A program made the position numbers and the translations under genes. From Leptolyngbyaceae cyanobacterium HOT.MB2.61 (GTDB lineage Bacteria; Cyanobacteriota; Cyanobacteriia; Leptolyngbyales; Leptolyngbyaceae), in contig JAIMBL010000015.1 in the NCBI GenBank assembly GCA_023511615.1, forward strand, positions 1-42,714: a DNA stretch of 42,714 nucleotides, in the 5' to 3' direction. The notes under the pieces are model-generated. The model had not been told where the DNA came from. It worked only from the letters and a program-made list of their open reading frames with translations, and ran no database searches. How positions within the stretch are numbered: the stretch's first letter is position 1; each line of letters starts with the position of its first letter. Positions 1-42,714 of the stretch are shown in pieces.

Positions 1-114
1 AGTTCCAGCGAGTTTCAAGATGTAACCATCAACCTTCTCAAAGCTCGTGAAATACTTTTTCAGCAAGCCCTAATTAGTCTTTCCAAAGGTGACAATCCTA
101 AAATTAAGCTGTGA
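1..114 (+). CDS. C-terminal end of an unidentified protein (partial)
   Basis: An open frame enters from the left edge and stops at TGA 112-114, giving 37 residues ending in GDNPKIKL. The visible part is probably helical (LLKAREILFQQALISL) and has no diagnostic motif, so the family cannot be named. It converges on the glycosyltransferase gene, whose stop lies 8 bp further on. It could be a fortuitous open frame. Confidence 0.4.
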   Translation, partial: SSSEFQDVTINLLKAREILFQQALISLSKGDNPKIKL

Positions 115-121
115 TATAGCA

Positions 122-1021
122 CTAGTTTTTCCTGGAAATTAACTGCTTCAATCGAATTCGCTGATGTTTAGGAATCAAGAAAATGATGACTGAGATAATC
201 AGAAACTTAAGTAGAAGTTGATAAATATAGAGCCCGATTCCAACGATACCCATCATTTCCCGATAGTAGTTGAGATGAGCTTTCCAGTAATGGGGTGATT
301 TGATTGAAAATCGCTCTTTCCAAATGTCAATTGGGGAGCGATCGCCACTCATCCAGGAAATAGGGGGATGATCATCTTTGCATAGAGCGATCGCCTCTCC
401 AAAAATCAGCAATTTGTAGCCCTTACGTTTTGCCTGGTGAGTATAAACCACATCCCCATAATAGTGAGGACACCATTGAGCTTTGGGATAGCCAATGGAT
501 TCTACAACCCTTTTAGGAATACAAACAAAATTTCCAGCCAATCCATCGCACTCCAGAACAGACCCTTTTGCAGCATGAAGATGGGTAATTTGAACACCTT
601 TACAAATGATCCCACCGTAACTTGGGCGATTAGTTGCTGGATCGAAGGACTGCCCCCCCGCAATGACGGCTGGGTCTGCCTTGCATTTCTCAACCAGGGT
701 TTGGATGGCACCGGGCTGAGGATAGCAATCATCATTCAACCAAATCAGAAACTCAGCTCCCTGGTCGATCGCATATTCCATCCCTTTGCGAATAGCACCC
801 GTCCACCACAGGTTGCCATCTCCTTTCAAGACCACCACTTCTGGGTAGCAGGATGCGATGGCGGCCTCAGTGCCATCGGTTGAACCGTCATCAACCACCA
901 CAACCGTGTACTGGATCAAGATCCCCTGCTGATTCAGTACGTCCAGGCAAGCCAGCGTCGTTTGCCTGCGGTTGTGAGCTGGAATGATGATATAGACTGG
1001 GGCTTTTGAGTTGGGATTCAT
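122..1021 (-). CDS. Family 2 glycosyltransferase
   Basis: 299 residues. The N-terminus is a GT-A Rossmann-like nucleotide-sugar binding fold: IIIPAHNRR at about 10-19, VVVVDDGSTDGT at about 40-51, and an acidic metal-binding motif WLNDDC near 94-99. Rhamnosyltransferase-like family 2 enzymes have this layout. The C-terminus (about 260-285) is hydrophobic and may anchor the enzyme at the membrane. It is the last gene of a minus-strand polysaccharide cluster, 43 bp after the family 4 glycosyltransferase, and probably adds one sugar to the exported polymer. The donor and acceptor cannot be read from sequence. The start at 1021 has no clear Shine-Dalgarno and lies inside a 25-bp tandem duplication that also duplicates the ATG in another frame. 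Confidence 0.9.
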   Translation of the reverse strand: MNPNSKAPVYIIIPAHNRRQTTLACLDVLNQQGILIQYTVVVVDDGSTDGTEAAIASCYPEVVVLKGDGNLWWTGAIRKGMEYAIDQGAEFLIWLNDDCYPQPGAIQTLVEKCKADPAVIAGGQSFDPATNRPSYGGIICKGVQITHLHAAKGSVLECDGLAGNFVCIPKRVVESIGYPKAQWCPHYYGDVVYTHQAKRKGYKLLIFGEAIALCKDDHPPISWMSGDRSPIDIWKERFSIKSPHYWKAHLNYYREMMGIVGIGLYIYQLLLKFLIISVIIFLIPKHQRIRLKQLISRKN

Positions 1022-1056
1022 ACAGGTTTGGTGAGTTGGGATTCATACAGGTTTGG
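1007..1056. repeat. Exact 25-bp tandem duplication over a start codon
   Basis: Positions 1007-1031 and 1032-1056 are identical. The unit contains the start codon of the family 2 glycosyltransferase (ATG at 1019-1021, minus strand) and the bases before it. The upstream copy has its own ATG at 1044-1046, which is out of frame because 25 is not a multiple of 3. Confidence 0.9.
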
Positions 1057-1064
1057 GCAATTCT

Positions 1065-2312
1065 TCAAAGTAGTTCTTCGAATAAACGACTGTAGCGTTG
1101 GGCCTGCAATTCCAGGGGAAAACACTTTTCTGCACGGGTACGGGCAGCCATCGCTAACTTTCTGTTTCGCTCCAGATCATTCACTACCCACACCATACCC
1201 CGTACCAGATCTTGAATCTCAAAGGGCTGGGCGAGGTAGCCGTTGATTTGATGCTCAATCATATCGGGCATCCCACCGATATTGAAGGCAAGGCAGGGTA
1301 CGCCACAGGCAAGAGCTTCTATGACCGTGTTGGGCAAATTATCTTGCAGAGACGGAGCTACAAACAAATTCACGGCTGAGTAGGCTAGAACTAATGAGAG
1401 GTCATCTTTTAAGGTGCCCAAATAATGAACAGGGATGGGTAAATCGATCGTGTTTCCCTGGGCACTGGGCTTGGGTGTGCCGTAAACAACTAGTTCAATT
1501 TTTTCCTGCCACTTCGGAGGTAGTTGCCGTAAGGCTTCCTGCAAAAGGAAGAATCCCTTGCGGCGATCGCTATCAAAGCTGGCGGCTCCTGCTAAGACCA
1601 GACGTTTATCAGGTGGCAAACGCAATAAAGAACGGGCAACCTGGCGGTCAACTGGTTGATAAATATTCAAATCGATGCCATAGGGGATGATTTCAACCCG
1701 GTAGTTTTTCAAAAGACTACTGGCCTGAACACAGTTGGCTAACCATTGGCTTGGAGTCACAATCGTTAAGTTTAAGTTTTTCCAGGCTGTCGCTTTACGC
1801 TTCCAGATCCAGCGGGACAGATCCCACTCCCGGTTACTGCCCAGTTGGGGACAGGCACCACAGGATTGGATGTAGCGATCGCACATTTGGGCATAATGGC
1901 AGCCACCTGTAAAGGCCCACATATCGTGTAATGTCCAGACAAGGGGTTGCTCCAACTGAGCCAGCGTTTCAATTTGTAAGTAACCCGCCCCGACCCAATG
2001 CAAGTTAAGAATATCGGGCTTTATTTCCTTGACTCTGCCTGAAACCCCATCCGGCAACCACTGGCAGGAAAAAGATGTTCCCTGACGTTTGGGATACATC
2101 TTCAAGGGCAAATAGTCGAAGGAGTATCTAACTTTTGCAAAATCCCGCCGAAAGTTGGGAGGTGGAGATAGTACAGTCAAATCCGCACTCGATTTAACTT
2201 GAACGAGCATTTGAGAAGTCAGATTCAATCGTTGCAGTCCCTGATGGAGCCGATAGGCCGATCGCGCCGCCCCTCCTTCAATATCTGATGTACTGAGTAG
2301 CAGAACCTTCAT
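1065..2312 (-). CDS. Family 4 glycosyltransferase
   Basis: 415 residues with a GT-B fold. The N-terminal half starts MKVLLLSTSDIEGGAARSA and has the Cys/His-rich stretch GGCHYAQMC...CGACPQL (about 135-157) typical of a WcaC-like subgroup of colanic acid and exopolysaccharide enzymes. The C-terminal half carries the family 4 core: LVLAGAASFDSDRRKG, then FVAPSLQDNLPNTVIEALACG with the conserved nucleotide-sugar binding glutamate, then GGMPDMIEHQINGYL. It probably transfers a hexose from a nucleotide donor at the cytoplasmic face of the membrane. Its start overlaps the methyltransferase stop by 4 nt (2309-2312), so the two are likely translationally coupled. Confidence 0.93.
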   Translation of the reverse strand: MKVLLLSTSDIEGGAARSAYRLHQGLQRLNLTSQMLVQVKSSADLTVLSPPPNFRRDFAKVRYSFDYLPLKMYPKRQGTSFSCQWLPDGVSGRVKEIKPDILNLHWVGAGYLQIETLAQLEQPLVWTLHDMWAFTGGCHYAQMCDRYIQSCGACPQLGSNREWDLSRWIWKRKATAWKNLNLTIVTPSQWLANCVQASSLLKNYRVEIIPYGIDLNIYQPVDRQVARSLLRLPPDKRLVLAGAASFDSDRRKGFFLLQEALRQLPPKWQEKIELVVYGTPKPSAQGNTIDLPIPVHYLGTLKDDLSLVLAYSAVNLFVAPSLQDNLPNTVIEALACGVPCLAFNIGGMPDMIEHQINGYLAQPFEIQDLVRGMVWVVNDLERNRKLAMAARTRAEKCFPLELQAQRYSRLFEELL

Positions 2313-3166
2313 TGGAATAACCGACGCAACTTCCGTAAACCGCGATGAATTCTATTCCTGTCTCTCGCTGTAATTTCTAGCAGTGGAAATAGGATTCTAG
2401 ACCAATATTCGAGTAGCCGAATCCTGTGCCAGTTCGGTGGTTGATCATTCACTTTCTGGTAGATGTGAATATGCTCAAACTGACAGAACCCACAATATTT
2501 CAGCCCCATCATTCCAGCAAACAGGCTAAAGGTATGTCGAAAATGGAATGTACCAGGCAAATGACATTTAATATAGGGATAGAAGCAATTGGCAATAATT
2601 AAAAATCCATTTATATCAATCACCTGAGCTATGTTGGATAACAGAATTAATGGATCAAAAACATGCTCTAAAACGTCTGTACAAATAACACAATCATAGA
2701 ACCGAGCAAGCGTAGCAATGAATCTAATCTGTGAATAATTTCTAATTCTGTGAAACGACAGTTTACTGGGGTATGGTTCATAAATATCAATAGAAATTTC
2801 GCTTCTGGCATCCGCAACCAATCGAGCCAGAGCACCAAAGCCACCACCGTAATCCAGTACAGAGAAAATCGACTCTCGTTGCGCAATCCAATGGGCGATC
2901 GCCTGCCGATGCTGGCGAGACATTTCGTCCTGTTCAGTGAAAAGACCGTTTAATAACCAGACAGGATGCTCATAGTAACGTTTCATTTTGTCTGGGTCGA
3001 ACTGTTGATTATCACAGCCCAAATCGTTCCAAACCTTATCCATCAGCCGCCAGATATCCTGAAGCTCAGGAAAACCATCCGGCAGTTCAGAAAGCAGATT
3101 AGCTAGCTCTTGCCTGTCTATATGAGTGAGAAGTGATTCATCAATTTCTTCGTTTAGGATTTTCAT
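2309..3166 (-). CDS. Class I SAM-dependent methyltransferase
   Basis: 285 residues. The SAM-binding motif I is LDYGGGFGALARLV (about 104-117), the acidic end of the second strand is IDIYEPYP, and the motif ICTDVLEHVFDP (about 160-171) is the usual post-motif of Methyltransf_11/23-type enzymes. About 95 residues precede the fold. In this cluster it may methylate a sugar of the exported chain; terminal methylation is a known stop signal in Wzm/Wzt O-antigen systems, but that role here is inference. It overlaps the downstream glycosyltransferase by 4 nt. Upstream is a 181-bp gap holding a repeat B copy between it and the ABC ATPase. Confidence 0.85.
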   Translation of the reverse strand: MKILNEEIDESLLTHIDRQELANLLSELPDGFPELQDIWRLMDKVWNDLGCDNQQFDPDKMKRYYEHPVWLLNGLFTEQDEMSRQHRQAIAHWIAQRESIFSVLDYGGGFGALARLVADARSEISIDIYEPYPSKLSFHRIRNYSQIRFIATLARFYDCVICTDVLEHVFDPLILLSNIAQVIDINGFLIIANCFYPYIKCHLPGTFHFRHTFSLFAGMMGLKYCGFCQFEHIHIYQKVNDQPPNWHRIRLLEYWSRILFPLLEITARDRNRIHRGLRKLRRLFQ

Positions 3167-3206
3167 TGTGTCTTTTACAGAAAGAAGCCATTCGGATTAT
3201 TAATTC

Positions 3207-3337
3207 TTACTAAAGAACTGGGTTCTTCCGGCTTGCCAACGAAAGAGTAACGTAAGTACTCTTTCATCCAAAACAGAATCCCTGGAATATTGATTTTATT
3301 TCGGTGATCAGCATCGCTGATCACCGAACTTCCAGGA
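3207..3337 (+). repeat. Repeat family B, copy 1 (two-hairpin MITE-like element)
   Basis: About 130 bp that align along their whole length with the reverse complement of 11341-11474. It contains two hairpins: GAAAGAGTA (3240-3248) pairs with TACTCTTTC (3256-3264), and TCGGTGATCAGC (3300-3311) pairs perfectly with 3315-3326 around a 3-nt loop. It has no coding capacity. It sits between the ABC ATPase and methyltransferase genes, inside what looks like one transcription unit, so the hairpins could cause partial termination or RNA processing. No T-run follows the stem on the minus strand, so it is not a canonical terminator. Confidence 0.8.
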
Positions 3338-3347
3338 GAACCAAGAA

Positions 3348-4637
3348 CTATTTGATCTTCCAGGGTAAATCAATCATGACAACACCGATATGGTCATGAC
3401 GCTGGTATTTTGCCAGTTTCGTTCCGGTTTCATTAACTCTAAACATAATCGTGTTTTCATGATAGTCATACATTTGAACCATTGGCTCATGGGCTGCTAA
3501 TTTGAGCAGGTAGGAACCTGGCATCAGGAACATTCCTGGAACTTGGACAGAAGCTTGATAGCAACCAGGATGGCGAATGCCAAAACTATCAGGATCGCAG
3601 TCAGATTGAAGGGTGGTGAAAACGGGTCTTCCATCACTTGTGAGAATGTGAATTGTCAGTTCTACGTTTTTGACCGTTTTTCTTACCTCATAACTTAAGT
3701 TGATATAAAACGGGTAACGTACATCTACTTCTGAAGAATGCTCCCCTTCGTGATTGGCGATCGCCACCTCTCGAAAAAAAACGATTTTATTTAATTGTTT
3801 AATTTGCTCCAACGAATACAACTGCTTATACGCCGTATTCTCAGCATCTGAAGTTAAATATTGTAAGACGACAGCGTTAATATCACCCAATCCAACAAGT
3901 TTTCCCTGGCTTAAATAGATTCCTTTTGTGCAAAGCTGAGTAATGGTTCCCATATTGTGGCTGACGAATAAAACCGTTCGTCCCTCGTTTTTTGCCACAT
4001 CTTCCATCTTGCCCAAACACTTCTTTTGAAACTGGGCATCTCCGACTGCCAGCACTTCATCCACTATTAGAATTTCCGGCTCTAAATGGGCAGCGACGGC
4101 AAATGCTAACCGCACATACATGCCAGAGGAGTAGTGTTTTACAGGGGTATCCAGGAATTTTTCAACCTCAGCAAAAGCAACAATCTCATCAAACTTACGT
4201 TTGATCTCCGCCTTTGTCATGCCCAGAATTGCCCCATTGAGAAAAATATTTTCTCGCCCGGTCAGTTCCGAGTGAAAGCCTGTACCCACTTCCAGAAGAC
4301 TGGCGACCCTGCCGCGAATCGCAATGCGTCCGGTTGTAGGTTCGGTGATACGGCTGAGAATCTTGAGTAGGGTAGACTTTCCCGCTCCGTTGCGACCAAT
4401 AATGCCGACGCGATCGCCCTGTTTTACCTCAAACGAGACTTCCTTCAACGCCCAGAACTCCTCATAATTGGGTGCGGCTGGATGGAATGGGCGGGGAGAA
4501 AAGGGATTGAGCTGGCGCAGCAGTGATTTCGCCCCCTTTGCTATCACATCCCGCAGGGCAACGTAGCGTTCCGGTCGCTGATGCTTCAGCAAGTAACGCT
4601 TACCTAGATTCTCAACATAGATCACAGTATCAGGCAT
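3348..4637 (-). CDS. Polysaccharide ABC exporter, ATP-binding subunit (Wzt type)
   Basis: 429 residues. The nucleotide-binding domain spans about 1-265: Walker A GRNGAGKST (81-89), signature YSSGMYVRLAFAVA, Walker B LIVDEVLAVGD and switch FVSHNMGTI. After it comes a C-terminal beta-rich domain (about 285-429). Such a domain in Wzt proteins recognises the finished, often end-modified, polysaccharide before export. It pairs with the permease encoded 17 bp upstream and should work at the inner membrane to export an O-antigen or exopolysaccharide chain. The extra domain and the adjacent methyltransferase suggest substrate-end recognition (inference from the family). Confidence 0.93.
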   Translation of the reverse strand: MPDTVIYVENLGKRYLLKHQRPERYVALRDVIAKGAKSLLRQLNPFSPRPFHPAAPNYEEFWALKEVSFEVKQGDRVGIIGRNGAGKSTLLKILSRITEPTTGRIAIRGRVASLLEVGTGFHSELTGRENIFLNGAILGMTKAEIKRKFDEIVAFAEVEKFLDTPVKHYSSGMYVRLAFAVAAHLEPEILIVDEVLAVGDAQFQKKCLGKMEDVAKNEGRTVLFVSHNMGTITQLCTKGIYLSQGKLVGLGDINAVVLQYLTSDAENTAYKQLYSLEQIKQLNKIVFFREVAIANHEGEHSSEVDVRYPFYINLSYEVRKTVKNVELTIHILTSDGRPVFTTLQSDCDPDSFGIRHPGCYQASVQVPGMFLMPGSYLLKLAAHEPMVQMYDYHENTIMFRVNETGTKLAKYQRHDHIGVVMIDLPWKIK

Positions 4638-4654
4638 GGGGCGTTAGTTCTGGC

Positions 4655-5485
4655 TCAAATGACATCGGCAAATGTACGTTCCATTCGGCGGAAATACCAG
4701 ATACCGCTGACCAGCACCAGCAGTACCAGCGTATTTGACAACAGAAATCCAGCCCAATCAATTTGGGTTCTTCCTCCCAAAATTGCCCAGCGAAATCCAT
4801 CGATTACACCTACCATTGGGTTGAGGGAATAGAGCAGACGCCACTGCTCTGGCACAATGCTACTGCTAAATCCAACCGGGGAAATGTACAGCCCAAATTG
4901 CACAATAAACGGCACAATGTAGCGAAAGTCACGGTATTGCACGTTCAGCGCTGCTAACCATAACCCAGTCCCAATCGCTGCTGCAAAGGCAATGAGAATA
5001 AACAGCGGTAAAGTCAAAATTCGCCAGTCGGGGATGAAATTGTAGTAAGCCATTAACCCCAGCAAAATCATGCCAGAGATCAAAAAATCAACAAAGCTGA
5101 CAATAACGGCACTGGCAGGAATAATTAACCGGGGAAAATAAATTTTGGAAATCAAATTGGCATTGATGATTAAACTGTTACTACATTCTGAGAGGGCATT
5201 GGCAAAGAATTGCCAGGGCAGCATTGCCGCAAATACCAGAATCGGATAGGGCGCACCTTCGGAAGGTAAGTTTGCCAGAGTACCAAAGACAATGGTGAAA
5301 ACCACCATTGTCAGAAAGGGACGAATGAGTGCCCAGGCAATGCCGATCGCCGTTTGTTTGTAGCGAACCAGGATGTCTCGCCAGGACAGAAAGTAAAACA
5401 ATTCCCGGTAGTGCCAGAGGTCTTTCCAATACTGGCTCTCCGAACGACCAGCTTCGATAATGAATTCTTTAGGAGACGAACGCAT
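4655..5485 (-). CDS. Polysaccharide ABC exporter, permease subunit (Wzm type)
   Basis: 276 residues with about six membrane segments, among them LTMVVFTIVFGTLA, FVDFLISGMILLGLMAYY, LFILIAFAAAIGTGLWLAAL and TLVLLVLVSGIWYF. The motif LNVQYRDFRYIVPFIVQFGLY followed by ISPVGF and LNPMVGVIDGFRW is typical of ABC-2 type Wzm/KpsM/TagG permeases. It is the first gene of the minus-strand cluster permease-ATPase-methyltransferase-GT4-GT2 and forms the channel with the ATPase. The start codon follows a stretch with GGAG (on the minus strand, just before 5485), which supports it. Confidence 0.93.
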   Translation of the reverse strand: MRSSPKEFIIEAGRSESQYWKDLWHYRELFYFLSWRDILVRYKQTAIGIAWALIRPFLTMVVFTIVFGTLANLPSEGAPYPILVFAAMLPWQFFANALSECSNSLIINANLISKIYFPRLIIPASAVIVSFVDFLISGMILLGLMAYYNFIPDWRILTLPLFILIAFAAAIGTGLWLAALNVQYRDFRYIVPFIVQFGLYISPVGFSSSIVPEQWRLLYSLNPMVGVIDGFRWAILGGRTQIDWAGFLLSNTLVLLVLVSGIWYFRRMERTFADVI

Positions 5486-5622
5486 GGGGCAACCACTCCT
5501 TGCTGGGGCTAATTGTCAGAGTTCCCCAGGACAAGGAAGGAGCGATCGCGTCGAAGATCTGGATTTTCTGATATAATTCCGGGGATTTTATTCCGGGGAT
5601 TTTGCGGAATACGCATCGGCAC

Positions 5623-5886
5623 ATGACACGTAGTAGACAATCTGATTCGCCTGACAGGATAGATATTCTGATTGATCAGGTCGGTTATTTAACTGAGGTC
5701 ATCACTGTCGGATTTCAGGATTTTCGAGCGGAGTTAGCTGAGTTAAAGGAAATCACCAGACAGCAGGCTGAGACTGCCAGACAGCAGGCTGAAACTGCCA
5801 AACAACAAGCCGAATCTGTTGCTAGATTGATCGGGATTATGGAAACTCTGCTTCAAAATAACAGAGGAACTTTCCCCTCAGGTTAA
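5623..5886 (+). CDS. Small coiled-coil protein with 7-residue repeats
   Basis: 87 residues from ATG 5623; an upstream in-frame TTG at 5602 would give 94. The C-terminal half contains near-identical 7-residue units (RQQAETA, RQQAETA, KQQAESV) encoded by 21-nt tandem DNA repeats, flanked by hydrophobic heptads. It should form a parallel coiled coil. There is no transmembrane segment and no known domain. Small proteins of this kind are common in cyanobacteria and are of unknown function. It is divergent from the permease gene, and a hairpin follows the stop. Confidence 0.6.
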   Translation: MTRSRQSDSPDRIDILIDQVGYLTEVITVGFQDFRAELAELKEITRQQAETARQQAETAKQQAESVARLIGIMETLLQNNRGTFPSG

Positions 5887-5904
5887 ATTTTAGGGCAAAA
5901 AACT

Positions 5905-5934
5905 AGAAGCCAGAAACCTTATCTTCTGGCTTCT
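5905..5934 (+). terminator. Hairpin after the coiled-coil gene
   Basis: AGAAGCCAGAA (5905-5915) pairs perfectly with 5924-5934 around an 8-nt loop, 18 bp after the stop at 5886. The bases that follow are pyrimidine-rich but not a clean T-run. The right arm is made of heptamer repeat DNA (CTTCTGG units), so it may be a repeat by-product acting as a terminator. Confidence 0.45.
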
Positions 5935-6003
5935 GGCTCCTATCTTTATTCCGATCTTCAATTGAGAAAGATGCCCCTGGGTAGACGCACTAAACTTGAC
6001 GCA

Positions 6004-6573
6004 CTAAACTTTAGGATTACTTAATTTGAGGAGATTAGACCGCTTCTGCAAATCTGCTTTACAAGTATTCAAAATCCGGTAGTCATTCTGGCTGATGCTG
6101 GAGATGCGATGGAGGCCCTGCAAACCTACTTTTTCTGAGCCCCCTCCAGTGGCAGCAACATTAGAACTCCGTTCTAAGGCGATGTTAAACGGATTGGTGC
6201 TGTGATCATAACTGTTGACAACGGTAAGCGCAAGCTGATTTCCCTTAAATGAACCAGCCGCACAGTCAAAGGAGGAGCGGGGCATATAAAGCGCGCCCAC
6301 AACCTTGCCCCGATTGACCTCAAACACAAAGTAGCCCTTTCCGATCTGCTCTGGCTTGGGGGACTGCCCGTAAAGATAGACTCCGTCTGGCAAAGTGGCA
6401 GCCGGTGCAGAAACTGCAGAAACTTGACGGGGTAATTTGGGTTCAGGTTGCGCGATCGCTGGTAAACCCCTGACTGCAACACCAACTGCCAGCGTACTGA
6501 CCAGAAGCCCACTCAGATAGGTCAAGTTAAAAAACTGAGATAAATTGTGATTTGAACGTTGGTTTCTCATCAT
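6004..6573 (-). CDS. Secreted hypothetical protein
   Basis: 189 residues. The N-terminus has basic residues, then the hydrophobic run YLSGLLVSTLAVGVAVRGL and the likely signal-peptidase site AIAQP (about 39-43), so the protein is probably exported to the periplasm. The mature part has the stretch DGVYLYGQSPKPEQIGKGYF (about 63-82) and the segment GALYMPRSSFDCAAGSF, with a second cysteine near the C-terminus (ILNTCKADLQ) that could form a disulphide. This type of protein is conserved in cyanobacteria but its function is unknown to me. It is monocistronic, with neighbours far away on both sides. Confidence 0.75.
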   Translation of the reverse strand: MMRNQRSNHNLSQFFNLTYLSGLLVSTLAVGVAVRGLPAIAQPEPKLPRQVSAVSAPAATLPDGVYLYGQSPKPEQIGKGYFVFEVNRGKVVGALYMPRSSFDCAAGSFKGNQLALTVVNSYDHSTNPFNIALERSSNVAATGGGSEKVGLQGLHRISSISQNDYRILNTCKADLQKRSNLLKLSNPKV

Positions 6574-7294
6574 AAGTTCTGAAATTTATTGAAAAAGCTT
6601 TGAAATAGAAATTTTAGAAAGGAGCGAATCTAGAAAACATGGAAACCCCAAAAGTGGGCACATCTGCCAACACTAGCGCCGGGCCCTGGATTTCAAGGCA
6701 AATTCCTCAAGCCCATCAGACTGGACAGGGAACACCTCTGTGAAGAACGCACAGTCGGCTACAAGTTCGTTTGGTACTATTCCGGAGACATTAGAAGATT
6801 ATGACACTTCAGAAAGAGTTGCCTCATCCATCCGACTTACCTGACTGGGTGATTCCACGTAACTTTTGGCAGATGTTCTTCATAACTTCCCGGTTTCCAT
6901 TCCTGGAGTAGGAAGAAGATTGCAAAGAACAAAAACTTTATCTAGCCTGCTTATTCTCTATCAAACCATCAAATAAAGGCTCTTGCAATTACGTTTAGTG
7001 ACAAGTTTGGCAAAGAGAGGCGTAGGAGAATTTACGGAGCTCGCAAAAGTAAGACCTTAGTAAAGGTGATGATAATAGCGCCAGCTGCTATCATTTCAGA
7101 TTTAAGAAGCATTGTGATCTGGCATTCCTTCTGAAAAGAATTGTGGGGCCTTCAGGCAGGATGGGTACTATTCAAGTAAGAAGGAACATGTTCGGTTGGT
7201 TGGGGTCGTCTACCATCAGAGCGATCGCTCACATTGTGTCGGAGAATAAAAGGTCTTCACTTAGCCTCCGCCTGATCCCGATTCTGCAGCTTAC
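6574..7294. other. 721-bp intergenic region
   Basis: This is the divergent control region between the secreted hypothetical and the CHASE2-GGDEF-EAL gene. Two short open frames occur on the plus strand: 6639-6743 (34 codons, beginning METPKVG, with AAAGGAG 14 nt upstream, which is too far for an ideal Shine-Dalgarno) and 6801-6911 (36 codons, beginning MTLQKELPH). Neither resembles a known protein. No long repeat or strong terminator was seen. Confidence 0.4.
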
Positions 7295-9835
7295 ATGACG
7301 GAATTCCGCTTTAATTTTGAAGGAGTTGCCAGGAAGAGCTCCCGCCTGATGCGCCTCATCCTGAAGCATCCTGCGTTGATTACAAGCCTCCTGGCGGCAG
7401 GATTGGTGCTGATAGTACGCCAGGTTGGTGGGTTGCAAACCCTGGAGCTGATGTCATTTGATCAGATGATTCGGCAGCGCCCGGATGCAGGACAGGATGA
7501 AAGACTGCTGATTGTTGCCATTACGGAAGACGATATTCGATTACAGAAACGCTGGCCCGTTTCCGATCAGGTAGTCGCCCAACTGCTAGAAAAGCTTCAG
7601 CAAAATCAGCCACGGGTAATTGGCCTGGATATCTACCGGGATGTTCCCCAACCACCGGGCCAGATTGAGCTCAAAAAGCAGCTTCAAGCTCCTAATGTAT
7701 TTACAGTCAAACTTTTGGCTGACACGGACAGTAGCGGCGTGGCACCCCCCCCCGGTATGCCCGAAAAACGGGTAGGTTTTAGCGACATTGTGCTAGACCC
7801 TGATGCGGTAGTACGGCGAAATTTTTTGTATGCCGAGCTGGATAATGAAAGTCTGTACTCCTTTTCTTTACGATTGAGCCTGGCTTATCTGGCAAATCAC
7901 GGCTATTCCATGCAGGTAGCCTCAGACCATTTGCAGATTGGCACTGCCAGGTTCTGGTCTTTAACTGCCAATTCGGGCGGGTATCAGGGGTTAGACGATC
8001 GCGGTCATCAGGTTTTGCTCAACTACCGGACCCCCAATCAAATTGCCCGACAGGTCACCCTCACAGAAGTCCTGAGTGGAAGGTTGGACCCCAGCTGGGT
8101 TAAAGACAAGCTGGTACTGATTGGAACCACAGCACCCAGCGCGAAAGATATTTTTCTGACTCCCTTTAATTTGACAGTGGATCAAAGCCCCAAAACGCCG
8201 GGAGTCTTTGTCCATGCCCAGATGGTTAGTCAAATTATAGGAACCGTGCTAGATGGGCGATCGCTCTTCTGGTATTGGGCAGAACCCGTTGAGATGCTGT
8301 GGGTTTGGGGTTGGGCACTGATCGGGGGCATTTTAGCGTGGCGTTTCCGCCATCCCCTTGCCCTGGGCAGCGCTCTCAGTGTCGCTGGTGTGGGACTGTT
8401 TATCACCTATCTGGGCGTATTTACTAATGCAGGTTGGATCCCATTTGTGCCCGCGGCGATCGCTCTGGTGGTGACGGGAGCAGGGGTCGTTGTCTATCGG
8501 CTCCTCTATGACAACTTTCACGATTCCTTAACTGGTTTACCCAATCGAGCTCTTTTCATGAAGCAGCTTCAGGCAACCATTAACAAACACCGGAAGAACA
8601 ACAAATCAACATCGCCCCCCGAATCATCGACGGTGGCTGTTCTATTTCTGGGATTGGATGGTTTCAAAGCGATTAATGACAGTTTTGGGCATCGCCTGGG
8701 CGATCAACTGCTTGTGGCTACCACTCAGCGACTAAAAACTTGCCTGCGCCCCAGGGATAAGCTGGCCAGGGTGGGTGGTGACGAGTTTGCCATTCTGCGA
8801 CAGGAGATTAAGGAGAAAGAAGAAGTCACCGATCTGGCCGATCAACTCCAGCAAAAAGTCACCCTGCCCTATAAGCTGAATGGGCAGGAAGTGTTTACAA
8901 CCGCCAGTATTGGAATTGTCCTGGGGAAGGCCAATTCTGATTATGAGCCAGAGGACATTTTGCGGGATGCTCATACGGCAATGCATCGGGCGAAGGAGTC
9001 AGGAAAGGCCCGACATGAACTGTTTTTCACAGGGATGCGGGTTCAAGTGATGACCCGCCTGCAACTTGAAACTGATTTACGACGGGCGATTGAACGCCAG
9101 GAATTTCAACTGTATTATCAGCCGATCATTTCTTTGGAGACGGGCAAAGTTGCAGGCTTTGAAGCTCTGATTCGCTGGCACCATCCACAACGGGGGCTGG
9201 TGCCTCCTGCGGAATTTATTCCCGTTGCAGAAGAAACCGATTTGATTCTTCCCCTAAGCCAGTGGATTATTCGGGAGGCCTGCCTCCAGCTCAAAGTCTG
9301 GCAGAAGCAGTTTCCTAAAGATCCGCCACTGTTGGTGAGTGTGAATTTTTCGGGTCGGCAGTTTTCCCAGCCCAACCTGGTCGAGCAAATTGAGCAAACC
9401 CTCCAAGAAGCAGATCTGGATGGTCGAAGCCTGAAGCTGGAAATTACTGAAAGTACGGCCATGACTGATGTGGAGTCTACGATCGCCCTGCTGCAACGTT
9501 TAAAATCCCTGAATTTACAGCTCAGTATTGATGACTTTGGCACCGGATACTCTTCACTCAGCTATTTGCATCGCTTTCCAACCAACACCATCAAGGTAGA
9601 CCGTTCATTTGTGAGTCGTATGGGAGACGGCAGCGAAGACGCCCAAATCGTTCAGACGATTATTATGCTGGGGCATAATCTGGGGATGGATATCGTGGCA
9701 GAAGGGGTGGAAACCGCTGAACAACTGGCAAGGCTGCGATCCCTCCAGTGCGAGTATGGGCAGGGCTTTTTCTTCTCCAAACCCCTGCCTGCCCCAGAAG
9801 CAGAAGCCTTGCTCCGGCGCAATCCTCAGTGGTGA
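7295..9835 (+). CDS. CHASE2 sensor with GGDEF and EAL domains (c-di-GMP turnover)
   Basis: 846 residues. A membrane segment lies near 26-45 (ALITSLLAAGLVLIV), followed by an extracytoplasmic CHASE2 sensor (about 50-315) and hydrophobic segments to about 405. The GGDEF domain (about 410-575) has RVGGDEFAIL and an intact inhibitory site, with RPRD five residues before GGDEF. The EAL domain (about 590-840) has GFEALIRWHH, NFSGRQF, LEITEST, IDDFGTGYSSL, IKVDRSF and AEGVET, so all catalytic residues are present. Both cyclase and phosphodiesterase activities look possible, switched by an external signal. It is monocistronic; downstream is repeat DNA only. Confidence 0.95.
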   Translation: MTEFRFNFEGVARKSSRLMRLILKHPALITSLLAAGLVLIVRQVGGLQTLELMSFDQMIRQRPDAGQDERLLIVAITEDDIRLQKRWPVSDQVVAQLLEKLQQNQPRVIGLDIYRDVPQPPGQIELKKQLQAPNVFTVKLLADTDSSGVAPPPGMPEKRVGFSDIVLDPDAVVRRNFLYAELDNESLYSFSLRLSLAYLANHGYSMQVASDHLQIGTARFWSLTANSGGYQGLDDRGHQVLLNYRTPNQIARQVTLTEVLSGRLDPSWVKDKLVLIGTTAPSAKDIFLTPFNLTVDQSPKTPGVFVHAQMVSQIIGTVLDGRSLFWYWAEPVEMLWVWGWALIGGILAWRFRHPLALGSALSVAGVGLFITYLGVFTNAGWIPFVPAAIALVVTGAGVVVYRLLYDNFHDSLTGLPNRALFMKQLQATINKHRKNNKSTSPPESSTVAVLFLGLDGFKAINDSFGHRLGDQLLVATTQRLKTCLRPRDKLARVGGDEFAILRQEIKEKEEVTDLADQLQQKVTLPYKLNGQEVFTTASIGIVLGKANSDYEPEDILRDAHTAMHRAKESGKARHELFFTGMRVQVMTRLQLETDLRRAIERQEFQLYYQPIISLETGKVAGFEALIRWHHPQRGLVPPAEFIPVAEETDLILPLSQWIIREACLQLKVWQKQFPKDPPLLVSVNFSGRQFSQPNLVEQIEQTLQEADLDGRSLKLEITESTAMTDVESTIALLQRLKSLNLQLSIDDFGTGYSSLSYLHRFPTNTIKVDRSFVSRMGDGSEDAQIVQTIIMLGHNLGMDIVAEGVETAEQLARLRSLQCEYGQGFFFSKPLPAPEAEALLRRNPQW

Positions 9836-9841
9836 CGGGGG

Positions 9842-9876
9842 AGTTGTTAGTTGTTAGTTGTTGATTGTTAGTTGTT
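9842..9876 (+). repeat. Heptanucleotide tandem repeat (STRR type)
   Basis: Five units of AGTTGTT, one of them a variant (GATTGTT), directly after the CHASE2-GGDEF-EAL stop. The 7-nt phase continues, with changing vocabulary, to about 9915. Short tandemly repeated heptamers are known from filamentous cyanobacteria. Confidence 0.85.
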
Positions 9877-9917
9877 AGTCAGAGGTGAGGCGGCAGGTGA
9901 CAGGCAACAGGCAGAGC

Positions 9918-10032
9918 TATAGCGATAGCCATCAGGCTTAGGACAGGGTGCAGGGGTGGAACCCCTGGCTGGGGGCGAAGTCTCCACACCCCCCTTAAAC
10001 CCAGTGTCCTAAGCAACCTGGCGACAGCTATA
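9918..10032 (-). repeat. Repeat family A, copy 1
   Basis: 115 bp with imperfect terminal inverted repeats beginning TATAGC; each arm continues to GCTTAGGACA. Its reverse complement aligns with 22225-22341 and 22598-22712, sharing the core CCAGGGGTTCCACC. It is non-coding and MITE-like. Confidence 0.8.
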
Positions 10033-10169
10033 ACTCAAAACTCATCTACAGCGAGTTTCAAATGCATAAACCACACTTCAGCCCCTAGCCCCCAGCCCCC
10101 TAAAGCCAGCTTCTAGCCCTTCAAAGTGGGCTAACTCAACTGAAACCCCCTGTAAGTAAGGAGAGAGTT

Positions 10170-10211
10170 GTGAGGTGTGAGGTGAAAACTCAGAACTCAA
10201 AACTCAAAACT
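10170..10211 (+). repeat. Heptanucleotide tandem repeat (STRR type)
   Basis: Six consecutive 7-nt units: two GTGAGGT, then GAAAACT, CAGAACT and two CAAAACT. The phase continues into pyrimidine-rich units up to the narM stop. The CAAAACT vocabulary is the reverse complement of the AGTTTTG units found inside the hybrid kinase genes. Confidence 0.85.
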
Positions 10212-10251
10212 CCCCACCCCATCACCCCATCACTCTCCCACTCCTTCCCAA

Positions 10252-10704
10252 TTAAGCAAGATTAAATTCTTTGAGGGCTGGGAGAAAGTTACTATTCTCA
10301 TGTCCAGAACGGCTGAGCTTAATCAGGGCAAAGCGCTGGAGGGGAGACAGGGCAGCCCATTGTTCTGGGGCGATCGCCGTGTTGACTTCCTCAGCTTTCT
10401 CTAAAACGCTGGCTGGAATGGTTGTGGCATCAAGCCAGGGCGGGTGAGGATCAATGGGCAAATCGACGGCTTCGGTCCCTGTACGTTCTTGAACCAGTCG
10501 GTGAAGAAATTCTTGGTAAGCCTGGATTTCGGGTTCCGATTCACAAGGCATTTCAACCAGTTGCTGGCGGTCTTCCTGGGGAAAGTGATTCCACTGGGCC
10601 AATTTCAGTTTGACCCCGCATGTATCCAGCTTCAGCCGGACCTGCATTGGAATACAGCGAAGCGTTTCTACAAAATCGGATTCGAATTGAAAAAACTGCG
10701 TCAT
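10252..10704 (-). CDS. narM: Nitrate reductase-associated protein (NarM family)
   Basis: 150 residues, soluble, matching the cyanobacterial NarM family along its length. Characteristic stretches are FFQFESDFVETLRCIPMQVR, LDTCGVKLKL, the proline-rich LPIDPHPPW and LSPLQRFALIKLSRSGHEN near the end. In Synechococcus and Nostoc the protein is needed to form active assimilatory nitrate reductase, probably in maturation or assembly of NarB. narB and the nitrate transporter are not in this window, so the gene stands apart from its usual partners. It lies 11 bp after the PsiE-like gene on the same strand and may be cotranscribed with it. No NtcA site could be assigned. Confidence 0.9.
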   Translation of the reverse strand: MTQFFQFESDFVETLRCIPMQVRLKLDTCGVKLKLAQWNHFPQEDRQQLVEMPCESEPEIQAYQEFLHRLVQERTGTEAVDLPIDPHPPWLDATTIPASVLEKAEEVNTAIAPEQWAALSPLQRFALIKLSRSGHENSNFLPALKEFNLA

Positions 10705-10715
10705 AACGTTCCAGT

Positions 10716-11177
10716 CTACTGATCAGGCGATCGCCAGTTGATACGTTTAATGATCCAATAGCTAATAGAAAGTGAGAAAATTGCGGCTGCGAGAGCAATT
10801 AAGTCAGTTCCTGAGGTTTTTTCCAGATCCAGGATGATGATTTTACGGGAAACAGCAATCAAAGAGGTACTGATCACCAACTCCACCTGAATCACATGTT
10901 TCTTTAAGTAGGCCGTAATATTTTCAAGGATTTCGAGCGCAATCAAGACATTGAGAAACAGCCCAAAGATGGTGAAAAAGGTAGTACTAAATCGGGCAAT
11001 GGGAGTTGTGAACAACTCCGCTAGCAGAAAAAGCCCAAGGTCATAAACCGCGACCAGGATGACAATCACCATGCCAATCGAGAGCACTTTTGAAACAAAG
11101 CTCTCCACATAGCGCACATACTGAAGAAAGCTCTCGTCCTGAAAGGCTTGTCTGACCTGTTTTAGCAGCTTACGCAA
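10716..11177 (-). CDS. PsiE-family membrane protein
   Basis: 153 residues with four membrane segments: LSIGMVIVILVAVYDLGLFL, FFTIFGLFLNVLIALEIL, VELVISTSLIAVSRKIIIL and IALAAAIFSLSISYWIIK. Order and spacing match the phosphate-starvation-inducible PsiE family. The family's biochemical role is unknown; the name comes from E. coli regulation. The N-terminus is basic and amphipathic. It is first in a probable two-gene unit with narM. The 300-bp upstream region is shared with the divergent DUF4079 gene and holds repeat B copy 2. Confidence 0.85.
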   Translation of the reverse strand: MRKLLKQVRQAFQDESFLQYVRYVESFVSKVLSIGMVIVILVAVYDLGLFLLAELFTTPIARFSTTFFTIFGLFLNVLIALEILENITAYLKKHVIQVELVISTSLIAVSRKIIILDLEKTSGTDLIALAAAIFSLSISYWIIKRINWRSPDQ

Positions 11178-11477
11178 GGGCTTCCTGTCCTGTATTTATG
11201 ATTTCTATCGTTTTAATTGATGTGAGCTTACTAAACTACGGGCGGCGATCGCAATTAGTTTGTCGCATCTATTACCATCGATTGCAATTTATGTTTCGTA
11301 TTATTAAGCTAAGATCACTTGGCTTCAAAGTTCCAACGGCTCTCCCGAGAGTTTGGTAATAAGCGACGCTGATCACCAAAACAAAATCAATACCCCAGGA
11401 ACTTTGTTTTAGGTGAAAGAGTAGCTTACGCTACTGTTTCACCGGCAAGCTGGGAGAACTATCCCAACTCTTTTGTA
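11178..11477. other. 300-bp divergent control region
   Basis: This separates the PsiE-like gene (minus) from the DUF4079 gene (plus). The right half (11341-11474) is repeat B copy 2, ending 3 bp before the DUF4079 start. The left half is AT-rich with one HIP1 octamer and presumably holds the promoters. No specific operator could be named. Confidence 0.6.
11341..11474 (-). repeat. Repeat family B, copy 2 (leader of the DUF4079 gene)
   Basis: The reverse complement aligns along its length with 3207-3337, including the pairing arms around GCGTAAG, the ATTGATTTT spacer and the GGTGATCAGCGTCGCT segment. The second hairpin is degenerate here because the right arm reads TTATTACCA. It ends 3 bp before the ATG of the DUF4079 gene, so it forms the 5' leader if the promoter lies upstream. 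Confidence 0.8.
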
Positions 11478-11990
11478 ATGATTAATCCCGATCTTTCTAT
11501 GAACACTTTTAGTGAGTATTTCAGTGAACTGCTAGAACCGTTAGCTGCTTTGTTTCGTAGTCTCAACATGCCCGAACCCATTATTCACTGGGGACATCCA
11601 TTGATGATGGGGATTGTAATCTTCGTGATGGGAAGTTATGTGGTCTTTGCAGGCTGGCGCGGACGTCTGGCAGCGGATAAGGAGGTGGCTGTCAAGAGTC
11701 GAGCAGACCATCGAAAACTGGCTCCCTTCATGTTTTTGTTTCTGGCACTGGGCTATACGGGTGGCATTCTGTCGTTGCTAGTGCAGCAGGAACCAATTAT
11801 GGAAAGCCCCCATTTCTGGACAGGAACCGCGGCATTGGGGTTACTTTTAACCAACAGCCTCCTTTCCCTATCTGGCTTCTGGGGCGACAAATCCGCTCTT
11901 AGAATGCTCCATGCCTATTTGGGAACAGTTGCCTTCAGCTTACTCATTGTTCACACAATTTTGGGTGTTAAGCTCGGTTTATCAATTTAA
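11478..11990 (+). CDS. DUF4079 membrane protein with conserved histidines
   Basis: 170 residues with four membrane segments: HPLMMGIVIFVMGSYVVFAG, APFMFLFLALGYTGGILSLL, FWTGTAALGLLLTNSLLSL and LGTVAFSLLIVHTILGV. Histidines sit at segment ends (HWGH at 37 and 40, DHRK, SPHFW, LHAYLG, VHTILG), an arrangement like b-type haem binding in cytochrome b561 or ferric reductase folds. Haem binding is inference. The DUF4079 assignment is by overall resemblance to cyanobacterial proteins. A second in-frame ATG at 11499 is an alternative start. The leader is repeat B. Confidence 0.8.
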   Translation: MINPDLSMNTFSEYFSELLEPLAALFRSLNMPEPIIHWGHPLMMGIVIFVMGSYVVFAGWRGRLAADKEVAVKSRADHRKLAPFMFLFLALGYTGGILSLLVQQEPIMESPHFWTGTAALGLLLTNSLLSLSGFWGDKSALRMLHAYLGTVAFSLLIVHTILGVKLGLSI

Positions 11991-12047
11991 TCTCAGCTAG
12001 ATCTCAGCTACCTGAAAAGTGTTCAGCGCCACGAATGGAAGTGGATG

Positions 12048-12094
12048 GAGCAAAGGAGTGCCAGGGTGAGGAGTATTCCCCTGCGCCTTTGCTC
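12048..12094 (+). repeat. Inverted repeat after the DUF4079 gene
   Basis: GAGCAAAGG (12048-12056) pairs with CCTTTGCTC (12086-12094) around a 29-nt loop, 57 bp after the stop. The loop is long and no T-run follows, so a terminator role is doubtful. Confidence 0.3.
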
Positions 12095-12182
12095 TGTCCC
12101 AGCCCATTCCCCTGTTATTCCCCGTCTCAGGACTGGTATAGTAGGATGCTGTCTAACAACTTGAAATTGCGGCATTTCCCCT

Positions 12183-13283
12183 GTGATTCAAAGCGCTAGT
12201 GGCTCTAAGGCAGAACCTGCCTCCCTTTCCGAAGATTCAGCCGTCTGGTCTGGGCTGTTACAGCAATTGCTCGATCGCCAATCCCTTTCCCAAAGTCAGG
12301 CAGCCGAGCTGATGCAGGGATGGCTGAATGAATCCGTGCCTCCGGTGCTATCGGGTGCCATTCTGGCAGCAATTCAGGCAAAAGGAGTTTCGGCTGATGA
12401 GTTGGCCGGTATGGCACGGGTTCTGCAAGCCCAGGCTGCCCCCCTGCCTCTTTCCAACTCCCCCCCTCCCACTCCCCTGATCGATACCTGCGGCACTGGC
12501 GGTGATGGAGCTGGAACGTTCAATATTTCCACTGCTGTGGCTTTTGTGGCGTCCGCGGCGGGTATTGCGGTTGCTAAACATGGCAATCGTTCTGCTTCAA
12601 GTCGGGTGGGTTCGGCTGATGTGCTGGAAGCTCTGGGGGTGAATCTATCCGCGCCGCCTGAAAAAATTCAGGCAGCTGTGCATGAGGTGGGCATTACGTT
12701 TTTGTTTGCACCGGGCTGGCATCCTGCCTTGAAGGTGGTGGCACCGATGCGGAGATCGCTAAAAGTGCGAACGGTATTTAACCTTTTGGGACCGTTAGTT
12801 AACCCCATGCGCCCTACTGGCCAGGTGATTGGGGTTTGTGACGGCAACCTGGTGGAAACGATGGCCCATGCCCTGAAACAGTTAGGAATTGAACAGGCAA
12901 TTGTCCTTTATGGGCGGGAACGTCTGGATGAGGCGGGATTGGGGGATAGCACTGATCTGGCCATCCTTTCGGGGCAACAGATTCAGCGAACCAGCCTCAA
13001 CCCGGCAGAGCTGGGATTGGAACCTGCCCCCCTCAGCGCGATCGCCGGGGGAGATGTTCAACAAAACACCGAAATTCTTAAATCCGTCCTGCAAGGGAGG
13101 GGAACCCAGGCCCAAAAAGATGTGGTTGCCCTCAATGCGGCACTTGCCCTCCAGGTCGGAGGAGCCATTTCCCAAACTGACCAACCCTATCTTGCTGGAA
13201 TTGCCCTGGCTAGAGACATCCTCAGTAGCGGTGCGGCCTGGGCCAAGCTGGAACAGTTAGTGCAATTCTTGGGCGGAGCGTAG
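12183..13283 (+). CDS. trpD: Anthranilate phosphoribosyltransferase
   Basis: 366 residues from a GTG start. TrpD transfers the phosphoribosyl group of PRPP to anthranilate, the second step of tryptophan synthesis, in the cytosol. The PRPP-binding motif [20 protein letters not shown] (about 101-120) is intact, followed by [21 protein letters not shown]. The domain order (small helical N-terminal domain, then alpha/beta domain) and length fit the family. The first in-frame ATG lies at residue 44, inside the helical domain, so GTG 12183 is the best start although no Shine-Dalgarno is visible. Other trp genes are not adjacent, as is usual in cyanobacteria. Confidence 0.95.
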
Positions 13284-13387
13284 TGGTGCGCTCAAATTGT
13301 TAGCACTCGCTTACATCTGCTCAAAACCACCCCCACACCCCAGGTTGATCATGGCATAATAAAGCGTTTGTGTTTTGCAAAGGGTCT

Positions 13388-14545
13388 ATGGCGCTCTCTC
13401 CTACTCAACCTGCATTGTTAGTTCTGGCTGATGGAACTACGTACAAAGGCTGGTCATTCGGGGCAGCTGGAACAGCGATCGGAGAGGTCGTGTTCAATAC
13501 GGGCATGACTGGCTATCAGGAAGTGCTAACTGACCCCAGCTACTGTGGGCAAATTGTAACTTTTACCTACCCGGAACTGGGTAATACAGGCGTAAACCCG
13601 GAGGATGAGGAATCGAACAAACCTCAGGTAAAGGGGGCGATCGCCCGCAACATTTGTTCAAAACCTAGCAACTGGCGCTCGACCCAGTCCCTGCCTGACT
13701 ACCTGAAGCAGCACCATGTTGTTGCCATCTATGGGATTGATACCCGTGCCCTGACCCGTAAACTACGCTCCATTGGTGCCATGAATGGGGGCATTTCAAC
13801 CGAAGTGCTTGACCCAGCAGAACTGTTAGAGCTGGTACAGGATGCCCCCAGCATGGCAGGGCTCAACCTGGTACGCGAGGTGACCACTCCCGAAGTGTAT
13901 GAATGGGCCGATCCAACGAAACCTGAGTGGCAGTATGGCTCTGCCGCAACCGAAACGGGTGAAGAGCCCCTGACAGTGGTTGCGATTGATTTTGGCATTA
14001 AGCGCAACATTCTCCGCCGTCTTGCCAGCTACGGATGCCGTGTCATTGTGGTTCCAGCCCATACTCCTCCGGAAGAAATTCTCAAATATAACCCGGATGG
14101 GATCTTCCTCTCCAATGGGCCAGGGGATCCTGCTGCCAACGCGGAAGGGATTGCAACCACCAAAGCCCTGCTGGAAACCCAAAAGCCAATGTTTGGTATC
14201 TGTATGGGGCACCAGATTCTGGGGCTTTCCCTGGGGGGTGAAACCTTCAAGCTCAAATTTGGGCATCGGGGCCTGAATCAACCCTGTGGCTTGCGCCAGA
14301 AGGTCGAAATCACGAGTCAAAACCACGGATTTGCGATCGCCGCCGAATCCTTACCCGATGCCAATGTGGAAATTAGCCACCTTAACCTGAACGATCGCAC
14401 CGTCGCCGGATTACGCCACAAATCTTTACCCCTGTTCTCCGTCCAGTACCATCCCGAAGCCAGCCCTGGTCCCCATGATGCCGATTATTTGTTTGATCGC
14501 TTCGTGGCAGCCATGCGTGAGCATCGAAAAGCAGGGGAGCAGTAA
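13388..14545 (+). CDS. carA: Carbamoyl-phosphate synthase small subunit
   Basis: 385 residues from ATG 13388, preceded by AAAGGGTCT; an in-frame GTG at 13370 would add six residues. The N-terminal domain includes [20 protein letters not shown]. The C-terminal class I glutaminase has the nucleophile motif [11 protein letters not shown] and the partner [12 protein letters not shown], so the Cys-His-Glu triad is complete. It releases ammonia from glutamine and channels it to CarB for carbamoyl phosphate, feeding arginine and pyrimidines. CarB is not in this window. It lies 104 bp downstream of trpD and converges on dnaX with a 49-bp gap. Confidence 0.97.
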
Positions 14546-14594
14546 TCAACCTTTGACCAGGAAGAAGGGAAAAGAACGGCTTCAATATTGCCTG

Positions 14595-16703
14595 TCAAAA
14601 TGGAACATCATCGTCGGCTTCCTCCTCTTCACCAGCCGTGGCCCACTTAGTTGCGTCTGATTCAAAGGTTTTGGTGGGTTCGGCAGAATCCAGCTCTGCA
14701 ATTTCAAAAACATCCTCGCTGTCGCTGACGACTTTACCAGCAAAAAATTCTGCTAATTGTTTGGCAGCCCGCACTGCTTCATCCTCTTCCCAGGAGTTTA
14801 CTGGCGACTTTGCTGAACTGTCAGCTTTTTTCTTTCCAATTCCTTCATTAACTGCTGGAGATGGAGCTTCTGGAGAGGAATTTGCCTCTGGTGGGGCAGT
14901 TGATCGGGTGGATTGGGTACTGAACGTTGACTTCCGGGCTGGAGGAGGGTTTGAGTTTTTGGCAAATGGTTCAGCATCCTCTGACGCGTCTGAAACGTCC
15001 CTTGCAGGTGCTGATAAGGGGGAGCTTTCAGCGGAACTGGCTTTAGCCCCAGAGGGACTCGCAACTTCCAGACGGACTCTTACCTTCTGCTGAAAAACCT
15101 CTGTAAACGCCTTTTCAATGTTTTTCACCTGGTTTTGCGCAATTTTCACCAGCTTGTCAGAGCTGATGCCAATTCGCACTTCCTGACCATCGAAGCCCAA
15201 CAACCGACCATGCTCATTTAACAACGCTTTGCTGAGGGGGTGAAGATGGGCAATAATCTGCTGCCAAATCTGACCCAGATTGGTATCAACGGGTTGATCG
15301 TTCGTTACCCCGGCAAGTTCTGCGGCTGTGACGGGTTGTGGGTCAGGAACAGTTTTGTCCTTGAGATCCCCCCCCTCCTCTTCTGCTTGAAACTGGTTGT
15401 TTGATGGGGCTGACGTCTGGGAAGGAGTTGGTTGTTCTGCTGGCGATTGGGCGGCGATCGCCACTGTCGACTGAGCAGGCTGAGCGTTAGTGAGTGCAGG
15501 GCTTTCAGCCACCATTCCTGCTTTAGATACCACTGATTTCTGGGAAATGGATTGCCCTTCTGCCAACCCGTTCGATGGTCTCGCCCCAATCAACCCCTCC
15601 CCCAACGGTCTGACCGCTGATGGTAACAGTCCCATTAATGTAATTTCCAACCAGAGTCGGGGCTGGGTTGTGTTTTTGAGTTGAGCTTCACAACTACGCA
15701 GATGCTGTTGCCCTGCCAGGATGGTTCTGGTATCCAGAGTTTGGGCAAATTCGCACAGTTTCGACCAGGTGGGTGCTGTCAGCGCAACCAGATCGTTTCG
15801 GTCAGGGGCGGTTTTGGCAATCAGTAAATCTCTGAAGAAGCTGGCCAGGTTTTGCAGCACGATGAGGGGTTCCCGCCCCCGATCCATGAGGCGACGGGTG
15901 CTGTTGAGCAGGGCTTCGGGGTTGTCTTGGGCGATCGCCTCCAGCAGGCTCATCAAATCCCGCTCTGGCACGGAACCCACCAGATCCCAAACCTTCTCAA
16001 CGGTGACTTCTTCTGCTAGCAAACTGAGCTGGTCTAACAGGCTTTCAGCATCCCGCAACCCACCCTGAGAAATTTGCGCTACCAGAGTAATCGCATCCTC
16101 AGTAATGGCAATGGCTTCTTTATTAGCAATTTTGCGCAGGTGCGTTACCATTGCATCCAGCGGAATCCGGCGAAAATCAAACCGTTGACAGCGAGAAATG
16201 ATTGTCGGCAGCACTCGCTGGGGATCGGTGGTCGCCAGTATAAAGACAATGCGGTCGGGGGGTTCTTCCAGCGTTTTGAGCAGGGCATTAAACGCTGCCG
16301 TACTGAGCATGTGCACTTCATCAATGATATAGACCTTGTAGCGGCACTGCACTGGCGCAAACTGTGCCCGCTCAATCAGTTCCCGGATGTTGTCAACGCC
16401 GGTATTACTGGCTGCGTCAATTTCAATTACATCCAGGGCATTACTGTGGGCAATCGCTCGACACACCTCACACTGGCCACAGGGTTTCTCCGTTGGCGCA
16501 TCGTATTTGAGGCAGTTCAGCGATTTTGCCAGAATTCGAGCACTGGAGGTTTTGCCCGTTCCCCTGGCCCCGGTGAACAGGTAGGCCGGGGCAATTCGCT
16601 GTTGCTGGATCGCGTGGATGAGGGTCGCCGCGATCGCCTCCTGCCCCACCAGATCTGCGAAGGTCTGGGGTCGATATTTGTGGTGCAGCGGTTGATAGCT
16701 CAT
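14595..16703 (-). CDS. dnaX: DNA polymerase III gamma/tau subunit
   Basis: 702 residues. The AAA+ clamp-loader module spans about 1-360: Walker A GARGTGKTSSAR (45-56), the zinc site with CLKYD...CGQCEVC, Walker B region IIDEVHMLS, TTDPQRVLPTIISRCQRFD as sensor 1 with the SRC arginine finger, and the helical collar domain. Residues about 370-480 and 550-640 are Pro/Ser/Ala-rich linkers around a compact segment (WQQIIAHLHPLSKALLNEHG). It loads the sliding clamp and links the polymerase. No intein is present, unlike the dnaX genes of some cyanobacteria. No frameshift site in a place that would yield a gamma-length product was seen. Confidence 0.95.
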   Translation of the reverse strand: MSYQPLHHKYRPQTFADLVGQEAIAATLIHAIQQQRIAPAYLFTGARGTGKTSSARILAKSLNCLKYDAPTEKPCGQCEVCRAIAHSNALDVIEIDAASNTGVDNIRELIERAQFAPVQCRYKVYIIDEVHMLSTAAFNALLKTLEEPPDRIVFILATTDPQRVLPTIISRCQRFDFRRIPLDAMVTHLRKIANKEAIAITEDAITLVAQISQGGLRDAESLLDQLSLLAEEVTVEKVWDLVGSVPERDLMSLLEAIAQDNPEALLNSTRRLMDRGREPLIVLQNLASFFRDLLIAKTAPDRNDLVALTAPTWSKLCEFAQTLDTRTILAGQQHLRSCEAQLKNTTQPRLWLEITLMGLLPSAVRPLGEGLIGARPSNGLAEGQSISQKSVVSKAGMVAESPALTNAQPAQSTVAIAAQSPAEQPTPSQTSAPSNNQFQAEEEGGDLKDKTVPDPQPVTAAELAGVTNDQPVDTNLGQIWQQIIAHLHPLSKALLNEHGRLLGFDGQEVRIGISSDKLVKIAQNQVKNIEKAFTEVFQQKVRVRLEVASPSGAKASSAESSPLSAPARDVSDASEDAEPFAKNSNPPPARKSTFSTQSTRSTAPPEANSSPEAPSPAVNEGIGKKKADSSAKSPVNSWEEDEAVRAAKQLAEFFAGKVVSDSEDVFEIAELDSAEPTKTFESDATKWATAGEEEEADDDVPF

Positions 16704-16788
16704 TGGGTCTCCAGCAAACCCCTATTTTTTTAGGGTAAGGGACAGAGGGGGAAAGGCAAGAGGAATAGCGATAGGGGGCATGCAGTGT

Positions 16789-16944
16789 ATGAGAATTTAT
16801 TACGACCCCGACAAGCCTGCGATCGTTCCTGATGGCTTTCTGAGTTTGGGGGTGCAGCGAATTGTGGATAAAGAGCTCCGCCTGAGCTACGTAATGTGGG
16901 AAGAGAACAATATCCCGCCTGTTTTTGTTCTGGAAGTTGTTTGA
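16789..16944 (+). pseudogene. Remnant of a Uma2-family (DUF820) nuclease gene
   Basis: A 51-codon frame (54 from ATG 16780) beginning MRIYYDPDKPAIVPDGFLSL and containing LRLSYVMWEEN and FVLEVV. This order matches the central part of cyanobacterial Uma2 proteins (PD-(D/E)XK-like fold): the VPD aspartate, the SYV.WEE strand and the xLEVV strand with the catalytic glutamate. A full protein has about 190 residues, so the N-terminal third and everything after LEVV are missing; the downstream bases give no matching peptide in any frame. AGGGGG lies just upstream, so it could still be translated. It is best read as a decayed fragment. Confidence 0.6.
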
Positions 16945-17002
16945 ACAGGAGCGCTAACGTGCTGAACGGTTAGCCGCTCGATTGTGAGAATTAAATATCG
17001 AT

Positions 17003-17029
17003 CCAGAAGCTTTCTAAAAGCGGTTCTGG
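17003..17029 (+). terminator. Hairpin after the Uma2 remnant
   Basis: CCAGAAGCTTT pairs with AAAGC and TTCTGG, with a 2-nt bulge and a 3-nt loop. An A-rich run follows on the plus strand rather than a T-run, so termination is uncertain. Confidence 0.3.
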
Positions 17030-17037
17030 GTAAAAAA

Positions 17038-17132
17038 TATACCAACCTAAATTGCGCATGTGGCAGGTCAATTTACGAAACCAGCGATTGCAACGATTTC
17101 CCAATCCAAAATCTAAAATCCAAATTGGTATA
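17038..17132 (-). repeat. Repeat family C, copy 1
   Basis: 95 bp bounded by TATACCAA and its complement TTGGTATA. Inside is the phrase CCAATCCAAAATCTAAAATC, the reverse complement of the one at 39291 onward in copy 2. It is non-coding and MITE-like, and lies between the Uma2 remnant and the pterin dehydratase gene. Confidence 0.7.
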
Positions 17133-17204
17133 CTACTTGGTCTGTGGAATGCAAGGCGCAACCTGTGCGGCTCCTCCATTAGCGCTTTAGAAGTCTCGTT
17201 AGCT

Positions 17205-17666
17205 TTACTTTGCCAGTTCATTCGCCTTCCTGGCGAGATCCACATCCAACCGGGTGATGCCGCCAGAATCGTGGGTTGTCAGGTCTATGGTGACCCGATT
17301 GTAGACATTGAACCATTCCGGGTGGTGTCCCATCGATTCGGCCACCAGTGCCACACTGGACATAAAACCAAAGGCTTCTACGAAGGACCCAAATTGATAC
17401 TGACGGTGAAGCTTGCCATCCTTAATGCTCCAACCATCAAGCTGGCTAAGGGCATCTTTTAACTCATCTTCGGAGAGGCGAGGGGCGCTCATAGCATACT
17501 CCTGGACATTCGATTGGGGCGCAGACAAAGACATCGTGGTAGAATGAGCACTCATCGACATGGTCTGGCTGGTAAGAAGGGCGATCGCACCCACAAAAAC
17601 CAGCAGCCCAGCAAAAAAGGGTCTGGACAGCGAATTGTGCCAAAAGCAATGAAGAACCTTCTTCAT
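17205..17666 (-). CDS. 4a-hydroxytetrahydrobiopterin dehydratase (PCD/DCoH)
   Basis: 153 residues; the catalytic domain is about 60-153. It has the family pattern [15 protein letters not shown], then [19 protein letters not shown] (the paired catalytic histidines), then [17 protein letters not shown] dehydrates 4a-hydroxy-tetrahydropterin to recycle the cofactor; in bacteria without phenylalanine hydroxylase its substrate is unclear. The first 58 residues are extra for the family: a basic start, a hydrophobic run [15 protein letters not shown] (17-31) and a Met/Ser-rich linker, resembling a signal peptide. An internal ATG at 17490-17492 has AGGAG 6 nt before it and would give a standard 95-residue cytosolic enzyme. 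Both starts are possible. The STAS gene ends 36 bp upstream. Confidence 0.85.
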
Positions 17667-17701
17667 AGTAATTGTCTCATAAGCACAGGCTCGCCGCCTG
17701 T

Positions 17702-18055
17702 TTAGCTCTTGACGTTCTCAATCGCAGCTTCAACCGAACTTTGTAAAGAAAGAAATTGCTCTAAGCGAACAAGCTTCACCGTTTGTGTAACGCGGGGATT
17801 GGTGACAATTTGCAACGTGCCTTCCGCTGTTTGAGCTTTTTTGGCAAGCTGAACCAATGCTCCCAAGCCCGAACTGTCTACGAAATCAATCTTCGACAAG
17901 TCCAAAATAATGTTCCTGGGCCCCTCTTCGACACACTTACCCATCACTTTACGAAAGGTGGGCTCAGAGAAGGCGTCCAAAAGACCCGTGAGGCGAAATA
18001 ACTGATAATTATCCTTGACTTCACGCGTGCCTCTTAAGCTGACAGTCAAGGTCAA
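17702..18055 (-). CDS. STAS-domain anti-sigma factor antagonist
   Basis: 117 residues forming one STAS domain of the SpoIIAA/RsbV type. The phosphorylation loop is [15 protein letters not shown] (about 60-74), with the DSSG serine present. Such proteins bind a partner-switch kinase or anti-sigma factor and are released by phosphorylation. No kinase or phosphatase partner is adjacent. The start is uncertain: the frame opens at TTG 18053-18055 with AGGAGGG 16 nt upstream, and a second TTG follows two codons later; no ATG fits. The pterin dehydratase gene follows closely on the same strand. Confidence 0.85.
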
Positions 18056-18460
18056 TGGCTCAGGAATAGAACCCTCCTAGCTTTTCAGTCCTAAATTCGA
18101 CGCTTCAGTATACATCCCAGTGAGAGGATTTGCTACCGCGAGTCTATCTGAAGTTTCAATATATTAGCGAAGAATTGTGCAAGTGGGGAATTGAATAGGA
18201 TGTGAGCCATTATGTGTTGTTATGACAACCTTTCAGTAAATAGCCATACATCCTTAACTGCAAGGAGAAGGAGTGGAGGCGCAGCTCCGGGTAGGGAGTT
18301 TCACCCCCTCCACGCCTGAAATTACCCGAAATTATCCTTGATTAAGTTGGGCCTGGCTACTTAATAGATATTACCCAAAGGTGAAGTTTGGCAAAACTAC
18401 TCCGGTTGGGAGTACCCTCTTCGGATAGCCTGGACTGAGTGCATCTTTTAAGGCTCCAAA
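18056..18460. other. 405-bp divergent control region
   Basis: This lies between the STAS gene (minus) and the SH3b gene (plus). Around 18273-18314 GTGGAGG and CCTCCAC form an imperfect long-loop inverted repeat. Otherwise it is AT-rich with no open frame or recognised operator; the promoters of both genes should lie here. Confidence 0.4.
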
Positions 18461-19165
18461 ATGACTGATGTTCGTAAAGTTGCCCTGTTGATGGGGGCAG
18501 GTTTGCTGCTTTTTGGAGCAACAGCGGGGATCACTTCTGCCATTTTGTATGCCCATCCTTCCCTGTTGTCTTCCTTAAAAATCTTTTCCAAACCTGACCC
18601 CAAATTGGTTTGTAAAACAATTGCCACCGACCCCAATCCACCCCTCAATGTCCGCTCTAGCCCAGTTTCTGCACCTGACAATATCGTTGGGCGATTAAGA
18701 AATGGGACTCAGCTTAAAGTGGTGGATGAGAATGAAGGGTGGTTGCGGGTCGTTAGCCCAATTGAAGGCTGGGTGTACAAGGATTTGACGGTCACAACCT
18801 GTGTTCCAGAAACCATCGCGCAGGCGGTTGCTAAATCACCGGATAATGGAGAAGCGGTGTTGAAAGATGCCACGGAATTTTATCAGGCCGGTAACCTGAA
18901 GGCGGCGATCGCTCTCGCTCAAACAATCCCTACCAATAGTTCTGCCTACTATGCGGCGCAGGGAGCCATTAACCAGTGGCAACAAGATTGGAAGACTGCC
19001 GAAGCAGACTATTACGCTGCTCAAAAAGCTTTTAAGGAAGGGAGATGGCAGGACGTGCTGGAAAAGGTCCGCAATTTTCCCAGCAACCGTTACTGGCGGG
19101 CCCGGTTGACTCCTCTGGTACAGGCAGCCATTAAGCAACAGCAGCAACAGCAGCAGCGGAAGTAG
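18461..19165 (+). CDS. Membrane-anchored SH3b-domain protein
   Basis: 234 residues. An N-terminal membrane segment (VALLMGAGLLLFGATAGITS, about 7-26) is followed by a bacterial SH3 domain (about 62-110) with LNVRSSP, IVGRLRNGTQLKV and GWLRVVSPIEGWVYKD, typical of SH3b modules that bind cell-wall or periplasmic ligands. Residues 125-225 are helical and alanine-rich, resembling TPR-like pairs, and the end is a glutamine run (seven Q before RK). The protein should face the periplasm. It converges on the anti-sigma gene with a 15-bp gap. The exact role is unknown. Confidence 0.8.
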   Translation: MTDVRKVALLMGAGLLLFGATAGITSAILYAHPSLLSSLKIFSKPDPKLVCKTIATDPNPPLNVRSSPVSAPDNIVGRLRNGTQLKVVDENEGWLRVVSPIEGWVYKDLTVTTCVPETIAQAVAKSPDNGEAVLKDATEFYQAGNLKAAIALAQTIPTNSSAYYAAQGAINQWQQDWKTAEADYYAAQKAFKEGRWQDVLEKVRNFPSNRYWRARLTPLVQAAIKQQQQQQQRK

Positions 19166-19180
19166 GGTTGTTTTGAATTT

Positions 19181-19948
19181 CTAAATCCTGCCAGTCATCA
19201 CCTGCCGACCTCTGACCTCCAGAGGGGCAGAGATAGAATCGACTGTTACAAAAATTCCAGTTGCTTTGACACCCTTGGGAGGCGTTTTAGGTGGATTCAG
19301 GCGAATGAATACAGTTCCCTCGGCATTAGTGTTGAATTCGCCGCAGAAAAGCGTTTCCCCATTTTTTAGGGTCAGCCACATGCGATAAATCTGATCGGGT
19401 GGCAGGGGTGGTAAGTTTCCCAGGGAAATGATGACCTCCTGCCATTGACCAGGAGTAAACAGTAACGTTCCAGCTGCAGCCGAGTTTCCCTCGCCCTTGA
19501 GGGCAATCAGGCGACTGTTGGGACGTTGCAGAATGGCTCCTACCTGTTCTATGTCTGTCCGTCGGGCCAGACTGAGTTGCCGGCGCAACCAGAAATTGTC
19601 TATCCCCAGCAACAAAGCGACGAATAGGGCAGCGGCAGCCACCAGTTTGCTCCAGGGAAAGGGGTGCGATCGCCCCCCTTCTGGCTCAACAGAGATTATG
19701 GCAGAGATTGAGTGTGCCATCAGAATTTGGTCTAACAGTTGGGGGGGAGGAGTCAGCTTTGGTAGGGCGTGGGGCATTAGCCGGAAACTTACCTGCATGG
19801 CTTTAACTTCTTCCAGCAGATCAGGGCGTTGTTGCAGCAGTTGTTCAAACTGGTGGATTTCGTCTGCACTCAGATCGCCCAGCACATATCCTGCTGCCAG
19901 TTCTTTTTCCTCTTCTGACGGTGACTGCGACATGTTGCTTTCCTTCAT
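19181..19948 (-). CDS. Anti-sigma factor (RskA-like)
   Basis: 255 residues. The cytosolic N-terminus (ELAAGYVLGDLSADEIHQFE, about 15-34) resembles the sigma-binding helix bundle of RskA-type anti-sigma factors. A membrane segment (LVAAAALFVALLLGI) lies near 107-121, and a C-terminal periplasmic RskA domain has VIISLGNLPPLPPDQIYRMW and VFVTVDS-like strands. It probably holds the ECF sigma factor inactive at the membrane until a signal triggers proteolysis. It overlaps the sigma gene by 4 nt (19945-19948), so translation is coupled. A second ATG five codons in is an alternative start. Confidence 0.88.
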   Translation of the reverse strand: MKESNMSQSPSEEEKELAAGYVLGDLSADEIHQFEQLLQQRPDLLEEVKAMQVSFRLMPHALPKLTPPPQLLDQILMAHSISAIISVEPEGGRSHPFPWSKLVAAAALFVALLLGIDNFWLRRQLSLARRTDIEQVGAILQRPNSRLIALKGEGNSAAAGTLLFTPGQWQEVIISLGNLPPLPPDQIYRMWLTLKNGETLFCGEFNTNAEGTVFIRLNPPKTPPKGVKATGIFVTVDSISAPLEVRGRQVMTGRI

Positions 19949-20514
19949 CCGACTGCGTCCCCCAGCAGTTCTCGTAATTTGAGTAAGCCTTTGCGAGCGT
20001 TGGTTTTCACGGTTCCCAGAGGCATCCCCAACTGGTGGGCAATTTCAGCCTGACTGATTCCTTGATAAAAGTTCATTTCTAAGATTTTGCGTTGATTTTC
20101 TGTCAGTTGGGACAGAGCCTGCCGCAAAGTTTCTTCCTGTTCGGTCAAAGATGCCTGCTCCAGGGGAGTGGGGGGAATTGATTCACCCACTCCCCTGTTT
20201 TGTTGCAACCGCCGTAAAGAGCGCTGGTGGCTACTTCGGCTTTCGAGTTTATTGATTGCTCGCGATCGCGTGATCACGCTGAGATAGGTACTCAGGGCCG
20301 CACGCTCAGGGTCAAACTTCTCCTGTTGCCAGAAATTAAGAAACACTTCCTGGGTCAGGTCCTCTGCTTCACTGGGTTGATTTAAAATCCTGAGCGCCAG
20401 GGTGTAAACCAGCCCACTATAACGTTCATAGAGAATTCGGAGAGCTTCTTGCTGACCAGCTCTCAAACTACAAATTAGCTCAGCATCAGAGGCATCGGTG
20501 GATACGCGAGCCAT
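19945..20514 (-). CDS. ECF / group 3 sigma factor
   Basis: 189 residues. Region 2 is YERYSGLVYTLALRIL with the core-binding and -10 recognition segment SEAEDLTQEVFLNFWQ. Region 4 is LTENQRKILEMNFYQGISQA followed by the helix-turn-helix EIAHQLGMPLGTVKTNARKG. It lacks regions 1 and 3, as expected for the class (cyanobacterial SigG/SigH-like). It is cotranscribed with its anti-sigma factor. Two 36-bp direct repeats lie 35 and 106 bp upstream of the start and may be regulatory. Confidence 0.93.
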   Translation of the reverse strand: MARVSTDASDAELICSLRAGQQEALRILYERYSGLVYTLALRILNQPSEAEDLTQEVFLNFWQQEKFDPERAALSTYLSVITRSRAINKLESRSSHQRSLRRLQQNRGVGESIPPTPLEQASLTEQEETLRQALSQLTENQRKILEMNFYQGISQAEIAHQLGMPLGTVKTNARKGLLKLRELLGDAVG

Positions 20515-21102
20515 GAGTCAATGTAGAGGTAGAGTTTGCATTTATTGCCCATCCGAAAGCCCCATGTTTAGTGAGCATTGCCACTCCTTATACACCTGAT
20601 GCATAAGAGGCACCCATATCCATCCAAAAGCCCCATGGTTATCGAGCATTGCCACCCTATCTGGATTTGTCGCTATTCTAAATTGTTTGTGAACAGAGAG
20701 AGTTGTGAAAGCCTTTCCCTGACAGAAAAGTTTTTTCACAATCCAAATTTGCTACAGGCAATCGCAATCAGATGGGCTCTCAGCCGAGGGCATTATAGCC
20801 CGTCGAAATTTTCCCTGATTTTGTCAATTAAACAGTTTCAGCAATGGATGCTTCAATTCTCCGTTGTTTCAGATCAAAATTGTTTGACAGAAAACCAGTA
20901 CTTTTTGGCGTAAGTTTGACAGTCATGGAGGGGGGAGTCGGGAATGGTTGGTTGAGGGAAACCCCTGCACCCCCAACAAAACTTTCGTCTTGACGTGCTA
21001 GTACGCTGTCAAATTGAATTTGACGGTTAGCGAATACCCAGGAAGTTGATGGGGGTTAAATTTCGAGGGTCTGTGACCCATCAAAATTTTCCTGGCGGAA
21101 CA
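20515..21102. other. 588-bp region upstream of the sigma operon
   Basis: It contains the two 36-bp direct repeats and then AT-rich DNA. A 111-codon frame on the plus strand (20578-20913) has no recognisable motif and runs through the repeats, so I do not call it. Near the RTX stop there are short G/C-rich runs but no clear terminator. Confidence 0.4.
20549..20655. repeat. Two 36-bp direct repeats upstream of the sigma gene
   Basis: 20549-20584 and 20620-20655 match at 32 of 36 positions and share AAAGCCCCATG and GAGCATTGCCAC. The start-to-start distance is 71 bp. They lie in the sigma operon's upstream region. Open frames across them read the two copies in different frames, so conservation is not protein-driven. 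They may be operator sites or part of a dispersed repeat. Confidence 0.75.
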
Positions 21103-21939
21103 CTAGATCAGGCGGAAGTTCTTTTCAGAGAAGTTCGCCAGGTTTGCCCTGCCAGCGTCCCCTGATTGGTTCGCAAGATTGGCCAGCACACTGATATCCC
21201 CCCCATTGCCCAGGTCTTTAGAATAAACCAGCCGATTGATGCCCAGGGTGCTGTTGAAGTAGACGAACACTCCCGCATCGGCTGTAATGGCGTCGTTATC
21301 AGCGATCGCTTTTGCCGCTGCCGCCGCATTTGCAAAGGGATTGAGTAGCACTAGGACATTGGCATTGCTGGCAATTTCAGCCGCTATCCCTTTTTGAAAA
21401 ATGAGTTCATTGATGCCCAGATCTTCGCCATTAAAAAGGAACTGATCGGTTCCAATTGCAAAGTCAGCGACTGTATCGGGCATATTCAACACCTTAATTC
21501 CGGTTGTCGCATTGAGGTTAGGGGTACCATTGGCAAACACATTGCCGGAAAACAAAAAACCATCTGCCCCCCGTCCTCCAGTGAGGGTATCGACCCCTGC
21601 GCCGCCTATCAGAATGTCATTTCCACGCCCCCCGTTCAAAATATCGTTGCCAGAACCACCGTCTAAGAAATCGCGTCCACTTCCTCCCTTCAGGGTGTCA
21701 TTGCCTTCTTCTCCAAACAGAAAATCATGACCAGCATTGCCAAATAGGAAGTCGTTATTTTGCCCCCCTAAAATAATGTCAGAACTTCGCCGACCAAAAA
21801 TCCTATCGTCTCCAGCAAAGCCCAGAATTGTATCGCTGCGGTTCGTTCCAGTCAACTCGTCATTACCATTACTGCCGAGTAAGATGCTGTTACCAAAGGG
21901 GCTAGCCAGAGAAAAGCCTGCTGATAGCTTTTGTGCCAT
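21103..21939 (-). CDS. RTX-type calcium-binding protein
   Basis: 278 residues from ATG 21937-21939, which has AAGGAG 10 nt upstream; the frame stays open another 52 codons but the extension lacks such support. About nine glycine-rich nonapeptide units (GNDELTG, GDDRIFG, GNDTLKG, GNDILNG, GNDILIGGAG) span about 20-125 and should form a calcium-filled beta roll. The remaining 150 residues (FAIGTDQFLF, GVFVYFNSTLGINRLVYS) are typical of cyanobacterial RTX tails. It has no Sec signal, so export would be by a type I system, not encoded here. It is related in repeat only to haemolysins. Confidence 0.88.
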   Translation of the reverse strand: MAQKLSAGFSLASPFGNSILLGSNGNDELTGTNRSDTILGFAGDDRIFGRRSSDIILGGQNNDFLFGNAGHDFLFGEEGNDTLKGGSGRDFLDGGSGNDILNGGRGNDILIGGAGVDTLTGGRGADGFLFSGNVFANGTPNLNATTGIKVLNMPDTVADFAIGTDQFLFNGEDLGINELIFQKGIAAEIASNANVLVLLNPFANAAAAAKAIADNDAITADAGVFVYFNSTLGINRLVYSKDLGNGGDISVLANLANQSGDAGRANLANFSEKNFRLI

Positions 21940-21974
21940 ACTGAAATTACTCCTTATAATAAATTGCAATGAAT

Positions 21975-22000
21975 TTGCTGCAATGAGTGAGTTGCAGCAA
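21975..22000. promoter_or_regulatory. Perfect inverted repeat in the RTX leader
   Basis: TTGCTGCAA, an 8-nt spacer, then TTGCAGCAA, 36-61 bp before the RTX start codon. The 9-bp symmetry fits either a dimeric repressor site or a leader hairpin. The protein that would bind is not known. Confidence 0.45.
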
Positions 22001-22224
22001 AAGTAGACACAATCAGTCGTTTGCAAAGAACCTGTGTTGGCGTTGCTGATTCCGGGGATGAATTTAGAGTTGGATGAATTGAAACTTCCTTCCAATTCAT
22101 CCTGCTATTCGGTAACATCTCTGTGTTCTGTCCAGCCTGCTTTGAGGAGTGGTTGAAAATCCTCAAAAGTAGAACACGCACAGTTGTGAGCCGTCAGCAA
22201 CCTGTTGTCAGCCTGAGCGCAAGG

Positions 22225-22341
22225 CATAGCTCTAAGCAAATGCGTGAGGACATTGGGCTTAGAAGGGGAGGTGGGGGCGGTACCCCCAGCCAGGGGTTCC
22301 ACCTCTGCACCCCGTCCTAACCACAATGACTACCACTGTAT
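22225..22341 (+). repeat. Repeat family A, copy 2
   Basis: It aligns with copy 3 at 22598-22712 through GAGGACATTGG, GGTGGGGGC, CCAGGGGTTCCACC, TGCACCCCGTCCTAACC and ACAATGACTACC. The outer ends (CATAGC and CTGTATG) are more diverged than in copy 1. Confidence 0.8.
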
Positions 22342-22597
22342 GGACGCAATCTGCGATCGCAAAGGTGAGTGTTTACCGTTTGGGCGATCGCAAACAGTCT
22401 GTCTTTGAAAACCGAACTACCAGTGAATGGAGAACAGCTGCTCTGAATTTGTGGTGCAGTGTTTCCCAGACTCGCTAATGATTACAGGAGCCGGATAAAG
22501 ATGGATTTAAAGGGAAGTTTTGAGTTCTGCACCCAGAAAAACCAGGTGCGGGGTTCTGAAGGGTTTCAAACCCTGCCAAATCTGCCTGGCCAACTGC

Positions 22598-22712
22598 TAT
22601 AGCTTTATGCAGGTGCGTTAGGACATTGGAATTAGAGAGGGAGTGGGGGCTTCGCCCCCCGCCAGGGGTTCCACCCCTGCACCCCGTCCTAACCACAATG
22701 ACTACCGCTATG
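22598..22712 (+). repeat. Repeat family A, copy 3 (overlaps the cyclase 3' end)
   Basis: 115 bp from TATAGC to GCTATG with central hairpin GGGGGC TTC GCCCCC. Its right 24 bp (22689-22712) encode, on the minus strand, the last codons and stop codon of the receiver-adenylate cyclase. Confidence 0.82.
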
Positions 22713-23765
22713 GCTCTTTCCTTTCAATAAAAAGGTGCGCATTTCGCCTTTACCTTTAACCGGAATCGTACCCCGTTCTTCAAATAGATACTTGCCCTTG
22801 AGGCATTCATAGGTCCCATCCGTGACTTGAATTTCACCGGGAATACCTTGAGATTCCATGCGGCTGGCGGTATTGACCGTATCGCCCCAAAGATCATAGA
22901 TGAACTTTTTGGTACCAATTACCCCAGCCACCACTGGTCCCATACTGATGCCGATGCGAATGCTGAAAGACTCGCCCGTTTCACGGTTGAATTTCGCGAT
23001 CGCCCCCTGCATATCCAGGGCCATTTCCGCGATCGCCTCTGCGTGGTCAGCGCGGTGAGTCGGAATGCCTCCCACTGCCATGTAGGCATCCCCAATTGTC
23101 TTAATCTTTTCCAGTTGGTGCTGTTCTGCAAGGCTGTCAAAGGCTGAAAAAATGTGATTCAGCAAATTTACCATTTCAATTGGCGATCGATGGGTTGAAA
23201 TGCGAGTGAAGTCAACAATATCGGCAAATAGAACCGTCGCTTCAGCAAAGCTTTCGGCAATCGTGCTCTGGGTTTGCTTAAGCTGCTCTGCAACAGGTCC
23301 AGGCAAAATACTCAACAATAATCGCTCCGACTTTTCCTGCTCTGCTTGCAGTTGCTTCAGGTAGGCTTGCTCCTGATCGCGTAGGCGCTTTTTTTCTAAA
23401 CACGCATTAATTCGAGCTTTTAACAGCGTGGGATTAAACGGCTTGAACAGATAGTCTTCAGCCCCCATTTCGATACAGCGCACCACACTGTCCATGTCAT
23501 CCAGAGCCGAAATCATGATCACGGGAATGTGGCGCAGGGCTGGATCCGCTTTGACATGCTCCAATACCTCGTAACCGTTCATCTCCGGCATCATAATGTC
23601 ACAAAGGATCAGGTCAAACGGTTGCTTTTTCAGAAGTTCGATCGCCTGTCGTCCGTTTTCGGCTACAGCCACCGTGTGCCCCTGACGCCGAAGCCGCCGT
23701 GAAAGCAAATCACGGTTTGCCTCGACATCATCCACTACCAGCATTGAGCCCTGTTCGGCGTTCAT
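22689..23765 (-). CDS. Receiver domain-adenylate cyclase
   Basis: 358 residues. The receiver (1-125) has the acidic pair at 12-13, phospho-acceptor D56 in ILCDIMMPEM and FKP lysine. A coiled linker (125-160) leads to a class III cyclase domain: VLFADIVDFTRIS with the first metal aspartate, KIKTIGDAYMAVGG with the adenine-reading lysine, GISMGPVVAGVIG, and YDLWGDTVNTASRME with the second adenine-reading aspartate plus transition-state Asn and Arg. The residues predict ATP, not GTP, so it should make cAMP on phosphorylation, as in cyanobacterial CyaC-type proteins. GAGG precedes the start. The last seven residues are encoded by repeat A. The kinase genes upstream are likely its input. Confidence 0.93.
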   Translation of the reverse strand: MNAEQGSMLVVDDVEANRDLLSRRLRRQGHTVAVAENGRQAIELLKKQPFDLILCDIMMPEMNGYEVLEHVKADPALRHIPVIMISALDDMDSVVRCIEMGAEDYLFKPFNPTLLKARINACLEKKRLRDQEQAYLKQLQAEQEKSERLLLSILPGPVAEQLKQTQSTIAESFAEATVLFADIVDFTRISTHRSPIEMVNLLNHIFSAFDSLAEQHQLEKIKTIGDAYMAVGGIPTHRADHAEAIAEMALDMQGAIAKFNRETGESFSIRIGISMGPVVAGVIGTKKFIYDLWGDTVNTASRMESQGIPGEIQVTDGTYECLKGKYLFEERGTIPVKGKGEMRTFLLKGKSHSGSHCG

Positions 23766-24107
23766 CAGTTACCTCATCGATCCGGACACCCTAAAAAACC
23801 CTATCGAAGAATTTTAGTGGTTAGCCTAAAGGAGTCTGTCATACCCAATCACCAGAATTTATCAGGTTGCGCAACTTCCCATATTTCCGCGTTGCTGAAA
23901 AGCAGTATGAATCGAAACGAAGTTTCGAGCATACAGCAACTATTTCAGATTCAGATTCAGCAATACCCCCGTATTTCCTCCTAAAGCCTAGCCAACACCC
24001 AAACTGGATAAGCATTACTGACCAAAGAGTACCTCTTTCTGCATCTATATTCGACCTTTCTGCTCACCCCCACCCATCTAACCTTACCGGCGGTGAAATG
24101 GTCAGTT
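23766..24107. other. 342-bp gap between cyclase and CHASE4 kinase
   Basis: This contains a strong interrupted hairpin at 23891-23940: outer GTTGCT with AGCAAC, middle GTATG with CATAC, inner CGAAAC with GTTTCG around a 3-nt loop. It separates the kinase operon from the cyclase and could terminate the former or shape the leader of the latter. Otherwise no gene is seen. Confidence 0.5.
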
Positions 24108-26978
24108 CTATGCCGAACCTTGCTGGCTTTTTGTGGAAAGCTTGCCATCAACACAGGTCGAGATCAAATTTTTTACTTCGGTAAGTAGTTCTTCGTGGCT
24201 AAACGCCCCTTTCTGGAAAATCTGCTCAACCGCACCCCGCAACCTCATCCGATCTTCCAGAGTGATGTCCTTTGCCGTGATCACCACCACTGGAATCGAA
24301 CGCCACTCTGGACGTTTCTTGAGCTCCGCAACGACTCCAAATCCATCCATCTCTGGCATCATCAGGTCCAACAGAATCAGGTCTGGAATTTCTTTATCTA
24401 GAATATTTAATGCCACTCGTCCATTCGGTGCTTCAATTACAGTCCAACCCTCTTTCTCCAACATCTGTCGTAGCAGTTCCCGATTGGTAAGATCATCTTC
24501 TACCAGCAGAATGGAGCAGGGTGGCTCCTTGCAGCGATACTTTCTTAAAACGGACGACAGGCGGTCGCGATCTATGGGCTTAGTCAGGTAGTCTGATGCG
24601 CCAAGCGCGTAACCAACATTCTTATCATCCACCATAGTCAGCATAATGACTGGAATGTTAGCAAGTTCTAAATCGGCTTTCAGCATGGAAAGCACTGTCC
24701 AACCGTCCATACTGGGCATCATCACATCCAGGATAATGGCATCGGGATGACTCTCTCTGGCTTTTTGGATTCCTTCGATTCCAGAGCTGGCTACTTCGAC
24801 CCGAAACCCCTCCTTGCTGAGAAAACGCAGCATTAAGTCATGCACAGTAGGGTCATCGTCAATCACCAAAACCATGCTGGCTTTAATGGGGTTAAGCTGA
24901 GCATCCATTTTGGTTGAGGTCGGTGGAGCAGATTGGACCTTGGGGTCAATTACGTGGGCAGGCAACACCATAGTGAAGGTGGAACCCTTTCCAGGCTCGC
25001 TTTCAGCGGTGATGTCACCTCCCATCATCTGACAGAAACGCTTGGTAATTGCGAGCCCTAACCCAGTTCCCCCATACTTGCGAGTGGTAGATGCATCCGC
25101 CTGAGTAAAGGCCTGGAATAGCCTGTTCATCTGGTCTTCACTCATACCGATGCCGGTGTCGGAGACGGTGAAGGTGATGAAGTCGTTAGTGGTTGGTGGT
25201 TGGTGGTTAGTAGATGAGGAGGTGGAGAGTCTTGAGTTTTGAGTTTGAAGTTTCGAGTTTTGAGGCATTGAAATTCTTGCATCCTTGGCCCCTGACCCCC
25301 AGTCCCCAGTCCCTACGTCCTGACTCCCAACTCCTGACTCCTGATTCCTGGCTTCTGATTTTTCCCTTTTGCCTTCCAATTCCTGTCCCCTGTCCCCCAG
25401 CCCCCAGTTCCCTGTCTTCTGGCCCCTCTCTACCGTCAGCGTAATCGTCCCATTCTCGGTAAATTTGCTCGCGTTGCTCAGTAGATTGAACAGGTTCTGG
25501 CGGATTTTGGTCAGGTCGGCATACATCATGCCAATATCATTGGGGCATTGAACGATGAGGGTATTGTTGTTCTTCTGGATCAGGGGTTGGATGGTGTGGA
25601 GGATTTCAGCGATCGCCGTTGCAATATCAAACGTCTCCAGGTAAAGATCCATCCTGCCCGCCTCAATCTTGGAGAGGTCAAGGATATCGTTGATTAATCC
25701 CAGGAGATGCTTGCCCGCGCCATTAATCTTTTCCAGGTCAGGGATGAGGCCATCATGCCCCAAGTCTTCTGCATCTTCCCGAAGCATTTCGCTGTAGCCA
25801 ATGATGGCATTGAGGGGAGTCCGCAGTTCATGGCTCATGTTGGCAAGAAACTGACTTTTTGCATTGTTTGCCTGTTCCGCAGACTCCTTGGCTTTTTGAA
25901 GTTCGATCGCAGCTTGTTGCCGCTCTTTCTGTGACTTTTCCAGCGCATTTAGCATGGTGTTGATATTGCTACCCAACCTGGAAAGTTCATCCTGCCCCGT
26001 GGCTGAAACACGGCCTGATAAATCCCCATCAACGCCAATTCTGCTGACCTCACTGCTGAGTTTGCTTAAGCGAGATAAAACCAGCTTTTCCAGCAATAGC
26101 AGAGTTACTCCGCCAAATACCAATCCTGCAATCCAGATGGCCCAGGTAAGAAAGCGGACGGTTGCCTGCCCCTGCTGATAAATGGTGCGGGATGTTTCTG
26201 CTCGAATCAGCAGGGCAGGGTGGCCATAAATATCATTCAGCAAGGCATAGCCAGCGATGGTTTTGTCGTTTAATGTCTGCACCAATATGGGTGGATCGGG
26301 CTGTAAAGCAGACTGAGCCGCCTTTAAGCCGAAAGGAATCAGAGTTTGGTTGGTGCCCTGTAAGAAAACCGGATAGCGGGTCAAGCGGGCAAACCGACGG
26401 GCTTCGGCTTTATCCAGGTAGCGCCCAACAATCAGGGTCCCTTTGATTGGACCTTTGCCAGAACTGTTTAAGATTGGGCGAGAAACAATCAGCATGGGAC
26501 CTTCGGGCAAAAGCACAATTCCACTCAGGTTACTGGTAGGGTAGGAGTGCTGGAGTAAAAGATCACTCCGCACCAACCGAGATTTTAGGACAGCCGGGAT
26601 AGGGGTCGCTTTGCCACTTTTAAGGTCAAATCCGGTACCAAATACTACCTTCCCTGAAAGGTTAATGAATATCATCAGGTTGACTCGCAGGTAAGCCAGT
26701 TGGGGCTCAATCAGGTTGGATTGGATAAATTCCTGGTTGCCATCCTGCACAAACTGGTAGGCATCATCCCAGCTGGCCCAGTCATTGAAACTTTCATTGA
26801 ATTGTTCCAGATTCTGGGCAAAGACGCTTAAAACTCCCCTCATTACCTGACGGGTATCTTGTTCTTCGGCCCGTTTCCAACTACCCAGTAAAAGGGTTGA
26901 GGAAATGCTGTAAAGAACGGCATTAAGACCAATCAGTGTTGCACCGATGATGAGTAGTGTTCGTATACGCAAAGTCAT
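24108..26978 (-). CDS. CHASE4 hybrid histidine kinase with two receivers
   Basis: 956 residues from ATG 26976-26978 (CAGGAG 10 nt upstream); the frame is open 44 codons further but overlaps the previous gene. Order: membrane segment ([20 protein letters not shown]), CHASE4 extracytoplasmic sensor with [14 protein letters not shown], second membrane segment, HAMP, HisKA with [18 protein letters not shown], ATPase with N box [12 protein letters not shown]1 SDTGIGM and G2 GTGLGLAI, then two receivers ([11 protein letters not shown] and [11 protein letters not shown], both with their lysine). An 82-residue low-complexity insert (DNA 25183-25430) made of heptamer repeats lies between the N-box strand and G1. 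It is last in the operon, 31 bp after the soluble kinase gene. Confidence 0.92.
25183..25430 (-). repeat. Heptamer repeat insert in the CHASE4 kinase ATPase domain
   Basis: About 248 bp in continuous 7-nt phase, with units such as TGAGTTT, CAGTCCC, TGACTCC and TGTCCCC on the plus strand. It is translated in frame; the peptide shows 7-residue units QNSKLQT and QNSRLST. The part 25191-25264 is identical to 30591-30664. Confidence 0.88.
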
Positions 26979-27009
26979 GGGATGGTAACTCCTGACAGGT
27001 AGGTTCTGG

Positions 27010-29115
27010 TTAGACGCAGACCCTTGACCGGGCGCAGGTAGCAACCAACTTGCGCACTTCGACCAATGATTTTTCCCGGCTATAACCTCCGTGCTGGAAC
27101 AGGGTTTCAATGTAGCCGTTCAGCCAGAGACGCTCATCTCTAGAAATGTCCTGGGCGGTGATAACAACTACAGGAAGGTCATGTATCTGCTCGTGTTGAC
27201 GCAGATTTGCAATAAATTCTAAACCTTTCAGGTTGGGAGGCATCAAATCCAGTAGCACGAGATTAGGGGGATCTTGATTGAGCACTTCCAAAGCGGGGTA
27301 AGAGTTCTCGGCGATTTCGACCGTCCACCCTTCTTTTTCCAGCAGGCGCTGGACAATTTGACGGGTAGTAGCATCTTCCTGAACCAGCAGAATCTTTCCA
27401 CCGGATTCCCCAGGGTGGTAGGAACGGAGCAGTAGGGTCAGTCGCTTGAAGTCAGCGGGCCGGGTCAAATAATCAGAGAAACCAAGGGTAAATCCTATAC
27501 TCTGGTCATTGGCGATCGCCAGCATAACTACCGGAATTTCGGCCAGAGCCGGGTCGGACTTAAAGGCCGATAGAACTGCCCAGCTATCGACCTCTGGCAT
27601 CATCAGGTCCAGCAGAACCAGGCAGGGGCGCAGTTCCCGCGCCAGGCGTCGGCCTTCTTCGCCACACCAGGTCGTCACAACACGAAAGCCTTCCTGATTG
27701 AGGGTTTTCACCATCAAGTCACGCACGGTGCGATCGTCATCAATCACTAGAATTAACCCACCATCGTCTGGCAGATTAACAGACTCGATTGGGGACGAAT
27801 AATCTAATGGTTCGGATACGAGCACCGTCGTGACCTGGTGCTCCACTATATCCACTGGTAGAGAAACTGTAAAAGTCGAACCGCGGCCCGGCGTACTTTC
27901 CACCGAGATCGTTCCCCCTAACATCTGGCAGAACCGCTGACTAAGCGCCAATCCCAGGCCCGTTCCACTATATTTGCGGGTGGAAGAGTTATCCCCCTGA
28001 TTGAATGCTTCGAAGATGGTTTCTTGTTGGTCAGGGGAAATTCCAATCCCGGTGTCAGAGATGGTGAAAGTAATATAGGGAGTGGGGGAGTTTTGAGTTT
28101 GGAGTTCTGAGTTTTGAATTGCCTTTGACCCATCCATCCTATCTCCTAGCCCCCAGTCTTTAGCCCCTAGTCCCCCGTCCCTAACCTCTAGTTCCTCTGA
28201 CTCCTGGCTTCTGGCTCCTGCCTCCTGCCTTCTTTCCACTGCCAGCCTCACCGTTCCTTTCTCCGTAAACTTCGCCGCGTTGCTTAGCAGATTAAGCAGA
28301 ATTTGCCGGACTTTGCTCAGGTCGGTATGCATGGTACCCAGGTCTTTGGGGCAGTGAATGCTAAAGCTGGAACCGTTTTTCTCGACCCAGGGCTGGGCTG
28401 TTTGAGCAACCTCCTGAATCAGGAATGCAATATCGAAGTGCTCCAGGTAGAGATCCATCTTGCCTGCTTCGATTTTGGAAATATCCAGAATGTTGTTGAT
28501 CAACCCCAATAGATGTTTGCCAGAGGAATGAATTTTGTCGAGGTCAGGCACAAGGCTGGCATCAATTTCTTGTAGATCTTCTCTCAGGATTTCGCTGTAG
28601 CCAATAATGGCATTAAGCGGGGTGCGTAGTTCATGGCTCATGTTTGCCAGGAATACACTTTTTGCCCGATTGGCACTTTCGGCGGCGGCTTTTTCTGCCT
28701 TGAGCTGTTCCAGGTAAGACTTTTCCTGGTCGCGCAGCCATTTACGCTCCAGGCAGGCGTTGATGCGAGCTTTCAGTAATACCGGATTGAGAGGCTTAAA
28801 CAGGTAATCTTCGGCACCCATTTCAATGCAGTGGACGAGGCTATCCAGGTCATCCAGTCCAGACACCATGATCACCGGAATATGCTTGAAGTCAGGATCG
28901 GTTTTAATTATTTCCAGCGTCTGGAAACCGTTAAGCTCTGGCATTAGAATGTCCAGCAAAATCAGGTCGAAGGGCTGCTTTTTTAGCCAACGGATTACCT
29001 GACTGCCATTCTCAACGGCAGTCACGTTCAGGTTGTATTGGCGCAACTGGCGAGAAAAGTAAATGCGGCTGGGCTCGTCATCATCGGCAACCAGTACATG
29101 AGGAATCGGGTTCAT
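27010..29115 (-). CDS. Soluble hybrid histidine kinase (REC-HisKA-ATPase-REC-REC)
   Basis: 701 residues with no membrane segment. The N-terminal receiver has D55 ([11 protein letters not shown]) and FKP. HisKA has [18 protein letters not shown] near 159-176. The ATPase has N box [12 protein letters not shown]1 SDTGIGI and G2 GTGLGLAL, with a 53-residue heptamer-repeat insert. Two C-terminal receivers keep an aspartate ([21 protein letters not shown]), but the conserved lysine is replaced: TRP instead of TKP in the second receiver, and FQHGG where the sister kinases have a lysine in the third. These receivers may signal abnormally. AAGGAG is 7 nt before the start and overlaps the stop of the preceding receiver gene, so translation is coupled. 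Confidence 0.92.
28075..28237 (-). repeat. Heptamer repeat insert in the soluble kinase ATPase domain
   Basis: About 160 bp in 7-nt phase, with plus-strand units TGAGTTT, GGAGTTC, TCTTTAG, CCCCTAG and GGCTTCT. It is in frame and lies at the same structural position as in the two neighbouring kinases, but its sequence is not identical to theirs. Confidence 0.85.
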
Positions 29116-29119
29116 GGGG

Positions 29120-29488
29120 TTACTCCTTGCCCAGGAATGCCTGAATTTTGCCCATCAGCCGGAGAAATTCAACTGGTTTGGTGTCATAGTCGTCGCAGCC
29201 TGCTTCCATACACTTTTCGCGATCGCCCGCCATGGCATGAGCTGTCAGCGCAATGATAGGAATGGATTGGGTTTCGGGTATGGCTTTCAGTTTGCGGGTG
29301 GCTTCCCAACCATCGAGTACGGGCAGACTCATGTCCATCAGGATTAAATCGGGAGCCTCTAAACACGCCAGGTTAACGCCCTGCTCGCCATCGATCGCAA
29401 TCAAAATTTGATGCCCTTTGCGCTCCAGGCGGCGGGAAAGCATGTCCCGGTTCATTTCGTTATCTTCAACCAGCAAAATTTTAGCCAT
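29120..29488 (-). CDS. Single-domain response regulator
   Basis: 122 residues from ATG 29486-29488, with GGAGGAGG just upstream; the longer open frame lies within the preceding kinase gene. It is a CheY-like receiver alone: acidic residues E8 and D9, phospho-acceptor D52 in [15 protein letters not shown] and DTKP lysine. The first 8 bases overlap the end of the GAF/PAS kinase gene and the stop is 4 bp before the soluble kinase gene, so it is tightly coupled to both. It probably shuttles phosphate between the kinases (inference). Confidence 0.92.
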
Positions 29489-32400
29489 GAGCCTCCTCCA
29501 CGGTACGGGAGTTTTGACGGATGCAAGAGAATACCAGATCACGCACCTCTCCCAGCAATTCTTCCCGGCTATACGCTCCCTTTTCCAGGATTTGCTCGAC
29601 GTAGCCATTCAATTGAAGGCGATCAGCAGAGGTGAGATCCATAGCAGTTACAACAACAACGGGAATTTGGCGCCACTCAGACTGACTGCGCAATTCTTGA
29701 ATAAATTGAAAGCCATCCATTTCGGGCATCATCAGGTCTAGCAGAATCAGGTCTGGCCTGGCTTCGGCAAGGCGTTCCAGAGCAACCCGACCATTTTCGG
29801 CTTCTGCGATCGCCCAGCCTTCCTTCGCCAGAATGCGACGAAACATCTCGCGAGTAGTCGGGTCATCTTCAATAATCAATACCTGTCCAATCGAAGTCGG
29901 TGGATCGACTGTCAGTCTAGGTTGGTATTTTTCCAAAACCGAAGCCAGACGTTTGTAGTCAACTGGTTTGGTCAGATAGTCGGATGCACCCAGGGCAAAG
30001 CCCAGATTTTGGTTATCCACAATAGTCAGGACTACAACTGGAATGTCCGCCAGTTCTGGATCTGCCTTCAAACTTGAAAGAACTGACCAGCCATCCATTA
30101 CCGGCATCATCACATCTAGGGTAATAGCATCGGGGCGCAGTTTTTTGGCCAGGTGAAGCCCTTCTTGCCCATTGGGGGCCGTTTCCACCTGAAAACCCTC
30201 TTGAATCAAGTAGCGGGACAGCAGATCTCGCACTGTGGGCTCATCATCGATGACTAAAACAGTCAAATTTTTAGAAGGAGCAACCGCCGCTGGTTTGGTT
30301 GAAACGAGGGTTGGAGTTGAAGCTGGCGTGGGTTCAGGTTTGCGCTCATTTACCTGCATAGGCAACTGCACTATAAAGGTAGACCCCTTACCCGGTTCAC
30401 TTTCTACACTGACATCGCCTCCCATCATCTGGCAAAATCGGCGGCTGATGGCAAGCCCCAGCCCGGTTCCCCCATACTTGCGGGTGGTGGATGCATCCGC
30501 CTGGGTAAATGGCTGAAACAATCGGCTTAGCTGATCTTCGGTCATGCCAATGCCGGTGTCCGAGACGGTGAAGGTGATGAAGTGGTTAGGGGTTGGTGGT
30601 TGGTGGTTAGTAGATGAGGAGGTGGAGAGTCTTGAGTTTTGAGTTTGAAGTTTCGAGTTTTGAGTCATTGGAACTCTTTCATCCCTGGCCCCTGCCCCCC
30701 AGTCCCTGCCCTCTGCGTCCTGCGTCTTGGCTCCTGCCTCCTGCTCTATCTTTACGGTCAACGTAATAGTACCCTTTTCGGTAAATTTGCTCGCATTACT
30801 CAGCAGGTTCAGTAGGATTTGGCGGACTTTGGTCAGGTCAGCGTACATCGTTTCCTGCTCGATAAGGCTCTGGGTAACCAGGATGTTGCCGTTCTTTTCG
30901 ACCATTGGCTGGATGGTGGCTCTGACCTCATCAATCATGTCAATGATGCTGAATCTTTCCAGGTAGAGGTCCATTTTGCCGGCCTCAATTTTGGAAATAT
31001 CCAGAATGTCATTGATCAACCCCAGCAGATGTTTGCCTGCACCATGAATTTTTCCCAGGTCAGGAACGATGTCCTCGTAACCCATGTCGAGGCAGTCTTC
31101 CTGCAACATTTCGCTGTAGCCGATGATGGCGTTGAGTGGAGTGCGCAGTTCATGGCTCATGTTGGCGAGAAACTGGCTCTTGGCGCGGCTGGCTGTTTCG
31201 GCGGCTTCCTTGGCCTTCAAGAGTTCTTCGGCGGCTTGCTTGCGATCGCTGATGTCTTCAACAATCCCTTCGTAATGGAGGAAATTGCCGTCGTCGTACA
31301 CAGCACGGGCATTTTCTGAAATCCAGATTATGCTGCCATCACGGCGGTAAACCTGAGACTCAAAATTATTGACGACTCCATACTCGGCTATCAGGTGAAT
31401 AAACTCTGCCCGCCGTTCGGGATTTACATACAGTTGATTTTCGATATGGTTAGAGAGCGTAGCAATCAGTTCTTCAGGCGAATCGTAGCCGTAGATTCTT
31501 GCCAGGGCAGGGTTAGCACTGATATAGCGACCTTCGGCTGTGGTTTGAAAGATACCGTCAGCCGCATTTTCAAAAATGCTGCGATACTTTTCTTCTGCCT
31601 GTTGCAGGGCAAGTTCGGCGCGTTTGCGATCGCTTATATCCATCGTCACCCCACTCATGAGAAGAGGTTTACCGTTAGCATCACGCACCACATTGCCACG
31701 GCTATTTGCCCAGTGAACACTGCCATCATCCCAGATGACACGATACTCGACGTTGTACTCAGTCCCCTGCTCAAAGGTTTCAGCCTGAGCCTGCTCCAGC
31801 TTCTCCCGATCATCCGGGTGAACTCGCTTAATAAATTCCTGGTAGTTAGGCACAAAAGAGGCGGAATCCACACCAAAAACAGCCGCGACCTGCTCTGACC
31901 ATTTTTCTTCTCCTGTTACAATATTCCAGTCCCAGGCTCCCATTTTGGCAGCGTTGAGTGCGACTCGAAGTAATTCTTCCTGCTGGCGCAGGGTAACTTC
32001 TGCTTGCTTGCGTTTAATAAACTGCCCGATTTGATTGCCAACAGTCGTCATCATGTTAATCAGGTCAATATCCGGTTCTCGAATGCTGCGGTTAAAGAAG
32101 GATAGGACTCCTACCACCTGATTGCCTGCCCGGATGGGAAACCCAAAAGCGGAATGAAGCCCTGCACGGGCTGCCATTTCTCCTCGGAGAAAGCGGCTAT
32201 CTTTCCTCACATCAGCAATCCAGATTGGTTCACCCGTACTCCAGACCAGCCCATTCATCCCCTCACCAGGAGCAAAGGTAAGGGTATGGCTATCCGCATC
32301 GAATTCAGATTGCTTGGCCGGAGTCGTGCCCCAACTCTGAACAAACTCCAAGCGATTCGCCTGAGGATTGACCAGCCAGAGATCTCCCAAATCCCATTTC

Positions 32401-33533
32401 AGGCTTTCACAAATGCCCTGGAGAATGAGTGGGGCGGCTTCTTCTAAATCTTTCGATTCTGCCAAGGCAAAAGTGGTTATATATTGTACTTTAAGCCGCT
32501 GTTCGGCGCGAATTCGCTGGGTGAGACTGCGAGCAAAGGCCGCGAAGACCCCGATGACCGACAGCAAGACGAATAAGCCGAAGATTCGCACCTGTCTCCT
32601 CTTTTGAGTAAATTTGTTAATTCGAACTTGAAGCAATCGATCGAGTGCTGGAGATGCCGCATCATAAAGTTGAAACTGCCCGGCGATCGCGCGATCAGCC
32701 AACGAAGCTACTTCACTTGACTTGACGAAACCACTTTGAGTCCCAATTTTACGAATAATTTGGTAATAATTCTTGCTACTATTCCTCATTTGCTGATAAG
32801 CCGACGCCAGTTCGGCTTCGAGCTGGGGGTTGAACTTAAAAGCTACATCTCGTCCCCGTGCAAGCTTCTTTAGGGAAGACTCCAGTGCATTCGATAATCC
32901 AATGAGTTGAACCCGTTCCTCCAGTTGTGGTGTACCCTGTTGAGCGATTTTTGTAGTCAATTCCCTGGCCTGGGCAGAACTCTCGATCACCGCTGGCAAT
33001 CGATTCACCGTAGCGTCCATGAGGTAGTAGGTATCCAGGTCAGGGTCAAGGATCAGGTTGGAGGTATCTCCCACGTGGGCAATCAACTCCAGCAGGTTGT
33101 TAACCAGGATGAAATGAAGTCGCAGGACTATGATCCTGGAAAAGGCAGGCAGTCCTTCCTTTAACTGCCTCCAATCACTAACCAGGTCGCTCCAGGAATG
33201 GTGGGTTTGCAACGGGGTTCCCAGTTCTTTCTCCAGGGAGTCTATCTGGGCGATCACGGCATCAATTTCAACCTGTTTGCTGAATAGTTGCGGCTTCGAG
33301 TTGGCATGGGTTTGAACTGCCAGAGCAAGCTGCTGATGCTGAATGATATCTTCTAACAAATGGCGCAAAGAACGGTTGAAGCGTACTCCCATTCGTTCTT
33401 TTTCAGCAAAATCAATACTGACATTGATTTCCGCAACCAGACGATTGACAACTACCACAAAAGGCACTGTAAAAACGAGAAACAAACCCACCAGGATTCC
33501 TCGACCCGTAAATCGTCTCAGTGCGTTTTTCAT
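29481..33533 (-). CDS. Membrane GAF/PAS hybrid histidine kinase with two receivers
   Basis: 1350 residues. Two membrane segments (about 14-33 and 318-336) enclose a helical extracytoplasmic sensor. Then come a GAF domain (about 350-510, [20 protein letters not shown]), a PAS_3 domain ([13 protein letters not shown] to [12 protein letters not shown]), a second PAS ([15 protein letters not shown] to [12 protein letters not shown]), HisKA with [18 protein letters not shown], and the ATPase with N box [12 protein letters not shown]1 SDTGIGM and G2 GTGLGLAI. Two receivers follow ([21 protein letters not shown], lysines present). A 57-residue heptamer insert interrupts the ATPase (DNA 30583-30750). 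It is the first gene of the minus-strand signalling operon; the start follows an AT-rich region without a strong Shine-Dalgarno. Confidence 0.93.
30583..30750 (-). repeat. Heptamer repeat insert in the GAF/PAS kinase ATPase domain
   Basis: About 168 bp in 7-nt phase, translated in frame; peptide units QNSKLQT and QNSRLST are the same as in the CHASE4 kinase. 30591-30664 is identical to 25191-25264; beyond it the two inserts diverge in length and sequence. Confidence 0.88.
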
Positions 33534-34058
33534 GAATAGCCTCGGTTGCTAGAAGTGGTAGAGAATGATCTCCTCAGGAAAATCGTTATGGAGTGATACC
33601 GGCGATCGCAGTTAACGGTATACGGCAGATACTCCTAAAATCGAAAAGTTGACCGATTCAATCAGGCCCAGAAGTATGAAGTTAGGAGATGGCATGTCAT
33701 GAATACCAGTCAGAATGGCTACAATGTTGTCCATGTTTGGGATTGACACCTTCCAGCAATTGAATAAATTTTCCCCTGTAACGCTCTAGCAACTCCATAG
33801 CAGTGATTCCGGATAATTCACCAAAAAAAGGAAAAAATCATCCGCCGCATACCCGAAATACAAAAATTGAGTAGATTTACTCTGGATGAATTTGCTCAAA
33901 CCAGGCGGAGCATCGCGTTAAGATCAGGGTTCCCAAAATTTTTCCGTACTCTCACCTCATTGCTGAACTAGAAAGATAAAAAATGAATCAGCGTCATTGG
34001 AAAATTCAGCAATTTCACTAAGTTTCTTAGTGAGAATAGCCGTTGTTTGATCAAAGTT
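33534..34058. other. 525-bp divergent control region
   Basis: This lies between the kinase operon (minus) and folP (plus). A 33-codon minus-strand frame (33697-33798) contains GKFIQLLEG, faintly like a BLUF domain. An inverted repeat ATTGCTGAA / TTCAGCAAT spans 33959-34013, and a small hairpin TCACTAA / TTAGTGA at 34015-34033 lies 25 bp before the folP start. The promoters of both units should be here. Confidence 0.45.
34015..34033 (+). promoter_or_regulatory. Small hairpin in the folP leader
   Basis: TCACTAA and TTAGTGA pair around a 5-nt loop, 25 bp before the folP ATG. It could affect translation or mark a binding site; no named regulator fits. Confidence 0.3.
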
Positions 34059-34919
34059 ATGGTGACCGAATCTGCTCGCCCCTCTGGTTGGAACTTAAGA
34101 AACCGCGAATTTCGTTGGGGAAAACGGACCTATCTCATGGGTATTTTGAATGTCACCCCTGACAGCTTCAGCGATGGGGGGCAGTTTAATACGGTAGAAG
34201 CCGCACTGATACAGGCTCGCTTTCTGGTTGCTGCGGGCGCTGACATTCTGGATATTGGGGGCCAATCAACTCGCCCGAATGCGGCTGACGTCGGGCTGGA
34301 TGAGGAACTAGACCGGGTGATCCCGGTTATCAAAGCCATTCGTCAGGAGATGGATATTCCCATTTCCATTGATACGACGCGGGTGATGGTGGCGAGAGCG
34401 GCGATTGCCGCTGGGGCTGATGTGGTTAATGACATTTCTGGAGCAACCTATGACCCAGAAATGCTGCCAGCAGTGGCTGAATTGGGCGTTCCCCTGATCC
34501 TGATGCACATCCGCGGAACGCCTCAAACAATGCAACAAATGACGGACTATGAAGACCTGATCGGTGAAATCCTGGCATTTCTAAAGCAGCGGGTGGAGGC
34601 GGCGATCGCCCACGGTATTGACCCATCCCAACTTGCGATCGATCCTGGCATCGGTTTTGCCAAAACCTACGACCAGAACCTGGAAATTTTGCGTCACCTG
34701 CCAGAGTTTCGATCCCTGGGTCGCCCTATCCTGGTAGGCCCTTCTCGCAAAAGCTTTATTGGGCACATTCTGGAACAGCCCGACCCCAAACAACGGATCT
34801 GGGGAACGGCGGCGGCCTGTTGTGCAGCGATCGCAGGCACAGCTGACATGATGCGAGTTCACGATGTCCGCGAAATGAAAGATGTTTGTCGGGTCGCAGA
34901 CGCAATTTGGCGGCAATGA
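34059..34919 (+). CDS. folP: Dihydropteroate synthase
   Basis: 286 residues from ATG 34059; an in-frame TTG at 34047 would add four. It joins p-aminobenzoate to hydroxymethyl-dihydropterin pyrophosphate in folate synthesis, in the cytosol. Family signatures are present: MGILNVTPDSFSDGG, ADILDIGGQSTRPNA, PISIDTTR, VNDISGATYDP, MHIRGTPQTMQ, IDPGIGFAK and GPSRKSFIG near the C-terminus. The length is normal. It stands alone, downstream of a long control region, and converges on the 210-residue hypothetical. Confidence 0.96.
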   Translation: MVTESARPSGWNLRNREFRWGKRTYLMGILNVTPDSFSDGGQFNTVEAALIQARFLVAAGADILDIGGQSTRPNAADVGLDEELDRVIPVIKAIRQEMDIPISIDTTRVMVARAAIAAGADVVNDISGATYDPEMLPAVAELGVPLILMHIRGTPQTMQQMTDYEDLIGEILAFLKQRVEAAIAHGIDPSQLAIDPGIGFAKTYDQNLEILRHLPEFRSLGRPILVGPSRKSFIGHILEQPDPKQRIWGTAAACCAAIAGTADMMRVHDVREMKDVCRVADAIWRQ

Positions 34920-34989
34920 TGAGAAAGCCATCAAGCCTTATCAGCAGGTGGACCTGATTATGGTTTGGGCACGACCTATCAGTGTTGAG

Positions 34990-35622
34990 CTAGTTCCCAT
35001 TCTGAGAAGAACCTGCCACTCCTTGCTGTTCTCGCATGGCTTTAAGCAGCGTAGACAGCGCCAGATCTTCAGAAGAATTGACCTGTTTGTCCAGCATGGC
35101 AATGCTCACTGCTTTGGGCAGGGCAACCGCCGCCACATCGGAATCCAGATCTTCGACCAGGTCCTCTAAAGATTGCGGCACCTTCAAGGCAGAGCGAATA
35201 CCCAGTAAAATTGCTTCATCCAGTCCCAGCGCTTGCAATTGAGGATGCATCGCCTTCCAATCAATTGGTTCACTGGGATTGCCAATCTGAATCAAATACG
35301 CCAGCAAGCGACACATCTTGTTTTGTTGTTGAGGTGTAAATTTTGCTCCACTAGTAGAAAAAAGATCGGCTTCCGATTCTCCCTGGTTGAGATTGCGGAG
35401 AATTTGCTGCCAATCCTGAGGATCGCAGGCTTCAGGCTTGTCAACAGTGAGAGCAATTTGAATTTTGCCACTACCAGCTTCCAACTGAGTCACTTGAGCG
35501 CGGACTCCCAAGAAACCCAGCCAATGGGAAACCGTTGAAATGAGTGTAGAGCGAGTTGCTCGGCTATGAGCTAATAGCCGCAACTGGGTTTGCACCATTG
35601 GACGCACAATTTGTGTCAGCAT
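34990..35622 (-). CDS. Conserved hypothetical protein
   Basis: 210 residues, soluble, with no signal peptide or membrane segment. The N-terminal part (LRLLAHSRATRSTLISTVSH, then LGFLGVRAQVTQLE) is basic; the rest is acidic and helical, with IDWKAMHPQLQALGLDEAI and LEDLVEDLDSDVAAVALPKA. I recognise it only as a type of protein found in cyanobacterial genomes and cannot give a function. It converges with folP (70-bp gap) and precedes nothing on its strand. Confidence 0.7.
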   Translation of the reverse strand: MLTQIVRPMVQTQLRLLAHSRATRSTLISTVSHWLGFLGVRAQVTQLEAGSGKIQIALTVDKPEACDPQDWQQILRNLNQGESEADLFSTSGAKFTPQQQNKMCRLLAYLIQIGNPSEPIDWKAMHPQLQALGLDEAILLGIRSALKVPQSLEDLVEDLDSDVAAVALPKAVSIAMLDKQVNSSEDLALSTLLKAMREQQGVAGSSQNGN

Positions 35623-35842
35623 AGGTAGGTGGGGAATCCAATCGTCTAAACATCCTCTAGACCCTAGAATATCTAACTTTCAAGGGGTAGTCAGGAACTT
35701 TAGCCATTCCCTAACAATACGGGTAAGCAATGAGGAGAAATACAGTTGAATGGCACTCTCTTTCGTAGTAGACGATGTTGGGTTCTCTATCGTCAATCGA
35801 CTTGTGTGGAATGAAGTGGCTACTTTCTGAACTAAAAATGTT

Positions 35843-36364
35843 CTAAGAAATCTTAGCTTCCAGGGATTTGAGGTATTCTGTATTCACGCCAGACTCTCGA
35901 ATGAGGGCAATTTTGCCAGTGCGAGCAATTTCGCGGATGCCAAACTTGTTCAAAACCTGAACGATCGCCACCATTTTCCCCGGATCCCCGACCACTTCCA
36001 GCGTCAAAGAATCTTCGGCAACATCCACAACTCGTGCCCGGAAAATCTGGGCCAGCTCAACGATCTCAGAACGATTTGAGCTAACTGCATTCACTTTCAG
36101 CAGCATCAATTCCCGCTCAACACAGGGCACTTCGGTAATGTCCTGCACTTTCAAGACATTGATCAGCTTATAGAGCTGCTTGGTTAATTGCTCAATATCG
36201 TGGTCATCACCAGGGACCACCATCGTAATTCGAGAAATGCCCATCTGCTCAGCGGGGCCAACAGCCAGGCTCTCAATATTAAAGCCCCGACGGGCAAACA
36301 AACCAGCAATTCGGGTTAACACTCCGGCTTCGTCTTCAACCAGAACCGATAGGGTGTGCTTCAT
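35843..36364 (-). CDS. ilvN: Acetolactate synthase small (regulatory) subunit
   Basis: 173 residues from ATG 36362-36364; an upstream in-frame TTG would add five. The N-terminal ACT domain begins [20 protein letters not shown] and continues [20 protein letters not shown], the valine-binding signature. A second, C-terminal domain follows ([38 protein letters not shown]). It binds the catalytic IlvB, raises its activity and confers feedback control by branched-chain amino acids. ilvB is not adjacent. The length matches cyanobacterial IlvN. Confidence 0.95.
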
Positions 36365-36464
36365 AGCTCTGTCAATCAAGAATGGGAACGGGAGATAGGG
36401 AAACGCCCGGCCACGGTCTAGTCCCCTATCTTATCGTGATGGAGGTGGGCGATCGCAAGACTCT

Positions 36465-36582
36465 TGGGTAAGGATGAGGGGGTAGAGGTGATAGGGTGAT
36501 AGGGTGGGGCATCCCTCCTTCCGCTCCATCTAACCGACTCACTCCTCTACTCATCCACCCATCTGGCCCTACTCCCTCGAAC
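36465..36582 (+). repeat. Low-complexity tract before the SUI1 gene
   Basis: G-rich units (GATAGGGT twice) followed by pyrimidine-rich units with partial 7-nt phase (CCTCTAC, TCATCCA, CCCATCT) run up to the start codon of the SUI1-family gene, so its leader consists largely of simple repeat DNA. Confidence 0.5.
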
Positions 36583-36936
36583 ATGGCACCAAAACCCAAA
36601 TCCTCTGGTAACAAAGACCGGATTGCCTATTCAGAATTTGGCAATCACGATAACCCGGATGCGCTCAAACGGGCTGTACCAGATCTGCCACCCAACCAAC
36701 AAAACCTGCGGGTAGAGACTTCTCGTAGTGGACGTAAGGGTAAAACCGTGACCATTATTCGGGGATTTCAGGCCAAACCCGAAACGCTGACAGACTTACT
36801 CAAAAAGCTGAAAACCCTTTGTGGGGCAGGGGGCACAGTCAAAGAGAACGAGATTGAGGTCCAGGGGGATCATAAGCAAAAGATCGTTCAATTTCTTGTG
36901 CAGTTGGGCTATAGGGCCAAAGCCAGTGGAGGATAA
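36583..36936 (+). CDS. SUI1/eIF1-family translation factor
   Basis: 117 residues from ATG 36583. The frame is open for 29 further codons upstream, but these are repeat DNA. The C-terminal SUI1 domain (about 40-115) has VETSRSGRKGKTVTIIRGF, LLKKLKTLCGAGGTVKENEI and QGDHKQKIVQFLVQLGY, matching bacterial YciH-type proteins related to eIF1, which affect the fidelity of initiation. The N-terminus is charged and probably disordered. It ends in Gly-Gly encoded by GGAGGA, which doubles as a possible Shine-Dalgarno for a 26-codon frame at 36939. Confidence 0.9.
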   Translation: MAPKPKSSGNKDRIAYSEFGNHDNPDALKRAVPDLPPNQQNLRVETSRSGRKGKTVTIIRGFQAKPETLTDLLKKLKTLCGAGGTVKENEIEVQGDHKQKIVQFLVQLGYRAKASGG

Positions 36937-36938
36937 CC

Positions 36939-37019
36939 GTGCGATCGCTCCGCCGACCGAGCAAACTCCTGATTCCGGTGGCTTGCTTCATCGTACTGGT
37001 TGCCGTTCCATCGGCTTAA
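36939..37019 (+). CDS. Possible 26-residue membrane peptide
   Basis: A GTG start at 36939-36941 lies 6 nt after GGAGG, which overlaps the SUI1 stop region. The 26-residue product has a basic N-terminus (RSLRRPSKLL) and a hydrophobic run (IPVACFIVLVAVPSA), as in a tiny single-pass membrane peptide. It is too short to tell from chance, and the good ribosome site may be a coincidence of the Gly-Gly codons. Confidence 0.3.
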   Translation: MRSLRRPSKLLIPVACFIVLVAVPSA

Positions 37020-37092
37020 AAGTTTGATACCCATCGCCTCATTTTCTCTGGGCTGGTCTAGAATCGTCGATGCCCTTCTTTTGCTCTTTATT

Positions 37093-38670
37093 ATGACCAC
37101 AGCTACCCGGCCCATCCGTACCTATGATGTGATTGTGTTCGGGGATGAAGTACCCGGCATTATGGCAGTGGTTGCCGCTGCCAGAGAGTTCAACCGTCGG
37201 ACAGGCAGAAGATTACGCGCCTTATTAATGTTTAAGGGAAATTCCCAGGCAGGAGTGGGAGGGCATTTAGTCCGGGGTGGGCTGGCCTATCTTGATCGCA
37301 GCAGCATTCCGCTGGATGTGCGGCAATCGCTGGGTCTGGCAACTTTTGGCGATCCGTCTTCGTTATATAAGGAATTTTTGCAGCGATCAGGCGTTATTCA
37401 AATTGCCCTCGACCCGCGCAAAGCGGATGCGGCTCTGCGCAAGATGCTGAGTGAAGCTGGAGTTGACATTCTTAGCCGGATTCAAATTGAGTCTGTGCTG
37501 AAGGAAGGGAATCGGATTAGTGGTATTAGACTTACCCATGGAGAAACTTATCTAGCGAAGCAGTTCATCGATGCCACGGTTAACGCAGAGCTAGCCCAGG
37601 CGGCTGGAGTGAGAAAGCTTCAAGGGTTTGGCACCTTTGGCTTACCAGACTCCGAGTTGCCTGTCACACTGGTGTTTGAAACGGAAGGACTCAGCATCCA
37701 ACGGTTGAAAGAAGTTGAGTTGTCCTACATTCGTCGTCTGACCAATCCCAATGATGCTGAAGCGCAGCGGTACATTGCGATCGCCGCCGGTTCCAATCAA
37801 GCCCTGGCTGATTTCCTTAGAAAGGACTGTGTCGATGCCCAGGGTAAGCCCAAAACCATGGTCGTTGGGCAAGACCACATCGACATTCGCTGCCGGGCGC
37901 TGTCAATCTTCTACCATGCCTTTCGGGGTAAGAAGCTATCCCTTGCAGAAAGTGGCATGGTTCTGGATCAGGCCAATATTGCCTGTTTACCAGGGGGTAG
38001 ACTTTCCTGGAATGCACTCCTGTGCTACACCACGGGTGCTCAGGCAGAGGCCCTGGCACGGGCAGGGGCAAAACCCACTGCTGCCATGGTGGAAGAGGTT
38101 AGCTTTATTGAACGCTGGCTCAAAGGTGTAGGGGCCACCAGAGTCAGGCCCATGCTCGAACTCTACATTCGCCATGCAGGCAATGTAATGGATGCGGTTG
38201 AGCCTCTCAGCGGTGCCCGGATGCTGGAAGGCGGTGTTTTAGCCAACGAAGCGATCGCCACCTTTGGTTATCACCTGGATGTCCGTGGCGGCATCACCGG
38301 CTTGGGAGCCAGAGCGAACGAACGGGGCATTGAAAGCATCACGTTTCACACCCCACCCCTATTTAACGTCGGTATCCGCCATGCGTTGATGCGCAGTGTT
38401 CCCAATTTAGCCGTGGTCAGTCCCGCTTCTGGATTTGACGGTTATGCCTGTGCAGCGGGCAGAATTGTGGAATTCAACGTCGCTGTGGGGCAGGGAGTTG
38501 GCATTGCAGCGGCGATCGCCCTCAACAGTAACCGCAACCTGGCTGATATTCCCAACCGTGAAGTCCGGCAGGTCCTGGTACAAACCGGGCAACTCCCCAA
38601 AATCTACGGCAGAGCCAACATGCTCGAAGCTTCCCGACTCCAGGCATTTGAATCCACAATGATTGCTTGA
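37093..38670 (+). CDS. FAD-dependent oxidoreductase
   Basis: 525 residues from ATG 37093; the frame is open 31 codons further upstream without support. The dinucleotide fold is at the start: TYDVIVFGDEVPGIMAVVAA (about 9-28) with a GxxxPG variant of the usual glycine motif, then GGHLVRGGLAYLDR. The middle has FIDATVNAELAQAAG, the strand closing the FAD fold, and the C-terminus has NLAVVSPASGFDGYACAAGR and the alanine-rich helix GVGIAAAIALN. It resembles FAD_oxidored-type proteins common in cyanobacteria, whose substrate is unknown. No signal peptide is present in the chosen form. Downstream, ndk starts 59 bp later. Confidence 0.85.
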   Translation: MTTATRPIRTYDVIVFGDEVPGIMAVVAAAREFNRRTGRRLRALLMFKGNSQAGVGGHLVRGGLAYLDRSSIPLDVRQSLGLATFGDPSSLYKEFLQRSGVIQIALDPRKADAALRKMLSEAGVDILSRIQIESVLKEGNRISGIRLTHGETYLAKQFIDATVNAELAQAAGVRKLQGFGTFGLPDSELPVTLVFETEGLSIQRLKEVELSYIRRLTNPNDAEAQRYIAIAAGSNQALADFLRKDCVDAQGKPKTMVVGQDHIDIRCRALSIFYHAFRGKKLSLAESGMVLDQANIACLPGGRLSWNALLCYTTGAQAEALARAGAKPTAAMVEEVSFIERWLKGVGATRVRPMLELYIRHAGNVMDAVEPLSGARMLEGGVLANEAIATFGYHLDVRGGITGLGARANERGIESITFHTPPLFNVGIRHALMRSVPNLAVVSPASGFDGYACAAGRIVEFNVAVGQGVGIAAAIALNSNRNLADIPNREVRQVLVQTGQLPKIYGRANMLEASRLQAFESTMIA

Positions 38671-38729
38671 TTGCGAATTGAGATAATCTGGATTCTGTAA
38701 CAATCTGAATCAAAATCGAGGAGTCAACC

Positions 38730-39179
38730 TTGGAACGGACATTTTTGGCAATCAAGCCAGACGGTGTACAACGCAAATTAGTTGGTGAAATCATCCGTCG
38801 CTTTGAAGCAAAAGGCTTTACCCTGGTTGGCTTAAAGCTGATGAATGTTAGCCGGGAACTGGCAGAAACCCACTACGGGGTTCATAGAGAGCGTCCCTTC
38901 TTCGCCAGTTTGGTGGAATTCATTACGTCGGGTCCAGTAGTTGCTATGGTTTGGGAAGGCGAGGGCGTGATTGCCTCTGCCCGTAAAATCATTGGTGCGA
39001 CCAATCCTTTGAACGCTGAACCCGGAACCATTCGTGGAGATTTTGGGGTCAATGTGGGTCGTAATCTGATTCATGGCTCCGATGCTCCAGAGACAGCCCA
39101 ACAGGAAGTTAGCCTCTGGTTTAAGGAAGAAGAACTGGTCAACTGGCAGCCCACATTGATGCCGTGGATTCATGAATAG
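38730..39179 (+). CDS. ndk: Nucleoside diphosphate kinase
   Basis: 149 residues. The start is TTG at 38730, supported by GAGGAG 7 nt upstream and by the family N-terminus [14 protein letters not shown]. The active-site histidine lies in [20 protein letters not shown]. Other conserved segments are [34 protein letters not shown] and [18 protein letters not shown]. It transfers gamma-phosphate between nucleotides to balance NTP and dNTP pools. The rare start codon may keep expression low. Heptamer repeat DNA follows the stop. Confidence 0.97.
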
Positions 39180-39245
39180 GAGAAGAGGAGTGAGGGGTGA
39201 GGAGTTGTAATGGAGTGGATAGGTGGATGAATGGGGGAGTGTACC
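39176..39245 (+). repeat. Heptamer-phased tract after ndk
   Basis: Purine-rich units in 7-nt phase (AGTGAGG, GGTGAGG, AGTTGTA) directly after the ndk stop, of the same vocabulary as the tracts at 10170 and in the kinase genes. Confidence 0.6.
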
Positions 39246-39276
39246 CTTCATCCCTTTCCGCCTTCCTCTCCCGCCT

Positions 39277-39382
39277 TATACCAATTCTCGATTTTGGATT
39301 TGCGATTTTGGATTGACAAACGCTGAACCTGGGGAGTATTCCAGTCTGTTCATCTGTAGCCCTACTTTGAAGAATTGGTATT
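39277..39382 (+). repeat. Repeat family C, copy 2
   Basis: 106 bp with near-perfect terminal inverted repeats: TATACCAATTCT at the left and AGAATTGGTAT at the right. It contains CGATTTTGGATTTGCGATTT, as in copy 1 reversed. The right end coincides with the stop codon of the TerC-family gene (TAA on the minus strand, 39381-39383). Confidence 0.78.
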
Positions 39383-40160
39383 ACTTCTTAGACTCTACAG
39401 GTGCTTCCTCTAGCTCCTGTTCCAGTAGCTCCTCCGGTGTTTCAATCAGTTCAGTAGAAATTTGAGATTTGGCTTCAGATGGGGACACAATTCGTTCAGA
39501 AAAGCCCCAGATGAAGATAGCGGTAATCAGGCTGATCATCAGCCATTCGGCAGGAACGAGGTTGGGGTAGACAACTCTGGCAAGCAGCCGGAGGCCCACA
39601 AGGGCAACGGTGATGTAGCCTGCATCTTCCAGGTGGGTGAACTCGTTCAACCAGCGGATGAAGAGCCCTGCCATAAATCTCAGGGTAATGATGCCGATTG
39701 TGGCCCCCAGCAGAACAAGCCAGGTCTCTTGGGAGACCGCGATCGCCGTCGTTACACTATCCAACGAAAATGCCAGATCAGTAATCGCAAGCATAGGGAT
39801 TGCCTGCCACAGGGACTTGAAACGGGGCCCGTGATGCTGATGAATGCCGTCTTCGTCTTCACCAGACGTAAAGTACTGCACCACCAACCACAGTAAATAA
39901 AGAGCACCTGCCAATTCAAATTGCCAGTAGCGAATAACCCACGTTGCCGTCAGGATCAAGGCCATACGTAGAAGGTAGGCAAGGATAAGACCAATGTTTA
40001 GGGCTCGCTGCTGCAATTTTTCGTCGTGCAACCCCTGGGTCAGGGCGGCAAGGGCGATCGCATTATCCGCAGACAGCACCGCTTCCAATGCCACCAGAAC
40101 CGGTAGCAAAAGTAGCGTTTCAACCCCAAAATTCGGGGAATCGAGCAGTTGATCCAGCAT
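39381..40160 (-). CDS. TerC-family membrane protein
   Basis: 259 residues from ATG 40158-40160; an open extension of 22 codons upstream is not TerC-like. Seven or so membrane segments: LLLLPVLVALEAVLSADNAI with the conserved ADNAI acidic motif, then NIGLILAYLLRMALILTATW, WQFELAGALYLLWLVVQYF, AIPMLAITDLAFSLDSVTTA with the second acidic motif LDSVT, and others. The family (TerC, Alx, YkoY) includes manganese exporters; the intramembrane aspartates agree with metal transport, but the substrate here is inference. The C-terminal 40 residues are acidic and cytosolic. It is divergent from psaM. Its stop lies at the end of repeat C. Confidence 0.92.
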   Translation of the reverse strand: MLDQLLDSPNFGVETLLLLPVLVALEAVLSADNAIALAALTQGLHDEKLQQRALNIGLILAYLLRMALILTATWVIRYWQFELAGALYLLWLVVQYFTSGEDEDGIHQHHGPRFKSLWQAIPMLAITDLAFSLDSVTTAIAVSQETWLVLLGATIGIITLRFMAGLFIRWLNEFTHLEDAGYITVALVGLRLLARVVYPNLVPAEWLMISLITAIFIWGFSERIVSPSEAKSQISTELIETPEELLEQELEEAPVESKK

Positions 40161-40428
40161 TAATGACGTGTTTTTGAAACAGAACCTTGGAAAACCAGGA
40201 AGGTTGGGCAATTCCAACCCATCCAATCGTTGGCATACAGCTAAACTGATTTGACAGCAACATTACTAAGCCTAACGCTTAAGCGAAAAGTTCTGCTAGA
40301 AGCCTGGCAGCTAGAGGCCAATACCAGAGTCTCCACTTGTGTTGCATCTTGTAACAAATTATTCCCGAAAAGCGCATTTTGACGGACATTGAGGAACGAT
40401 GGATCCTACTCAAAGGAGTTTTGAAACA

Positions 40429-40524
40429 ATGACTTTATCAGAAACCCAAGTCTTTGTTGCCCTTGTCATCGCCTTGATTCCAGGCATTCTGGCGTACCGT
40501 CTGGCAACTGAACTTTACAAATAG
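40429..40524 (+). CDS. psaM: Photosystem I reaction centre subunit XII
   Basis: 31 residues, the normal length. The sequence starts [20 protein letters not shown] and ends RLATELYK, matching PsaM nearly throughout: one thylakoid membrane helix with a short lumenal and stromal end. AAAGGAG lies 10 nt before ATG 40429. PsaM sits at the periphery of the PSI monomer and helps trimer formation and antenna chlorophyll binding. It is monocistronic, divergent from the TerC-family gene. Frames this short are easily missed by length cutoffs. Confidence 0.95.
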
Positions 40525-41039
40525 ACACCTCCTTGAATCCTATGCCCAGCCTGTTTGGGTAGTTCTGCTCTACAATCTTTACGAGGATTTTCCCTCTAAA
40601 AGGTTCTTTATCGGTTCTGTAGAGTTGATTTCCAGGCAGGCTTTCTACATTTCCATCGAAATAGGGTTGCTATCTAACCTTTCATTGGGTTTAATAAGCT
40701 AGCGGTTTAATAAGCTAGCAGTAGTGAACTTAAACCTGACATCCATGAAAGTTAGCAAAGGAAGTTAGTGAGTCAAGAGCAGAAGCCAGGAGTTAGAAGA
40801 GGAAAGGCTTCTAAAATCTATCTATTGACTTCTGTTTTCAAGTTAATCTCTCATGAACTGCCCTTAATTCCAGGCTTGAGGTTTTTCATCATTCTCAACT
40901 TCCGATTCCCTAATGAGACTTTAAAAGGATATTATTTTTATTTAGAGATTATAATCCTAAATATTCAAGCTGTGAATCTATCGAATTTTGAATCGAAGGC
41001 TCCCTTGATACATTAGCTTCCGCCAGAGTAGAAATTTTT
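40525..41039. other. 515-bp gap after psaM
   Basis: This contains a 16-bp exact tandem duplication (40688-40719), an inverted pair CTCTACA / TGTAGAG around 40570-40625, and a heptamer-phased stretch near 40768-40810. An 82-codon GTG-initiated frame at 40768-41016 runs from that repeat DNA and has no motif; I do not call it. Confidence 0.45.
40688..40719 (+). repeat. 16-bp exact tandem duplication
   Basis: GGTTTAATAAGCTAGC occurs twice in a row. It is a recent slippage duplication by its identity and has no evident role. Confidence 0.9.
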
Positions 41040-41420
41040 ATGTACGCCTATCAACTGCCCGAACCTAACCCCAAATTTACCCGGCGTCCACGCAGAGTAC
41101 CCCGTACTACCCCTCGTAAGCGCTCAAATCCCTACCGGGCGATCGCCCTTGAAACAGGGATTAAGCTGGCGGTCAATATGGTGTTGTCGGCAGTAGCTAT
41201 CACAGCCTTAGTCAAGCTGCTTCCCTACCGAGCAGCGCAAGAAGCCAAGCTGAAAGAGCTAGATGTCGCTGTAGAATCAACAAATAGGCGCGTCGGTCAA
41301 GTTCAGGCTAGCTTCAAGCAGTATTTCGATCCAGCCCAGGCACGTGCCCTGATGCAGCAGACTACCAACCGGATCGACCCCTCTCAACGACAAATTATTT
41401 TGCAGCCACCAGCCAATTAG
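41040..41420 (+). CDS. Small single-pass membrane protein
   Basis: 126 residues. The N-terminus is very basic and proline-rich (FTRRPRRVPRTTPRKRSNPY), followed by one membrane segment (IKLAVNMVLSAVAITALVKL, 41-60) and a C-terminal coiled-coil-like stretch (AAQEAKLKELDVAVESTNRR) and a tail. By the positive-inside rule the N-terminus stays in the cytosol. It looks like a conserved cyanobacterial hypothetical; no function is known to me. Its stop codon overlaps that of the convergent TPR gene by 2 bp. Confidence 0.7.
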   Translation: MYAYQLPEPNPKFTRRPRRVPRTTPRKRSNPYRAIALETGIKLAVNMVLSAVAITALVKLLPYRAAQEAKLKELDVAVESTNRRVGQVQASFKQYFDPAQARALMQQTTNRIDPSQRQIILQPPAN

Positions 41421-42211
41421 CCCAGGGGTTTCAGTAAATCATTCAGCCAGTTTTGAACCTGCGATCGCAGACGATAGGACACCTTAGCTGCTGGTAATTG
41501 AGGTTCAGGTAAAATGAGCAGTGCACGGCGATAATCGGCAACCGCACAGTTCCAGTCTCCAGCTAGGTGATAGGCCCGTCCCCGTTCAGCATAAATATGC
41601 CCTTCTAAAATTGAAGCGCTGGCTTCATCGGGTTTTTGCAAGATTTGATTAAAGCGGAGGGCAAGTTCAAAGTTATTGATAGCCTGACCATACATTTCCA
41701 GATCCCGAAAGGTAATGCCCTGATTGATCCAGGCGCGGATATTGGATGGATCCAGATCGAGAGCCGTTTCATAATCAGCGATCGCTTCTGCCAAAAACCC
41801 TAAGGAAGCATAGCAGTTAGCGCGGTTGTTGTAGACCTTCGCCAGCCGTGGGTTCAGTTGCAAAGCGCGATCGTAATCGGCCAGGGCTTCCTCAAACTGA
41901 TTGTTCTGAAAGTGGAGCAACCCTCGATTGTTGTAGTGAGCAGCGTTATCAGGATTGCGGTGAATCAGTGTATTCAGCAGAGCGATCCCTTCCGCGTACT
42001 TTCCCTGCCGGGCATTGTTCAATGCTTGCTGACGTAACAAACGCTCCTGTTCATTCAGGTTGAGGGAGGATGAATCCTTATCGTCTGCCAGAATTCTTGC
42101 TGGGTCTTCACTGGAAGACTGGCTGGAATGGGAGGCGGTTGCAAAAGTTTGGCTGGCCGCTTGTGCCTCACCGGTGTAATAATGGCGACTTGAAAATATG
42201 CGTATGTTCAT
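41417..42211 (-). CDS. Tetratricopeptide-repeat protein
   Basis: 264 residues. After a polar N-terminus rich in Ser and Ala (1-55), about five TPR units follow (about 60-245): ALNNARQGKYAEGIALLNTL, AHYNNRGLLHFQNNQFEEAL, VYNNRANCYASLGFLAEAIA, AWINQGITFRDLEMYGQAIN and YAERGRAYHLAGDWNCAVAD. Each has the W/Y-G-A-P type pattern. TPRs form a helical scaffold for protein binding; the partner is unknown. No signal peptide or membrane segment is clear. It converges with the small membrane protein gene; the stops overlap. Confidence 0.85.
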   Translation of the reverse strand: MNIRIFSSRHYYTGEAQAASQTFATASHSSQSSSEDPARILADDKDSSSLNLNEQERLLRQQALNNARQGKYAEGIALLNTLIHRNPDNAAHYNNRGLLHFQNNQFEEALADYDRALQLNPRLAKVYNNRANCYASLGFLAEAIADYETALDLDPSNIRAWINQGITFRDLEMYGQAINNFELALRFNQILQKPDEASASILEGHIYAERGRAYHLAGDWNCAVADYRRALLILPEPQLPAAKVSYRLRSQVQNWLNDLLKPLG

Positions 42212-42305
42212 GTCATCCTCACGGCTCTAAAGCCTAGATTAGGGATTTTCCTGGGAGTGTTGTCCTACCGATGTGTCACTTGCTAATGCGTCTGATAGAA
42301 GGATT

Positions 42306-42367
42306 TATAGCTGTCGCCAGATTGCTTAGGACACTGGGTGCACCCCGTCCTGAGCCTGGTGGCTATA
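42306..42367 (+). repeat. Repeat family A, copy 4 (short form)
   Basis: 62 bp keeping only the two ends of the family: TATAGCTGTCGCCAG, TTGCTTAGGACACTGGGTGC, then ACCCCGTCCTGAGCC and GGCTATA. The central hairpin of the other copies is missing, as in an internally deleted element. Confidence 0.78.
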
Positions 42368-42525
42368 GTTATAGTTCATATTTTTAAGAGGAATTCCAGT
42401 TCCTTTGATGAGATACAGTCGGCATTCGTTCCATTTCCGAAAAGAAAACCCTAAATCTGAATAGTTTTACACTTCTTAAGAAGCGTTAAACAGAAGGGTT
42501 GAACAGAAGGATTGTCACCACTCTC

Positions 42526-42612
42526 TGTTTCCTGACTCTCAACTTCTGGCCCCTGGCTTCTGTCCTCAGTCTCTAACTCCTAATCCCAAATCCTCTCCTT
42601 CCCCCTTCCTCC
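42526..42612 (+). repeat. Heptamer-phased pyrimidine tract
   Basis: Units in 7-nt phase such as TTCCTGA, CTTCTGG, CCCCTGG, CTTCTGT and CTCTAAC. It has the same vocabulary as the inserts in the three kinase genes, but is intergenic here. Confidence 0.75.
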
Positions 42613-42714
42613 CGCTATAAGTAGGGCTTGCTGAAAAAAGCAGCAAAGGTTTACTGTGCCTAGTTTTCAAGCGGGATCAAGTCTGCTAAAGTGCAAGGAA
42701 AAAGTGTAACCCCT

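Follow-up and report, generated by a model that had tools for sequence, protein, structure and literature searches.

The window, by which we mean the whole 42,714-nucleotide stretch analyzed here (contig JAIMBL010000015.1 of Leptolyngbyaceae cyanobacterium HOT.MB2.61), encodes three hybrid histidine kinases on the minus strand. K1 (24108..27110; CHASE4-HAMP-HisKA-HATPase-REC-REC) is an ORF that opens at a TTG, and its true start is probably further inside. K2 (27010..29115) has the order REC-HisKA-HATPase-REC-REC, K3 (29481..33533) has the order GAF-PAS-PAS-HisKA-HATPase-REC-REC, and a single-domain response regulator (29120..29608, also minus strand) lies in the K3/K2 interval. Each of the three ATPase domains carries an insert where the original prediction had placed it, after the beta strand that follows the N box and before the one that leads into G1. 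These minus-strand inserts are at 25182..25430 in K1 (TRF rows 25185-25427), 28078..28236 in K2, and 30582..30752 in K3, and they encode 83, 53, and 57 residues (~82, 53, and 57 had been estimated), with 7-residue peptide repeats read in frame from the heptamer DNA. They are low-complexity repeats, and Pfam scans of the kinases and of a set of tract-bearing ORFs gave no intein or other splicing domain. In an AF2 model, the loop is predicted to be disordered (insert residues 157-202 have pLDDT values of <50) and is flanked by two confident strands (145-154 and 207-215). In another histidine kinase, PDB 7p8e chain A, a HMMER alignment skips ~49 residues (208-256) at this hairpin, and this long natural insert indicates that the loop tolerates insertions.

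The lag-7 nucleotide identities of the K1, K2, and K3 inserts are 0.591, 0.579, and 0.579, respectively. Codon-shuffled versions (2,000 shuffles each) give means of 0.272, 0.278, and 0.275 with maxima of 0.355, 0.408, and 0.427, and synonymous recodings give means of 0.399, 0.347, and 0.400 with maxima of 0.512, 0.447, and 0.506. In all three inserts, lag 7 outranks every other lag from 1 to 24, followed by lags 14 and 21; the inserts consist of tandem or near-tandem 7-nt units with no other period. The "continuous 7-nt phase" that had been described is present locally, but it does not extend over whole inserts, as identity at multiples of 7 reaches background by approximately lag 42 to 56. 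In coding order, the K1 insert contains G-rich purine blocks (GGACAGG, GGAGTCA, or GGGGACT-like), the spacer ATGCAAGAATTTCAATG, a (CAAAACT)-like block, and a C-rich block.

Heptamer tracts are also present in intergenic DNA of the window. On the plus strand, the tract at 10165..10233 has the AAAACTC unit found in the inserts, with GAGGTGT upstream and the 8-mer CACCCCAT downstream; an (AGTTGTT)n tract is at 9842..9879, and the short (CTTCTGG)2 cited in the original prediction is at 5923..5938. Such tracts would belong to the STRR, or heptamer repeat, class of cyanobacteria, and STRR is the name used for tracts of the CAAAACT type. Two units had been proposed to be common to inserts and intergenic tracts. 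CAAAACT is indeed found in all three inserts (3, 2, and 3 exact units) and at 10185-10212 (5 units), but CTTCTGG is only sporadic, with two occurrences in K1, one in K2, none in K3, and three in 5700-6003 (both strands counted). The parts of the K1 and K3 inserts that encode their last 29 residues (25182..25268 and 30582..30668, minus strand) are 97% identical over 87 aligned nucleotides. These 3' parts are locally homogenized, and we therefore reject three independent insertions in the window as far as K1 and K3 are concerned.

The source assembly is a 383-contig draft, and 579,420 bases of it (an 11% genome sample) contain 54 lag-7 tracts, compared with 3, 2, 16, 5, 4, and 2 tracts at lags 5, 6, 8, 9, 10, and 11. 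The sample is not fully random: 20 of its stretches were chosen by contig number and hold 22 tracts in 223,737 bases, 5 of these tracts in ORFs, while the other 20, which are mostly outside the parts fetched earlier, come mostly from contigs already known for kinases or tracts, and at least 2 contain a place that matches the K3 insert. Tract density is alike in both halves. By a mechanical flank test in which ORFs were read from stop to stop, some of them past real starts, 15 of the 54 tracts are inside ORFs that are open for ≥60 aa on both sides, compared with 60% of random sites, and at least one of these 15 "coding" tracts (L073) is probably upstream of the true start. Together with the draft state of the assembly, such ORFs are what could be expected of an artifact, in which misassembly or misreading makes intergenic tracts merely look coding. 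We regard this explanation as extremely unlikely, since conserved domains run in frame on both sides of the tracts in MutS2, MutS, PanC, and the kinases and since these loops also hold inserts in other assemblies, the single-contig genomes G015 and G023 among them.

The K3 insert DNA has at least 47 matches, itself included, in the source genome at an E value of ≤1 (40 of 207 candidates scored). Among 81 CAAAACT blocks at source genome loci, in a set that mixes the genome sample with loci picked by their match to the K3 insert, 20 are sense in long ORFs, 61 are dispersed outside long ORFs, and 0 are antisense, a count that follows in part from the stop codons of antisense CAAAACT; the unit is stop-free solely in the orientation found in genes. 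In these 81 blocks, G-rich units are upstream of CAAAACT on the same strand and never downstream, and the shift from G-rich before to C-rich after CAAAACT is also seen in the blocks outside long ORFs. Unrelated loci share the 32 nt immediately upstream of CAAAACT: 57 of 3,160 pairs from this mixed set have ≥20 of 32 identities, compared with 0 when one letter shuffle per pair was used as the null. Part of this sharing consists of shared G-rich heptamers, and one nonperiodic junction family (around ATGAAARARTTCCA) links K1, K3, L051, L052, and L058.

Ordered one-strand blocks and a shared nonperiodic junction family, like the within-genome sharing of 9-mers described below, would be unexpected if the inserts had each grown in place from a short seed by independent 7-nt replication slippage, with a mutational preference for 7-nt steps throughout the genome, rather than copying, as the source of their likeness. 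Such de novo local expansion would agree with the dominance of lag 7 in the source genome and with the occurrence of heptamers of unrelated units at the same loop in Chloroflexota and other noncyanobacterial records. Heptamers are also the commonest class of long simple repeats in most genomes, and slippage connected with polymerase contacts has been proposed, according to the available portion of PMC4679880. However, the 21-nt steps in length that had been suggested are not supported between species: same-genus species (one genome per species, with length differences entered by hand from orthologue loop tables) differ by multiples of 21 nt in 3 of 19 cases, when 2.7 are expected by chance. 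Their insert lengths differ by multiples of 3, with no preference for 21 nt; in a phase-variable contingency repeat, changes in the number of units would turn the frame on and off. We consider local expansion to be an unlikely account of the inserts.

The kinases with inserts are not limited to the three that had been reported. Among 21 source genome linkers read, the window's 3 included, there is a further kinase insert of the same type (L091, 60 aa, z of 7.3) as well as two weaker ones (L091, 28 aa, z of 4.0; L092, 29 aa, z of 3.0), in a survey whose linker regexes had no match in 24 of 42 source genome sources and so overlooked many kinases. Heptamer tracts are also not peculiar to kinases, as they occur in many unrelated conserved genes, which in the source genome include those for MutS, MutS2, MutL, PriA, UvrA, and PanC-Cmk. 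Pfam detects conserved domains in the tract-bearing ORFs, with the tracts in frame within or between them, and similar insert peptides are found in unrelated enzymes. The MutS2 loop has 41 residues in the source genome versus 2 in solved MutS2. The central proposal, that DNA of a mainly intergenic class is translated in frame within a catalytic-domain loop, stands, but its restriction to kinases, the independence of the three inserts, and the need for domestication do not.

In other genera, the same loops are either short or long with different heptamers, and sizes range from 5 to 83 aa in kinase linkers (window included) and from 7 to 122 aa in MutS2. With gappy-flank rows dropped and the source genome included, z is ≥3 in 10 of 30 sequences at MutS site A, 12 of 30 at MutS site B, 3 of 28 at PriA site 1, and 8 of 29 at PriA site 2; the orthologue loop patterns could be read for PanC in 13 of 30 loci and for MutS2 in 27 of 30. 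In a one-strand scan of named genomes, only 3 of 38 kinase linkers from 23 cyanobacterial loci have a z of ≥3, and heptamer inserts of unrelated units occupy the same kinase loop in Chloroflexota and other noncyanobacterial records (the linker regexes missed 4 of 55 noncyanobacterial loci). Heptamer-positive sites cluster in one 14-genome clade (SH-aLRT, 82), plus G053 and G044, on a quick MutS tree in which 8 of the 27 inner branches are open and in which MutS2 and PriA states were mapped for 23 and 26 of 30 genomes. Same-site recurrence may partly be one old occupation with turnover. The original prediction was to be abandoned if periodicity did not exceed a codon-shuffled control, which is not the case here, or if orthologues in distant cyanobacteria encoded the same peptide in nonrepetitive DNA; long MutS2 inserts without periodicity do exist (G046, G053, G050, and G044), but their peptides are different. 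Since some long loops are nonperiodic, loop growth is possible without heptamers.

Insert content was compared by 9-mer sharing among 39 inserts from 15 genomes, with 14 of the inserts from the source genome and G006, in a comparison that has nonindependent pairs and excludes MutS (the site A pattern gave no inserts, and site B was left out) and PriA site 1. Inserts in different genes of one genome have 6.0% of 9-mers in common (47 pairs). Between genera, the value is 1.5% when the site is the same (180 pairs) and 1.8% when it is not (459 pairs), and codon shuffling gives 0.2%. When genome labels were permuted within sites, the observed sharing was reached in 0 of 2,000 permutations. As judged from these sequences, insert content tracks the genome and not the site, and inheritance of content together with the site is contradicted.

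This content argues against domestication, according to which the inserts would be linkers selected for partner binding, tuning of catalysis, or condensation, with heptamer DNA as a cheap source. The filling of the same loops in several genera would fit such selection, as would the purine distribution of the 33 strongly periodic inserts, in all of which the 5' half is richer in purines than the 3' half; by eye, this makes the first half of the peptide charged and the second half rich in P, S, and T. However, a purine shift is also present in 28 of 32 nonperiodic linkers, and the G-to-C shift is found around noncoding CAAAACT blocks as well, and we rejected this asymmetry as a sign of protein selection because it is nonspecific. 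In addition, 7 of 43 linkers from the same kinase regions of relatives are only 5 to 11 aa long, and similar peptides recur in unrelated enzymes. With short loops at the same places in relatives and content that is freely swapped, domestication is not needed and seems to us quite unlikely; tolerance is the likelier of the two, and we infer that the loops are mainly tolerated rather than selected.

A palindromic element like a MITE or a Rickettsia palindromic element (RPE), mobilized by a transposase and inserted in frame, would explain why similar sequence is dispersed and directional within and between genes. Periodic inserts in noncyanobacterial kinases have, by eye, complementary heptamer arms, and five of seven noncyanobacterial inserts fold strongly (zMFE of -13.2, -8.7, -6.5, -4.9, and -2.6; the other two, -1.1 and -0.5). 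This had suggested a hairpin hypothesis, which folding rejects for K1 to K3, whose inserts form no hairpins (zMFE of +1.4, +1.3, and +2.5). Only 7 of 33 strongly periodic inserts have a zMFE of <-2 (the five noncyanobacterial ones and two from G006), and no terminal inverted repeats or target-site duplications were recognized by reading of the sequences, nor were element ends or a copying enzyme; evidence for mobility is thus indirect. Such a mobilized element is very unlikely to account for the inserts.

Based on the orientation, block order, junctions, and genome-specific content of the tracts, we conclude that the inserts are probably coding copies of dispersed, directional, species-specific heptamer tracts, with exposed loops refilled from the pool of the genome. 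In coding orientation, purine/G-rich heptamers of the GGAGTCA and GGGGACT types, whose order varies, are followed by a short spacer, by (CAAAACT)n, and then by C/T-rich heptamers; the G-rich heptamers give peptides such as GVRSQES and GTGDWGL, and (CAAAACT)n gives QNSKLKT. A copy in the open orientation with a net length that is a multiple of 3 would yield an open, flexible, disordered linker and would persist at exposed loops or hairpin tips. In histidine kinases, this would be the hairpin that joins the N-box and G1 strands; in MutS2, a loop that precedes Walker B; and in MutS, PriA, and PanC, loops that are presumably likewise exposed. If recombination, gene conversion, or templated copying repeatedly overwrote loop content with sequence from the pool of the same genome, sites would recur across genera while units tracked the genome.

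The best-known repeats that lie in frame in bacterial genes are the RPEs of Rickettsia, reportedly the subject of work by Ogata et al. in 2000 and 2002. As far as the available parts of PMC10969869 and PMC3733652 describe them, RPEs are ~150-bp palindromes in ten identified families, and they resemble the heptamer tracts in being dispersed repeats, a large share of which lie in frame in unrelated genes and encode peptide apparently compatible with function. Unlike RPEs, which have a length of ~150 bp and sequence families, the source tracts are tandem heptamers of variable length whose units vary by genome, and the kinase inserts of the window lack hairpins. In Anabaena PCC 7120, GGGGA(C/T)T repeats, like the source tracts in unit class (GGGGACT), are scattered over the chromosome; 68% of 89 are intergenic, and a notable fraction is intragenic (PMC4692102, in part). 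The main text of that paper does not contain "in-frame," "peptide," "protein sequence," or "amino acid," and its available portion gives no protein-loop placement, block order, or cross-genus comparison of the same site. The intragenic Anabaena repeats and in-frame RPEs are the closest precedents. TAACTGA heptamers of Beggiatoaceae, Cyanobacteria, and Bacteroidetes are scattered 7-nt direct repeats that, in the available portion of PMC4679880, are mostly just 5' of start codons in the studied genome, with a translational role suggested and translated forms considered; TAACTGA contains stop codons, unlike CAAAACT in its gene-borne orientation.

Tandem heptamers, a class distinct from RPEs, here play an RPE-like part in core enzymes of a free-living phylum; they occupy the same loops in several genera, and their content tracks the host genome. 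This offers a testable origin for low-complexity loops of bacterial proteins. More tentatively, heptamers could be a general bacterial loop-invading DNA, with frame-blind private pools that colonize, overwrite, and lose the same exposed loops of conserved enzymes, some of them active in mismatch repair or replication restart, and with independent origins in Cyanobacteria, Chloroflexota, and others from unrelated units. If so, they would be a continuous nonadaptive source of disordered protein segments. The same loop in empty, own-unit, and other-unit states is a clean system for asking whether such segments are neutral, costly, or useful.

Exact (CAAAACT)3 occurs in only 11 of 292 genomes, the source genome included, and this patchiness led us to reject it as a phylum-wide marker; the "backwards" control of that scan is uninformative because CAAAACT is mirror-symmetric. 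Successive units of a tandem heptamer fall in different codon phases, 7 and 3 being coprime, and all three phases are read once the repeat reaches 21 nt. On a given strand, such a repeat is therefore stop-free in every frame or in none. This frame-blindness would aid life in genes and bears on why 7-nt repeats outnumber other long simple repeats. As the cause of unit length 7 it is rejected by arithmetic: units of 4, 5, and 8 nt are equally frame-blind, and therefore something else must favor 7.

The three hybrid histidine kinases K1 (24108 to 27110), K2 (27010 to 29115), and K3 (29481 to 33533) are adjacent on the minus strand, with a single receiver protein, also on the minus strand, between K3 and K2 (29120 to 29608). 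(The TTG-started K1 open reading frame [ORF] overlaps K2 at 27010 to 27110, and the real K1 start is probably further in, near MTLRIRTLL.) Each kinase has a low-complexity insert, of 83 residues in K1 (25182 to 25430), 53 in K2 (28078 to 28236), and 57 in K3 (30582 to 30752), located after the N-box strand and before the strand that ends in the G1 Asp. The lag-7 identity of the insert DNA is 0.58 to 0.59 (lags 14 and 21 also give peaks), which is far above the maximum of 0.43 from 2,000 codon shuffles, as originally predicted, and is also above the maximum of 0.51 from synonymous recodings of the insert peptides. Because the real DNA exceeds both controls, the periodicity resides in the DNA and is not a mere by-product of a repetitive peptide. 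The original prediction of a continuous 7-nt phase holds locally but fails over a longer range, since identity at multiples of 7 is back to background by about lag 42 to 56; the units change blockwise. Elsewhere in the window, there are perfect two-copy tandem repeats of 25 nt (1007 to 1056, overlapping the start of the ORF at 122 to 1021) and 16 nt (40688 to 40719).

In an AlphaFold model of a 297-residue fragment (input of 18 sequences, mean pLDDT of 75.7), residues 157 to 202 have a pLDDT of <50 and are flanked by strands 145 to 154 and 207 to 215. The second strand terminates at the invariant G1 Asp215, so that the insert forms a hairpin tip and lies up-strand from the nucleotide site by about nine residues. 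Judging from this topology, the insert would be directed away from ATP. The nearest solved folds include the GacS, HK853, and RetS kinases, and PDB chain 7p8e_A has about 49 residues without alignment at the corresponding loop, so that the loop accommodates insertions elsewhere too.

Over 87 aligned nt, K1 and K3 have 97% identity in the 3' part of the insert; identity is 83% in the following 120 nt and 64 to 74% in the other measured segments, among which the insert's 5' part has 69%. K1 and K3 are thus locally homogenized, most simply by gene conversion, and for these two we rejected the reading of three independent insertion events in the window. A survey of kinases in the same genome (21 readable linkers, i.e., residues filling the given loop, including the three from the window; 24 of 42 sources yielded none) found that another kinase, in L091, has a 60-residue insert of this type in the corresponding loop (z of 7.3) and that two others have weaker ones (z of 4.0 and 3.0), where z scores lag-7 identity and a z of ≥3 is taken as heptamer periodic.

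Heptamer tracts are dispersed in this genome. We counted 54 tracts in 579,420 bases (11% of the genome) sampled as 40 contig stretches, and control lags of 5, 6, 8, 9, 10, and 11 gave 3, 2, 16, 5, 4, and 2 tracts, respectively. (Lag 8 is thus the most frequent control lag [L071 to L090 and L131 to L150], and the window itself has 8-mers at 10215 to 10233 and 36487 to 36506.) Twenty of the stretches, picked by contig number alone, account for 223,737 bases and 22 tracts, 5 of them in ORFs; the other 20 are less random, being mostly contigs known for kinases or tracts, and have a similar tract density. Only 15 of the 54 tracts (one of which, in L073, is probably upstream of the real start) lie within ORFs that stay open for ≥60 aa in both directions, compared with 60% of random sites (n = 2,979).

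From this sample and from loci picked because they resemble the K3 insert or contain kinases, we found in-frame tracts in genes that we read from Pfam hits as MutS, MutS2, MutL, UvrA, PriA, an SNF2 helicase, PanC-Cmk, a LeuA-type synthase, PutA, a LarC-type nickel-insertion protein, Lnt, and an FGE-sulfatase-type protein. Four of these are DNA repair proteins: MutS (L141, 12728 to 15598), MutS2 (L065, 1805 to 4396), MutL (L062, 241 to 2061), and UvrA (L132, 16383 to 19448). Unrelated proteins share similar peptides, in which SQE-type and DWG/GWG-type stretches, whichever comes first, precede a QNSKLKT-type stretch. In MutS2, the tract interrupts the ATPase domain directly before the LVLLDEVGAGTDP motif, which we take to be Walker B, and this site has 41 residues versus 2 in a solved MutS2.

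The main unit, CAAAACT, has a fixed orientation in genes: of 81 blocks in loci of this genome, 20 are sense in long ORFs, none are antisense, and 61 are neither. This is because the antisense frames are mostly closed and the sense frames open; the C block alone has on average 2.7 of 3 open sense frames in ORFs and 2.5 of 3 elsewhere, and 0.3 and 0.7 of 3 open antisense frames, respectively. That stop-free heptamers are frame-blind is a matter of arithmetic, as it would be for every unit length not divisible by 3. (The dominant unit [AAAACTC]n is mirror symmetric, i.e., identical backwards up to rotation, which surfaced when a reversed control pattern gave a similar number of matches to the pattern itself.) GGAGTCA-like and GGGGACT-like units lie upstream on the same strand of 50% and 35% of ORF blocks and 23% and 13% of the others, and neither was found within 90 nt downstream of any of the 81 blocks. 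When the 32 nt preceding CAAAACT were compared between unrelated loci, 57 pairs had at least 20 of 32 identities, versus 0 when each pair was shuffled once. Shared G-rich heptamers account for some of this similarity, and there is also a non-periodic junction family around ATGAAARARTTCCA that is common to K1, K3, L051 (a tract outside long ORFs), L052 (a sulfatase-type gene), and L058. If the tracts had originated by independent slippage at each locus, such shared junctions, the non-periodic family among them, would not be predicted.

The same loops vary greatly among relatives. A K3-like match at an E value of ≤1e-120 is present in 21 of 115 genomes, including this one, and the kinase operon is recognizable in relatives. 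(This operon, in which there can be as many as four such kinases [window 24108 to 33533; L031 to L050], is spread over genera of the family and class.) The 43 linkers from 20 fetched kinase regions of relatives span 5 to 78 aa, with a z of ≥3 in 11 and a length of ≤11 aa in 7. In G001, a genome of the same genus, the three linkers that correspond by gene order measure 26, 9, and 33 aa, versus 57, 53, and 83 here. The predicted length change by 21-nt steps was not seen between same-genus species, in which 3 of 19 length differences are such multiples (2.7 expected).

MutS2 linkers (27 of 30 loci readable) range from 7 to 122 aa. The z is 4.8 to 12.2 in this genome and in G015, G014, G023, G018, G006, G004, and G020, and is 3.6 in G001, 2.9 in G013, and 2.2 in G012. 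Linkers are just 7 to 13 aa in G047, G022, G048, G007, G008, and G016, are 18 to 28 aa and non-periodic in G021, G003, G019, G051, G005, and G049, and are long yet non-periodic in G046, G053, G050, and G044. PanC linkers (13 of 30 loci readable) are long and heptameric in this genome, G006, G020, and G004, and are 17 to 23 aa without periodicity in the remaining nine. At sites chosen from the 40-stretch sample (counts include this genome), a z of ≥3 was found in 10/30 (MutS site A), 12/30 (MutS site B), 3/28 (PriA site 1), and 8/29 (PriA site 2) segments, and 21/30, 18/30, 8/28, and 16/29, respectively, are ≤25 residues. On a MutS tree, the heptamer-positive states are mainly within one 14-genome clade (SH-aLRT of 82), with G053 and G044 outside, and the fewest changes required are 5 for MutS site A, 6 for MutS site B, 2 for MutS2, and 5 for PriA site 2. 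Given this concentration in one clade, part of the same-site occurrences may go back to one old occupation followed by turnover.

We compared the content of 39 inserts with a z of ≥3 from 15 genomes (16 from kinases, 10 from MutS2, 9 from PriA site 2, and 4 from PanC). Within a genome, 9-mer sharing is 6.0% between inserts of different genes (47 pairs) and 8.9% between those of paralogous kinases (14 pairs). Across genera, sharing is 1.5% at the same site (180 pairs) and 1.8% at other sites (459 pairs); between same-genus species, it is 3.1% (13 pairs) and 2.6% (28 pairs), and codon shuffles give 0.2%. When genome labels were permuted within sites, the observed value was reached in 0 of 2,000 trials. 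By this measure, the insert site persists while its sequence appears to come from the genome's own pool. Based on the 9-mer sharing with its permutation test, the junctions, and the K1/K3 homogenization, the best inference is that the loop inserts were copied from the genome's own heptamer pool.

The original prediction left it open whether the inserts are domesticated or tolerated. Tolerance fits better than domestication, since inserts are missing in some close relatives, one content can stand in for another, and tracts in coding sequence are rarer than chance placement would give. We found no description of heptamer tracts as in-frame loop inserts in searchable full texts, judged from titles and abstract beginnings; because subscription papers are largely outside this scope, this is weak evidence of absence. 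A study of Anabaena GGGGA(C/T)T repeats counts intragenic copies, with 68% of 89 being intergenic (PMC4692102). The closest functional analogue is the in-frame Rickettsia palindromic elements (PMC10969869 and PMC3733652).

Among 55 non-cyanobacterial loci similar to K3, 51 yielded linkers (n = 66), 7 of which have a z of ≥3; in the 23 cyanobacterial loci of the same scan, only 3 of 38 linkers do. The seven are from Anaerolineales, Oscillochloris, and one record titled Akkermansia (L227), a title that may be a binning error; the loci with a heptamer insert at the same loop are L227, L218, L219, L239, L246, and L282. The seven inserts have unrelated units and, by eye, complementary arms. Five of the seven fold more strongly than shuffles (zMFE, a folding-energy score, below −2), and the K1, K2, and K3 inserts fold no more strongly than shuffles (zMFE of +1.3 to +2.5).
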